A program made the translations under genes and the position numbers. Shown here piece after piece: positions 1 through 47,637 of a stretch of DNA of 47,637 bases. Within the stretch, counting starts at the first letter, position 1. The number at the start of each line of letters is the position of its first letter. A model generated the notes under the pieces. That model was not told where the DNA came from and searched no databases. It saw only the letters and a list, made by a program, of their open reading frames with translations. Source of the DNA: a bacterium. Lineage in GTDB: Bacteria > Patescibacteriota > Patescibacteriia > JACPHY01. The stretch covers positions 1 through 47,637 of the forward strand of contig JAUSKG010000027.1 in assembly GCA_030647005.1 (NCBI GenBank), read 5' to 3'.

Positions 1-846
1 TTCTTCCAGAGACAGTACAACGATCCCAGCTTCACCATTGACCGGAACACCCTCCATCTCTCCAGAGAACGCATCGCAGACATCACCGCCTCCATCGAGC
101 GCGGAGAGACCGATTTCCCGACCGTCGTTGCTCCACCCCGCAGAGAAAACCTCACCCCCGAAGAAATCTCCGACTCCGATCTCTCCCCCTCTTCTCGAGG
201 GGGAGCTGGAGGGGGTGGTATTCCCCGCACCCTCCCCCGCGTCCTCTTCGACCGGCTTATCCGAAACCAGAACATCAAAATCTTTCCATGCACGAACCCC
301 ACCCCCGACGAGTTCCTCGACCAAATCCGCGACCTCACCCTCCAGGACCTCACCCGCACCGATCTCACCGATGCAGATGGCAATCCCGTTGCGTTCGACA
401 AGGGCCACTGGCTTGCATACCTTACCGCGCTATACCCCAAGCTCCCGCGCCAAGGCATCATCACGGAAGACACCCACGAGACCCCTCCCCCCACTCTCCA
501 CTTCATGAAGTGGGAGAAGAATCCACCAGCCGACAGAATCATCCCAAACACCACCGAGACCATCGCAAACAAATCCCAGATAGACGCCGTCACCCACCGA
601 TACCCCCTCGCACCTCTCTCCGCATACCTCACCCTCTTTGCCCAGCACCATGAGAAGACGGGGGAACCGCTGGATGACTGGATAAAACCGGGAGGCACCT
701 GGTCATGGCTCTTTGGTGTCATAGACCCGAGTACCGCGTCCGGCAGGCCTTGCGTGTATGCGAACTGGATCGCCGATGGGCTGAACTTGGATCGCTATCG
801 CCCTGGGAATGCGACTGAGACTTCGCGGCTGCGGTTTGCGTGTTGA
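1..846 (+). CDS. Unknown protein, C-terminal part (5' end outside window)
   Basis: An open frame runs from the first base to a TGA at 844-846, about 281 residues, with no start visible, so the gene begins before the window. I recognise no family. The visible part is rich in Thr, Pro and Asp, has no membrane segment, and contains a phrase LTLQDLTRTDLTDADGNP followed by KGHWLAYLTALYP. Its C-terminal third reads like a compact globular domain (for example GGTWSWLFGVIDPSTASGRP). Bases 178-222 are a CTCCCCCT/AGGGGGAG palindromic repeat read through in frame as a Gly-rich stretch (SSRGGAGGGG), the same repeat type found inside grpE and dnaX. The unknown gene starting at 47430 has a similar Thr/Pro-rich style, but the two frames do not join if the window ends are abutted. 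Confidence 0.6.
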   Translation, partial: FFQRQYNDPSFTIDRNTLHLSRERIADITASIERGETDFPTVVAPPRRENLTPEEISDSDLSPSSRGGAGGGGIPRTLPRVLFDRLIRNQNIKIFPCTNPTPDEFLDQIRDLTLQDLTRTDLTDADGNPVAFDKGHWLAYLTALYPKLPRQGIITEDTHETPPPTLHFMKWEKNPPADRIIPNTTETIANKSQIDAVTHRYPLAPLSAYLTLFAQHHEKTGEPLDDWIKPGGTWSWLFGVIDPSTASGRPCVYANWIADGLNLDRYRPGNATETSRLRFAC

Positions 847-1200
847 GCCCTCGTGTAGATTTTGGTTTTGGATTTTGGTTTTGGTTTTCCGCCAACACCC
901 GTGTCATTGCGAGGGAGTCCCGAGGCAAGCTCGGGATTCCCTCGCAATAACAAAAGGAGGTCTGGTGAGATTTCTCTCTCCGCTGCGCTCCGTTCGAAAT
1001 GACATGTTGGGAGGAAACGCATGCACCGTTCCCTCTGTCATTTCGAGCGATTCCGCGAGCGAGAAATCTCACATGGCGCACTTCTGGTGTCAGTGGCACC
1101 CCGAATCCCCGCGTCGTCCTCCGCAGAGCGAAGGACCTCGCACCAACAGGGGAGCGTGCACCACTCGCGGACTCGTTTCTCGCAATGAAAGAGGCATGTG
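847..1200. repeat. Gene-free gap filled with dispersed repeats
   Basis: The 354 bases between the first gene and murG hold fragments of dispersed repeats and no convincing gene. Bases 902-950 are a palindrome beginning CATTGCGAGG and ending in its complement. Bases 964-1003 end in TTCGAAATGACA and contain GAGATTTCTC. Bases 1036-1076 are the same family in the opposite orientation (TGTCATTTCGAGC...GAGAAATCTCACA). Degenerate pieces continue to about 1195 (ACTCGTTTCTCGCAATGA). The same units recur at 11686, 25188, 26881 and 29964. Confidence 0.7.
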
Positions 1201-2313
1201 ATGAACTCCAACCCGTATGAGAAAACTATGACGGTGCTCTTCACTGGCGGTGGAACGCTCGGATCGGTGACACCACTCTTGGCGGTGGCGGAGGAATTGC
1301 GGCGCGTAAAACCGCGAACGTCGTTCGTATGGATCGGCACGATGCGCGGCCCGGAGCGCGCGCTCGTGGAGCGCGAAACAATCGCGTTCATCGCGCTGCC
1401 GGCGGGGAAGTTGCGGCGGTACTGGTCGTGGCAGAATCTCGTAGATCCCTTCGTTATCGCGTGGGCGTTTTTTCGTGCGCTGTTCGTCTTGCGCCGCGTG
1501 CGCCCGAACGTCGTCGTGGGTGCGGGATCGTACGTCCAGGTTCCGGTGATGCTCGCCGCGCGCGCGCTCCGCATCCCCATCGTCATCCACCAGCTCGATG
1601 TCCGCCCCACGCTCGCGAATACGCTCGTGGCGCGTTTCGCCGCATCGGTGACCACGACGTTTCCGCAGGAGGAGGGGAGTCGCGCAGCCGCCATCGGTAC
1701 TCCCGTGCGCCGCGCGATCCTCGCCGCGCGTAACGCTGATCAACGCGAGGCGAAGCGCCATTTTGGATTCAATGGCGACCGTCCGGTTCTCCTCGTGCTC
1801 GGTGGCGGCACCGGCGCTCTCGCGGTAAATGAGCGCGTCTGGGGCGCGCTCGCGGAGCTCACGAAGCAGGTGGACATCATCCACGTCGCTGGCAGAGGGA
1901 AGATGAACGATACGTTCGCGGAGGTCGGAGGACCGCGCTACCGGCAGTGCGAGCTCCTGACGGACGACCTCATTCCCGCGTACGCTGCCGCCGATCTCGT
2001 CGTGTCGCGCGCGGGAATCGGTACCATCGCGGAGCTCGGTGTGCTCGGTAAATCAACAGTGCTCATCCCCATGCCAGACACGCACCAGGAGGACAACTGC
2101 ATTCCGCTCGAGCGCACGGGTGCCGTGGAGGTATGGCACGAGCGAGGCCTCAAGAGCGCGGATGTTTTTGCTAGTCGCGTGCTTGCGCTCCTCCACGATG
2201 CGACTCACCGCCGCGCGCTAGGCACCGCACTCGCCGCGATGTTCCCCAAAAACGCCGCTGCAGCACTCGCCGCCATCGTCGAGCGCGTGACGATCAAGCG
2301 GAAGCAGAGATGA
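1201..2313 (+). CDS. murG: UDP-GlcNAc:lipid I N-acetylglucosaminyltransferase (MurG)
   Basis: MurG adds GlcNAc to undecaprenyl-pyrophosphoryl-MurNAc-pentapeptide on the inner membrane face, making lipid II. The glycosyltransferase family 28 layout is clear. An N-terminal Rossmann glycine loop (LFTGGGTLGSVTPLLA) is in the first 25 residues, VVVGAGSYVQVPVMLAAR is near residue 100, and a second Rossmann half starts with LLVLGGGTGALAVN near 200. The UDP-sugar site follows as DLVVSRAGIGTIAELG and PMPDTHQEDN near 265-300. The classic second glycine motif GGHV is GSVT here. About 370 residues is normal length. I prefer ATG 1201; GTG 1198 is in frame just upstream, and ATG 1228 would start directly at the conserved block. 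It stands alone, with murF, murJ and the PBP elsewhere in the window. A REP doublet begins 18 bases after its stop. Confidence 0.93.
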   Translation: MNSNPYEKTMTVLFTGGGTLGSVTPLLAVAEELRRVKPRTSFVWIGTMRGPERALVERETIAFIALPAGKLRRYWSWQNLVDPFVIAWAFFRALFVLRRVRPNVVVGAGSYVQVPVMLAARALRIPIVIHQLDVRPTLANTLVARFAASVTTTFPQEEGSRAAAIGTPVRRAILAARNADQREAKRHFGFNGDRPVLLVLGGGTGALAVNERVWGALAELTKQVDIIHVAGRGKMNDTFAEVGGPRYRQCELLTDDLIPAYAAADLVVSRAGIGTIAELGVLGKSTVLIPMPDTHQEDNCIPLERTGAVEVWHERGLKSADVFASRVLALLHDATHRRALGTALAAMFPKNAAAALAAIVERVTIKRKQR

Positions 2314-2331
2314 CGCGTGCGCCGTGTATGA

Positions 2332-2399
2332 TGTAGCGGAAACCTTTAGGTTTCCATGTATGCGGTAGGGGAGATGGAGGCCTGAAGGCCTCCGCTACA
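2332..2399. repeat. REP doublet (REPIN-like), TGTAGCGG family
   Basis: Two REP-like palindromes face each other. Left 2332-2355 starts TGTAGCGGA and contains AAACCTTTAGGTTTCC. Right 2376-2399 contains GGAGGCCTGAAGGCCTCC and ends CCGCTACA. They are separated by 20 bases, the layout of a REPIN/BIME. The same REP occurs at 21972, 22524 and 23040, the last two flanking a RAYT transposase gene. It lies just after the murG stop. Confidence 0.85.
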
Positions 2400-2421
2400 T
2401 CATTTTTCTGCGGTCTCAACA

Positions 2422-2453
2422 AACACCACTCCGATGGAAATCGGAGTGGTGTT
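2422..2453 (-). terminator. Hairpin after tRNA-Lys
   Basis: A perfect 14-bp stem (AACACCACTCCGAT / ATCGGAGTGGTGTT) with a GGAA loop begins 4 bases beyond the 3' end of tRNA-Lys on the minus strand, so it probably ends that transcript. A hairpin with the same CGAT/ATCGGAGTGG core sits beyond tRNA-Glu at 13831-13868. Confidence 0.7.
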
Positions 2454-2456
2454 CTC

Positions 2457-2528
2457 TGCCCCCGGGAGGGATCGGACCTCCGACACTCGGCTTAAAAGGC
2501 CGCTGCTCTACCACTGAGCTACGGGGGC
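2457..2528 (-). tRNA. tRNA-Lys (UUU)
   Basis: The reverse strand folds as a normal cloverleaf of 72 nt: acceptor GCCCCCG/CGGGGGC with A73, D arm GCTC...GAGC, anticodon loop CTTTTAA (anticodon TTT), and T arm GGAGG-TCCGATC-CCTCC. The 3' CCA is not encoded. The outermost anticodon-stem pair is G-A. Confidence 0.93.
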
Positions 2529-2576
2529 AACGAGTGAGCGACGCGGGCGCACGTCCGCGTGTGTATATGCGTTCCA

Positions 2577-2730
2577 TCTCTCCCCCTCTCCGCATGTACT
2601 CGTGGGGAGAGGGGGAGGTGGAGGGGGAGAGGTGGTCTGGTATGCGTGCCAGTGACATTCCATGGCCACCCCTCCCTCCCTCACCCTCCCTCCCCCCCTT
2701 GCGTACAACGGGGAGGGAGGGGAACAGGAA
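2577..2730. repeat. Two C/G-rich palindromic repeats
   Basis: Bases 2577-2633 pair CTCTCCCCCTCTCC with GGGGAGAGGGGGAG around a short centre. Bases 2665-2730 repeat the theme with CTCCCTCC runs against GGGGAGGGAGGGG around GCGTACAAC. They match the CTCCCCCT/AGGGGGAG family that also lies inside coding frames at about 180, 22232 and 41152. I see no gene between the tRNA and the FN3 gene. Confidence 0.7.
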
Positions 2731-2787
2731 GTGGTGACAGCATTTGAGGTTACATGTTCTCGAGCGATGACCCCCGTATCGCCGCGA

Positions 2788-3534
2788 TTACAAGACCGTC
2801 TCGTGGAGTGTACGGAACGTCACGTCCGGTGTCAAGGTGACGGAGTTCCCAGCGTGATCCATGGCATCGATGCGAACGACGTAGTCCACCTCTGGCAGGA
2901 GTCCGGTGAGCGCGATGTGGTGCGTGGTCTGCGCCGTTGCCGGACGGGTGATCGTTGCTTCAGGCACAGGAGTCGCTCCGGTAGGGGAGGGTGACGTGAG
3001 TGAGATGAGGAGCTCGGTGGGTTCGTTCGTCGCGACGGTGATCTCCATCGTGTTCGCGGTTGGTGCCCCGGCGTGCAGGCCAGTGAAGCGTGGCGCCGCG
3101 CGATCTGTACCGTCGAGTGTGACCGTGCACGTGCCGGACTGCACCGTTTCTCCTGTGGATACGCGGCGTGCGTACACGCGGTAATGGATGGTCGCTCCGC
3201 TCGTGAGGTGCTCAATGCGCGCGGTGTGCTCGGTGCCCGCAGTCGCCTGGGCGACGGATCCAAATGAGGGGTCTCGTCCATACATGACGTGGTTCTCCTC
3301 CGTCGCCGTGGTCGTCTGCCATGTAATGTCCAAGCCGCGATGCGTTTCCACCGGTGCACAGACGCTCCCAAAGATGTGGAGTTCCTCCGCAGCGCTGTCC
3401 ACAGCCCCATGCGCCTCAATGGCGGTTGCGCCAATGAGGAGGAAGGTTGCTGCGAGGATGCTGCCGCTCACTTTCACCGCACGCTGCCGCAGTGATCCGT
3501 GGTGAAATGCGAGAAAATGCTTGAGGTTCTCCAT
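2788..3534 (-). CDS. Membrane-anchored or secreted fibronectin type III protein
   Basis: The 248-residue protein begins with a short positively charged tail, then a hydrophobic segment (GSILAATFLLIGATAI, about residues 22-37) that can act as signal peptide or anchor. Two beta-sandwich units resembling fibronectin type III follow. The first has LDITWQTTTATEENHVMYG and TIHYRVYARRVSTGE; the second has TNEPTELLISLTSP and LTGLLPEVDYVVRIDAMDHAGN. No catalytic residues are apparent, so an extracellular binding or structural role is inferred. The start is the ATG at 3534; a longer frame would run through the promoter region. It is divergent from the giant surface protein gene at 3636, which has the same kinds of domain, so the two may be co-expressed envelope components. 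Confidence 0.75.
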   Translation of the reverse strand: MENLKHFLAFHHGSLRQRAVKVSGSILAATFLLIGATAIEAHGAVDSAAEELHIFGSVCAPVETHRGLDITWQTTTATEENHVMYGRDPSFGSVAQATAGTEHTARIEHLTSGATIHYRVYARRVSTGETVQSGTCTVTLDGTDRAAPRFTGLHAGAPTANTMEITVATNEPTELLISLTSPSPTGATPVPEATITRPATAQTTHHIALTGLLPEVDYVVRIDAMDHAGNSVTLTPDVTFRTLHETVL

Positions 3535-3562
3535 GATGATCCGTGCGCGTTCTACAGTACCT

Positions 3563-3611
3563 ATCGTACCGCGGACACGAATGTGTCGCAACGGCACGTG
3601 CGTGGTATACT
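3563..3611. promoter_or_regulatory. Overlapping divergent promoters
   Basis: On the minus strand TTGCGA (3586-3591), a 17-base spacer and TACGAT (3563-3568) form a sigma70-type promoter for the FN3 gene. On the plus strand TATACT (3606-3611) is a good -10 for the giant protein gene, with only a weak -35 (TGTCGC, 3583-3588) at 17 bases. The two -35 regions overlap, so the genes would share or compete for polymerase. Confidence 0.6.
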
Positions 3612-3635
3612 GCTCCTACACACTACTCTCAACCT

Positions 3636-6600
3636 ATGCAAGGAACGACGTTGCGCGACCGCGCGATCGGATTGGGGACTGCCGCCATGCTCCTCGTGGT
3701 CGTTTTGGTCGTGTCCAAGGTTGATGCGGCACAGGAGCTCGTCCACGTGGAGGAGTTCACCGTGGTACCCGCTGCGGTGCTCGATAAGTGGTCGGCGGGT
3801 TTTGATGCTGCAGGCGGTCGTGTCGTGCTTCGCAATGCGGGAGCTGGAGGGGCGTGGGCTGATTCCAGTGCCCTCGTCGGTGTCGCGGTGTACGATGCGG
3901 TCTACTCACCCAATTACGCAGGAGACCGCACCGCGCTCCTTGCGGCGGCGGATGGCATTTACCGAACGACCAATAGTGGTTCCAGTTGGACACGCACCCT
4001 CACCACGCCACATCCGGTCGTCGCGCTTGCGCGGTCGCCAGCGTTTGGGAGCGACGGTACTGCACTTGCCATCACGAACGGGAGCGGGTTCTGGAAGACG
4101 CAGGATGGCGGGGTGAGCTTCACGCAGGTGGATGCGAATCTCCACGGGTTCGGTATCGCATTCTCACCGGCATACGCGACGGACCGCACGATGTTTGTCG
4201 CGGGGTTCGATCGCGTGCTCCGGAGTAGTGATGGCGGAACATCGTGGGTATCGGTGAGCGGGTCGCTGCCGGATTACATCCTCGTCAGTGGCGACGTTCG
4301 CGGCATCGCGCTCGATCCTGCGTACGCGACGAATCAGACGGTGTTCCTCTCCACGATCGAAAAGGGTCTGTACCGTTCGACGGACGGCGGTTCGAGTTGG
4401 GCAATCGCCAATCCGGCGGGCGTGAGTGTGCCCTATGTCACCGGCCTCGCATCGGGTGGCACCAATCGCGTTGCGGCAATGTTCCTCTCCGGCATCTACG
4501 AGACCACGAACGCCGGAACGAGCTGGACACGAATCTACAGCGGCGATGATGCAAATGACCTCGCCTACGGACCATCGGGAGCGCTCTTCATCGCCCGCGC
4601 ATCGGGGGTGGCCATGGTGGGTGCCGATAGCGGTGCGACCGCGATCGCACCAGGGTGGTCTGGCGGTGATGCACTCGCGGTGAGCATCGCGCCAACGTAC
4701 CCCGCGGACAGGAGCGCGCTCGGCGGGCGAGCGAACGGCATCAACACGCTCGTTTCCGGTCTCGTCTCTCCGGGGATCGCCGTATCTGCAGTCGGTATTG
4801 ATTCCACGACCAGTCGCATCGTTTCCGCGACGATCACGCCCACCGCGACGACTCCGGCGGGATCGTCCATCACCTATGCGTTGAGCGTCGCTGATAACGG
4901 TGCACAGTGGGAGGGCCCCATTGAGCCAGGTGCGCCGTGGACATTTACGGGGATTGGTTCCACACTCCAATGGCGGGTGACGCTCGCCTCGACGGATGGT
5001 CAGGCGGCACCGTCGCTCACTGCGCTCTCCATCGCGTACACAACCGAGAACGGTCTCGGCGCACCGCAGATCGCGACACCGACACCCAAGGCAACGTTCA
5101 TCCGTTGGGCGTTTACGGGCGCACCTGGAAATCCCACGGGGTACCGCGTGCACGATGCACAAGGGAAGGTGCTCGCGGAGACCACGTCTGGCAGCGCGAC
5201 ATTCATTGAGGAGACAGGTCTCACATCCAACACCGAGTACTGCGGACGGCGCATCGTCGCGGTGAGCGGAACGCAGCAGTCACCGCAATCCGCGGTGTAC
5301 GCATGCGTCGTCACGCTCGCGGGGATGCCGGGGGCCACCCAGGCCGCTGCGATCACCTCGTCAAGTGTGGAGATCACGTTCAGTCCCGGATTTGGGAATA
5401 CCAACACGAGCACGCTCTTCGCGGTGAAGGACAAGCAGTCCGGTGCGTTCATCGGTGCCGACGGCGCTATCGGTGCTCCGGAGGCGGTGTGGAAAACTTT
5501 CGATGCGTGGAATAACGGAAACGTTCTCGTCATCGGCTTGACGCCGGACACCGTGTACGCGTTCTGCGCCGTCGCGCGGAACAGCGTCGGCGTTCCGTCG
5601 GATTGCTCGAATACCGCCATCGTCCATACGACCGTCGGCGATACGCGTGGCGATGTCTCCGTCACCTCGGGGACGTCGCTTATCCCGCCCACTGTTCAGG
5701 CGGGTGGGGCCATTCCGTTCACGGTGGTGGTGAAGCAGGTGGGTTCCGGCATCGCACGCGATGTCGCGGTGACGATCCCGATGCCCACGGGGATTCGCCA
5801 TCTGCCGGGAACGCTCACGATGAACGGTACGCCGCTCACGGATGGCGTTGATGGTGATGCGGGTTCCGTGAGTAGTACAACACGAGCAGTGACGTTCAAC
5901 GTCGCGACGCTCGGCGTTGGTGCGCGTGCGACGTTTGGCATCACCTTCACCACGATGCAGGACGCGGCGGACACGGTGACGTTCGCGCCGATCCTCACCT
6001 ACGTGCCGTCCGTCGGCGCAATGTCGCGCATGGCCGCGCTCAACACGACGAGCGTGCGCGTCATCGTGGCAGCAGCTCCGGAAGTGCCACCAGAGGTACC
6101 GAGACCACCGGAACCATCAGAACCATCAGAGCCAGTAACGCCACCAGACGAAGGTGCGCCAGAGGTGCCACAACCGCCAGTACCGGAGGAGGGCGCACCG
6201 CTCACACCGACCCCCGAGCAACCTGGCGCACCTCCAACACCGATCCCTGAGGTGCCGACAGGTGATGTGGAGCGCGCGTCTGCGGAAACACGGTTCGAGC
6301 TCTTCGCTCCCACGGATGGCGCAGTGCTCCCTGCGGGTGATCTCGAGGTGCGCGGCGTAGCAGTCGCAGGCGCGAGCGTGACCATTTCGCTGGATGGTCG
6401 CTCGCACTGGCGTGTGACGGCAGGTGCGGACGGCGTGTTCTCACTGACCATTCGCAGCGTTGAACCGGGCACCCATCGCATTGCGACGACGGCGGACGGT
6501 GCAGCCGATGCAGCGCAGGTCCGCATTGCGGCACCGCCGGAGCGCGAGCTCGTGCTCACGAGTCCCGTTACGGGATCAGCGACGAACGCGCAGACCATCA

Positions 6601-8369
6601 TCGTGAGCGGTCGTGGCCCCGCGAACCTCGTCGTCACGGTTGCACTTGATGATGTCGTCGTGACAACGGTGACGAGTGGTGAGCAGGGCGGATTCACCGC
6701 GCTCCTTCCGATCGCGGTGACGGAGGGTGCGCACGAGGTGAAGGTACAGGCCGTGACGACAAGCGGACTCACGCTCGTGTCCACCGCCGGATTCCTCGTT
6801 GATCGCACACCACCATCGGCGCCACCGGTGGGCGAAGTGCGGACGGTGCGGCAGGGAGCATCCTCGGCACGCGCCGATGCGTTCGATGTGCAAGTAGAAG
6901 TGGGAGGGAGCATCTCCGTTTCCGAATTCGTTGCACTTGATGCACTCCTCATTACCGTTTCCTCAGACCCTGTGACATTCACGTACCGTCCGACAGAGCC
7001 GACGTGGTCGTACCGCACGACCGTAGCACTTGAAGCGGGAAGCCACACCGTGCGTGTTGCCGCGCGTGATCGCGCGGGGAACATTTCGCCGCTCCCGCAA
7101 TCCCTCACGTTCACCGTCGCGCCGGCGCTGTGCGCGGACGGACTCGATAACGACAGCGACGGGCTCGCAGATTTCCCCGCGGATCCTGATTGCACTGGCC
7201 CCTTTGATCAGAACGAGGCCACGGAGGGTGTTGCGACGCGAGCGGCAACCGCGGTTGCCGAGGCGACCACGGCAACCGCGAAGGCCGTTGCGACTGTGAC
7301 GCAGCAGACCGCGAAGACCACCGCGAAGGCGGCAGAGCAGGCGGCAACCACGGTGCAGAAACAGGTTCTGGACAATCCGGCCGTGGAGGTGACCACCGAG
7401 CGCATCGTTGCTCCGGCGGTCGTTGTTGCGGTCGCTGCGAACACCGCAACCGCGGTGCATGGGTTCCAGCTCCTCGCCTACGGTCAGTACCTCATCGGCT
7501 TCCTGCTCTCCCCGAGCCGGCTCTTCGCGCGGCGGAAGCGTCAGGCGTGGGGGACCGTCTACGGATCACTCTCCAAGCGTCCGATTGATCTTGCGACGGT
7601 CCGTTTGGTGGATGCAAAGACCAGTCGCGTCATTCGTACAGAGGTGACCGACCACCTCGGCCGCTACCACTTCGCGGTGCAGCGGGCCGGCACCTACCGG
7701 ATCGAAGTGAAGCACAGTGAGTTCACGTTCCCCTCTGAGCAGCTCGCGGGGAGGAAGGAGGACGGGGAGTACAGTGACCTCACCTTTGGAGATGCCTTTG
7801 CGGCAGCAGAGGGCTCCTTCATCACGAAGAGCGTGCCGATGGACGTGAGCGCGAAGCGTGCCGTCACCTCGGACGCATCGGTCGTGCGGAAGCACTACGG
7901 ACGCATCGTGAGCGGTGCCATCTCCGACGCGGGACTCGTCCTGTCCATCGTGGCGTTCGCGGTATCGCCGCGCCCGCACGTGGGCGCGATCCTCGCCGCA
8001 AACCTCATCTTCTACGTGCTCTTCCGCCGTCTCGCGCTGCGCGAGCGCGTGAAGAAGTCGTGGGGTGCGGTGAAGGATGCAATGACGAGTGCGCCACTCC
8101 ACCTCGCGATCGTTCGCCTCTTTGACCAGGAGTTCGGCAAGCTCCTCGAGACGGCTGCGACCGATCGCTACGGCCGCTACCGATTCCTCGCGGGGAAGAG
8201 CGTGTACTACGTCACCGCACAGAAGACGGGCTACGAATCCGAGAAATCGCACGAGCTCGACCTCCGCAAGCGTGAAGGCGTCGTCGGGGTTGATCTCAAA
8301 CTCAAGCCAATCGGCAAGCGTGCCAATCGAGCGGCGAAAGGCGCGAAGGAGGACGCGGACCTCCCCTGA
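3636..8369 (+). CDS. Giant multi-domain surface protein (sialidase-like repeats, FN3, Ig-like, carboxypeptidase-regulatory-like domains)
   Basis: This 1577-residue protein starts at ATG 3636, just before a signal/anchor segment (IGLGTAAMLLVVVLVVSKV). Residues ~50-400 hold repeated Asp-box units (YRTTNSGSSW, WKTQDGGVSF, LRSSDGGTSW, YRSTDGGSSW, YETTNAGTSW), predicting a beta-propeller like BNR/Ycf48 proteins. Next come FN3-like domains, a DUF11-like domain near 690-790, a Pro/Glu-rich linker near 810-870 and bacterial Ig-like domains. A possible Ca-binding stretch (DNDSDGLADFPADPDC, ~1170) and an Ala/Thr-rich stalk follow. The C-terminus has hydrophobic segments and two copies of a carboxypeptidase-regulatory-like fold (DHLGRYHFAVQRAGTYRI; DRYGRYRFLAGKSVYYV). 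Inference: an envelope-anchored adhesin-like molecule with C-terminal domains tethered at or inside the membrane. It heads a run leading into peptidoglycan genes. Confidence 0.85.
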   Translation: MQGTTLRDRAIGLGTAAMLLVVVLVVSKVDAAQELVHVEEFTVVPAAVLDKWSAGFDAAGGRVVLRNAGAGGAWADSSALVGVAVYDAVYSPNYAGDRTALLAAADGIYRTTNSGSSWTRTLTTPHPVVALARSPAFGSDGTALAITNGSGFWKTQDGGVSFTQVDANLHGFGIAFSPAYATDRTMFVAGFDRVLRSSDGGTSWVSVSGSLPDYILVSGDVRGIALDPAYATNQTVFLSTIEKGLYRSTDGGSSWAIANPAGVSVPYVTGLASGGTNRVAAMFLSGIYETTNAGTSWTRIYSGDDANDLAYGPSGALFIARASGVAMVGADSGATAIAPGWSGGDALAVSIAPTYPADRSALGGRANGINTLVSGLVSPGIAVSAVGIDSTTSRIVSATITPTATTPAGSSITYALSVADNGAQWEGPIEPGAPWTFTGIGSTLQWRVTLASTDGQAAPSLTALSIAYTTENGLGAPQIATPTPKATFIRWAFTGAPGNPTGYRVHDAQGKVLAETTSGSATFIEETGLTSNTEYCGRRIVAVSGTQQSPQSAVYACVVTLAGMPGATQAAAITSSSVEITFSPGFGNTNTSTLFAVKDKQSGAFIGADGAIGAPEAVWKTFDAWNNGNVLVIGLTPDTVYAFCAVARNSVGVPSDCSNTAIVHTTVGDTRGDVSVTSGTSLIPPTVQAGGAIPFTVVVKQVGSGIARDVAVTIPMPTGIRHLPGTLTMNGTPLTDGVDGDAGSVSSTTRAVTFNVATLGVGARATFGITFTTMQDAADTVTFAPILTYVPSVGAMSRMAALNTTSVRVIVAAAPEVPPEVPRPPEPSEPSEPVTPPDEGAPEVPQPPVPEEGAPLTPTPEQPGAPPTPIPEVPTGDVERASAETRFELFAPTDGAVLPAGDLEVRGVAVAGASVTISLDGRSHWRVTAGADGVFSLTIRSVEPGTHRIATTADGAADAAQVRIAAPPERELVLTSPVTGSATNAQTIIVSGRGPANLVVTVALDDVVVTTVTSGEQGGFTALLPIAVTEGAHEVKVQAVTTSGLTLVSTAGFLVDRTPPSAPPVGEVRTVRQGASSARADAFDVQVEVGGSISVSEFVALDALLITVSSDPVTFTYRPTEPTWSYRTTVALEAGSHTVRVAARDRAGNISPLPQSLTFTVAPALCADGLDNDSDGLADFPADPDCTGPFDQNEATEGVATRAATAVAEATTATAKAVATVTQQTAKTTAKAAEQAATTVQKQVLDNPAVEVTTERIVAPAVVVAVAANTATAVHGFQLLAYGQYLIGFLLSPSRLFARRKRQAWGTVYGSLSKRPIDLATVRLVDAKTSRVIRTEVTDHLGRYHFAVQRAGTYRIEVKHSEFTFPSEQLAGRKEDGEYSDLTFGDAFAAAEGSFITKSVPMDVSAKRAVTSDASVVRKHYGRIVSGAISDAGLVLSIVAFAVSPRPHVGAILAANLIFYVLFRRLALRERVKKSWGAVKDAMTSAPLHLAIVRLFDQEFGKLLETAATDRYGRYRFLAGKSVYYVTAQKTGYESEKSHELDLRKREGVVGVDLKLKPIGKRANRAAKGAKEDADLP

Positions 8370-8376
8370 TGTCCGT

Positions 8377-8706
8377 ATGCGTAGAGAGCACTGGGCAGAC
8401 CTCCTCGACCGTATTGCGGAACGGTTCTCCGTCACCGATCGCGGGACGACGACGCTCGAAGATGTTCCGAGCAGCGAGGTGCTCTACGTCGAGTTCACTG
8501 GGCCGATGGGTCACATGCGCGTGGAGTTCATCACGAAACCGCGCACGCTCGGCGAGCGCGCGCTGGGATCGCGGCGCATCGGCGGCGAGACCACGGTGCA
8601 GAAACGCTACGACGAGAACGACCTCGTCTCGTTCCTCCGCGCGTTCCGGTGGGATGATGCAGAGGCCGCCTGGGAGGAGATCAACGCCGATGCCATTCCC
8701 ACATGA
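8377..8706 (+). CDS. Conserved-looking small protein of unknown function
   Basis: A 109-residue soluble protein starts at ATG 8377, 7 bases after the giant gene's stop, and overlaps the next gene by ATGA at 8703-8706, so it is translationally coupled within the operon. It begins MRREHWADLLDRIAERFSV, followed by a beta-rich centre (SSEVLYVEFTGPMGHMRVEF) and a charged, aromatic tail (LVSFLRAFRWDDAEAAWEEI). There is no signal peptide, membrane segment or known motif. I do not recognise the family. Confidence 0.7.
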   Translation: MRREHWADLLDRIAERFSVTDRGTTTLEDVPSSEVLYVEFTGPMGHMRVEFITKPRTLGERALGSRRIGGETTVQKRYDENDLVSFLRAFRWDDAEAAWEEINADAIPT

Positions 8707-9875
8707 GTACGCGCACCGTGAAGAGCACCCCCAAGGCATCGTTGCTGATGCCAATTCTCGTGATCGTTGCGGTCCTCACGGGTGGCGCGGCCATCGCGTT
8801 TGTCGCAACGGGAACCCTGCGTTCCCCGGTGGTTCGTGACCCCCAGGGCGCGCTCGACGTTGCTTGGGAGAGTGCCCTGGATGCCACGTCGGTTCACACG
8901 CGAGCGCGCGTGGTGTTTTCAGATGAGGGGCCCGGAGCGGGGCCCTCTGGCATCATCACCTACGACGGGACATCGCAGAGAGATGGGGACGCGTCTTCGA
9001 GTGACGGCATTTTTACCATTGCGCTCGCAAAGGACGCGGACACGCTTGAGGCGGTGCTCGATTTCCGATCATTTCCAGATGCGCAGTACGTTCGCCTCAC
9101 GGAGCTCTCGATGGTGGGGGACAGTCCGCAGCCGCGCGCCTCGGCGAGCGCGATCCAGCTCATATTCGGCGGGCGGTGGGTGCTCGTGGATGGCGAGAGT
9201 ATCGCTGCGTTGCAGGAGACCTTCGCACCGTCATCTTCTGCGGTTCCGTTTGTCGCGTCCGCATCACCGCAGGCGCTTACGGAGCTTCGCACCGTTGCGC
9301 GTGCGCATCGGCCGTTTCGGTTCGTCGGAGACCTCGGCCGTGAGCGCGTGGACGATACATGGGCGCAACACCTCCGCGTGACGCTCGACCCCGATGCGAT
9401 GCGCGTCATCATCCCCGCGGTCCTCGGTGTGCTCGATCGTGACGGTGCCGCGCGTTGGAGCCGTGATGCGGAGGGACTCCTCCCCGATGTCATCGGTGAG
9501 ACCGAGTCGGACGTCTGGCTCACGCGCCGTGGCGGGGAGCTCGTCCGCATGCATATTCCTCTCGCATCGCCTGCAGGAACAGCGGCCACCCGGGTTGGCA
9601 TCGAGCTCTCCTGGTCTGCATGGAATGTGCCGGTGACGATCGTTGCACCGGAATCTGCACTCCCGCTCGAAGAGTTTCTCATTGTTGCGTTCGGTCGCAG
9701 TGCTGCAGCGCGCGCGGCGATGGGACAGCCGGATGCCGACGGCGACGGCCTCACCGACCGCATGGAGGAGCTCTACCGGAGCGATTCGAACAATCCGGAC
9801 TCGGATGGTGACGGCTACACGGATGGTGATGAGGTGACGAACGGCTACAGCCCCGTGGGACCGGACCGCCTCTAG
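8703..9875 (+). CDS. Membrane-anchored protein with C-terminal type 3 thrombospondin-like calcium repeats
   Basis: The 390-residue product has an N-terminal anchor (SLLMPILVIVAVLTGGAAIAFV, residues ~13-34). A long extracytoplasmic region of alternating strands recalls LppX/LprG-type lipoproteins, without a lipobox cysteine. The last 45 residues are acidic Asp/Asn-rich repeats (DADGDGLTDRMEELY, then NPDSDGDGYTDGDEV) of the thrombospondin type 3 kind, which bind calcium and often act as spacers in secreted bacterial proteins. ATG 8703 overlaps the preceding stop. It sits between the surface protein and the PBP, consistent with an envelope role; the precise function is unknown. Confidence 0.75.
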   Translation: MSTRTVKSTPKASLLMPILVIVAVLTGGAAIAFVATGTLRSPVVRDPQGALDVAWESALDATSVHTRARVVFSDEGPGAGPSGIITYDGTSQRDGDASSSDGIFTIALAKDADTLEAVLDFRSFPDAQYVRLTELSMVGDSPQPRASASAIQLIFGGRWVLVDGESIAALQETFAPSSSAVPFVASASPQALTELRTVARAHRPFRFVGDLGRERVDDTWAQHLRVTLDPDAMRVIIPAVLGVLDRDGAARWSRDAEGLLPDVIGETESDVWLTRRGGELVRMHIPLASPAGTAATRVGIELSWSAWNVPVTIVAPESALPLEEFLIVAFGRSAAARAAMGQPDADGDGLTDRMEELYRSDSNNPDSDGDGYTDGDEVTNGYSPVGPDRL

Positions 9876-9890
9876 CACCTCGCTCACTCC

Positions 9891-11666
9891 ATGACTCCCG
9901 CACGGAAAACGAGAGGCGCGTGGAGCGGACACGCCGCTGCGCCACACGCGGCTGTCCGAGATCCGCGCCTCGCGGTGGTGGCGGGGGCGTTCGCGTTCTT
10001 CTTCGTCGTGATCGTGGCCCGGCTCTTCGTCGTGCAGGTACGCCAGCACGCGTGGTACACCGGGCTCGCCAATGGACAGCGTGAGTTGTTCCAGCAGCTC
10101 TCCGCAGAACGCGGAGAGGTTTTTGTACACGATCGGCAGCGGCCTGGCGGTGTGTTTCCGATCGCGACGAACGAGCGCACGTATACCCTGTACGCGGTCC
10201 CCGCCGAGATCACGGAGCCCAAGCATGTTGCCGGGCTCCTCGCGCCGCTCCTTGAGCTCTCCGAGGAGGCAGAGATCGCGCTCGCCGAGCGACTCGCGAA
10301 GCAGCGCGACCCGTACGAGCCGATCGCGCGCGATGTCTCGTCGCAGCTCCACGATGCTGTCCTCGCGTTTGGGCTCGACGGTATCGCGTTCGAGCCCACG
10401 CTCTCGCGGCTCTATCCCGATGGGCCACGCATGGCGCACGTGACGGGTTTCCTCGGTGAAGATGAGCAGGAGATCGCCGGACGATACGGCATCGAGGGCG
10501 CATTCGAGACATCGCTCGCGGGTCGCACGGGGTTCTTGGAAGGCGAGCGCGATCCGGCAGGTCGCTGGATCCTTTTCGGCGATCGCTCGGTACGGCGCGC
10601 GGAGGACGGTTCCGATCTCACGCTCACGATTGAGCGTGAGGTACAGCTCGAGGTCTGCCGGCGACTCGAAGCCGCGGTTGCAGAGCATGGAGCGACGGGC
10701 GGGTCCGTCATCGTACTCCACCCCATGACGGGTGCGGTCCGCGCGATGTGTGCGGTGCCGTCGTTCGATCCCAATAACTACGCGAACGTCGAGGACATCG
10801 GTGTGTACCAGGCGCCGGCGGTCACGAATGCGTACGAGGTGGGATCGGTCTTCAAGGCCGTCACGATGGCGGCGGCGATTGAAGCCGAGGCCGTTTCGCC
10901 GGGTACGACATTTGAGGATGTGGGCAGCGTCACGTACGATGGCTACACGATCAAGAACACGTCCGATCGTGTCTACGGGCGCGTGGATATGGCCGACGTG
11001 CTCCGGTACTCCATCAATACCGGCATCGTATTCGCTGCGATGGAACTCGGGCACGAGCGCTTCCGACAGGCCGTCGAGCGGTTCGGGTTCGGCGTGCGCT
11101 CCGGTATCGCGCTCGATGCGGAATCACCCGGGAACATCGCAAACCTCGCGCAGCGCGGCGACATTTACCTCGCTACCGCGTCGTTCGGCCAGGGCATCAC
11201 CGCGACGCAGCTCCAGCTCGCGTCCGCGTACGCCGCAATCGCGAACGGCGGGAACCTCATGGAGCCGCGACTCGTGGAGGCCATGGTCTCCTCGGACGGG
11301 ACGCGGCGGACGTTCGAGCCGCGGATCATCCACCGCGCAGTGAGCCAGCGAACGGCGACCCTCCTCCAGGGGATGCTCGTGAGCGTCGTGCGGGACGGCT
11401 ACCCCAAACGCGCCGGTGTCCCGGGCTACCTCGTCGGCGGCAAGAACGGCACCGCACAGATTCCGTACGCGGATCGGCCCGGGTATTCCGCGGACACCAT
11501 CCATTCGTTCGTGGGTATCGGGCCGGTGGATCGCCCCACGTTTTCCATCGCGATCCGCATTGACCGCCCGCAGCGCAGCTTTGCCGACTCCACCGCCGCG
11601 CCGTTGTTCGGCGAGATCGCGAAGTTCCTGGTACAGTACGATGGAATACCGCCGCGAAAGGAGTGA
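9891..11666 (+). CDS. Class B penicillin-binding protein (FtsI/PBP2 type transpeptidase)
   Basis: The enzyme cross-links peptidoglycan stems on the outer face of the membrane. A single N-terminal helix (VVAGAFAFFFVVIVARLFVV, residues ~24-43) anchors it. A dimerisation/pedestal region follows, then the transpeptidase with the SxxK serine in GSVFKAVTMA (residue ~320) and the SxN motif in RYSINTG (~375). The third motif, normally KTG or KSG, reads GGKNGTAQIP here: the lysine and glycine are kept but the middle residue is Asn. Length (591) is typical. It starts 15 bases after the Ca-repeat protein and is the last gene of the run before a dispersed repeat and murF. Division (FtsI) or elongation (MrdA) role cannot be decided from sequence alone. 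Confidence 0.88.
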   Translation: MTPARKTRGAWSGHAAAPHAAVRDPRLAVVAGAFAFFFVVIVARLFVVQVRQHAWYTGLANGQRELFQQLSAERGEVFVHDRQRPGGVFPIATNERTYTLYAVPAEITEPKHVAGLLAPLLELSEEAEIALAERLAKQRDPYEPIARDVSSQLHDAVLAFGLDGIAFEPTLSRLYPDGPRMAHVTGFLGEDEQEIAGRYGIEGAFETSLAGRTGFLEGERDPAGRWILFGDRSVRRAEDGSDLTLTIEREVQLEVCRRLEAAVAEHGATGGSVIVLHPMTGAVRAMCAVPSFDPNNYANVEDIGVYQAPAVTNAYEVGSVFKAVTMAAAIEAEAVSPGTTFEDVGSVTYDGYTIKNTSDRVYGRVDMADVLRYSINTGIVFAAMELGHERFRQAVERFGFGVRSGIALDAESPGNIANLAQRGDIYLATASFGQGITATQLQLASAYAAIANGGNLMEPRLVEAMVSSDGTRRTFEPRIIHRAVSQRTATLLQGMLVSVVRDGYPKRAGVPGYLVGGKNGTAQIPYADRPGYSADTIHSFVGIGPVDRPTFSIAIRIDRPQRSFADSTAAPLFGEIAKFLVQYDGIPPRKE

Positions 11667-11685
11667 TGGTGCCTCCTTCCTCTCC

Positions 11686-11798
11686 GTCATTTCGACCGAG
11701 TGCGTCCGCGAGCGAGTGGAGAAATCTCGTTTCGCGGTTCAATGGGTCGTGGTACTGTAGGACGAGATTTCTCGACTCGTGGACTCGCTCGAAATGAC
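11686..11798. repeat. Inverted GTCATTTCGA...GAGAAATCTC repeat
   Basis: A 113-base element whose left arm (GTCATTTCGACCGAG...GAGAAATCTCG) and right arm (CGAGATTTCTCGACTCG...CGAAATGAC) are inverted copies. It separates the PBP gene from murF. The same element occurs at 25188-25272 and 29964-30075, with half-copies near 964-1076. Confidence 0.85.
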
Positions 11799-11809
11799 GA
11801 AAAGACGCT

Positions 11810-13111
11810 ATGCACAAACTCCTCGAATCCCTCCTCGCCTTCCTCGCCCGCGCGGTCGTGAGGCGACAGCGGCCGTTCATCGTGGGGGTGACGGGCAGCG
11901 TGGGGAAGACGTCCGCGCGCGAGGCAATCCGCGCGGTCGTCGAGGTGGACCGCAGCGTGCGCGCAGCACCCAAGAACTACAATAACGAGATCGGTCTTCC
12001 GGTGACGATCATCGGCGGTCGCGCACCCGGGCGGTCACCGTTCGCGTGGGCGTCGGTGCTCGCGCGCGGCGTGTGGCGCGGGCTCGTGCGCGGGTTCCGC
12101 TACCCGGAGGCACTCGTCCTTGAGTACGGCGCGGATCATCCGGGTGATCTCGGGTACCTCCTCCGTATTGCGCGGCCGAGCGTGAGCGTCGTGACGGCCG
12201 TCGGTCCGGCGCACACGGAATTCTTCACGTCGGTTGACCGCGTGTGTGGTGAGAAGCGCAAGCTCATCACCGCGCTCGATCGTGACGGCATCGCGGTGCT
12301 CAACCGCGACGATGAACGGGTGTGGGCGATGGCCGATCGCGCGCGTGCCCGCGTCGTCGCGTACGGGACGCACGAGGCCGCGGATGTTCGCGGGATCGAG
12401 TACCGTGTGACATACGGCGAGCGCGGCACCACTGCGGACGCGAGTACCCCTCCTACTGGAGTGACGTTCAAGGTGGTTTCCGGCGGCGCGACGGTGCCCG
12501 TGCATCTCCCCGGGTGCCTCGGTGAGGGGCACATGCTCGCCGCGCTCGCGGGCGCGGCGGTAGGAGTGGGGCTCGGCATGCACCTCGTGGAGATTTCGCA
12601 CGCGCTGTCACAGTACGAGCCGCCGTGCGGTCGCATGCGGATCATTCCGGGCATCAAGGGGACAACGATCCTCGACGACTCGTATAATGCCTCGCCGCTC
12701 GCCGCGATCGTTGCGCTCCGCGCGCTCGAGTCACTCACGATTGCCGGTCGCACCTTCGCCATCCTCGGCGACATGCTTGAGCTCGGGCCGCTCACGCAGC
12801 GCGAGCACGAGAAAGTTGGCGAGTTCGCCGCAGCGCAATCGCTCACCACCCTCATCTGCATCGGCGATGCGAGTCGCTCTACCGCACGCGGCGCGCGGGC
12901 AGCGGGTATGCCAGAGGATTGCGTCCTCGAGTTCTCCCGCGCCGAGGACGCCGGCCGATTTGTCCAAGATCTCCTCCGTCCCGGCGACGCCGTGCTCGTG
13001 AAGGGCTCCCAGGGCATCCGCCTTGAACGCGTCGTCCGCGAGCTCATGGCCGATCCGCTCCGCGCGAAGGAGCTCCTCTGTCGCCAGGACCCAAAGTGGC
13101 TCGATCACTGA
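11810..13111 (+). CDS. murF: UDP-MurNAc-tripeptide:D-Ala-D-Ala ligase (MurF)
   Basis: MurF uses ATP to add D-Ala-D-Ala to the UDP-MurNAc tripeptide in the cytoplasm. The Mur ligase P-loop is GVTGSVGKTSAREAI (residues ~26-40). The central domain carries EYGADHPGD and VTAVGPAHTEFF, and the C-terminal domain has the MurF signature LDDSYNASPLA near residue 290 with FAILGDMLELG. Length (433) is normal for the family. ATG 11810 follows a dispersed repeat. It is transcribed like the PBP upstream and may share its message. A bidirectional hairpin at 13119-13155 lies just after its stop. Confidence 0.93.
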   Translation: MHKLLESLLAFLARAVVRRQRPFIVGVTGSVGKTSAREAIRAVVEVDRSVRAAPKNYNNEIGLPVTIIGGRAPGRSPFAWASVLARGVWRGLVRGFRYPEALVLEYGADHPGDLGYLLRIARPSVSVVTAVGPAHTEFFTSVDRVCGEKRKLITALDRDGIAVLNRDDERVWAMADRARARVVAYGTHEAADVRGIEYRVTYGERGTTADASTPPTGVTFKVVSGGATVPVHLPGCLGEGHMLAALAGAAVGVGLGMHLVEISHALSQYEPPCGRMRIIPGIKGTTILDDSYNASPLAAIVALRALESLTIAGRTFAILGDMLELGPLTQREHEKVGEFAAAQSLTTLICIGDASRSTARGARAAGMPEDCVLEFSRAEDAGRFVQDLLRPGDAVLVKGSQGIRLERVVRELMADPLRAKELLCRQDPKWLDH

Positions 13112-13118
13112 AAATGAA

Positions 13119-13155
13119 ATCCCGCCCGGAACCCCATGAGGGTCCTAGGCGGGAT
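13119..13155. terminator. Convergent hairpin between murF and the zinc-knuckle gene
   Basis: ATCCCGCC pairs with GGCGGGAT, with an inner ACCC/GGGT pairing. On the minus strand the stem is followed by a T-rich run. The stop of the minus-strand gene lies within the right arm, and the murF stop is 8 bases before the left arm. Confidence 0.65.
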
Positions 13156-13684
13156 GGGTGACGTTGCGGGCGCGTCGTAGATGTCTGTAGCAGCGGGAGC
13201 AGCGGCCGAGCGATTGGATGACTTTCGTCTCCCTGCAATCGGCGCACGTACCGACGCTGCTCCTGCGGTAGCAGTTCGCGCAGATTGGCTCTCCCGTGTC
13301 GGTGCGCGTTCTTACCGGTTTGACCGTCTCGCACCCGGAGCACCGCTCGTGTGTGGAGGAATCATGATACCGAGCGCGGTGGTAGCAGTTCGTGCAGATC
13401 GGTTTTCCCGTATCGGTGCGCGTTACGACCGGCTTGAGCTCGCCGCACCTGGAGCATCGTTTGTGTTTGGTGGGATCATGATGCCACGCGAGCGAGTAGC
13501 AGCTCAGGCAGATCGGTTTGCCGGTTCTCGTGCCTGAAACAATCGCCTTGATGTCATTGCACGTGAAACACTGCCGGTGCGTAGAGGGGTCGTTTCTGCG
13601 GCAAGCCCGGCAAACGAGCTTACTGTTTTTTCGACTGCGCTGGACGTCCTTACGTTTGCTGCAGACGCTACACGTACCTTCCAT
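13145..13684 (-). CDS. Tandem CxxC zinc-knuckle protein of unknown role
   Basis: A 179-residue protein built from five consecutive modules of about 35 residues, each with a CxxC pair, a basic spacer and a second CxxC pair: CSVC/CRAC, CFTC/CLSC, CSRC/CTNC, CSGC/CANC and CADC/CSRC. The middle modules are near-copies (RTDTGKPICTNCY versus RTDTGEPICANCY), pointing to recent internal duplication. Each module could hold one zinc ion. The protein is basic and soluble, so nucleic-acid or protein binding is plausible but not shown. I chose ATG 13684 because AAAGGA precedes it; TTG 13729 would add 15 residues without a ribosome site. Confidence 0.72.
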   Translation of the reverse strand: MEGTCSVCSKRKDVQRSRKNSKLVCRACRRNDPSTHRQCFTCNDIKAIVSGTRTGKPICLSCYSLAWHHDPTKHKRCSRCGELKPVVTRTDTGKPICTNCYHRARYHDSSTHERCSGCETVKPVRTRTDTGEPICANCYRRSSVGTCADCRETKVIQSLGRCSRCYRHLRRARNVTHPA

Positions 13685-13830
13685 GGCGCGTGTTCCTTTG
13701 CTGTTGCGGTAGAGGTTGAGAAGGGGCAAGAGGGATCATGACACCCGACACCACGAGCATAGGGTATGCCGTGTCTCGTGTCAAGACCGGTCCAAAGAAA
13801 ACGCATCGCGCCGCGTGCTGGCGCGCCACA

Positions 13831-13868
13831 ACCAAAACCACCCCGATGGATATCGGAGTGGTTTTGGT
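13831..13868 (-). terminator. Hairpin abutting tRNA-Glu 3' end
   Basis: ACCAAAACCAC...CGAT pairs with ATCGGAGTGGTTTTGGT, with one internal mismatch. The outer bases of the stem overlap the encoded ACCA end of tRNA-Glu. The core matches the hairpin after tRNA-Lys (2422-2453). Confidence 0.65.
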
Positions 13869-13939
13869 GACCCCACCGGGAATCGAACCCGGGTTTGCGC
13901 CGTGAGAGGGCGCCGTCCTAGCCGCTAGACGATGGGGCC
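13865..13939 (-). tRNA. tRNA-Glu (CUC)
   Basis: The reverse strand folds as a standard tRNA: acceptor GGCCCCA/TGGGGTC (one G-U), anticodon stem GCGCC/GGCGC with loop CTCTCAC (anticodon CTC), T arm CCGGG-TTCGATT-CCCGG and discriminator A73. Unlike the other tRNAs here, a 3' CCA is encoded (13865-13867). It reads GAG. Confidence 0.93.
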
Positions 13940-14066
13940 GGAGGTTGGGAGGAGTGTATGGGGCGACCGTGCTCAACAAGTATACTCGCACGCTGCGTGC
14001 TGTTCGTCAAATCGAGTCGCTCCGTACGATGCGTCATTGTGAACGGTAGCGCGCGCTCCAAGAGGA

Positions 14067-14090
14067 GAGACCCCGGGTGTCCGGGGTCTC
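14067..14090. terminator. Ten-bp perfect hairpin
   Basis: GAGACCCCGG, loop GTGT, CCGGGGTCTC. It lies about 20 bases beyond the stop of the minus-strand gene at 14110, so it may end that transcript, although no strong T run follows. Confidence 0.5.
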
Positions 14091-14109
14091 AGGGGTGGCG
14101 CGTGAGCGC

Positions 14110-14517
14110 CTAGAGGCGGGTGACGCCGTTTGCGCGGAGCGCGATGATGTTCGCGTCGAGCGCGGTGTGTTTGGCGAGGCATCCGGCGAGGAAGAGCGCG
14201 TCGAACATGGTGAGCGTCACGCGCGGTGCGGATGCGACCGATGCGCGCGCGAGGTCAACGGGACGAACGAGCTCGCGCGCGAACAGCGCATCCATCATCG
14301 CGCGCATGAACGCGGTGGGGGAGTGCGGTGCGTGCCGTCCGCGCGTGCGCGGGTACACGGTACGCAGGAGCAATCGCACGGTGGTTGGCTCCTCCAGCGC
14401 GGTGAAATGCTTGCGCGCGAGGCGCAGGCCGCGCGCAGTGAGCTCGTGCTGTGATCCAATCGTGAGTCCGTAGAGCTGCATCGCGATGGATGAGGTGACC
14501 GGCGAGTACGTGTGCAT
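14110..14517 (-). CDS. Hypothetical soluble protein
   Basis: The 135-residue product starts at ATG 14517, which has AGGAG upstream in GAGAGGAGCCACCC. It is rich in Ala, Leu and Arg and predicted mainly helical: QLYGLTIGSQHELTARGL, then HSPTAFMRAMMDALFAREL, then LTMFDALFLAGCLAKHTALD. I see no signal peptide, clear membrane helix or motif, and do not recognise the family. It lies between tRNA-Glu and the structured-RNA locus and is transcribed away from the latter. Confidence 0.55.
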   Translation of the reverse strand: MHTYSPVTSSIAMQLYGLTIGSQHELTARGLRLARKHFTALEEPTTVRLLLRTVYPRTRGRHAPHSPTAFMRAMMDALFARELVRPVDLARASVASAPRVTLTMFDALFLAGCLAKHTALDANIIALRANGVTRL

Positions 14518-14591
14518 GGGTGGCTCCTCTCGTGAAAGGTACACTCCCACGCTAGCAGTTGCGTCGCGTGCAGGCAATCGTGTGCATTGAA

Positions 14592-14650
14592 CCAATACAG
14601 GATTTGCATTGGCCCCATGTATGGGCTTGCACCGCGCCCATGCCTGTATT
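14592..14650. promoter_or_regulatory. Nested inverted repeats and putative promoter of the RNA gene
   Basis: AATACAGG (from about 14594) and CCTGTATT (14643-14650) are perfect inverted repeats, enclosing ATGGGC/GCCCAT (14621-14641) and an alternative CCAAT/ATTGG pair. A TTGCAC (about 14627) followed after 17 bases by TATGGT is a plausible promoter. This would start transcription just before the closing helix of the RNA downstream. Confidence 0.4.
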
Positions 14651-14654
14651 ATGG

Positions 14655-15058
14655 TGGATATTGTCGAGTGGAAGAAAGCAACATGCGATTCCCACGCCTT
14701 GGAGTGGAGGACGGAAATGGCCTCTGCGGGCGTGCAAGCAGTTGTGAAAAGCTCAAACCTGACCTCCTCGGTCAGGGGTTAGAGGGGCCGACATCAACGC
14801 AAGCCCGAATGCAGTCGGTACGCTCGCACGAGCTCATGCGCGTCTTTCCCTGTCCGTGCATGCCCGAGTAGTATGGTGCCGTGATGAGAGCGGCAGCATG
14901 CGAATCAAGGTGTTTCCCAGTCGCATTGATAAGTGGCGTATGTGCGAGGCGCGTAAAGGCGCTGCACAAGGAACACCTAAAGCTAAACCCACGCGGTTGG
15001 GCAGTCCGCGGCTCGACATTGTACCCGTCACCCTCGTGGTGACGGGTACTTCCTTTTT
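14655..15058 (+). ncRNA. Candidate structured non-coding RNA, family not recognised
   Basis: About 400 bases with no credible protein end in a textbook terminator (GTACCCGTCACC / GGTGACGGGTAC then TTCCTTTTT, 15021-15058). The 5' segment TGTCGAG (14662-14668) is complementary to CTCGACA (15012-15018) just before the terminator, which would close the molecule like the terminal helix of RNase P RNA or tmRNA. Other visible helices are GTGG/CCAC right after the 5' strand, GGCCTCT with AGAGGGGCC, CCTGACC/GGTCAGG (about 14759-14777), GGTGTTTCC/GGAACACC (about 14909-14977) and GCGC/GGCGC inside it. I could not find the conserved RNase P core, a tmRNA T-arm or tag, or the SRP motif. It may be a divergent known RNA or a new one. 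Confidence 0.5.
15021..15058 (+). terminator. Strong intrinsic terminator of the RNA locus
   Basis: A 12-bp perfect stem with loop CTCGT is followed by TTCCTTTTT. It is the best rho-independent terminator in the window. The mobile element inserted 12 bases beyond it. Confidence 0.88.
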
Positions 15059-15070
15059 GTCATTGCGAAA

Positions 15071-15093
15071 GGGAACTATAGACAATACTACCC
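15071..15093 (+). repeat. Left terminal inverted repeat
   Basis: Starts GGGAACTATAGACAA and ends ACTACCC. It pairs with the right end with one T/C difference at position 16. Confidence 0.92.
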
Positions 15094-15101
15094 CAAAATA
15101 C

Positions 15102-15129
15102 GCTATCGTTGATGTATCAACAGCATAGC
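15102..15129. promoter_or_regulatory. Palindrome upstream of first cargo gene (possible operator)
   Basis: GTTGAT-GT-ATCAAC (15108-15121) is a perfect dyad, extended by GCTAT (15102-15106) and ATAGC (15125-15129). It ends 4 bases before the ATG of the small membrane protein. It may bind the element's own winged-helix protein; that link is inference. Confidence 0.45.
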
Positions 15130-15133
15130 TTTT

Positions 15134-15343
15134 ATGGACGAAAGAATAAGCACAAAAGAACACCATACTACAATCGTTATCATCGGAATAGTTTACGCGT
15201 TCCTTGGTACGACTTATCCAGTGACAACCCTTTCATTCTTGAGGGAGTTTGCGCTGAAATTGTTAGAAAACGGAATGGTAATCACTTTCGCATTGTTCAT
15301 AGAACTCATTTACAACGACTTCAAGAACAGGAAGCGTCCGTAG
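15134..15343 (+). CDS. Small two-helix membrane protein (element cargo)
   Basis: A 69-residue protein with two likely membrane helices (TTIVIIGIVYAFLGTTYPV and MVITFALFIELIY) and charged ends. It lies just inside the left terminus of the mobile element, 5 bases after a palindrome. It uses several AUA codons (in RIS, GIV and FIE), rare in the surrounding chromosome. No ribosome site is apparent. Family unknown; the second small membrane protein at 16565 has a similar build but no obvious sequence identity. Confidence 0.6.
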   Translation: MDERISTKEHHTTIVIIGIVYAFLGTTYPVTTLSFLREFALKLLENGMVITFALFIELIYNDFKNRKRP

Positions 15344-15391
15344 GAAAAAATCAAAAACACTACGGGCTTTTTCTTGACTTTCAATCGTGAC

Positions 15392-15420
15392 TTGACAACC
15401 CTAAAATGGCATTGTACAGT
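15392..15420 (+). promoter_or_regulatory. Consensus-like promoter of the transposase
   Basis: TTGACA (15392-15397), a 17-base spacer and TACAGT (15415-15420). Transcription would start near 15427, one or two bases before the transposase ATG (15429), giving a leaderless or nearly leaderless message. Confidence 0.75.
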
Positions 15421-15428
15421 ATGAATAT

Positions 15429-16370
15429 ATGAAGAAAGCAGCCAAAAAGTCACTATCCGATTTCCTTACAGAGTTTCCCAACGAGAACACCTGTCATAAG
15501 TATTTTGAGGCGATTCGTTTCCGTGATGGCGAGTATTGCGCACACGGATGCGGGAGCACGAAGATATACCGCTTCAATGACGGTAAGCGGTTTCGGTGTG
15601 CGAAATGCAAAAAGGACTTCACGCTCAAAACAGGAACGATATTTGGCGAAAGCAAGGTGTCACTTCGTAAGTGGTTCATTGCGATCTACTTGCTCACAAC
15701 ATGCAAAAAGGGCATCTCCTCCGTGGAGCTTTCCGAGAAGGTGGGCGTATGTCAAAAAACGGGATGGTTTATGGATCATCGCATCCGTACTGCTATGCAA
15801 CAGGGCAGCAATCCATTCGTCGGTTCCATTGAGGCAGACGAAACTTACGTCGGTGGTAAGGAAAAGAACAAACACGCATCAAAGCGAACGAGTGGAACAA
15901 AGGGGCGATCCACAAAGACCAAGGCGCCTGTATTCGGGATGCTAGAACGTAAACAAAATGAGATGCCGCATTCACGCGTCAAGGCAACGGTGGTGAGCGA
16001 TGTGCGCCGAAAGACACTAGAGCCGATGATCAAAAACGCCGTTTTGGAAGGGTCAAACCTATACACAGACAAGTTGCTCTCCTACGCAAAAATTGGTATA
16101 GTATATACACACGAAACGGTGAATCATGGCGTTGGGGAATACGTCCGAAATGATGCCCATACCAACGGAATCGAGAGTTTCTGGGCGATCTTCAAGCGTG
16201 GGTATGTTGGCGTGTATCATCAGATGAGCGAAAAGCATCTCCAGCGGTATGTGGACGAGTTTGCGTACCGCTTCAATTCCCGCATACTCGGATTCGATGA
16301 CCTTTTCGCCGATATGGTCAATCGAGTGTCTGCAAGTGAGAACCTTTCGTACAAGAAACTGACTAGATAA
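15429..16370 (+). CDS. IS1595-family transposase (ISXO2-like DDE)
   Basis: The 313-residue protein matches the IS1595 layout. An N-terminal zinc ribbon (AHGCGSTKIYRF...FRCAKCKKDF, residues ~35-65) is followed by the family phrase LKTGTIFGESKVSLRKWF. A helix-turn-helix region comes next, then the catalytic core with the first Asp in SIEADETYVGGKEKNK (~135), the second in LYTDKLLSYAK (~215) and the third acidic region in HTNGIESFWAIFKRGYVG (~245). It makes the cuts and strand transfers at the element's inverted ends. Several codons are AUA, including the Ile of GTIFGES where the family has Ile. It looks intact, so the element may be active. Confidence 0.92.
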   Translation: MKKAAKKSLSDFLTEFPNENTCHKYFEAIRFRDGEYCAHGCGSTKIYRFNDGKRFRCAKCKKDFTLKTGTIFGESKVSLRKWFIAIYLLTTCKKGISSVELSEKVGVCQKTGWFMDHRIRTAMQQGSNPFVGSIEADETYVGGKEKNKHASKRTSGTKGRSTKTKAPVFGMLERKQNEMPHSRVKATVVSDVRRKTLEPMIKNAVLEGSNLYTDKLLSYAKIGIVYTHETVNHGVGEYVRNDAHTNGIESFWAIFKRGYVGVYHQMSEKHLQRYVDEFAYRFNSRILGFDDLFADMVNRVSASENLSYKKLTR

Positions 16371-16373
16371 CCT

Positions 16374-16490
16374 ATGAGCCGCGAGAGGAAAACGCACAAG
16401 CCGCTCGCATCAACGCTCGACAAGGTTCTCGGAGCGATAGCCGACAAGGGAAGACCGAAAAAGAAGGAACGCAAAAAGAAGGCCAAGTAA
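16374..16490 (+). CDS. Small very basic protein after the transposase
   Basis: A 38-codon frame starts 3 bases after the transposase stop, so the two are probably translated from one message. Its product (MSRERKTHKPLASTLDKVLG...) ends in a Lys/Arg block (RPKKKERKKKAK), a natural nucleic-acid-binding tail. It may assist transposition or simply be a non-functional remnant. No family recognised. Confidence 0.5.
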   Translation: MSRERKTHKPLASTLDKVLGAIADKGRPKKKERKKKAK

Positions 16491-16564
16491 CTTGACATTG
16501 GCTTTCCTGGGTGATAAGAAGTATCTATCCTGGACGCCTACTACAGGATTATCATCAAGACGGC

Positions 16565-16780
16565 ATGAAAAATATTCTTCAGAAAATCACGAATAAAGTG
16601 TGGCTGAGCGTGCTTGTCTGGGCTGGTTTATTGCTAGTAAGTAGGTACGTCATCAGAAATGATATCTTTGGGACAGTTGCAGAACTCGGTGGAGTATTCT
16701 TGTTCATTGACGCACTGTATAAGTGGTCAAAAAAAACAAAATCAAACAAACAATCTGTTGATCGTTCCAAGAGTGGATGA
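16565..16780 (+). CDS. Small membrane protein (element cargo)
   Basis: A 71-residue frame begins MKNILQKITNKVW, followed by two hydrophobic segments (LSVLVWAGLLLVSRYV and GTVAELGGVFLFIDALY) and a basic tail (KWSKKTKSNK). A TTGACA at 16492-16497 lies upstream without a convincing -10. It precedes the tRNA, which is on the opposite strand. Unknown function; it could be a membrane-acting toxin or anchor, but nothing proves it. Confidence 0.5.
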   Translation: MKNILQKITNKVWLSVLVWAGLLLVSRYVIRNDIFGTVAELGGVFLFIDALYKWSKKTKSNKQSVDRSKSG

Positions 16781-16789
16781 GAGAAGTGA

Positions 16790-16879
16790 CGGAGGGGAAG
16801 GGATTCGAACCCTCGGACGTGGTATCAGCACGTCGGTCGTTTATAAGACGACTGGTTTAGGCCTCTCGCCCACCCCTCC
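16790..16879 (-). tRNA. Class II tRNA with anticodon UAU (codon AUA), carried by the mobile element
   Basis: The minus strand folds as a full cloverleaf of 90 nt: acceptor GGAGGGG/CCCCTCC, anticodon stem GTCGT/ACGAC with loop CTTATAA (anticodon TAT), a long variable arm GACGTG-CTGATAC-CACGTC, and T arm GAGGG-TTCGAAT-CCCTT. The D stem is weak (two G-C pairs plus C-A and G-A). The discriminator is G73, followed by TCA, so CCA is not encoded. By anticodon it would be Ile (AUA), but a long variable arm belongs to Leu, Ser and Tyr tRNAs. G73 and the GGAG...CUCC ends resemble bacterial tRNA-Ser, whose synthetase does not read the anticodon. Charging identity is therefore uncertain: Ile by anticodon, Ser by body. 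Confidence 0.85.
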
Positions 16880-16915
16880 TCATCTCTCTCACCCGCTGTT
16901 GGAATGATTGTCACA

Positions 16916-17001
16916 ACACCCTCTCACAGGGGATCGCGATTGTGCTGCGTGCTGCTGCTTATACCCAGCCACGCATGTCACGACCCCCTGCGAGAGGGTG
17001 T
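16916..17001. other. Long imperfect hairpin
   Basis: ACACCCTCTC-A-CAGGGG (16916-16932) pairs with CCCCTG-C-GAGAGGGTGT (16985-17001) around a 52-base loop that itself contains ATCGCGAT. It begins 2 bases beyond the stop of the minus-strand winged-helix gene and may terminate it or protect its 3' end. Confidence 0.6.
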
Positions 17002-17002
17002 T

Positions 17003-17377
17003 TTATTGTTCCTGCGTTGGCTGTTCTTGTCTGGCGTCCTTTTTTGCGTACACCCCACGCCTTACAATCTCGATTTTTCCTTCCGCTTTGAGGTTCGATA
17101 GCGCACCCTGTACTTGATCCGCCGAAACAGAAACACCATGCACCGTCTTGATCCATGGAACGATGCCTGACTTTGCAGCTCCAGCCGACCCCTTTGAGTC
17201 AATGTATGCAAAGACGCTTCCTTTCAAGCTGAACCCACGGGGCAGCGAGGATGATTTCTTCCTGCCACTTTTTGTCTGCGGATGATAGATTTTCCGTAGC
17301 TCGTCCTCCAAACGAGCGATTTCCGCGATGATCTCGTTCGCTCGTTGGTGTTTTGCTTTGATCCCTTCGTCTACCAT
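17003..17377 (-). CDS. Coiled-coil plus winged-helix-like protein (element cargo, possible regulator)
   Basis: A 124-residue protein starts at ATG 17377. Residues ~5-35 are a heptad-like charged helix (KHQRANEIIAEIARLEDELRKIY), then a basic linker (KSGRKKSS). The C-terminal domain (GSVFAYIDSKGSAGAAKSGI ... VSADQVQGALSNLKAEGKIE ... IVRRGVYAKK) has the helix-helix-hairpin pattern of a winged helix. It is probably a DNA-binding regulator of the element. A promoter with TTGCAA, 18 bases and TACAAT places transcription start about 2 bases before this ATG, which is why I prefer it to ATG 17437. Confidence 0.65.
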   Translation of the reverse strand: MVDEGIKAKHQRANEIIAEIARLEDELRKIYHPQTKSGRKKSSSLPRGFSLKGSVFAYIDSKGSAGAAKSGIVPWIKTVHGVSVSADQVQGALSNLKAEGKIEIVRRGVYAKKDARQEQPTQEQ

Positions 17378-17385
17378 AGAAACGT

Positions 17386-17415
17386 ATTGTACCAAATGCA
17401 CGCCGCCACTTGCAA
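17386..17415 (-). promoter_or_regulatory. Promoter of the winged-helix gene
   Basis: On the minus strand, TTGCAA (17410-17415), an 18-base spacer and TACAAT (17386-17391). The -10 ends 8 bases before the ATG at 17377, so the transcript would have almost no leader. Confidence 0.65.
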
Positions 17416-17484
17416 CAGCTAACCGTACCGTATCCATTCAAGTATACGGACTACCAAAAAATCATGCAAGCACGCACCTAGCCA

Positions 17485-17512
17485 CGGAAAACAAAACAGC
17501 CCCGAAGGGCTG
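17485..17512 (-). terminator. Inward-facing terminator near right end of element
   Basis: On the minus strand CAGCCC-TTCG-GGGCTG is followed by TTTTGTTTT. It would stop minus-strand transcription entering from the neighbouring chromosomal gene (17642-18331), insulating the element. Confidence 0.65.
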
Positions 17513-17520
17513 CTCTACTA

Positions 17521-17543
17521 GGGTAGTGTTGTCTATAGTTCCC
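17521..17543 (-). repeat. Right terminal inverted repeat
   Basis: Complement of the left end with one mismatch. It is followed directly by the target duplication TTGCGAAA at 17544-17551. Confidence 0.92.
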
Positions 17544-17559
17544 TTGCGAAATGGTGGAC

Positions 17560-17584
17560 GGGAGGGGGTAAACCCCTCCCCTAC
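17560..17584. repeat. Single GTAGGGG-family REP
   Basis: GGGAGGGGGT-AAACCCCTCCCCTAC is a single copy of the palindrome seen as an inverted pair at 21103-21195. It lies 8 bases outside the mobile element's right target duplication. Confidence 0.75.
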
Positions 17585-17641
17585 GTTTGCGTGCAGAGAG
17601 CAATCCCAAAGGAGAAGCCCCCGCGCGCGTGGCGTCAGGGG

Positions 17642-18331
17642 CTAGGAGGTCTCGTTGGGGTTGGGGAGGGGCGTCTCACGCACGGTGAGTTCGGCTGCGT
17701 AGCAGTCGCAGAGGATAGAGGAGAGGCGATGCGTCTCCACCTCGAGCTGGACACCGTCCGTGATGATGCGGCACTGATTGCGCGTGAGCAATGCATCAAT
17801 GGCGAGCGAGAAGTCGCCCATGGCCTGCGCGTGGTCGAGGAGCGCGGGGAGATTCGTCCGGAGCAGCACTGCGTCTTCTGTATTGACATCCAAGCGCATC
17901 CAGCGTCCGTGTCGCAGTGCGTTGACACGCTCTTGGGCAATGACTTCGGCATCAGCGCGGTGCGGGGTGTCCGGTCCAAAGAGTTTCGCAGCGATCGCAT
18001 GCATGAGGTCGCGAACTTCCGCGGCCTGCAAGTGATCCGTATCGCGCGCCTCGATGATTCCGCGCAGGAGCATCGCCGCGGCTTCGAGGGCACCATCGCG
18101 CAGGCCTGCCTCGCGGCCGCGCACCCATGCAGCATTCCTGCGCGCGGTGGCTGCGTCCGCAGCGGACCTTCTGATCGCGTCCACCTCGCGTGCGGTTTGC
18201 TCCTCGAGGACGTGGATTTGGAGGTTCGCGTCGTGTGCTTCGCTCTTGATGACGAGTCGGCTGCTCGTCTTGGGTTGTTGCGCGTTGCCCTCACCATGCT
18301 TCGTATCGGAGTGTTTGAGGATGCGGACCAT
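17642..18331 (-). CDS. FliH/HrpE/YscL-like protein, orphan
   Basis: The 229-residue protein starts at ATG 18331 with AGGAGG just upstream. The N-terminal third is charged and coiled-coil-like (ANLQIHVLEEQTAREVDAIR), then WVRGREAGLRDGALEAAAML. The C-terminal half has the FliH/YscL pattern: a helix ending AQERVNALRHG, a strand phrase RLDVNTEDAVLLRTNLPALL, and near the end NQCRIITDGVQLEVETHRL, which mirrors the G-C-x-I-E-T-D-G-G phrase of that family. FliH-type proteins are peripheral stalk subunits that regulate a secretion or rotary ATPase. No ATPase partner, flagellar or type III gene is in the window, so its partner is unknown and the family call is by pattern only. Confidence 0.5.
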   Translation of the reverse strand: MVRILKHSDTKHGEGNAQQPKTSSRLVIKSEAHDANLQIHVLEEQTAREVDAIRRSAADAATARRNAAWVRGREAGLRDGALEAAAMLLRGIIEARDTDHLQAAEVRDLMHAIAAKLFGPDTPHRADAEVIAQERVNALRHGRWMRLDVNTEDAVLLRTNLPALLDHAQAMGDFSLAIDALLTRNQCRIITDGVQLEVETHRLSSILCDCYAAELTVRETPLPNPNETS

Positions 18332-18466
18332 GAGTCCTCCTTGGGAATGTGCGTGCGAACACCATGATGATAGCGCGTATGCGTTGCGGAGTCAAGGTGC
18401 GAGCGGGGGCGTGCTATGCTAGACAAAGAGGTGAAAGCATCACAAAAGTGATTGGCATCGAACACT

Positions 18467-19138
18467 ATGCACAAGGCACGCATCGTCGGGGCGGCGCTCA
18501 TCGTTATTGCGGTCGCGGGGGTGACGTATGCGATGCGGCCGGTGGCGGTGCCGTCGGAGGCCATCGCGGAAACAGCGGCGCGGTTGGGAGGAGAGGAGGG
18601 AGTCGGCCAGGTGTACACCATCATCCCCGAGCAATCCCAAACACTCTTCCAGCTCGATGAGGTGTTGCGCGGGGAGGCGATTGTCGTCGAGGGGAAGACG
18701 AGCGCGATTGCCGGTCAGGTGACCGTGGGAGGCGGCGCGACGACACTCGACCTTGGCACCATTGCGGTGAACGCGCGCACGCTTGAGACCGATGACGCCA
18801 AGCGGAACCGCGCGATGGCGAACGTCATCCTCAATACGGACACGTTTGAGTTCATCACATTCACGTCGGACGGCGCGATTTCGTTCCCAGGCCCGCTCGT
18901 GGTGGGTGTGGAGTACGCCGTGGAGATCCCGGGGACGCTCACCATTCGTGACATCACGCGCCCCGTCACCTTCGCGGCGATGGTGACCGCGGCAGACACC
19001 GATACCATCTCCGGCACCGCGACCGCAACGGTGCTCCGGAGCGACTACAACCTCATCATCCCCGACCTCCCGTTCATCGCGAGCGTTGGTGACGAGGTGA
19101 CGATCGTCGTCGCGCTCGTTGCAGTGCGCGTGCAGTAG
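18467..19138 (+). CDS. YceI-family protein with membrane anchor
   Basis: The 223-residue protein begins with an anchor or signal segment (ARIVGAALIVIAVAGVTYAM). A YceI-like beta-barrel follows from residue ~50: VYTIIPEQSQTLFQLDEVL, then DLGTIAVNARTLETDDAKRN, then ILNTDTFEFITFTSDGAI, then IPGTLTIRDITRPVTF. YceI proteins bind isoprenoid-type lipids in the periplasm; here it would be outside the membrane. The start is ATG 18467, and GAGGTGAAAG occurs about 35 bases earlier. A TGCTATGCT extended -10 lies near 18412. The next gene starts 3 bases after its stop, so both are co-transcribed. Confidence 0.85.
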   Translation: MHKARIVGAALIVIAVAGVTYAMRPVAVPSEAIAETAARLGGEEGVGQVYTIIPEQSQTLFQLDEVLRGEAIVVEGKTSAIAGQVTVGGGATTLDLGTIAVNARTLETDDAKRNRAMANVILNTDTFEFITFTSDGAISFPGPLVVGVEYAVEIPGTLTIRDITRPVTFAAMVTAADTDTISGTATATVLRSDYNLIIPDLPFIASVGDEVTIVVALVAVRVQ

Positions 19139-19141
19139 CAT

Positions 19142-20485
19142 ATGGCGTTCACCCGGAGCGATTGGAATGACGTGGCCGCGCAGGAGCGGCGTCTCGATGT
19201 GGCGATCGCGTCGTTTACCGCGGGCGAGGTGGAGCGCATCCGCCATGCGCTCGCGTTCGCGCGCGATGCGCACGCAGGGCAGCTGCGGAAGGGGAGCATC
19301 GGCACGCCATACATCGTCCATCCCGTGCGTGTTGCGGCATCGCTCGTTGAGGAGCTGGGCATTCGAGACGCTGACGCGATTGCCGCGGCACTCCTCCACG
19401 ATGTCGTGGAGGACTGTGACGTATCCCTCGACGCGATTGCGGCGTCCTTCAGCGATGCTATCGCGGGCGCGGTGCGATGGCTCACGTGGGTGCCGGGCCG
19501 CGATGCGAAGTGGATGCAGGCACGCGCGCTCCTCGACGCGCCGATGCACGTGCGCGCGGTGAAGGCAGCGGACATCATCGACAACGCGCGCGACATCGCC
19601 GCGACGCCGTCCGTGGGTCGTCGCATCGCGCTGCGATCTTATTACGGGTATGGACGTTGGGGCCGCCTTGTCGTTGCATCACTCGATCGAGATGACGCGC
19701 TCCGCCTGCTCGATGACGCGCTTGCCGCCGTGCGCGGGACGCACTTTTCGGGCGACCGCGAGCCGCTGTTCCGTGCGAACGTCGGGAAGGTGCTGACGGT
19801 GCGCGTGTCCGACGCCAACGGTGCGGAAGTGCCCGTTACGCGCTACCCCGTGCGCACGAGCGTCATCGCGGCGGGGGACGACCTCTTCGCCCTCGTGCGG
19901 AAGTACGCGCTCGAAGCGCTGCATCCCGATGATACCCTCGCGATCTCCGAGCGCGTCGTGGCGATCACGCAGGGCCGCGCGTACCGCATTGACGAGATAC
20001 GACCGCGGTGGCTCGCCACGCAGCTCGTACGGTTTGTCTCCAAGAATCCCGCGGGCATTGGACTCGCGATTCCGCAGACCATGGAGCTCGCGCTGCGCGA
20101 GGCCGGCACTGCGCGCATCCTCCTCGCCGCGTTCGTGTCCGCGATCACCAGGCCGTTCGGGGTGCGCGGGCTCTTCTACCGCCTCGCCGGTCATAGCGTG
20201 AATGCGATTGACGGACCCTGCGACTACACGCTCCCGCCATACAACGCGTACGCGGTGCTCGGCCCCAAGGACCCGGATGACGTTGCTGCGCACCTCGCGC
20301 GGCGCATCGGCGTGGACATCGCGATCATTGATGCGAACGATCTCGGTGTCGTCGTGCTCGGTGCGTCGGACGGCGTGGATCGGGATTTCATCCGGCGCGT
20401 GTTCAAGGACAACCCGCTCGGCCAATCCGCAGAGCAGACGCCGATGGCCATCGTGCGCCGCAGAGACGAGAAAGCCGACCTCTGA
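19142..20485 (+). CDS. Fusion of HD (p)ppGpp-hydrolase-like domain and CofE/FolC2-like gamma-glutamyl ligase domain
   Basis: The 447-residue product has two domains. Residues ~25-180 are an HD hydrolase of the RelA/SpoT/MESH1 type: HAGQLRKGSIGTPYIVHPVR, then ALLHDVVEDCDV, then VKAADIIDNARDI, keeping the expected His, HD, ED and Asp/Asn positions. No synthetase domain is present. Residues ~225-445 match the COG1478 CofE family (YPVRTSVIAAGDDLFALVRK, PAGIGLAIPQTMELALRE, IDGPCDYTLPPYNAYA, VDIAIIDANDLGVVVLG, FKDNPLGQSAEQTP). CofE adds glutamate to coenzyme F420-0. A chlamydial homologue (FolC2) instead replaces FolC in folate synthesis. The convergent neighbour is folK, which favours a folate role. 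Overall activity is inferred, not shown. Confidence 0.82.
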   Translation: MAFTRSDWNDVAAQERRLDVAIASFTAGEVERIRHALAFARDAHAGQLRKGSIGTPYIVHPVRVAASLVEELGIRDADAIAAALLHDVVEDCDVSLDAIAASFSDAIAGAVRWLTWVPGRDAKWMQARALLDAPMHVRAVKAADIIDNARDIAATPSVGRRIALRSYYGYGRWGRLVVASLDRDDALRLLDDALAAVRGTHFSGDREPLFRANVGKVLTVRVSDANGAEVPVTRYPVRTSVIAAGDDLFALVRKYALEALHPDDTLAISERVVAITQGRAYRIDEIRPRWLATQLVRFVSKNPAGIGLAIPQTMELALREAGTARILLAAFVSAITRPFGVRGLFYRLAGHSVNAIDGPCDYTLPPYNAYAVLGPKDPDDVAAHLARRIGVDIAIIDANDLGVVVLGASDGVDRDFIRRVFKDNPLGQSAEQTPMAIVRRRDEKADL

Positions 20486-20495
20486 GAGGTCGGCT
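20473..20495. terminator. Bidirectional hairpin holding both stop codons
   Basis: AGCCGACCTC-TGA-GAGGTCGGCT. The TGA loop is the stop of the HD-CofE gene, and the right arm overlaps the folK stop (20494-20496) on the other strand. A compact convergent terminator. Confidence 0.75.
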
Positions 20496-21006
20496 AGGAG
20501 CGGGGGATAATGAGCGTCCGGTGGAATCGGCGGATGCCGGCACGCTCGGCAGGTGGACGGGTGTCGAGGAGTTCGCGTGCAGTGCGGCCACAGACCGGAT
20601 GTCTCCAGTCCGGCGCGCAGGCGGCAAGGGGAACGAGCACGAATGAGCGTTGTGCCAGGCGCGGATGGGGAACGATCACTCCATCGTCTGTGATGACACG
20701 CTGTCCGTAGTCGAGGATGTCAATGTCCATCTCGCGCGGCGCATTGCGCGTGCGCTCGTGGCGGCCCAGCTCGCACTCGATGCGCTTGAGGACGGCGAGG
20801 AGCATGCGGGGTGCATACGTCGTCCTCGCGATGAGCACCACATTGAGGTAGCGCGCTTGCGGGGGACCGATCGGCTCGGTCTCATAGACCGGACTCGCAG
20901 CAACAATGCGCAGGTGTCGTGCGAGTATCGCCATCGCGGATGCACAATGCTGGAGACGCGGCTCGATGTTCGAGCCCAGCGCGAGCAGAACGGTTTCCTC
21001 GTCCAT
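20494..21006 (-). CDS. folK: 2-amino-4-hydroxy-6-hydroxymethyldihydropteridine pyrophosphokinase (HPPK)
   Basis: HPPK transfers pyrophosphate from ATP to 6-hydroxymethyl-dihydropterin, the step before dihydropteroate synthase in folate synthesis. Family marks are VLLALGSNIEPRLQHC at the start, VYETEPIGPPQARYLNVVL, the RNAPREMDIDILDYG signature and VIVPHPRLAQRSFVLVPLA. Length (170) is normal. ATG 21006 has AGGAGG 5 bases upstream; the longer frame is rejected. It is convergent with the HD-CofE/FolC2-like gene, the two stops lying in one hairpin. Other folate genes are not in the window. Confidence 0.92.
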   Translation of the reverse strand: MDEETVLLALGSNIEPRLQHCASAMAILARHLRIVAASPVYETEPIGPPQARYLNVVLIARTTYAPRMLLAVLKRIECELGRHERTRNAPREMDIDILDYGQRVITDDGVIVPHPRLAQRSFVLVPLAACAPDWRHPVCGRTARELLDTRPPAERAGIRRFHRTLIIPRS

Positions 21007-21102
21007 GGTTCCTCCTGTTGAAAGGATCGGCAACGTTGGATCGAGTATAGCCGACGACGCGCGCATGGGCAAGTGTTTTTTTCATGAATGACAGGAACGA
21101 AC

Positions 21103-21195
21103 GTAGGGGCGGGTTTTACACCCGCCCGTGTGCAGGCGGATGCTCGGGTATGGTGGCGTTCCAGCGATACAGGAGGGGGTAAACCCCTCCCCTAC
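21103..21195. repeat. Inverted pair of GTAGGGG-family REPs (REPIN-like)
   Basis: Left 21103-21127 reads GTAGGGGCGGG-TTTTA-CACCCGCCC. Right 21172-21195 is the inverted relative GGAGGGGGT-AAACCCCTCCCCTAC. A 44-base spacer separates them. A second REP family, distinct from the TGTAGCGG one, with a single copy at 17560. Confidence 0.78.
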
Positions 21196-21225
21196 GAGGG
21201 AATGTATCAACACGTTGTAATCTGA

Positions 21226-21252
21226 TTAGCACTCCTCGGTGATGAGTGCTAA
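21226..21252 (+). promoter_or_regulatory. CIRCE operator (HrcA binding site)
   Basis: A perfect CIRCE: TTAGCACTC, 9 bases, GAGTGCTAA. It lies 19 bases before the hrcA start. HrcA binds this site and represses the operon until heat or misfolding titrates GroEL/HrcA. I saw no other copy in the window. Confidence 0.97.
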
Positions 21253-21271
21253 TGTAGAAAAGTAGCTGGAT

Positions 21272-21976
21272 ATGCTCACGAATCGTCAAATCGCTATCCT
21301 CTTTGAGGTTATTGCAGCGTACGTCGCGGTGCCGGAGCCCGTGTCGTCCGGTGAACTCGCGCGGCGTGGCATCGCGGCGAGCGCGGCGACGATCCGCGCA
21401 GACCTCGCGGTACTCGAAGCGCAGGGCTACCTCGTGCAGCCGCATACGTCTGCGGGACGCATCCCGACGCCCGCGGGGTATGAGGTGTATGTCGCACACG
21501 TTCGCCAGTACACATGTCAGGTTGCGGAGCAGCGCGTGGAGCAGTTCGCGCGGCTCATCGCCGAGGTCATGGCGGACATCCACCTCGCCGGACAGGCCAT
21601 CGCGCGCGCCATCGCGTCCGAGGCCGGACAGGCCGTCGTCGTGGGCGTGAGTCGGGACAATGCGTACGCGACGGGACTCTCGTACGTCATCGTGCAACCG
21701 GAGTTCCATGATCCCGCCGTGCTCCGCGCGTTCACCGCGGCGATTGATGACCTCCGTGCGTCCGTTGCGGTGATTGACGCGCACCTCACGGATGATTCGA
21801 CAGTCATCATCGGCACCGAGAATCCGTTCGGCGAGCAGTGCGGAACCGTTGCAAGTCGGCTTGAGCTCCCGGAGGGGCACCGCATCACAATTGGGATCAC
21901 CGGCCCCATGCGCATGGCCTACGATGCACAGCTCGGCTTGCTCCGCGATGTGCGCGCGGCTGTTGCAACGATGTAG
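21272..21976 (+). CDS. hrcA: Heat-inducible transcription repressor HrcA
   Basis: The 234-residue protein begins MLTNRQIAILFEVIAAYV, the HrcA winged-helix start. GIAASAATIRADLAVLEAQG is the recognition region and PHTSAGRIPTPAGYEVYV is the family signature. The effector region is shorter than in model HrcA (about 340 residues), lacking part of the inserted domain. It represses from the CIRCE at 21226-21252, so it controls itself and grpE/dnaK downstream. Its TAG stop (21974-21976) lies inside a REP palindrome, suggesting that the REP insertion set the present C-terminus. Confidence 0.95.
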   Translation: MLTNRQIAILFEVIAAYVAVPEPVSSGELARRGIAASAATIRADLAVLEAQGYLVQPHTSAGRIPTPAGYEVYVAHVRQYTCQVAEQRVEQFARLIAEVMADIHLAGQAIARAIASEAGQAVVVGVSRDNAYATGLSYVIVQPEFHDPAVLRAFTAAIDDLRASVAVIDAHLTDDSTVIIGTENPFGEQCGTVASRLELPEGHRITIGITGPMRMAYDAQLGLLRDVRAAVATM

Positions 21977-21995
21977 CGGAGACCTTCAGGTCTCC
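21972..21995 (+). repeat. TGTAGCGG REP containing the hrcA stop codon
   Basis: TGTAGCGGA-GACCTTCAGGTC-TCC. The TAG at bases 3-5 of the REP terminates hrcA. It belongs to the same family as the REPs flanking the RAYT gene. Confidence 0.85.
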
Positions 21996-22009
21996 ATGGT
22001 GAACAGGAT

Positions 22010-22528
22010 ATGGAGAGCGATCAACCAACAAACACCACCGAGGCACAGGATGCACACGCAGCGTGCGAGGAGCGCGCTGCCGATCTCGAGCGCAAGTGGA
22101 AACGTGCGCTCGCGGATCTCGTGAACAAGGACAAGGAGTTCGCGCGCGCGCGCGAGGAGCAGGCGAAGTTCGCAACGGCCAACTTCGCTCGCGACCTCCT
22201 CCCGATTGTGGATGCGGTGGATGCCACATCTGGCTCTCCCCCTCATCTTGAGGGGGAGCAGGAGGGGGTGTCTGTCGGTCTCCAGCGGGTGCGTAAGCAG
22301 CTCCACGATTTTCTCGCCGCGCACGGCGTGACACCCGTTCCCGCAGATGGACATCCCGACTATCTCCTTCACGAGGTCGTCGGAAATCGTGAAGACGCAA
22401 CTGCCGACCCCGGCACGATCGTCGAGGTCGCCCAGCAGGGCTACGCGATGCACGACCGCTGCCTCCGACCCGCAAAAGTCATCGTCGCCGCAGAGAAAGA
22501 CGCATCATCATCGGATGGGACGGTGTAG
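22010..22528 (+). CDS. grpE: DnaK nucleotide exchange factor GrpE
   Basis: GrpE releases ADP from DnaK. The 172-residue protein has the usual acidic N-terminus, a long coiled coil (AACEERAADLERKWKRALAD, residues ~18-60), NFARDLLPIVDAVD, and the C-terminal beta-wing (GYAMHDRCLRPAKVIVA). Residues ~73-86 (SGSPPHLEGEQEGV) are encoded by a CTCCCCCT/AGGGGGAG palindrome (22232-22272) inserted in frame, probably in the loop between helices. The TAG stop (22526-22528) lies in a TGTAGCGG REP, and residues beyond KVIVA are an extension of unclear value. It belongs to the CIRCE operon. Confidence 0.92.
   Translation: MESDQPTNTTEAQDAHAACEERAADLERKWKRALADLVNKDKEFARAREEQAKFATANFARDLLPIVDAVDATSGSPPHLEGEQEGVSVGLQRVRKQLHDFLAAHGVTPVPADGHPDYLLHEVVGNREDATADPGTIVEVAQQGYAMHDRCLRPAKVIVAAEKDASSSDGTV
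22232..22272. repeat. CTCCCCCT/AGGGGGAG palindrome inside grpE
   Basis: CTCCCCCTC-ATCTT-GAGGGGGAG followed by CAGGAGGGGGT, nearly the same as at 180-222 in the first gene. It is read in frame within grpE. Confidence 0.8.
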
Positions 22529-22547
22529 CGGAAACCTTCAGGTTTCC
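22524..22547 (+). repeat. Left REP flanking the RAYT gene (contains grpE stop)
   Basis: TGTAGCGGA-AACCTTCAGGTT-TCC, 11 bases before the RAYT start. It is in inverse orientation to the REP at 23040-23063. The grpE stop TAG is formed by REP bases 22526-22528. Confidence 0.88.
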
Positions 22548-22558
22548 ACGATCACGTC

Positions 22559-23029
22559 ATGAGAACCTTTCAACGGAAACCTCACCGACTCGCACCGACG
22601 ATCTATCGAGACATGCGAGCGTACTCACTCACTACCTGCACCGCAGATCGACATGCGGCATTCCGTGATGCACGAGTCGCTCGATACTGCATTACCGCAC
22701 TGCGCGCTCTTGAGCCGTTCGATGTATACCTCTACTGCTTCATGCCAGACCATCTTCATCTTCTGCTCGTCGCGAGCAGTGGTGACGCAGATCTCATTGA
22801 GGCAATGAAGCGATTCAAGCAGGGTACCGGATTCACCTACAAGCAGCAGGAGCGGCAACCGCTCTGGCAGAAGAGCTACTATGATCATGTGCTGCGTCGC
22901 GATGAGGACATTCGTTTCGTTGCGCGGTATATCGCAGAAAATCCCGTTCGTGCGGGGCTGGTGGAACATTACGGCGAGTATCCGTTGACTGGTTCGTTGA
23001 TCGGTCGGGTGGAGGATCTCGTCGCGTGA
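22559..23029 (+). CDS. REP-associated tyrosine transposase (RAYT, Y1/HUH type)
   Basis: The 156-residue protein has the IS200-like Y1 layout. An N-terminal strand YSLTTCTADRHAAF is followed by the HUH metal site in CFMPDHLHLLLVAS (residues ~60-73), AMKRFKQGTGFTYKQQ, the region of the catalytic Tyr in LWQKSYYDHVLRRDEDIR (~103-120), and the RAYT signature RYIAENPVRAGLVEHYGEYP. RAYTs cut single-stranded REP DNA and are thought to mobilise REPINs. Inverted TGTAGCGG REPs sit 11 bases before the start and 10 bases after the stop, making a 540-bp unit (22524-23063). It lies between grpE and dnaK, so read-through from the CIRCE-controlled promoter is likely. Confidence 0.93.
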   Translation: MRTFQRKPHRLAPTIYRDMRAYSLTTCTADRHAAFRDARVARYCITALRALEPFDVYLYCFMPDHLHLLLVASSGDADLIEAMKRFKQGTGFTYKQQERQPLWQKSYYDHVLRRDEDIRFVARYIAENPVRAGLVEHYGEYPLTGSLIGRVEDLVA

Positions 23030-23039
23030 TCGTCCGGAT

Positions 23040-23063
23040 GGAGGCCTGAAGGCCTCCGCTACA
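23040..23063 (-). repeat. Right REP flanking the RAYT gene
   Basis: GGAGGCCTGAAGGCCTCC followed by GCTACA, the inverted partner of 22524-22547. Nearly identical to the right half of the REP doublet at 2332-2399. Confidence 0.88.
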
Positions 23064-23216
23064 CGTCGGTACTTGTCAAATGTCCACGCTCATGGTAGTG
23101 TATGACTTTGAACACGTCAAGAATAAATACGGATCATTCCGCGCGGAGCGAGTGATCGCACGGTGCCGGGTGGTGTGTGCGATTGTTCGCTTCGCTCGAG
23201 ATGACGCAGCAACACT

Positions 23217-25076
23217 ATGCCAAAAATCATCGGTATTGATCTCGGGACCTCCAACTCTGCTGCGGCGGTCATGCAGGGTGGGTCCGTGAACATCGTTCCG
23301 GCGGCGGAAGGGGTATCCATTGGCGGGAAGGCGTTTCCGTCGTACGTCGCGTTCACGAAAGACGGGCAGAAGCTCGTGGGAGAACCGGCGCGCCGTCAGG
23401 CCGTGTCCAACCCGGGACGCACGTTCCACGGGTTCAAGCGTCGGATGGGGACGGACTGGAAGGCGACCGTGGACGAGAAGACGTACACGGCACCGCAACT
23501 CTCCGCGTTCGTGCTCCAGAAGATGAAGCAGGATGCCGAGCAGTACCTCGGCGAGTCGGTAGAAAAGGCCGTCATCACCGTGCCGGCGTATTTTGATGAT
23601 GCCCAGCGGCAGGCGACGAAGGATGCGGGCAAGATCGCTGGGCTCGATGTCGTGCGCATCATCAACGAACCCACGGCCGCCGCGCTCGCGTACGGACTGG
23701 ATCAGGATCGCAAGGAGGATCAGCACGTCCTCGTTTTTGATCTCGGCGGGGGAACGCTCGATTGCACCATCATGGAGATTACCAAGGAGGGCACATTTGA
23801 GGTTCGTTCGACATCCGGAGACACGCAACTCGGCGGACGCGACATGGACAGCGCGCTCCTCACCTTCATCGCGGACACATTCAAGCAGCAGGAGGGCATG
23901 GACCTCCGCAAGGACCCCATGGCACTCCAACGTCTCCACGAGGCGGCGGAGAAAGCGAAGATCGAACTCTCCACGACTATGGAGACAGAGGTGAACCTCC
24001 CGTTCATCTCCGCGACGCAGGAAGGTCCCAAGCACCTCCTCGTGAAGGTGACGCGCGCGAAGCTCGAGGAGCTCGTGCGTCCCACGGTGGACAAGTGTCG
24101 TCCGCCGGTGGTGCAGGCGCTGAAGGACGCGGGTCTCGACGCGAGCGCGATCAACCGCGTCATCCTCGTTGGTGGCCCCACGCGCATGCCCATCGTCCAG
24201 CAGCTCGTTGAGGAGATTGTCGGGAAGAAGATCGAGCACGGCGTAGATCCCATGGAGTGCGTCGCGAAGGGCGCGGCGATTCAGGCGAGCATCCTCTCCG
24301 GTGAGGACTCGAGCGTGAAGGACATCCTCCTCCTCGACGTCACGCCGCTCACGCTGTCCATTGAGACGCTCGGTGGTGTGGCGACGCCGCTCATCACGCG
24401 CAACACGACGGTACCCACGAGCAAGTCCCAGGTGTTCTCCACGGCGGCGGACAACCAGACGAGCGTCGAGGTGCACGTCCTCCAGGGCGAGCGTCCCATG
24501 GCGAAGGACAACAAGTCGCTCGGGCGTTTCATGCTCGACGGCATCCCGCCGTCGCCGCGTGGTCTCCCGCAGGTGGAGGTGACGTTCGACATTGATGCGA
24601 ACGGCATCATTACGGTGTCCGCGAAGGACAAGGCGACGAACAAGGAGCAGAAGATCACGATCAGCGGATCCGCGAAGCTCTCGGACGAGGAGATCGAGCG
24701 CATGAAGCGCGACGCGGAAGCGCACGCGGAGGAGGACAAGAAGCAGAAGGAGCTCGTCGAGCTCCGCAACCAGGCGGAGGTGGCAACGAGCGCCGCGGAC
24801 AAGGCGGTACGGGAACTCGGCGACAAGATCGAGGCATCGCTCAAGGCCGACATCGAGGAGAAGACGCGCAAGGTGCGCGAGGTGAAGGATGGCCAGGACG
24901 CAGCGGCGATCAAGCAGGCCATGGACGACCTCCAGCCCGCGCTCTCCAAGATCGGCGAGCAGATGTACAAGGAGGCGGCAGAGAAGGAGAAGCAGCAGAA
25001 GGAGCAGGGCGGAGATCAGACAAAGGATGCTGGCGGGGAGCGCGTGAAGGACGGTGATTTCTCCCCCAAGTCGTGA
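23217..25076 (+). CDS. dnaK: Hsp70 chaperone DnaK
   Basis: DnaK binds unfolded proteins in an ATP cycle driven by DnaJ and GrpE. The 619-residue protein shows all marks: [14 protein letters not shown] at the start, [70 protein letters not shown], the linker [17 protein letters not shown] and the substrate domain. It ends in a Gln/Lys-rich tail without the EEVD of eukaryotes. ATG 23217 follows 150 bases of non-coding DNA after the RAYT unit, including a degenerate dispersed repeat (about 23134-23205), and no CIRCE of its own, so expression probably depends on read-through from hrcA. A strong hairpin follows at 25091. Confidence 0.97.
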
Positions 25077-25090
25077 ATTGGGCACTCGGG

Positions 25091-25123
25091 AGCACCATTA
25101 CCCATGCATGGGGTAATGGTGCT
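25091..25123 (+). terminator. Terminator after dnaK
   Basis: AGCACCATTACCC-ATGCAT-(G)GGGTAATGGTGCT, a 13-bp stem 14 bases after the dnaK stop. The U run is weak. Confidence 0.7.
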
Positions 25124-25187
25124 CGTGGTTTGTGGGTATTCCGTGGTTGCGAGTCGTGGAAATAAAGACGAGACCGTAGAAAAATGC

Positions 25188-25272
25188 GTCATTTCGACCG
25201 AAGGGAGAAATCTCACACGCCTCAATATATTGAAACATGTGAGATTTCTCCTCGCGGATTCGTCGAAATGAC
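25188..25272. repeat. Inverted GTCATTTCGA repeat
   Basis: Left arm GTCATTTCGACCG...GAGAAATCTCAC and right arm GTGAGATTTCTC...CGAAATGAC around CTCAATATATTGAAA. Same family as 11686-11798 and 29964-30075. It fills most of the dnaK-antiporter gap. Confidence 0.82.
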
Positions 25273-25344
25273 AAAGATATGCACTTTTTCTATGGTCTCA
25301 AGATTCGCTGGACAGCGCGCGTGCTCTGCGTGTAGGGTGGAGGT

Positions 25345-25410
25345 GCGGGATCGGGTCGTCCCGCGCTGATCGCTTGATGCCTCTCGAGGCATTTTCTTTT
25401 ACGGAGGATT
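25345..25410 (+). other. Structured leader of the antiporter gene
   Basis: GCGGGA/TCCCGC (about 25346-25365) is followed by ATGCC-TCTCGA-GGCAT (25377-25392) and TTTTCTTTT, then GGAGG of the ribosome site. A terminator-like hairpin this close to the start looks like an attenuator, or ends an upstream transcript. No known riboswitch core recognised. Confidence 0.4.
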
Positions 25411-25412
25411 GT

Positions 25413-26828
25413 ATGATTGCGTCACGTCGTGTCGTCGTGGGATCACTGGTTGCATTGGCATTGGCACTGCCTATTGTCGCGTTCGCGGAGAGCGAAGCTG
25501 TGGGCGGTGGTGGTGAGCACACGAACTACGCGTTCGTGTTTGGTGCGATCGCGCTGCTCCTGCTCGCGGCAAAACTCGGTACGCTCGTGGAGCGCATCGG
25601 GCAGCCGGCGGTGCTCGGCGAGATTCTCATCGGTCTCCTGCTTGGTAACCTCGCGCTCGTGGGCGTTCCCTTCTTCCATGCATTTGCGAATCACGCGCTC
25701 CTCGTGTTCCTCGCGGAGCTGGGTGTGGTCATCCTGCTCTTCCAGATTGGTCTGGAGAGCGACATGAAGAAGCTCGGGAAGGTAGGTGTTCCGGCGTTCA
25801 TCGTGGCGATTGTCGGAGTGATCGTCCCCATGGTGCTCGGATGGAAGGTGGTGGGGCCGTGGTTGTTCCCCGGACAGAGCGATATCGCGTACTTGTTTCT
25901 TGGAGCGGCGATGACGGCAACCTCCGTGGGTATCACCGCGCGCGTGTTCCAGGACCTCGGGAGCATCCAGACGAAGGCGGCGCAGATTGTCCTCGGTGCC
26001 GCGGTCATTGACGACGTGCTCGGTCTGCTCATCCTCGCTGTAGTATCCGGTATCGCTGCGACCGGTGCGGTCGCCGGTGGTGCGGTCGCGGTGATCATCG
26101 GCAAGGCCTTCGGGTTCCTCGTGGTTGCCGTCGTGTTGGGACGGTTGCTCGCGAGTCCCCTCGGCACACTGTTCTCCAAGATCCATACCGGTGTTGGCAT
26201 GAAGCTGGGTCTCGCGCTCGCGTTCTGCTTTGGATTTGCGGCTGCGGCACAGGCCGTGGGTCTTGCGCCGATCGTGGGAGCGTTCGCGGCGGGTCTCATT
26301 CTGGATCCGGTGGCGTTCCGTCGGTTCCGCAGCAGCGCGTTTCTCGATGACCTCAAGCAGTTCATTCCCAGGGCCGCAAGCGCGGAGTCCCGTACGGGAC
26401 TCGAGGAGCTCGCACGGAAGCATGAACATCGCCACATCGAGGATCTCGTGGCGCCGATCGCGCACTTCCTCGTCCCCATCTTCTTCGTGATGACCGGTAT
26501 GCGCGTGGACCTCGGCGTGCTCGCCGATCCCCATGTCGTGCTTGTCGCGGCAGGCGTGAGTGTCGCGGCGATTGTCGGGAAGATCGTCGCGGGTCTCGTC
26601 GTGCGCAAGGGGGATCGCCTCCTCGTGGGGATCGGCATGATCCCACGCGGCGAGGTCGGTCTCATCTTTGCGAACATCGGAAAGTCGCTCGGTGTCATTT
26701 CCGACGCGCTGTTCGCGGTCGTCGTCATCATGGTCATCGTCACCACACTCGTCACTCCGCCGCTCCTCGCCATGCTCCTCAAGAAGCGCACGGAGCCCGA
26801 GCACGTCCCCGGTGCCGTTGCCGCGTGA
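25413..26828 (+). CDS. CPA2-type cation:proton antiporter (Kef/NapA-like)
   Basis: The 471-residue membrane protein has a cleavable-looking N-terminal signal (VVVGSLVALALALPIVAFAE) and about 12 further helices. Antiporter marks are LVERIGQPAVLGEILIGLLL, the ion-site pair in AAVIDDVLGLLILAV (residues ~206-220, the DD motif of electrogenic CPA2 members), GLAPIVGAFAAGLIL and MIPRGEVGLIFANIGKSLG. It exchanges Na+ or K+ for H+. No TrkA regulatory domain is attached. The ATG at 25413 has GGAGG 5 bases upstream; the longer frame is rejected. It is monocistronic, with a terminator at 26852. Confidence 0.9.
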   Translation: MIASRRVVVGSLVALALALPIVAFAESEAVGGGGEHTNYAFVFGAIALLLLAAKLGTLVERIGQPAVLGEILIGLLLGNLALVGVPFFHAFANHALLVFLAELGVVILLFQIGLESDMKKLGKVGVPAFIVAIVGVIVPMVLGWKVVGPWLFPGQSDIAYLFLGAAMTATSVGITARVFQDLGSIQTKAAQIVLGAAVIDDVLGLLILAVVSGIAATGAVAGGAVAVIIGKAFGFLVVAVVLGRLLASPLGTLFSKIHTGVGMKLGLALAFCFGFAAAAQAVGLAPIVGAFAAGLILDPVAFRRFRSSAFLDDLKQFIPRAASAESRTGLEELARKHEHRHIEDLVAPIAHFLVPIFFVMTGMRVDLGVLADPHVVLVAAGVSVAAIVGKIVAGLVVRKGDRLLVGIGMIPRGEVGLIFANIGKSLGVISDALFAVVVIMVIVTTLVTPPLLAMLLKKRTEPEHVPGAVAA

Positions 26829-26851
26829 GGAGTTGCACCGCTGTCCTTGCA

Positions 26852-26880
26852 GGACCCTCGAGCATGTCTCGAGGGTCCTT
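26852..26880 (+). terminator. Terminator after antiporter gene
   Basis: GGACCCTCGAG-CATGT-CTCGAGGGTCC followed by TT, an 11-bp perfect stem 23 bases after the stop. Confidence 0.8.
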
Positions 26881-27024
26881 GTCATTGCGAGGAGTCCGCG
26901 CCTCTCTGTCATTGCGAGGAACGAGTCCACGAGTGACGCGGCAATCCCGGTCATACTGGTACAAGGTGAAAGCCGGGTGCACTGCATGACCGGGATTGCC
27001 GCGTCGCGGACTCCTCGCAATGAC
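26881..27024. repeat. Nested large inverted repeat of the CATTGCGAGG family
   Basis: The outer arms 26881-26900 and 27005-27024 are perfect 20-base complements (GTCATTGCGAGG...). The inner arms 26935-26954 and 26986-27005 are another perfect 20-base pair containing CGGCAATCCCGG. The whole can extrude as a two-part cruciform. Extra half-copies flank it (26910, 27042). The region to 27060 has no gene. Confidence 0.85.
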
Positions 27025-27064
27025 AGAGGGGCGTGGACTCGGCTCGCAATGACAGCGTCGGGCC

Positions 27065-27093
27065 TTGACAATCGTACAAAAACGTGCTTTACT
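27065..27093 (+). promoter_or_regulatory. Promoter of the zinc/membrane protein gene
   Basis: TTGACA (27065-27070), 17 bases, TTTACT (27088-27093). It would start a leader of about 110 bases. Confidence 0.65.
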
Positions 27094-27098
27094 AATGA

Positions 27099-27193
27099 GT
27101 ACGAGTCCGTAGGAAAACGTCACCGTTTTGCGGATTTGTACCGATCAGCTGTTTCCCAATAGAACGTAGAGATGCGGGGTATGATCCCCGCGA
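27099..27193 (+). other. Structured 5' leader
   Basis: A nested hairpin pairs GTAC-TCCG-AAAACG with CGTTTT-CGGA-GTAC (about 27099-27142, loop TCAC). A second hairpin GCGGGG-TATGAT-CCCCGC lies near 27172-27191, just before GAGGAGG of the ribosome site. It could be a regulatory leader. Confidence 0.45.
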
Positions 27194-27208
27194 GAAAGAG
27201 GAGGTACG

Positions 27209-28774
27209 ATGGGCAATGTCAAGGATCTCCAGCGTGAGATCGAGGTGCTCGCAGTGCCACAGGATTTTGACGATCTCGTGGCGCGTGCGCTCGCGCACAA
27301 GCAGGCGCGCGATGGGGCGCGCATCCACCCACCGCAGTCGGCGTGTCCCCAATGCGACGAGCTCTCGCTGCGCGCGAATCTGGCCACACCCGCGAATCGT
27401 TTTCGCGACGGCAAGACGTGGTGGCATCACGTGTTCAGCACCGCGATCACCTGGGCCGGCGTGGTCGTCGGCACGTTGTATCTCACGTTCCTGCCGAAGC
27501 TCTTCACCATGCAAGCCGTCACGCCGGGGCTCTGGGTCCTAGTCCTCATGTTCATCGGTGGGATGCTGCTGCATCGCAACACAGAGACCGCCGACGAGTT
27601 CGCGAAGGAAGACGGCTTCAGCACGTTTTGGATATCGTGCGTGTGCGGCTTCGCCAACTGTTTCTCGCCGCTCTGGCTCTGGTACCGGCCGTTCCGACTC
27701 CTCTGCCACAAGATCGGGCACGGGGTGCGGCGCGTGCGCGCGTGGTTCCGCAAGCGGTTCGTGGAGGAGTGCGACACCTGTCGGAAGTGGCAGCTCGATC
27801 GGCGCGTCGTCTGGTCGGCGGTCGCGGTGATGAGCGGGTTGGTGGCGGTGCGTGTCGGCGCACTGTTCTTTGCCGCTGCGGATCGGCGCGTTGGTTCATC
27901 AGGAATGGGCTTCGCGGAAATCGCGATGTATTTTGTGCTGTTGGTCGGTGGTGCGGTGGTGGGTTTCTTGGGCCTCCTGGACCTTCGGTGGCGACTCTTC
28001 ACCTCTGTCTTCGGCCTCCGGAGCATCCTCCATCGTCACCTTGACGAGGTTCGTCAGCGAGATGCGATCGCGTACCATCGTACGAAGCTCGCGGCGCGCC
28101 ACGCGAACCTCTCCGATGACGACATCGCCACGCTCGTGCGGGAGTACCTCACCGAGCAGCTCATCGTCGGATCGCGTGAGCAGCTCATCGGCGGGACGAG
28201 TTCGTATGGAGCGCTCATGGCAGAGACCCTGTGCAACATCGCGCAGGGCAAGGCCAAGGAAGCGCGGTGCAACGGATTCGCCAAGAGCCTTGATCCGTTC
28301 CTACGCGAGCAGAGCGCGTCGCTCCAGGAGAGCATCGCGACGTACCTTCGGGAGAACGAGGAGTGCCGTCTGATCCTCGAGGACTTCAAGGCCAAGGTGA
28401 CCGCGCGCTTCGAGGAGCTGGAGAGTCGTCTCGGTGGCGTGTCCGATCGCATGCAGTTCCTCGCGCTCTCGCGTGACACGGACGATCTCATCGCGAGCGG
28501 TGAGGATCACGCCGCGCGGGTTCGCGAAGCCGTCGTGCAGCTCACGGTGGACCTCTACGAGGCAACCGCGAAGATCCGCGTCGCCATTGATACCGCGCTC
28601 AGCCACGCAGCGGGTGAGGCCGAATGCGAGGTGGCAACGGCCGACGGTGCCGCAGGGGGCGATCTCGTCCGCCTGCGTGCGTCCGCACAGCGCCTCCAGG
28701 CGAGCATGGACAGCGACGACGAGCAGCTTTCGGGCGACCGCGCCCGCAGCGTACCTCAGGCGCAGACCACCTGA
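27209..28774 (+). CDS. Unknown protein with cysteine pairs, membrane helices and long helical tail
   Basis: The 521-residue product begins with a soluble part containing [15 protein letters not shown]. Two helices follow ([33 protein letters not shown]), a cysteine-rich loop (CVCGFANC ... CDTCRKW), and two more helices ([40 protein letters not shown]). The last ~260 residues are helical and probably coiled coil ([20 protein letters not shown]). The cysteines resemble a split zinc ribbon. No catalytic motif is visible. Possibly a membrane-anchored scaffold or sensor; function unknown. GAGGAGG lies 5 bases before ATG 27209. Monocistronic, with its own promoter, structured leader and terminator. 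Confidence 0.72.
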
Positions 28775-28783
28775 CGCAGTATC

Positions 28784-28816
28784 GAGAGCTCTCCCTTCAT
28801 CGGGAGGGCTCTTCTC
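28784..28816 (+). terminator. Terminator after the unknown membrane protein
   Basis: GAGAGCTCTCCC-TTCATC-GGGAGGGCTCTTCTC, 10 bases after the stop. Confidence 0.7.
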
Positions 28817-28874
28817 TTGGAATATCTCCGAGCGCATTGCCACACACGCGCAGCGATGCTACGGTGAGCGGTGT

Positions 28875-29939
28875 ATGGCGAACGACTACTACAGCACGCT
28901 TGGCGTTGCGAAGGGCGCGACCGCCGACGAGATCAAGCGGGCGTTCCGGAAGCTCGCACAGCAGCACCACCCCGACAAGGGTGGTGATCCTGAGCGTTTC
29001 AAGGAGATCAACGAGGCGTACCAGATACTCTCAAATGCAGAGAAGCGGCAGCAGTACGATCAGTACGGTCACACGTTTGAGCAGGCGCGCTCGCAGGGCG
29101 GCTTCCGCGGGTTTGAGGGCTTTGGTGATTTCTCCAACTGGGCCGAGGCAACCGGCGTGAACTTTGAGGACCTCTTCTCCGGTGTGTTCGGTGGTGCGCG
29201 GGGCCGCAGCCAACAGCGTCGCGGGCGTGATCTCGAGGTGCGCGTGGATCTCGCGTTCAGCGACGCCGTGTTTGGCGCGACAAAAACGTTGAAGCTCGAG
29301 CGGCGTATCGCCTGTGGTTCCTGTAGCGGTTCCGGCGCGGAGAAGGGGACCGACCTCGAGAGTTGCTCAAGCTGTTCCGGCGCGGGCCGCGTGCGGCAGG
29401 TGCAGCAGACCATCTTTGGCGCATTCCAACAGGTGCGCACGTGTCCGGCGTGCGAGGGTGCGGGCAAGGTAGCCAAGACGAAGTGCGCGACGTGCCATGG
29501 AAGCGGCACGCAGCTCAAGGAGGGCGAGGTCTCGCTTGAGGTTCCCGCAGGCGTTGAGGACGGCACCGTGCTCGAAGTGCGCGGCGGCGGCGAGGCCACA
29601 GGCCACGGCGCACCATCCGGCGATCTCTATGTACACCTCCGCGTCAAACCGGATGCGCGCTTCGAGCGCGACGGCGACACCATTCGCTCGCGTGTCACCA
29701 TTACCGCAGCCCAAGCCACACTCGGCGACACCGTGGACGTCGTGACGGTAGATGGCACGGTGGCACTCAAGGTCCCCGCCGGCACCCAACCCGGCGACCA
29801 CCTCCGTCTCAAGGCGAAGGGCGTTCCAAGGCGCGGCTTCGGTCGCGGCGACCACATCGTGACGGTGGAGGTGAAGATTCCGGAGAAGCTCTCGCGCACG
29901 GAGAAGAGGATATGGGAGGAGCTGCGCGATACAGAATGA
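28875..29939 (+). CDS. dnaJ: Hsp40 co-chaperone DnaJ
   Basis: DnaJ delivers substrates to DnaK and stimulates its ATPase. The 354-residue protein has the J domain ([20 protein letters not shown], then the HPD tripeptide in QQHHPDKGG). A Gly/Phe region ([12 protein letters not shown]) follows, then all four zinc repeats ([32 protein letters not shown]), and both C-terminal beta domains. ATG 28875 begins directly at the J domain; a longer frame reads back through the upstream gene and terminator. It is about 3.8 kb from dnaK, outside the CIRCE operon, and I see no CIRCE before it, so control differs from dnaK. Confidence 0.96.
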
Positions 29940-29963
29940 TGCACGCAGCGTGCTTCCTCTTCC

Positions 29964-30075
29964 GTCATTTCGACCGAAACGAGTCCTCGAGTGCAGTGGA
30001 GAAATCTCACAAGGTGGTACGAGGGTGCCGGAGGTGTGAGATTTCTCGACTCCGCTTTGCTTCGCTCGAAATGAC
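29964..30075. repeat. Inverted GTCATTTCGA repeat
   Basis: GTCATTTCGACCGAAACGAG...GAGAAATCTCAC on the left and GTGAGATTTCTCGACTC...CGAAATGAC on the right. Third full copy of the element at 11686 and 25188, again in the gap after a gene. Confidence 0.85.
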
Positions 30076-30113
30076 GGAGGGGAGGATGGGCTCGCTCGAG
30101 ATGACGAGGGAAT

Positions 30114-30143
30114 TTGGGAATATGGAGTGTGGCGAGCTATACT
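30114..30143 (+). promoter_or_regulatory. Promoter of the membrane protein / secreted protein operon
   Basis: TTGGGA (30114-30119), 18 bases, TATACT (30138-30143). A good AGGAGG ribosome site follows at 30161-30166. Confidence 0.6.
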
Positions 30144-30169
30144 GTGTGCATAACTCACACAGGAGGAAT

Positions 30170-30697
30170 ATGCTCGGTTGGCTCCCTGCGTTCAATTTTG
30201 CGTCTCCGACGTGGGATTTGTTCATCATCCTGTTCTTCATCGTGTTCTCGTTGCTCTACGGTGTCTCGCTCGGGCGTGATCGCATCCTCGCGATTATCGT
30301 TGCGATCTACATGGCGCTCGCGGTGGTGTACACCGTGCCGTGGTTCCACGAGATGAGCGGAACGACGGTACAGTTGGAGGTGGGATCGTCGTTCGTGTTC
30401 CGCGTGACGGTGTTTCTCGGCGTGCTCCTCTTCATCTTCTTCCTCCTCTCGCGCAGCGCGATGTCGTGGGCCGTCGGCGGGACAGATGGGCCGTTCGTCC
30501 AGACGTTCCTCTTCAGCATCCTCCACGTCGGCCTCCTCGTGTCCGTCACGCTCTCGTTCCTCCCCGCGGTTATCACGCAGCAGTTCGCGCCGATCACGCG
30601 CACGGTGTTCCTCACGGATATCGCGCGATCGTGCTGGATCATCCTTCCTATCCTCACCATGGTACTCGCGAAGCGACCACGAGAGGAGCGGTACTAG
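30170..30697 (+). CDS. Integral membrane protein, weakly CvpA-like
   Basis: The 175-residue protein starts at ATG 30170 after AGGAGG. It has about four helices: WDLFIILFFIVFSLLYGVSL, ILAIIVAIYMALAVVYTV, FVFRVTVFLGVLLFIFFLL and QTFLFSILHVGLLVSVTLSF, with another near ILPILTMVL. The first helix with a Gly-rich turn (YGVSLGRDR) recalls CvpA-type proteins, but the match is loose. The next gene starts 8 bases after its stop, so it is co-transcribed with a secreted protein and may help its export or anchoring; this is inference. Confidence 0.65.
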   Translation: MLGWLPAFNFASPTWDLFIILFFIVFSLLYGVSLGRDRILAIIVAIYMALAVVYTVPWFHEMSGTTVQLEVGSSFVFRVTVFLGVLLFIFFLLSRSAMSWAVGGTDGPFVQTFLFSILHVGLLVSVTLSFLPAVITQQFAPITRTVFLTDIARSCWIILPILTMVLAKRPREERY

Positions 30698-30704
30698 GAG
30701 CGAC

Positions 30705-32762
30705 ATGCACAAGCAACAGCATCTCATCCGCATCGGCATCTGCACCCTCGTCCTCGGGGTTGCGGGTTTTGCGTCCGCGACGCACGCACAGTGGGTAGAG
30801 CCCACATCACCGGCACCAGATGGGAATCCGCCGGGATTCGTGTGGCTTCAGGGCGGCACCACCGTGCCGCAGACCGGCAGCATCCACCTGGACAGCACGA
30901 TTCGCACAAACGAGTTTCAGCTCACTGGTGCATTCGCGAGCGCATTCCGTGTGATGCGGAAGGGCCTTCTCGATGGCTACCCTTCCAGTGGATCGCTTGT
31001 ACAGATTTGGCCGGGCGAGTTGGAACTCCTGAGTGGCCACGATGGGACGTTCTACGGTGAGATGCGCGGAGTCGGCGGTCTCCAGTTGACCACGGGTTCC
31101 GGATTATCGCCGTGGACAACATGGACGCCGCGATTGCGCATCGAGCATGACACCGGCAACGTCGGTATCGGTGCGGTTCCGGACGCGACGCATCGCGTGC
31201 TCGTCGGCGGAAAGCTCAGCGCGACCGAGCTTTGCATCCAGGGTGTCTGTCAGGCGAGCTGGGACAATCTCGGCGGAGGTGGTGAGGTGACGGCACCGTT
31301 CATCGTGAACGACAGCGCGGGCAACATGGTGTTCCTCGTGGGGGATGCCGGCGATCTTCGCGGGAGCGGTCCTGCCGGTGCACTCCATATCAGGACAGCG
31401 CAAGGCGAGCTCACGATCGGCCCCACGAATGCGCAAGCGGCCCACTACACCACGAGCACGCCACTGCACTGGTTCAATAAGGGCATCGAGGTGCAGCCGG
31501 GAACGTTGAGCTCCGGGATGGTAGACGGTGTCGTGAGTGATCTCGACCTCCAGACCGCTGGTACATCGCGGCTCAAGATCAGCGGGACGACGGGGAGTGT
31601 CGGGATCGGAGGTTCTCCACCCACGGATGGAATCCGCCTCGGCGTTTTTGGGGACGTTGGTGCGGAGGGCATCAAGCTTTTCGGTACGGGTACGCAGGCG
31701 AACCTCGACGCGTATGTGGACGATTTCTACATTGATGCGCAAGGCGATGTCCAGGTGAAGATTGATGCGGATGTGTCCGTGGGGACAGAGGAGTTTCGCG
31801 TGAACAACGGAGCAAACGCGACCGTGTTTCGCATTGACGAAAGCGGCACGGTGGGACTCGGCGCAACGACCAACCAACCGCTGGATCAGCACGTTCGACT
31901 TGGCGTTGGCGTGAGTGGGGGCGGTCTGCCGACGCTGGACATCCTCCATCCGAACGCTGCGAGCAAACTCTCCATTGGTGCCGATGCCACGACGACGTTC
32001 TTCGAGACCGGACGGAACAGCTACTCCTTCAACAAGCGGCTCCGCGCGGCGGATGCGGTGGAGATCATGCCCGCCACGCCAGGCGGGAGTGCCACCGTGC
32101 TCGGGGATGCAGATGTCTTCACAGTCGCCTCCACCGCTGATGTGCATATTCAGCTCGATGAGGATAATAACTCTACCGGCAGTCCCGAGGTCTTCCGCGT
32201 GCTCAGCGGCGCTGACATCGTTCGCCATTACATCAATGAGTACGGCGAGTTTTGGTTTCAAGTGCAGGACGGTGCGGGCGGTGGCGGTGGGCTTCTCTTT
32301 GGAATTGCCAATGTGGCGACGGGAGGGCAACAGCGGCTCGGCGTCGGTGCGTTCACCGCCACGAGTCCTCCGCAGGAGTTGCTCCACGTTGGCAAGACGC
32401 TCGTGGGCGGAGTGCTCACTCCTGGTAATGCGCGTATCGAGGGCAATCTCAGCGTTGTTGGGACTTCGAGTATCGGATATGAAATCGTGAGGAGCGCGCC
32501 GTGCACGATTGGATCGAATCAGCTCATGAATTGCGTCGCGAGCTGTCCGTCCGGAAAGAAGCTCCTCGGTGGCGGATGTATGTTTAGTCCGAGCAGCGGT
32601 AGTTCTGGATTCACGTTCTCCAGCATGGGTCCGCAGGATCCAACATGGACGAACGCATCGGCGAGCGTATCCGAAACAACGTGGTCCTGCGGTGCTTCCA
32701 ATCGGACCGTATCAAGTACACAGTTTGCTGTATACGCCATCTGTGCCCGCGTGGTCCCTTGA
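30705..32762 (+). CDS. Secreted tail-fibre-like repeat protein
   Basis: The 685-residue product has a classical signal peptide (IRIGICTLVLGVAGFASATHA, cleavage before QW). The body contains repeated fibre-like units with the motif GNVGIG or GSVGIGG followed by a short strand pair (TGNVGIGAVPDATHRVLVGG; TTGSVGIGGSPPTDGIRLG; SGTVGLGATTNQP; QQRLGVGAFTATSP). This is the style of phage tail-fibre shafts and many CPR secreted proteins. The last ~95 residues form a separate cysteine-containing domain (IGSNQLMNCVASCPSGKKLL, then GGGCMFSP, WSCGASN, YAICARVVP), probably a binding tip. The likely role is adhesion or capture at the cell surface. ATG 30705 has AGGAG upstream. Confidence 0.72.
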   Translation: MHKQQHLIRIGICTLVLGVAGFASATHAQWVEPTSPAPDGNPPGFVWLQGGTTVPQTGSIHLDSTIRTNEFQLTGAFASAFRVMRKGLLDGYPSSGSLVQIWPGELELLSGHDGTFYGEMRGVGGLQLTTGSGLSPWTTWTPRLRIEHDTGNVGIGAVPDATHRVLVGGKLSATELCIQGVCQASWDNLGGGGEVTAPFIVNDSAGNMVFLVGDAGDLRGSGPAGALHIRTAQGELTIGPTNAQAAHYTTSTPLHWFNKGIEVQPGTLSSGMVDGVVSDLDLQTAGTSRLKISGTTGSVGIGGSPPTDGIRLGVFGDVGAEGIKLFGTGTQANLDAYVDDFYIDAQGDVQVKIDADVSVGTEEFRVNNGANATVFRIDESGTVGLGATTNQPLDQHVRLGVGVSGGGLPTLDILHPNAASKLSIGADATTTFFETGRNSYSFNKRLRAADAVEIMPATPGGSATVLGDADVFTVASTADVHIQLDEDNNSTGSPEVFRVLSGADIVRHYINEYGEFWFQVQDGAGGGGGLLFGIANVATGGQQRLGVGAFTATSPPQELLHVGKTLVGGVLTPGNARIEGNLSVVGTSSIGYEIVRSAPCTIGSNQLMNCVASCPSGKKLLGGGCMFSPSSGSSGFTFSSMGPQDPTWTNASASVSETTWSCGASNRTVSSTQFAVYAICARVVP

Positions 32763-32870
32763 GACCGAAGCAGTATAGCGTTGGTTTGGTGCTTGCATTT
32801 TTTATGAAACACGGAAGTTCCCGCGCATCAGTACACTGTCACGTGTGCTCTTCATGGGCTTCCCTTTGAT

Positions 32871-34301
32871 ATGCTCTCCCTCTCCAATACCCTCACGAAG
32901 CAGATTGAGCCATTCCGGCCGCTCCGCGGTCGGAGTGTTCGCATGTACAGCTGCGGGCCGACGGTGTACGCCCCCGCGCACATCGGGAACATGCGCGCGT
33001 ACCTTTTTGCCGATGTCCTCCGGCGGGTGCTTCTCCTCAACGGGTATCGCGTGAAGCACGTCATGAACATTACGGACGTGGGGCACCTTACCGACGATGC
33101 GGATGCGGGAGAGGACAAGCTCGAGCGCGCGGCGGCGCAGCAGGAGAAGACCGCCGCGGAGCTCGCGGATTTTTACACCCAGGCGTTCCTCCGCGACCTC
33201 ACGCGCCTCAACATTCTCATGCCGGATGCGTTGCCGCGCGCGACGGAGTACATCACGGAGATGATCGCGCTCGTGGAGCGATTGGAGCAGCGCGGCTACA
33301 CCTACACGACCGCAGACGGCGTGTACTTTGACACGTCGAAATTTGATGCATACGGTCAAGCGTTTGGTCTGGAGAAGGCACTCGCCGGCGATCAGGCCGG
33401 CGCGCGCGTGGCGGTGGGGGAGAAACGCTCACCGCATGACTTCGCGCTCTGGAAGCTCACTGCTCCTGGCATCAAGCGTCAGCAGGAGTGGGAAAGTCCC
33501 TGGGGGAGGGGATTTCCGGGTTGGCACATCGAGTGCTCGGTCATGAGCCGCGCGCTCCTCGGACAGCCGTTCGATATCCACACGGGCGGCATTGACCACG
33601 TCGCCGTGCACCACACGAACGAGATCGCGCAATCCGTCGCGGCGTATGGGAAGCCCCTCGCGGCGTTCTGGCTCCACAGCGCGTTCCTCACGGTCAACGG
33701 CGGCCGCATGGGGAAATCCGAGGGCAACCTCATCACGGTGGATGAGCTCATCGCGCATGGCATCGAGCCGCTCGCGCTCCGCGTCCTCGTCCTCGGTGCA
33801 CACTACCGGTCCCCGCTCAACTTTACGATGGAGGCGCTCACGGGCGCGCAGCATTCGCTCGATCACCTCCGTGCGATCTGCCGCGATCTGCCCAAACCGC
33901 CGGCGCGGGTGAACGCGCAGCTCAACGCGAAGGTGCGCAAGTGGTCGGATGCGTTTCTCACCGCAGTCAACGATGACCTCGACACCCCGCACGCGCTCGC
34001 ATTGACTTGGGAGGTCGCAAAATCTGGACGCGACAAAACGGCTACGAGCGCGTGCCTTGCCTATGCCGATGCGGTACTCGGGTTGGGACTCTCGGAGGTT
34101 ATCGGGAAGCAGCTCGTCGTTCCCGAGGAAGTCATGGCGCTCGTCACTGCACGCGAAACCGCGCGCATCGAGAAGGACTGGGCGCGCGCGGATCGGCTCC
34201 GGTCGCAAATGGAGGCACTCGGCTACACGCTCGAGGATACAAAAAACGGCCCGAAAGTTCGGGCGGTGGAGAAGGGGAACACGATGCCAACATCGCGCTA
34301 G
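32871..34301 (+). CDS. cysS: Cysteinyl-tRNA synthetase
   Basis: CysRS charges tRNA-Cys. The class I signature is PAHIGNMRAYLFADVLRR (HIGN, residues ~36-53). Zinc ligands include the Cys in MYSCGPTVY, GWHIECSVM, and the His in GGIDHVAVHHTNEIAQ. The KMSKS equivalent is RMGKSEGNLI near 285. It ends with the DALR-type helical anticodon region (ARETARIEKDWARADRLRSQ). Length 476 is normal. Its TAG stop overlaps the CorA-like gene's stop on the other strand (CTAG at 34298-34301), an extremely tight convergence. Confidence 0.96.
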   Translation: MLSLSNTLTKQIEPFRPLRGRSVRMYSCGPTVYAPAHIGNMRAYLFADVLRRVLLLNGYRVKHVMNITDVGHLTDDADAGEDKLERAAAQQEKTAAELADFYTQAFLRDLTRLNILMPDALPRATEYITEMIALVERLEQRGYTYTTADGVYFDTSKFDAYGQAFGLEKALAGDQAGARVAVGEKRSPHDFALWKLTAPGIKRQQEWESPWGRGFPGWHIECSVMSRALLGQPFDIHTGGIDHVAVHHTNEIAQSVAAYGKPLAAFWLHSAFLTVNGGRMGKSEGNLITVDELIAHGIEPLALRVLVLGAHYRSPLNFTMEALTGAQHSLDHLRAICRDLPKPPARVNAQLNAKVRKWSDAFLTAVNDDLDTPHALALTWEVAKSGRDKTATSACLAYADAVLGLGLSEVIGKQLVVPEEVMALVTARETARIEKDWARADRLRSQMEALGYTLEDTKNGPKVRAVEKGNTMPTSR

Positions 34302-35215
34302 AACCACCGGCGGAACTTGAAGAACGCGAACATCACCACGCCGATCGTGGCGAGGCCGCTCGCGATGATCCAGAATCCCTCCGGACGATCCACGAACGGC
34401 GTCCCACCCGCGCCGATGCTGAAGATGGACGCGAGCATGGAGATCGGGAATGTGAGGACGGCAATGACCGTGAGCGCCGTCGTCACGCGGTTCGTGCGGT
34501 GTGTGACGAGTGCCTGCTGTGTCTCATGGATGTGACCAATGGCGATGGAGAAGTCGGCGAGGAGCGCCATGATCTCAATCGTTTTATCCGCGACGCGTTC
34601 GGCGCGCTCGCGGAGGTCTCGGCGGTTCGTGCTCCCGAACGCGGCGCAGAGATGCTCGATGACGCGGACATCTGGCGTGAACGCTCGATTGAAGGACACG
34701 ACGTTGCGGCGGAGGATGGCGGTCTTTGAGATCTCGCGTTCATGGAAGTGCTCGGAGACCCGCCCCTCCTGCTCGTCAATGTCACTCTGGAGGTGGACGA
34801 GGATCGGCGCACAGTAGTCGAGGAGCCGCTCGAGGAGTTCGAGCATGACATCCGAGCTCTCCGGAAGCGTCACGGTACCATCCTTCCGCACGACGTGCGC
34901 CTGGAGTTCGCCGAACACGGGGATGTGGCCGCTGTGCATGGTGATGACCGTCTGCGGGAGGAGGAAGATATCCACCTCCTCGACGGTGAGCGCACGGCGC
35001 TCGCGGTCAAACCACGGGAGGAGGAGGACGATGAAGCGGTAGTCGTCGCGCTCGACGTACTTCGGCCGCTGCTGTGGCGGCAGTACGTCTCGGAGGTCGC
35101 GCTCATCGAGCATGGGGAATCGTTCCCGCAGCACGAGACATTGTCGGAGCGAGACATCGTTCACGTGAACCCACGTGGTGGTGCGCGCGCGTTTCATTTT
35201 TGTTGGTCGAGGCAT
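34298..35215 (-). CDS. CorA-like metal transporter lacking the GMN motif
   Basis: The 305-residue protein has the CorA layout: an N-terminal alpha/beta cytoplasmic domain (WVHVNDVSLRQCLVLRERFP; YRFIVLLLPWFDRERRALTV; ITMHSGHIPVFGEL), a long stalk helix (LQSDIDEQEGRVSEHFHERE; DKTIEIMALLADFSIAIGHI) and two C-terminal membrane helices (TALTVIAVLTFPISMLASIF; GFWIIASGLATIGVVMFAFF). The GMN that follows the first helix and forms the selectivity filter in CorA is replaced by SIGAGG. Membrane location and pentamer are inferred from family; Mg2+ transport is doubtful. ATG 35215 or 35221 are both possible starts. It diverges from the secretion-ATPase operon. Confidence 0.8.
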   Translation of the reverse strand: MPRPTKMKRARTTTWVHVNDVSLRQCLVLRERFPMLDERDLRDVLPPQQRPKYVERDDYRFIVLLLPWFDRERRALTVEEVDIFLLPQTVITMHSGHIPVFGELQAHVVRKDGTVTLPESSDVMLELLERLLDYCAPILVHLQSDIDEQEGRVSEHFHEREISKTAILRRNVVSFNRAFTPDVRVIEHLCAAFGSTNRRDLRERAERVADKTIEIMALLADFSIAIGHIHETQQALVTHRTNRVTTALTVIAVLTFPISMLASIFSIGAGGTPFVDRPEGFWIIASGLATIGVVMFAFFKFRRWF

Positions 35216-35329
35216 AGGCATGAACGATGCTTCTCTCTTGCAGTGTACCAGTATGCAGCAGTTGATGCGCTGTGGAGAGCGTGCGCATGGTACACTGGAT
35301 GGGAGAAATGCTGCGATTGCGTGCGTCGT

Positions 35330-35785
35330 ATGGATATCATCCACACCCCCGAACAGCCGGCGAGCGCGCGTGCACAGGAACTCGAGCGCGTTGAGGCGCA
35401 GATCACGGAGCGCCCGAGAGCACCTGCGCAGCCAGTGCATCGCAGCGACGCTCCACCTGCTCCGGCACCGCAGCCCGTTGCGCCCCCGCGCGTGCAGAAA
35501 TCCGCGCTCCGCGATGCGATTGAGTTCGCGCTCGCGGACGACCAGCTGCGGACGCTCTACCTCGCGCTCGACCCGTCCGTGCAGCAGGCATTCCGTGCAG
35601 CCGCAGCGCGTCTCACCGCTCGCATGGAAACCATGATCGCATCCGGTGAGATGGACGTACGCGCGGCGCACGCGGATATCGAGCGTTGGCTCCACATCAT
35701 CCCGAAGGTCAACCGGTGGTTCCTCACCCAGGAGGCAAAAGTGAAGACCGATGCGCTCCTCGCGCTCGTTCGGATGCCCGCATGA
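35330..35785 (+). CDS. Unknown protein coupled to the secretion ATPase
   Basis: A 151-residue protein: an N-terminal disordered Pro/Ala-rich region (PRAPAQPVHRSDAPPAPAPQ), then a helical domain (SALRDAIEFALADDQLRTLY ... DPSVQQAFRAAAARLTARME ... ADIERWLHIIPKVNRWFLTQ). Its stop overlaps the start of the ATPase gene by ATGA (35782-35785), so the two are translated together and probably work together. No family recognised. TACACT near 35290 could be its -10; an opposed TACACT would serve the CorA-like gene. Confidence 0.7.
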   Translation: MDIIHTPEQPASARAQELERVEAQITERPRAPAQPVHRSDAPPAPAPQPVAPPRVQKSALRDAIEFALADDQLRTLYLALDPSVQQAFRAAAARLTARMETMIASGEMDVRAAHADIERWLHIIPKVNRWFLTQEAKVKTDALLALVRMPA

Positions 35786-38235
35786 CCACCCTCCAGCTCC
35801 TCATCACGCTCGCGGTCCTCCTCACGCTCCTCGGCGTTGCTGTTGCGGTGCTCTTCGGTGTGCGCGCGTTCATGCGACGGCACGTCTCGCTCAAGCGTGC
35901 GTTCGACCTCGTGGTGTTCAAGGTGCTCGTCCCAAAGGAACGGGGAGAGGAGCAGCCCGGGCAGGAGAGCGCGCAGCACGTCCAGGAGTCCATCGCGCAA
36001 ACCGAGGCATTCTTTACCACGATTGCCGGTCTCCGCGCGCAGCGTGGGTTCCGCGCGTGGCTCACCGGCCGCGATGACGTGTTCGCGTTTGAGATCGTCG
36101 CGCACCGCGGGAACGTCCTCTTCTTCATTGCGGCACCGCGGGCGCATCGCGGGTACATTGCCGAGCAGCTCCACGCGCAGGAGCCCGACGCGACGATTGA
36201 GGAAGTGCAGGACTATAACATCTTCCATCCTCAGGGTGCCATCGTCCACGCGACGCTCCAGTTCAAGCGCGCCGGATACTTTCCGGTGAAGACCTACCGG
36301 AAGATGGAGTCCGATCCGCTCGATTCGCTCACGAACGCCATGAGTCAGATTCGCGCAGATGAAGGTGCCGCGATCCAGTTCGTCGTGCGGTCCGCGCGGG
36401 CATCGTGGCGATCCGGCGGGGTGAAGATTGCGCGGGAGATGCAGCAAGGAAAGACGCTTGCGGAAGCGAGCGGAAGTGGTTTTTGGAAGTTGTTCCTTGA
36501 TTTTTTATCAGAATTCTTTGATGTATTGAAGACGAAAAAACAGGATGCCATCGAGCGCCAGCACCAACTCTCGCCCATGGAGCAGGAGATCGTGAAGGGG
36601 CTGGAGGAGAAGGCGTCCAAAGCGGGTCTCGATGTGAACCTCCGCGTCATTGCGTCATCGGAGACCCCTGCGCGCGCCGAGCTCATCCTGAACTCCATTA
36701 CTCAGGCGTTCGCGCAGTACAACGTGTACGAGTACGGCAACATGTTCACGGTGGGCAAGCCGAGGAGCGATGACACGCGCATTCGCCAGTTCGTCTACCG
36801 TCAGTTTGACGATCACCGTCGCGTCGTGCTCAACACGGAGGAGATGGCGAGCGTGTGGCACCTGCCGCTCACGACGACGCAAACGCCGAACATCGCCTGG
36901 CTCGGTGCGCGCCGAGCACCGCCGCCGGTGACCATGCCGAGCGAGGGGATCGTCCTCGGTGATGCGCTGTACCGCGGGAGGAGCGTCACGGTGCGCATGA
37001 AGCCAGAGGATCGTCGCCGCCACATGTACATCATCGGCTCCACGGGCGTCGGGAAGTCCACGCTCATGGAGGAGATGATCAAGCAGGACATCGCGGCGGG
37101 ACGCGGCGTCGCGTTCATTGACCCGCACGGGACCGCGATTGAGGAGAAGATCCTCCCGTTCATCCCGCGCGAGCGTGCGGACGATGTCATCCTCTTTGAT
37201 CCATCCGATGTCGAGCGGCCGGTGGGGCTCAACATGCTTGAGGCGGCAACGCCGGAGGCCGTGGACTTTGCTATTCAGGAGATGATCGCGATTTTCTACA
37301 AGCTCGTCTCCGACCCAAGCATGATCGGGCCGATGTTCGAGCACTACATGCGCAACGCGATGCTCGCGCTCATGTCGGACCCTCGCAACCAGGGAACGAT
37401 CGTGGAGATTCCACGCATCCTCACGGACGAGGCGTTCCAGAAGGAGAAGCTCAAAACCGTAACGGATCCCATCGTGCGCGCGTTCTGGGAAAAAGAGCTC
37501 CCGCAGACCGCGTCACAGACAAAGGGTGAGATGCTCCCGTACCTCGTGTCCAAGATCGGTCGGTTCATCGAGAACACGATGGTGCGGAACATCATCGGCC
37601 AGCAGCACTCCGGGTTCGACTTCCGCGATATCATGGACAACAAGAAGATTCTCCTCATCAATCTCAGCAAGGGGAAGGTCGGTGAGATGAACGCAAAGCT
37701 CCTCGGTCTCATCTGTGTGACGAAACTGCAGGTTGCGGCACTCGCGCGCGCGGACATGCCGGAGGCACAGCGCCATGATTTTTACCTCTACATTGACGAG
37801 TTCCAGAACTTCGTTACCGACTCCATTGCGACGATCCTCGCGGAGGCGCGGAAGTATCGCCTCGACCTCATCATGGCGCATCAGTACGTCGGGCAGCTCG
37901 TCCAGAACAACGACACCTCCGTGCGCGATGCGATTTTTGGCAACGTCGGTACGGTCGTGAGCTTCCGCATCGGCGTGGACGATGCGGAGACAGTTGCAAC
38001 GCAGCTCGGCCCACCCGTCACCACGCACGATGTCATGAACATTGAGAAGTACAACGCGTACATTCGACTCATGATTGATAACTCCGCGCAGCGCGCGTTC
38101 AACTTCAAGACCCGCGGCGGTGCGGGCGGAGACCAAAAGGTCGCCGATGCGATCATGCAGCTCTCGCGTCTGAAGTACGGCCGCGATCGCATGCTCGTGG
38201 AGCAGGAGATCATGGAGCGTTCGCGGCTTGGGTGA
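35782..38235 (+). CDS. Type IV secretion/conjugation-like AAA+ ATPase (VirD4/VirB4/TraG type), membrane-anchored
   Basis: The 817-residue protein starts at ATG 35782 with an N-terminal helix (LLITLAVLLTLLGVAVAVLF). A ~350-residue domain (YFPVKTYRKMESDPLDSLTN) resembles those seen in CPR type IV secretion-like ATPases. The motor carries Walker A YIIGSTGVGKSTLMEEMIKQ (~residue 415), VAFIDPHGTAIEEKILPFIP, Walker B DFYLYIDEFQNFVTDSI (~670) and ILAEARKYRLDLIMAHQYVG, typical of TraG/VirD4 coupling proteins. Such ATPases move DNA or protein through a membrane channel. No other secretion, pilus or relaxase gene is in the window. Competence or surface-appendage function is possible. A short internal stretch (about 36480-36545) is visibly A/T-rich. 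A hairpin at 38258 ends the operon. Confidence 0.85.
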   Translation: MTTLQLLITLAVLLTLLGVAVAVLFGVRAFMRRHVSLKRAFDLVVFKVLVPKERGEEQPGQESAQHVQESIAQTEAFFTTIAGLRAQRGFRAWLTGRDDVFAFEIVAHRGNVLFFIAAPRAHRGYIAEQLHAQEPDATIEEVQDYNIFHPQGAIVHATLQFKRAGYFPVKTYRKMESDPLDSLTNAMSQIRADEGAAIQFVVRSARASWRSGGVKIAREMQQGKTLAEASGSGFWKLFLDFLSEFFDVLKTKKQDAIERQHQLSPMEQEIVKGLEEKASKAGLDVNLRVIASSETPARAELILNSITQAFAQYNVYEYGNMFTVGKPRSDDTRIRQFVYRQFDDHRRVVLNTEEMASVWHLPLTTTQTPNIAWLGARRAPPPVTMPSEGIVLGDALYRGRSVTVRMKPEDRRRHMYIIGSTGVGKSTLMEEMIKQDIAAGRGVAFIDPHGTAIEEKILPFIPRERADDVILFDPSDVERPVGLNMLEAATPEAVDFAIQEMIAIFYKLVSDPSMIGPMFEHYMRNAMLALMSDPRNQGTIVEIPRILTDEAFQKEKLKTVTDPIVRAFWEKELPQTASQTKGEMLPYLVSKIGRFIENTMVRNIIGQQHSGFDFRDIMDNKKILLINLSKGKVGEMNAKLLGLICVTKLQVAALARADMPEAQRHDFYLYIDEFQNFVTDSIATILAEARKYRLDLIMAHQYVGQLVQNNDTSVRDAIFGNVGTVVSFRIGVDDAETVATQLGPPVTTHDVMNIEKYNAYIRLMIDNSAQRAFNFKTRGGAGGDQKVADAIMQLSRLKYGRDRMLVEQEIMERSRLG

Positions 38236-38257
38236 CGTTCCGTGCGGGCAAGAGCAT

Positions 38258-38282
38258 ACCCCGCACAGATGTTGTGCGGGGT
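38258..38282 (+). terminator. Terminator after the ATPase gene
   Basis: ACCCCGCAC-AGATGTT-GTGCGGGGT followed by TC, a 9-bp stem between convergent genes. Confidence 0.7.
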
Positions 38283-38323
38283 TCATGGTGTTCACGCGGT
38301 GTTCGCTGGGGCGCGTGTCGCGC

Positions 38324-38998
38324 TCAGGCGGGATGGAGGAGGTGGGTGAGCGTCGCCACGGCGGATTCCTCGATCGTATCGGTCGCGGTGCGGAGCGCCT
38401 CGAGGAGCTCGGAGGTCGCGAGGGATCGCGGTGCGCGCATGCGGATCGCGCGTGCGGCTCGGGCGATTGCGCGTTGCGCGAGCGTGGTTGCCGGCGCGAT
38501 GTTCGGGTCAAGGATGATCTCCGCAGCACCGGTGATGATGTCGAGTGCATCGTCCACGTGCACGTTCGCGATCGCGCGAGTGGCGCTTGCCGCAGCGTCG
38601 TGCGCGCGATGCTCCAGGAGGCACACCTTCGCGAGCTGGAGGTTCGTGAACGGGTCGCAGGCATCCATCGCGTAGGCGATCTCCACGTAGCACCGTGCCC
38701 GATCAATCCTCCCGATTCGACGCGCGGCAATCGCCGCATTGATGAGGAGGTCGCGGTGCTCCTCCGCATACGCGATGGGGTCGCTCTCCGCGATGCCGTC
38801 CTCTGCGTATGCGAGCGCGTCGTGGAACTTTCCGAGTCGGATCGCGATATCCGACTGCGCGAGCGCAATGCTCGGCGTACGCGGCGCGTGCTGCGCTGCG
38901 CGCTCGAGGACGGCCTGCGCTTCGTGGAAGCGCCCCTCGTTCCGGAGTGCGAGCGACTGTGCCACCGTTGCTTCGGTTACGTCTGGCCAACGTTCCAT
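38324..38998 (-). CDS. TPR-repeat protein
   Basis: The 224-residue soluble protein contains helical-hairpin repeats of the tetratricopeptide type: SLALRNEGRFHEAQAVLERA, IALAQSDIAIRLGKFHDALA, LINAAIAARRIGRIDRARCY and NLQLAKVCLLEHRAHDAAAS. TPR scaffolds mediate protein interactions. ATG 38998 has AAGGGAG upstream. It is convergent with the ATPase gene and divergent from the dnaX group. Partner unknown. Confidence 0.8.
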   Translation of the reverse strand: MERWPDVTEATVAQSLALRNEGRFHEAQAVLERAAQHAPRTPSIALAQSDIAIRLGKFHDALAYAEDGIAESDPIAYAEEHRDLLINAAIAARRIGRIDRARCYVEIAYAMDACDPFTNLQLAKVCLLEHRAHDAAASATRAIANVHVDDALDIITGAAEIILDPNIAPATTLAQRAIARAARAIRMRAPRSLATSELLEALRTATDTIEESAVATLTHLLHPA

Positions 38999-39121
38999 GA
39001 CTCCCTTCCTCCCTGGCGTTCATCGGGTGGACGAACACGTGAATACCGTAGCAGAGGCCCGCAGGGGTGTCAAGGCCGTGCAGGATGTGTGTTCTCCACG
39101 GCTTTTCCACGGTTCTGAGCA

Positions 39122-39150
39122 TTGCGCCACCGGTCATCGCGACGTATGCT
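39122..39150 (+). promoter_or_regulatory. Promoter of the orphan-dnaX operon
   Basis: TTGCGC (39122-39127), 17 bases, TATGCT (39145-39150). It overlaps the in-frame ATG at 39146, so the real start of the first gene must lie downstream. Confidence 0.65.
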
Positions 39151-39184
39151 GGAGACAGTGAACAACTTTCAGCAACAAACACCT

Positions 39185-39949
39185 ATGCCGCCATTTCCCT
39201 TTGACGCGATGGATACATCGTTCGATGGTGAGGACTTCGATCCAGCAGAGCTGTTCCCATCGGTATCCCGTGAATCGTTCAATGCCCCGCCGGTATCGCT
39301 TGAGCTCGTCCGCCAGAAGCTCCGCGAGCTCGACGAGCACATTCGCAACGTCCTCTCGCTCATGGACCATGAGGTAGCTGCAGCGCCGGCGATGGCCATG
39401 GCGGCGGTTGCCGCAGCATCGCGCGAGGTCGTGCCTCCAAAACCTATGGCGCAGGTACGCCCCGTTGATCCGCTGCAGAGCAGCATCGCGAACGCAGACC
39501 ATGAAGCAGCTCGCATTATCGAGGGTGTCTTCGACGGGCAGCACATGATCGGTCCCGATGGGAAGCAGTACAGTGTGCCCGCGAACTACTCATCGAAGTC
39601 CAAGCTCGTCGAGGGCGACATCCTCAAGCTGCGCATCACGCAGCGCGGTGCGTTCGTGTACAAACAGATCGGGCCCATCGCGCGCGAACGTCGCGTGGGG
39701 GTCCTTGAGCGTGACGACTTGAGCGGCGAGTTCGTCGTCATCGTGCCGGACGCGGAGGTGGAACGGAGCAGCATCAAGCGTGCGATCCAAGAGCGCAGCG
39801 ACCTCCCCATTGTCGAGTATAAGCGCTTCCGCATCCTCCGCGCATCCGTCACCTACTACCGTGGAGAGTCCGGCGATGAAGTCGTCGTCCTCGTCCCCAA
39901 GGGCGCCCCGAGCACCTGGGCGGCTGTGGAGAACATCATCAAGGGCTAG
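39185..39949 (+). CDS. Conserved-looking protein of unknown function upstream of dnaX
   Basis: A 254-residue protein with an acidic, Pro-rich N-terminus (MPPFPFDAMDTSFDGEDFDP), a helix (SLELVRQKLRELDEHIRNVL), an Ala-rich linker and a compact beta-rich C-terminal domain (ARIIEGVFDGQHMIGPDGKQ; VEGDILKLRITQRGAFVYKQ; GVLERDDLSGEFVVIVPDAE; YRGESGDEVVVLVPKGAPST). The phrase on 'commitment to a fluid core' (GPDGKQYSVPANYSSKSKLV) suggests a nucleotide- or nucleic-acid-linked fold, but I do not recognise it. ATG 39185 is chosen because the promoter overlaps the upstream ATG. It ends 23 bases before dnaX and is probably co-transcribed, hinting at a DNA-metabolism link. Confidence 0.68.
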   Translation: MPPFPFDAMDTSFDGEDFDPAELFPSVSRESFNAPPVSLELVRQKLRELDEHIRNVLSLMDHEVAAAPAMAMAAVAAASREVVPPKPMAQVRPVDPLQSSIANADHEAARIIEGVFDGQHMIGPDGKQYSVPANYSSKSKLVEGDILKLRITQRGAFVYKQIGPIARERRVGVLERDDLSGEFVVIVPDAEVERSSIKRAIQERSDLPIVEYKRFRILRASVTYYRGESGDEVVVLVPKGAPSTWAAVENIIKG

Positions 39950-39972
39950 GTTTTTGCTGCGAGTCCTCGATC

Positions 39973-41565
39973 ATGCCCGTACTCTATCGCAAACACCGTC
40001 CGCAGACGTTCGAGGATGTCGTGGGACAGTCGCACGTCACAACGACACTCGTTTCCGCGATCGCCGCGGATCGTGTTGCGCACGCGTACCTCTTCTCCGG
40101 TCCGCGCGGCGTGGGGAAAACGACGACCGCGCGATTGCTCGCCAAAGCGGTGAATTGCGAGGCGGGTCGGGGCACCGCGCGCGAGGCGCAGCAGGTGCCG
40201 TGCAATGCGTGTCCGCGGTGCATCGAGATCACGGAGGGACGCTGCATGGACGTCATGGAGATTGACGCGGCGACGTACACGGGCATTGATGCGGTGCGCG
40301 AGCACATCATCGAGACCGCACGCTTCGCGCCGTCGGTTGCCGCGAAGAAGGTCTTCATCATTGATGAGGTGCACATGCTCTCCACGTCGTCGTTCAACGC
40401 GCTCCTCAAGACCATCGAGGAGCCGCCGGATCACGTCCACTTCATCCTCGCGACGACGGAGCTCCAGAAAGTCCCCGCGACGATTACGTCCCGCTGCCAG
40501 CACTTCATGTTCCGTCGCGTGGATGAGGAGACGCTCGTGCGGCGTCTCGAGCGGCTCGCGGGGGAGGAGGGGATCGCGGTGGAGCGCGACATCCTCGATC
40601 AGGTCGTGCGAATCGCCGACGGCTCGGTGCGCGATGCGGAGTCGCTCCTCGGGCAACTCTTCGCGGCGGGCGGAACGGCGGTGGATGCGGCGAGCGCGGC
40701 ACTCGTGCTCCCGCGGCCCAACCGCGAGCACGTCCGCGTGCTCCTCGATGCCGTTGGTGCCGCCGATGCCGCCGCCGCCATCGCCGCGCTCGACGCAGCA
40801 TCGGCGGCGGGGTGTGACGCGGATGCGTTCTGTCGCGACACCATTGCCGAGCTCCGTGCGATGACGCGCGCCGCAGCAACCACGGGGCGCCTCACGTCGT
40901 CCCAGGTGCTCGCGCTCCGTATGTTCACCGAGCTCCCCGATCGCCTCGCCCGCTCGGATCGTCCCTTTTTCCTCATCGAGGTCGTCGCGCTCACGCTCAT
41001 CGCGCGCACACCGGCCGCCACCCCCGCACCGCGAACGCCGACCACGCACGATGATGATCGTCAGTCGTCGCCCCCGTCCTCCCCGCCTCCCGTCGTGAGC
41101 CACAAGCCATTGAAAGCGAAACCCGCCACCGCACGCGCCACCGCATCGCATACCTCCCCCTCCGCGCAAGGGGGAGTGAGCATGGACGCTGCGCAGGCGC
41201 TCGCCACCGTGCAGCGCGCATGGCACGGCATCGTCCGCGACCTCGCGTCGGTGAATCGCGCGATTCCGTACCTCCTCGAGGGTGGTCGGCCGCAGACGAT
41301 GGACGGGACGACGCTCACCATCGGCTTTCGCTACAAGCTCCACGCGGAGAAGGTGCGGCAGCCCGGGATCACCGATGCCATCATCGCCGCGATCACCAAT
41401 ATTCTCGGGGTTCCGATACGCCTCGAGCAAGCGGTCATCCCCCCCGATGAGTTCCAGGCCCTTGACCGCGCCTGTCGCCCCGCAACCGGTGACACCACCG
41501 CCGACGCTGCCCTCGAGGTCTTCGGCTCTCGCGTCCTCGATGAGTTCCCCGCACCGAGCGGCTAG
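39973..41565 (+). CDS. dnaX: DNA polymerase III gamma/tau subunit
   Basis: DnaX is the motor of the clamp loader. The AAA+ domain shows YRKHRPQTFEDVVGQSHVTT, Walker A SGPRGVGKTTTARLLAKAVN, the zinc-binding CNACPRC region, Walker B IIDEVHMLSTSSFNALLKTI (DEVH) and the sensor-1 region HFILATTELQKVPATITSRC. Domain III follows, then a Pro/Thr-rich linker (residues ~350-400) and a short C-terminal domain. Total 530 residues, shorter than E. coli tau. A palindrome CTCCCCCTCC/AAGGGGGAG (41153-41177) lies in frame within the linker. No obvious ribosome site precedes ATG 39973. Confidence 0.95.
   Translation: MPVLYRKHRPQTFEDVVGQSHVTTTLVSAIAADRVAHAYLFSGPRGVGKTTTARLLAKAVNCEAGRGTAREAQQVPCNACPRCIEITEGRCMDVMEIDAATYTGIDAVREHIIETARFAPSVAAKKVFIIDEVHMLSTSSFNALLKTIEEPPDHVHFILATTELQKVPATITSRCQHFMFRRVDEETLVRRLERLAGEEGIAVERDILDQVVRIADGSVRDAESLLGQLFAAGGTAVDAASAALVLPRPNREHVRVLLDAVGAADAAAAIAALDAASAAGCDADAFCRDTIAELRAMTRAAATTGRLTSSQVLALRMFTELPDRLARSDRPFFLIEVVALTLIARTPAATPAPRTPTTHDDDRQSSPPSSPPPVVSHKPLKAKPATARATASHTSPSAQGGVSMDAAQALATVQRAWHGIVRDLASVNRAIPYLLEGGRPQTMDGTTLTIGFRYKLHAEKVRQPGITDAIIAAITNILGVPIRLEQAVIPPDEFQALDRACRPATGDTTADAALEVFGSRVLDEFPAPSG
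41152..41178. repeat. CTCCCCCT/AGGGGGAG palindrome inside dnaX
   Basis: CTCCCCCTCC-GCGC-AAGGGGGAG, read as part of the Ser/Pro-rich linker. A shorter member of the family seen in grpE and the first gene. Confidence 0.6.
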
Positions 41566-41635
41566 TGCCTCGACAGCACAAGAGCACTATGCTACGGTTT
41601 TTCTAGGGTCTCGCGCCGAGTGCTTCACAACCTAT

Positions 41636-41706
41636 TCGGGGATCGTCTAACGGTAGGACTATGGACTCTGGATCCATCAATCGGGGTTCGAATCCCTGTC
41701 CCCGAA
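41636..41706 (+). tRNA. tRNA-Gln (CUG)
   Basis: A standard 71-nt cloverleaf: acceptor TCGGGGA/TCCCCGA with the U1-A72 pair typical of tRNA-Gln, anticodon stem ATGGA/TCCAT with loop CTCTGGA (anticodon CTG), T arm CGGGG-TTCGAAT-CCCTG and A73. CCA is not encoded. Confidence 0.93.
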
Positions 41707-41707
41707 T

Positions 41708-41741
41708 GCAAAACGCCTCTGCACAAGCAGTGGCGTTTTGC
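41708..41741 (+). terminator. Terminator after tRNA-Gln
   Basis: GCAAAACGCC pairs with GGCGTTTTGC around TCTGCACAAGCAGT, which can itself pair (CTGC/GCAG). It starts two bases after the tRNA. Confidence 0.75.
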
Positions 41742-41817
41742 GTGGGGGATATATGATACGCTGAAATATCAACCAGTCCTTCGGCGGCCGCGGCGATGCA
41801 ATGGATGAATAACTACT

Positions 41818-42402
41818 ATGCCATATAACGTCGTGTTGTTTGATGGAGATGGCGTCACCATCAAAGAAGGAAGATTGTTTAGTGAGGTACTGCTTGAAAG
41901 TCACGGCATTTCGATGGAGGCCATGCAGCCATTTTTCAAAGGTCCGTTTCAGCGGTGTGTAGTTGGGGAAGCAGATCTCAAGGAAGAATTGGCAAAAGTG
42001 ATTGGAGGATGGGGCTGGTCGGGCACTGTTGATGCGCTCATGCATTATTGGTTCTCGACCGGTGACAATCTCAATGAGGAGATTGTATCGCTCATCAAGA
42101 ATCTGCGTGCTACAGGAGTACCATGCTACCTCGTATCAAATAATGAACATTATCGTGGCGCGTATCTCTGGAACCGGCTTCGTCATCTGTTTGATGGTGC
42201 ATTCATTTCTGGGGATGTAGGTTTCAAGAAGAATCAAGAGGCATTTTTTGCGCATGTGGTCCAGAAGGTGCATGTGACAGATCGAGCATCCATCTTGTTG
42301 ATTGATGATGATCAGGAGAATGTTGAAACTGCGAAATCCTTCGGAATAGATGCGGTGCATTATCGTCAATTTTCTGATTTGGATGGCATCATTTCTCTGT
42401 AG
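41818..42402 (+). CDS. HAD-superfamily hydrolase, lower GC than neighbours
   Basis: The 194-residue protein has HAD motif I as VVLFDGDGVTIKEG (first Asp nucleophile, second Asp acid/base), motif II in CYLVSNNEHYRG, a Lys region GDVGFKKNQEAFF and motif IV in ILLIDDDQENVETAKSFGID. It probably removes phosphate from a small molecule; substrate unknown. Between motifs I and II is a helical cap. Its base composition is clearly more A/T-rich than the genes on either side, and it follows a tRNA, a common landing site for acquired DNA. Confidence 0.88.
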   Translation: MPYNVVLFDGDGVTIKEGRLFSEVLLESHGISMEAMQPFFKGPFQRCVVGEADLKEELAKVIGGWGWSGTVDALMHYWFSTGDNLNEEIVSLIKNLRATGVPCYLVSNNEHYRGAYLWNRLRHLFDGAFISGDVGFKKNQEAFFAHVVQKVHVTDRASILLIDDDQENVETAKSFGIDAVHYRQFSDLDGIISL

Positions 42403-42456
42403 GACGACGAGGGGATCTATAAGAATTTTTAAGGTGGTCAAGGGTGGAGTGAGGTT

Positions 42457-43077
42457 ATGCTTCGTGGTCTCCGCATGATTACTGCGATCGTCGGAATTTT
42501 CGTTGTTCCTTTTCTCCTCGTGGAGATTGGCGTTATTCCGGTTGAGCTGCGACGGTGGGTGTATGTCGCAGTGGGGATTGTGGCGCTCGCGGTTGCTGTG
42601 AAGCGGTACTCCATGCGGGAGATGGGGGTGCAGTGGGCGAATGTGCGAGTCGCCGTGCTCGCGTATGGTCTCTTCGCGGTGGTTGGAGCTGCGGGGATCG
42701 TGGGCGTCGCGCTTGCGACGGGTCGCGTGCTGCGGCCGGAGTGGTGGCTCGCGCCACACTTCCGCTACGGCGTCCTCATTCCGGTGAGCGTCGCGCAGGA
42801 GTTCTTCTACCGGAGCATGCTCATGCCGATGCTCCGCGAGGTGCTTCGGTCGCCGCGGATGGTCATCGTCGTCAATGCCGCGCTCTTCACGCTCCTTCAC
42901 GTCGTGTTCCCCGATCCGGCGATCGTGCTGCCGCTCTCTTTCCTCGGTGGCATCGTCTTTGCCACGCTCTGGACGCGATGGCCGAACATTTGGCTCGCAT
43001 CGGCAACGCACGTGGTCCTCAACGCCGCGTTTACGTTGTTCTGTTTTGGCGGTTTCGAGACGAGCTGTATCGTGTAG
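42457..43077 (+). CDS. CPBP-family intramembrane protease
   Basis: A 206-residue protein with about six helices (ITAIVGIFVVPFLLVEIGVI; WVYVAVGIVALAVAV; VLAYGLFAVVGAAGIVGVAL; and three more). The CPBP/Abi motifs are AQEFFYRSMLMPML (E-x-x-x-R; the first Glu of the usual EE pair is Gln), LFTLLHVV (F-x-x-x-H) and SATHVVLN. These residues form the catalytic site within the membrane. Members process prenylated or membrane peptides; some give immunity to bacteriocins. Substrate unknown. Confidence 0.85.
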   Translation: MLRGLRMITAIVGIFVVPFLLVEIGVIPVELRRWVYVAVGIVALAVAVKRYSMREMGVQWANVRVAVLAYGLFAVVGAAGIVGVALATGRVLRPEWWLAPHFRYGVLIPVSVAQEFFYRSMLMPMLREVLRSPRMVIVVNAALFTLLHVVFPDPAIVLPLSFLGGIVFATLWTRWPNIWLASATHVVLNAAFTLFCFGGFETSCIV

Positions 43078-43226
43078 CTCGCCACTCGCCACGTCTCGAT
43101 TTCTTTTAAAACATCAAGGTTTCAGCCATCTTCGGCGCGTCTTGCGCAGGATGGGATTCTCTGCTACTCTTCAGGTGCGTCAGTGAGGCGAAAGAAATAG
43201 CCGTCCTGTGGAGTAGTATCGTTGCT

Positions 43227-43574
43227 ATGGAGATTTCCTACAGCTTCAAGAAGATGGGCGAGTTCGATCAGCACTTCTGCCGACAGTACTTCATCCCAAA
43301 GGCGAAGATGATTGAGCGTGCGCTGCCAAAACTTTCTGCGGATGCGGATGTGCACCTCACGTTCCGTGCGGAACGCTTTGCGAAGAAGAAGGCGTTCAAG
43401 GTGACGCTCACGCTGTTCGCGGATACGCATCGTTGGATCGCCGAGGAGGACGACCACACACTCCGTGAGGCGATTGATCTCGCGAAGGATAAGCTCGTGC
43501 TCCAGATGCGCAAGCGCCACCGCGTATTCGGTGCCGTACAGGGACTCCCGCACCAGGAGAAGGTCGTAGCGTAG
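43227..43574 (+). CDS. Short ribosome hibernation factor (HPF/RaiA family)
   Basis: The 115-residue protein has the S30AE fold pattern: an opening strand (MEISYSFKKMG), a helix (YFIPKAKMIERALPKL), two long strands (DVHLTFRAERF; FKVTLTLFADTHRWIAEEDD) and a basic helix (LREAIDLAKDKLVLQMRKRH). Such proteins bind the decoding site of idle 30S subunits. It is the short form, with no C-terminal dimer domain. TAGTAT at 43214-43219 is 7 bases before ATG 43227, suggesting a leaderless message. Confidence 0.82.
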   Translation: MEISYSFKKMGEFDQHFCRQYFIPKAKMIERALPKLSADADVHLTFRAERFAKKKAFKVTLTLFADTHRWIAEEDDHTLREAIDLAKDKLVLQMRKRHRVFGAVQGLPHQEKVVA

Positions 43575-43633
43575 GAGCACGCTTCGATGTTCCGTCGCTG
43601 TCACACGTCTCCGAGAGACGAATGACGACGAGG

Positions 43634-43723
43634 GGACATCGGAGTTCGTTCGTCCGCGTGCGACACGCACGTTAGCGACAGGGCGGCCGTCCTTGGTACG
43701 AACGAGTCGGTCATCCGATGTCC
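43634..43723. other. Ninety-base composite hairpin between hpf and murJ
   Basis: GGACATCGGA (43634-43643) pairs with TCCGATGTCC (43714-43723). Inside it GTTCGT pairs with ACGAAC, and an inner hairpin CGTGC/GCACG lies at about 43657-43671. No gene overlaps it. It could be a repeat-derived or transcribed structured element. Confidence 0.55.
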
Positions 43724-43737
43724 TCCATCCCCCAAAG

Positions 43738-43761
43738 ACGCGCTCCCCCGAGCGCGTTTTT
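43738..43761 (+). terminator. Intrinsic terminator upstream of murJ
   Basis: ACGCGCTC-CCCC-GAGCGCGT followed by TTTT: an 8-bp stem with a U run, ending transcription from the hpf side. Confidence 0.85.
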
Positions 43762-43783
43762 CCATTCCCTGTGGCGGACGCGG

Positions 43784-43789
43784 TACACT
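43784..43789 (+). promoter_or_regulatory. -10 box of murJ, positioned for a leaderless message
   Basis: TACACT ends 6 bases before the murJ ATG at 43796, so transcription should start at or next to the A of ATG. The -35 (TTCCAT near 43760) is poor and overlaps the terminator's U run. Confidence 0.6.
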
Positions 43790-43795
43790 ACAACC

Positions 43796-45394
43796 ATGCG
43801 TACGAACGGACAATCCATCACCGCGGTAGCGGCGCTCATTGCGGCGCTGTCGTTTGCGAGTCGGCTCCTCGGCCTCGTGCGGGACCGCGTCCTCGCGGGG
43901 ACGTTTGGCGCGGGCGAGGTGCTCGATGCGTACTACGCGGCGTTCCGCATACCGGATGTCGTCTTCAACTTACTCGGTCTCGCGGCACTCTCCGCGGCGT
44001 TCCTGCCGATCTTCATGCGCTTGCGCCAGCGCGATCGCACCGATGCCCACCGGTTCGCCTCGCGGGTGTTCTCGAATGCCGCGCTCCTCCTCATCGTGCT
44101 CGCGGCTATCGGTGCGCTCGCTGCGGGGCCGCTCTTCGCGGCTATCGCACCCGGCTTCACCGCGGCGCAGCTCGCGCTCACCGCATCGTTTGGCCGCGTG
44201 CTCTTCATCGCGACCATCCTCCTCGGCCTTTCATCGGTGGTCGGCGGCGTGCTCCAGGCCGAGGAGCGTTTCCTCGCGTTCGCCGCAGCGCCACTCCTCT
44301 ACAATATCGGCATCATTGCCGGCGTGCTGCTCCTCGTGCCGGTGCTTGGCCCGATCGGCATTGCGTGGGGTGTCGTCGCGGGTGCGGGTGGACACCTCGT
44401 GCTCCAGGGGATTGCCGCGCGGCGCACGGGGTTGCGGCTCCGTTGGTCTCCATCGTGGCGCAACGAGCACGTCCGCGCGATGGTGCGCCAACTCCTCCCG
44501 CGTATCGCCGCACTCGGCGCGCAGCAGGTACAGCTCCTCGTCATCGCGGGGATCGCATCTACCCTCGCGGCGGGTTCGCTCGCGGTGTTCACCCTCGCGG
44601 TGAATATCGCGATGGTTCCGGTCGCGCTCTTCGGGTACTCGTTTGCGATCGCAGCGTTCCCCCGATTCTCGGGAGCGGTCGCCGCGGGTGACCTCGCGCA
44701 GTTCCGCGACCACTTCTCGCAGACGTTTCGACAGATCGCGCTCCTCGCGTTCCCCGCGATCGTCGCGCTCCTCGCGCTCAAGGCGCAGATCGTGCGCGTG
44801 ATCCTCGGGACCGGTGCGTTCGGATGGGCCGACACCGTGCGCACGCTCGAGACGCTCGAGGCGTTCGGTTTTGGACTCTTCTTCCTCATGATCGTCCCGC
44901 TCTGCACGCGCGCATTCTACGCGTGGGAGGATACGCGCACCCCGTTTGTGGTGAGCATTATTGCCGACGGCATCGGCATCGTTGCGGCGTGGTTCCTCGG
45001 GCGGGCGATGGGGCCGCGCGGGTTGGCGTTTGGTTTTGCGATCGCTGCGGGCGTGCAGTCGTCGCTCCTCCTCCTCGCGCTCCGACGACGTGCCGGCGCG
45101 CTCGATGAGTCCCGCATCAACGGAGCGCTCCTGAAGTTTGGCATCGCCGCAATCGCCATGGGTGTCGTCATTCAGCTCGTGAAGCCCGGCATCGCATCGC
45201 TCCTGGGTACGGAGACGTTCGTCGGCATTGCGCTCCAGGGCGCGCTCGCTGGCGGTCTGGGGTTTGGTGCCTACCTCGGCGTGGGTGTCCTCCTTCGGTC
45301 GAGCGAGATCACCGCGCTCGCGAAGGCGCTCCACACCCGCGTGCTCCGTGCCGCACGACTCCCCACCGGCGGTGCCGACGAGGCGCGTGGGTAG
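43796..45394 (+). CDS. murJ: Lipid II flippase MurJ
   Basis: MurJ moves lipid II across the membrane for peptidoglycan synthesis. The 532-residue protein has the MVF-family start SFASRLLGLVRDRVLAGTFG with AYYAAFRIPDVVFNLLGLAA, about 14 helices, PLLYNIGIIAGVLLLVPVLG, and in the middle IAMVPVALFGYSFAIAAFPR. The conserved charged residues of the N-terminal half (RDR) are present. The start is ATG 43796, dictated by a TACACT -10 box 6 bases before it. The longer frame from 43718 would read through a terminator. lepA follows 37 bases downstream with its own -10. Confidence 0.93.
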   Translation: MRTNGQSITAVAALIAALSFASRLLGLVRDRVLAGTFGAGEVLDAYYAAFRIPDVVFNLLGLAALSAAFLPIFMRLRQRDRTDAHRFASRVFSNAALLLIVLAAIGALAAGPLFAAIAPGFTAAQLALTASFGRVLFIATILLGLSSVVGGVLQAEERFLAFAAAPLLYNIGIIAGVLLLVPVLGPIGIAWGVVAGAGGHLVLQGIAARRTGLRLRWSPSWRNEHVRAMVRQLLPRIAALGAQQVQLLVIAGIASTLAAGSLAVFTLAVNIAMVPVALFGYSFAIAAFPRFSGAVAAGDLAQFRDHFSQTFRQIALLAFPAIVALLALKAQIVRVILGTGAFGWADTVRTLETLEAFGFGLFFLMIVPLCTRAFYAWEDTRTPFVVSIIADGIGIVAAWFLGRAMGPRGLAFGFAIAAGVQSSLLLLALRRRAGALDESRINGALLKFGIAAIAMGVVIQLVKPGIASLLGTETFVGIALQGALAGGLGFGAYLGVGVLLRSSEITALAKALHTRVLRAARLPTGGADEARG

Positions 45395-45414
45395 GCATCC
45401 GCAGGGTTCTCTGC

Positions 45415-45420
45415 TACGAT
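45415..45420 (+). promoter_or_regulatory. -10 box of lepA, short leader
   Basis: TACGAT ends 11 bases before ATG 45432; the message would have a leader of about 5 bases, too short for a ribosome site. Confidence 0.5.
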
Positions 45421-45431
45421 AACGTCACGTT

Positions 45432-47240
45432 ATGGACATGCACGCGATCCGCAATTTCTGCATCATCGCCCACATTGATCACGGGAAGTCCACCCTGGCT
45501 GACCGGATGTTGGAGTTGACCGGCACCGTCTCCAGCCGTGATCTCAAGGCGCAGACGCTCGACCAGATGGACCTCGAGCAGGAGCGGGGGATCACGATCA
45601 AGCTCGCGCCGGTGCGGATGCGGTGGAAGGAGTACACACTCCACCTCATTGACACGCCCGGACACGTGGACTTCACCTACGAGGTATCGCGCTCGCTCGC
45701 AGCGGTGGAGGGCGCGATTCTTCTCGTGGATGCTACGCAGGGCGTGCAGGCGCAGACGATCGCGAACCTCTACCTCGCGATCGAGCAGGATCTCACGATC
45801 ATCCCCGTGCTCAACAAGATTGATCTACCCGCTGCGGATGTCGAGCGCACGAAAGATGAGCTCGTCGAGCTGCTCGGATGCGACCGTGACGAGGTGCTCG
45901 CGGTCTCCGGCAAGACGGGGGAGGGCGTCGCGGCGCTCCTCGACGCGGTCGTGGAGCGGGTTCCGGAACCAAAAGAAGCCGCAAGCGGGGAGGGGCTCCG
46001 CGCGCTCATTTTCGATTCGATCTACGACGACTACCGCGGCGTCAACGTGTACGTGCGCGTCGTGGATGGCACGGTGCAGAGCGGGGACAAACTCACATTC
46101 TTTGCGACGGGAGCGACGATCGAGGCGGCGGAGGTGGGATCGTTCAATCCAAAGCTCTACGCAACGGACATCCTGGGCCCCGGGCAGATCGGCTACATCG
46201 TCACCGGACTCAAGGACATTCGCCGCGCGCGCGTCGGTGACACGGTGACGAGCGCGAAGCACCACGCAGGTGCTGCACTCGCCGGATACAAGGAGGTACG
46301 GCCCATGGTGTATGCCGGTGTGTTCCCGAAGAACTCGAACGAGACCGAATCACTCCGCGAGGCCATCGGCAAGCTCCAGCTCAACGATGCCGCACTCATC
46401 GCCGAGCCGGAGCAGTCCCAGGCGCTCGGAGTGGGGTTCCGTTGCGGGTTCCTCGGCCTCCTCCACCTCGACGTGTTCCGCGAGCGGTTGATCCGCGAGC
46501 ACGCGATTGACGTTGTCGTGACGGTGCCGTCCGTCGCGTACCAGGTGAGTCGCACCTCGCAGACCGACCGCGGTGATACGGAGATCATCCGATCGCCGCA
46601 GGGGCTTCCGGACCCGTCGTACATCATGCGGATCGAGGAACCGTGGGTGAAGATGGATATCGTCACCCCCGAGCAGTACGTGGGCGGGCTCATGCAGCTC
46701 TGCCAGGAGTACCGCGGCACCTACCGGACCACGGAGTACCTCGGTGGCGGCGCCGAGGGTCAACGACGCACGCTCCTGCGTTACGAGCTGCCGCTTGCGA
46801 AGGTGCTCGTGGATTTCTACGACCGCCTCAAGAGCGCGTCGGCGGGGTACGCCTCCATGAACTATGAAATCATCGGTTACCGCGATGCGGCGGTGCGCAA
46901 GCTCGACATCATCGTTGCGGGTGAACCGGAGGAGTCCCTCGCGACCATCGTGTACGAGGATGAAGCGCAGCAGGTGGGCCGTCGCATCGTCGCGCGGTTG
47001 AAGGATGCAATTCCGCGCCACCAGTTTGAGGTACGCATCCAAGCCGCGCTCGGCGGGAAGATCGTCGCATCGGAGCGCATCGCGCCGCTCCGCAAAGACG
47101 TCACCGCGAAGCTCTACGGTGGCGATGTCACGCGCAAGAAGGAGCTCCTCGAGAAACAGAAGAAGGGCAAGAAGGCCATGCGCGCCACCGGCCGTGTGGA
47201 TCTCCCCCCCGAGGCCTACGTCGCGGTCCTCAAGCGGTGA
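45432..47240 (+). CDS. lepA: Elongation factor 4 (LepA)
   Basis: LepA is a ribosome-associated GTPase related to EF-G. The 602-residue protein shows G1 AHIDHGKSTLADRMLELTG, G2 around QERGITIKLAPV, G3 DTPGHVDFTYEVSRSLAAV, G4 NKIDLP, domain II, the EF4-type phrase MVYAGVFPKNSNETESLREA, GVGFRCGFLGLLHLDVFRER, and the unique C-terminal domain (RIVARLKDAIPRHQFEVRIQ; ASERIAPLRKDVTAKLYGGD; KKELLEKQKKGKKAMRATGR). It is full length. ATG 45432 and ATG 45438 are both possible. Confidence 0.97.
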   Translation: MDMHAIRNFCIIAHIDHGKSTLADRMLELTGTVSSRDLKAQTLDQMDLEQERGITIKLAPVRMRWKEYTLHLIDTPGHVDFTYEVSRSLAAVEGAILLVDATQGVQAQTIANLYLAIEQDLTIIPVLNKIDLPAADVERTKDELVELLGCDRDEVLAVSGKTGEGVAALLDAVVERVPEPKEAASGEGLRALIFDSIYDDYRGVNVYVRVVDGTVQSGDKLTFFATGATIEAAEVGSFNPKLYATDILGPGQIGYIVTGLKDIRRARVGDTVTSAKHHAGAALAGYKEVRPMVYAGVFPKNSNETESLREAIGKLQLNDAALIAEPEQSQALGVGFRCGFLGLLHLDVFRERLIREHAIDVVVTVPSVAYQVSRTSQTDRGDTEIIRSPQGLPDPSYIMRIEEPWVKMDIVTPEQYVGGLMQLCQEYRGTYRTTEYLGGGAEGQRRTLLRYELPLAKVLVDFYDRLKSASAGYASMNYEIIGYRDAAVRKLDIIVAGEPEESLATIVYEDEAQQVGRRIVARLKDAIPRHQFEVRIQAALGGKIVASERIAPLRKDVTAKLYGGDVTRKKELLEKQKKGKKAMRATGRVDLPPEAYVAVLKR

Positions 47241-47260
47241 GTGTGGTACGATGGGCTCCT

Positions 47261-47359
47261 ATGTCTTACAAGACAATCAAGGTGCTCTGGACCGTGGTGA
47301 GTGTCATGGTCATCGTGAGCATGCTCGCATTCACGGTGGGGGTGGGATTCTCGCGATGA
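47261..47359 (+). CDS. Single-helix micro-protein
   Basis: A 32-codon frame (MSYKTIKVLWTVVSVMVIVS, then MLAFTVGVGFSR) encodes one membrane helix with a short basic N-terminus. TACGAT at 47247-47252 ends 8 bases before its ATG, another near-leaderless arrangement, and a hairpin with a T run follows at 47367. Promoter, frame and terminator fit a real small gene, but there is no homology support. Confidence 0.5.
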   Translation: MSYKTIKVLWTVVSVMVIVSMLAFTVGVGFSR

Positions 47360-47366
47360 TCCTTGG

Positions 47367-47393
47367 TGCTGAATCTTCGGCACTGAATTTTTG
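47367..47393 (+). terminator. Terminator after the micro-gene
   Basis: GTGCTGAA and TTCGGCAC pair around a short loop, followed shortly by TTTTT. Confidence 0.65.
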
Positions 47394-47429
47394 ACGCTCA
47401 CGCGCCAGCTTCGGAGGGAACAGACAATA

Positions 47430-47637
47430 TGCTCGAACACCCCCCAACCCCCGAACGCCACCACGGCATCGCGAAGCACGACCTCCCCCGCGATGTCCGT
47501 TCCTACGTGAAAAACCTCGAACAGCAAATCCGAGACCAGTTCCGCTCCCTCGGATACCAAGGACCCCTCACGAACATTGATGAGGTGGAAACCGCCGTCG
47601 CCTCCCTCCGCACCACCGCCACCCCCCGCGACCTCCC
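47430..47637 (+). CDS. Unknown protein, N-terminal part (3' end outside window)
   Basis: An open frame from ATG 47430, preceded by GGAGGG 10 bases upstream, runs to the window edge (69 residues seen). It begins MLEHPPTPERHHGIAKHDLP, then a helix (RDVRSYVKNLEQQIRDQFRS), and GYQGPLTNIDEVETAVASLR. No membrane segment or known motif. Its composition recalls the incomplete gene at the start of the window, but I cannot link them. Confidence 0.6.

Follow-up and report, generated by a model that had tools for sequence, protein, structure and literature searches.

An SAH-type HD hydrolase domain fused to a CofE-fold ligase domain beside the heat-shock locus of a small patescibacterial lineage

The window (the whole stretch of DNA that was analysed, 47,637 nucleotides long) carries an open reading frame (ORF) in which two domains of known fold, otherwise encoded by separate genes, are joined in one protein. 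The features of the locus that bear on this protein are as follows.

9891-13108, + strand: penicillin-binding protein and MurF-like ligase genes, present upstream in each of the three genomes that carry the fusion
19142-20485, + strand: fusion ORF of 447 aa (SAH-type HD domain, linker and CofE-fold ligase domain), present in three genomes
19142-19741, + strand: SAH/MESH1-type HD domain, about residues 1-200 (HD_4, MESH1 match, invariant columns, Foldseek)
19742-19837, + strand: inter-domain linker, about residues 201-232, poorly conserved
19838-20482, + strand: CofE-fold PF01996 ligase domain, residues 233-447 (Pfam, model, invariant columns)
20473-20495: GC-rich hairpin of 10 bp, spanning the fusion stop codon and the folK 3' end
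20494-21072, - strand: folK (HPPK; PF01288, E 2e-33), convergent with the fusion
21226-21252, + strand: CIRCE operator (HrcA box), perfect (0 mismatches, 0 expected by chance), upstream of hrcA
21272-25076, + strand: hrcA-grpE-(RAYT-like transposase)-dnaK, with dnaJ following at 28434; present downstream in each of the three fusion genomes

The locus and its fused gene

The 447 codons of the fusion are open from ATG to stop in a single frame. Both domains score above their Pfam gathering scores, HD_4 at residues 36-157 (E 9e-13) and F420_ligase (PF01996) at residues 237-395 (E 1.4e-10); the latter match, at 41.5 bits against a gathering score of 25, places the protein in the PF01996/COG1478 superfamily. 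Both folds are confidently modelled by AlphaFold2 in the whole chain (mean pLDDT 90.7, pTM 0.88), and the only significant Foldseek matches of this model are MESH1, SAH and Rel hydrolase domains and CofE. Neither the domain search nor the whole-chain model reveals a synthetase domain in the 447 aa. A frameshift artefact joining two genes is ruled out, since two relatives (genomes G002 and G001) encode the same in-frame fusion. Among the three genomes, the two halves are 52-80% identical and the linker about 32-50%, a contrast between constrained halves and a drifting linker that argues for selection on each half. The preliminary description of this DNA, which had recognised an HD domain and a COG1478 domain in one frame and had known of no enzyme so built, is borne out on both counts: a literature search yielded no described equivalent, and this fusion of known folds is a new architecture as far as the searched literature extends.

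The hairpin (-19.3 kcal/mol, z -3.3) is terminator-like, although the + strand lacks a good T run, and is possibly the shared terminator of the fusion and folK. The convergent arrangement and the shared terminator-like hairpin thus stand as originally described, but folK proves to be a neighbour peculiar to the window genome. It is absent from G001 and G002, in which the gene adjoining the fusion in its place is P-loop kinase-like (G001) or phosphoribosyltransferase-like (G002). As an orphan in a genome without DHPS, DHFR_1 or FolC, the folK of the window is probably a recent acquisition or a remnant.

Mobile DNA occupies two sites in the window, namely the murF/fusion interval (IS1595 transposase) and the grpE/dnaK interval (Y1 transposase). 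At the first, 33-nt inverted repeats (15061-17553; 91% complementary, 2.4 kb apart) flank the IS1595-family transposase gene (15429-16370) and a 90-nt tRNA-Ile called by ARAGORN (16790-16879, - strand; anticodon TAT), which is long for a tRNA-Ile. The Y1 (RAYT-like) transposase gene lies at 22559-23029, and two near-identical 28-nt GGAGGGGGTAAACCCCTCC palindromic repeats (17558-17585 and 21169-21196) are possibly its REP elements. A tandem pair of 114-nt repeats (13267-13494; 76% identical) is located just downstream of the MurF-like gene.

The two halves of the protein

By sequence, the solved structures closest to the HD half are MESH1 (3nr1, E 1e-16) and Rel/SAH hydrolases, and by Foldseek its closest folds are MESH1/SAH. 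An alignment with human MESH1, stand-alone SAH-type proteins, and the Rel of the window genome shows no variation at residues H44, R49, H60, H86, D87, E90, D91, D144, and N148. The intact His, HD, ED, and D/N positions reported earlier, in a protein lacking a synthetase, are therefore confirmed, and no metal ligand is lost on alignment. With its second domain and its length of 447 aa, the fusion is not the small, single-domain protein that an SAH is expected to be; hence, the HD half is SAH-like, and the whole protein is not a typical SAH. The window genome also encodes a normal HD-synthetase Rel (L002), so that the alarmone is plausibly present in the cell. One orphan bacterial SAH hydrolyses (p)ppGpp, pppApp, and NADPH (PMC9765508), and promiscuity of the HD half is accordingly to be expected.

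The ligase half, folded alone with AlphaFold2, gives a model of pLDDT 91.7, for which Foldseek returns CofE (2phn; E 2e-9, probability 1.00, TM 0.56) and no other significant PDB match. The N-terminal CofE motif GD..ISE..VAI.QGR is common to both, and 30 to 40 columns do not vary between phyla, whether the ligase is fused or stands alone (the 30-column alignment comprised Patescibacteria, Bacteroidota, Bacillota, and Actinomycetota). The aspartates in the CofE motifs NAG(I/V)D and (I/V)xD(T/S), which we take to be metal ligands in that enzyme, match D357 (NAID) and D397 (IIDAN), both invariant. These two residues are candidate metal ligands of the ligase half, an equivalence that rests on motifs matched by eye, as the alignment obtained in a profile comparison with true CofE was limited to the N-terminal portion. 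For the helix and loop at the C-terminus of CofE (the DEIAAFANLLMGEGGDG segment) there is apparently no clear counterpart; the family ends there in a short KDNPLGQ..EQTP.xIVR. Because identity to CofE is about 20% and this helix and loop are apparently missing, both the nucleotide used and the activity are uncertain; fold and conservation together suggest NTP-dependent amide chemistry.

The apparent shortening of the nucleotide-loop region of CofE would also suit a domain that has lost its amide-ligase catalysis and instead senses a nucleotide or metabolite to control the HD hydrolase, in the manner of ACT and TGS in Rel, a family in which regulatory domains are as a rule fused to HD. The invariance of D357, D397, and the other conserved columns across phyla, whether fused or not, speaks against such a sensor, which we consider quite unlikely.

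The ligase half appears to belong to a third, uncharacterised group of COG1478. Its stand-alone members, of about 235 aa, occur in Patescibacteria, Bacteroidales, Clostridia, and some Actinomycetota and Chloroflexi, and a literature search on the group in Patescibacteria found nothing. A role in F420 synthesis was rejected: no CofD scores over the cut-off in the window genome, and the fusion scores 27 bits with the CofE model (TIGR01916) against a cut-off of 180.65. True CofE was found in only one of eight checked genomes with a stand-alone ligase; with seven of these eight carriers lacking it, the group cannot be equated with CofE and is not tied to it. A second COG1478-like protein of about 400 aa (L136, 1444-2655), in a Clostridiales genome that also has a stand-alone ligase, represents another uncharacterised group.

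Distribution and genomic setting

The fusion is present in all three examined genomes of the order, i.e. the window genome (G000), G002 (74% identity), and G001 (56% identity; the Uhrbacteria MAG JACPHY01, also L007), and was not found in 283 other sampled genomes of the class. When 84,980 species genomes were scanned with peptide patterns, a method limited in sensitivity although the most conserved ligase motif was one of the patterns, no fusion was detected apart from that of L007. The architecture is restricted to one lineage in the genomes searched. A 450-aa frame in L109 was considered as a second fusion and rejected, as it consists only of an SAH-type gene and an upstream open stretch. 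In phylogenetic trees, the HD halves of the fusions form one strongly supported group (100/99) whose place among stand-alone HD proteins is not fixed, and the ligase-half tree is compatible with a single origin (support 66/79, moderate). An HD gene adjoining a stand-alone ligase gene was not seen elsewhere. A single event in one small patescibacterial lineage probably joined the two genes, which stand alone elsewhere.

The preliminary description had proposed a folate (or other gamma-glutamyl) ligase physically tied to alarmone or nucleotide hydrolysis. The precedent for a folyl(poly)glutamate ligase of the FolC2 type is chlamydial CT611, a COG1478 member that replaces FolC in Escherichia coli (PMC1971073), and two features of the window genome agree with it, namely the folK gene adjoining the fusion and the lack of a canonical FolC. 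Profile searches of this genome, which is 98% complete, found no DHPS, DHFR_1, or FolC over the cut-off; neither CofD nor FolC, which in combination would have told against the proposal from another side, was detected. Among the three fusion genomes, DHPS, FolC, and CofD are absent from all, and DHFR is present in only one; both fusion-carrying relatives also lack folK. A weak FolC match in the window genome (G000:C31) was rejected as MurE, located beside MurD. In the class sample, FolC is present in 8 of the 18 genomes with a stand-alone ligase, a coexistence which indicates that the ligase is no substitute for FolC; when the three fusion genomes are included, FolC accompanies the ligase in 8/21 genomes versus 79/265 genomes without it (Fisher P 0.46). 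None of the six class genomes with DHPS has the ligase, a number too small for a test. The FolC2 model TIGR04132 (cut-off 350) did not report the fusion at E values up to 1 and gave its relatives 18-21 bits, and no folate family is among the most frequent Pfam families of the 139 immediate neighbours of ligase genes. In sum, what was described as a fusion of HD and COG1478 domains is real, but its reading as a FolC2-like ligase coupled to alarmone hydrolysis is highly improbable.

Gene order points elsewhere. In all three fusion genomes, it reads PBP-murF-fusion-(one variable gene)-CIRCE-hrcA-grpE-dnaK-dnaJ, the fusion lying upstream of CIRCE and thus outside the HrcA-controlled transcript. 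In four genomes from three other families of the class (L139, L144, L140, and L151), a stand-alone relative of the HD half occupies the dnaK/dnaJ interval, tightly spaced in L139 and L144 and with other sequence intervening in L140 and L151; a CIRCE-like box precedes hrcA in L139, L140, and L151. In genomes of about 1000 genes, chance placement between dnaK and dnaJ in three families is very unlikely, and these genes possibly encode a heat-shock-linked alarmone hydrolase. Most of the stand-alone HD genes examined are situated outside the dnaK locus (about 21 of the 27 loci, certain of these having short flanks). In Bacillus subtilis, (p)ppGpp has a part in the heat-shock response (PMC10212131). 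As to the coupling between one-carbon metabolism and starvation signals suggested at the outset, a link to stress signalling is plausible, with the genomic evidence pointing to hrcA-grpE-dnaK-dnaJ and away from the one-carbon part.

The upstream flank of the same conserved order, with PBP and MurF genes in 3/3 fusion genomes, raises the alternative that the ligase half modifies a precursor of peptidoglycan or of a surface polymer with an amino acid, the HD half being its regulator. In eight loci, FtsW, an M23 peptidase, or a Wzy-type ligase adjoins a stand-alone ligase gene, and the CofE-like gene qimC of Streptococcus pyogenes belongs to a wall-polymer operon (PMC13059722). The enrichment is biased, however, because some seed families were picked for being neighbours, and stand-alone ligases have no consistent partner, their surroundings being otherwise very mixed (157 Pfam families in the 139 neighbouring genes). 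Moreover, hrcA-dnaK is conserved equally beside the fusion. We regard an envelope role as unlikely.

Proposed function and comparison with known systems

On balance, we favour a bifunctional enzyme, comprising an SAH-type hydrolase of the alarmone or a related nucleotide and a CofE-fold, NTP-driven amide ligase with a substrate that is probably neither folate nor F420. We infer both activities, the ligase substrate, and the coupling of the two halves as follows. The HD half would remove the 3'-pyrophosphate from (p)ppGpp by metal-dependent HD chemistry or, alternatively, a phosphate from a related 3'- or 2'-phosphorylated nucleotide. The ligase half would use an NTP to form an amide between an amino acid, probably glutamate, and the carboxylate of a small acceptor molecule that is probably neither folate nor F420. 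Removal of the alarmone could restore the NTP (GTP or ATP) pool for the attached ligase during recovery from stress; alternatively, it could remove a competitor and so protect the ligase at the end of stress.

A bolder version holds that (p)ppGpp gates the synthesis of an as yet unknown gamma-glutamylated metabolite under heat or proteotoxic stress, by way of an alarmone hydrolase wired to a third COG1478 activity; this we find doubtful, and we are equally tentative about its corollary that a new type of ligase is widespread in Patescibacteria and gut anaerobes.

If both halves of the favoured bifunctional enzyme are active, it would tie alarmone turnover directly and covalently to a biosynthetic ligase, in bacteria that have tiny genomes and whose stress physiology is almost unstudied. 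The analysis also draws attention to a widely spread, highly conserved, and uncharacterised group of CofE-like ligases that are easily mislabelled as F420 enzymes, and it shows that genes for small alarmone hydrolases are found repeatedly in the hrcA-grpE-dnaK-dnaJ locus. What the ligase group acts on, and the linkage of SAH genes to dnaK, are the parts most worth following.

Compared with known systems, the fusion shares COG1478 with FolC2-type ligases (TIGR04132, a model in which, judging by its name, we assume chlamydial CT611 to be included), but the fusion genomes are without a de novo folate pathway. With CofE (Archaeoglobus 2phn and 7uld), the ligase half has in common the fold and the N-terminal motif, and two aspartates appear to correspond; it differs in sequence (about 20% identity) and in the apparent absence of the C-terminal helix and loop. 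FbiB, in which a CofE domain is fused to a second domain (PMC10861534), provides a precedent for two-domain CofE-fold enzymes, although the CofE domain there is the N-terminal one and is joined to a domain other than an HD hydrolase. Long Rel/SpoT proteins, composed of HD, synthetase, and TGS domains, possess a homologous HD domain, whereas the fusion has neither synthetase nor TGS. MESH1 and the bacterial SAHs share with the fusion both the HD fold and the full catalytic set, and it is the attached ligase domain that sets the fusion apart from them.
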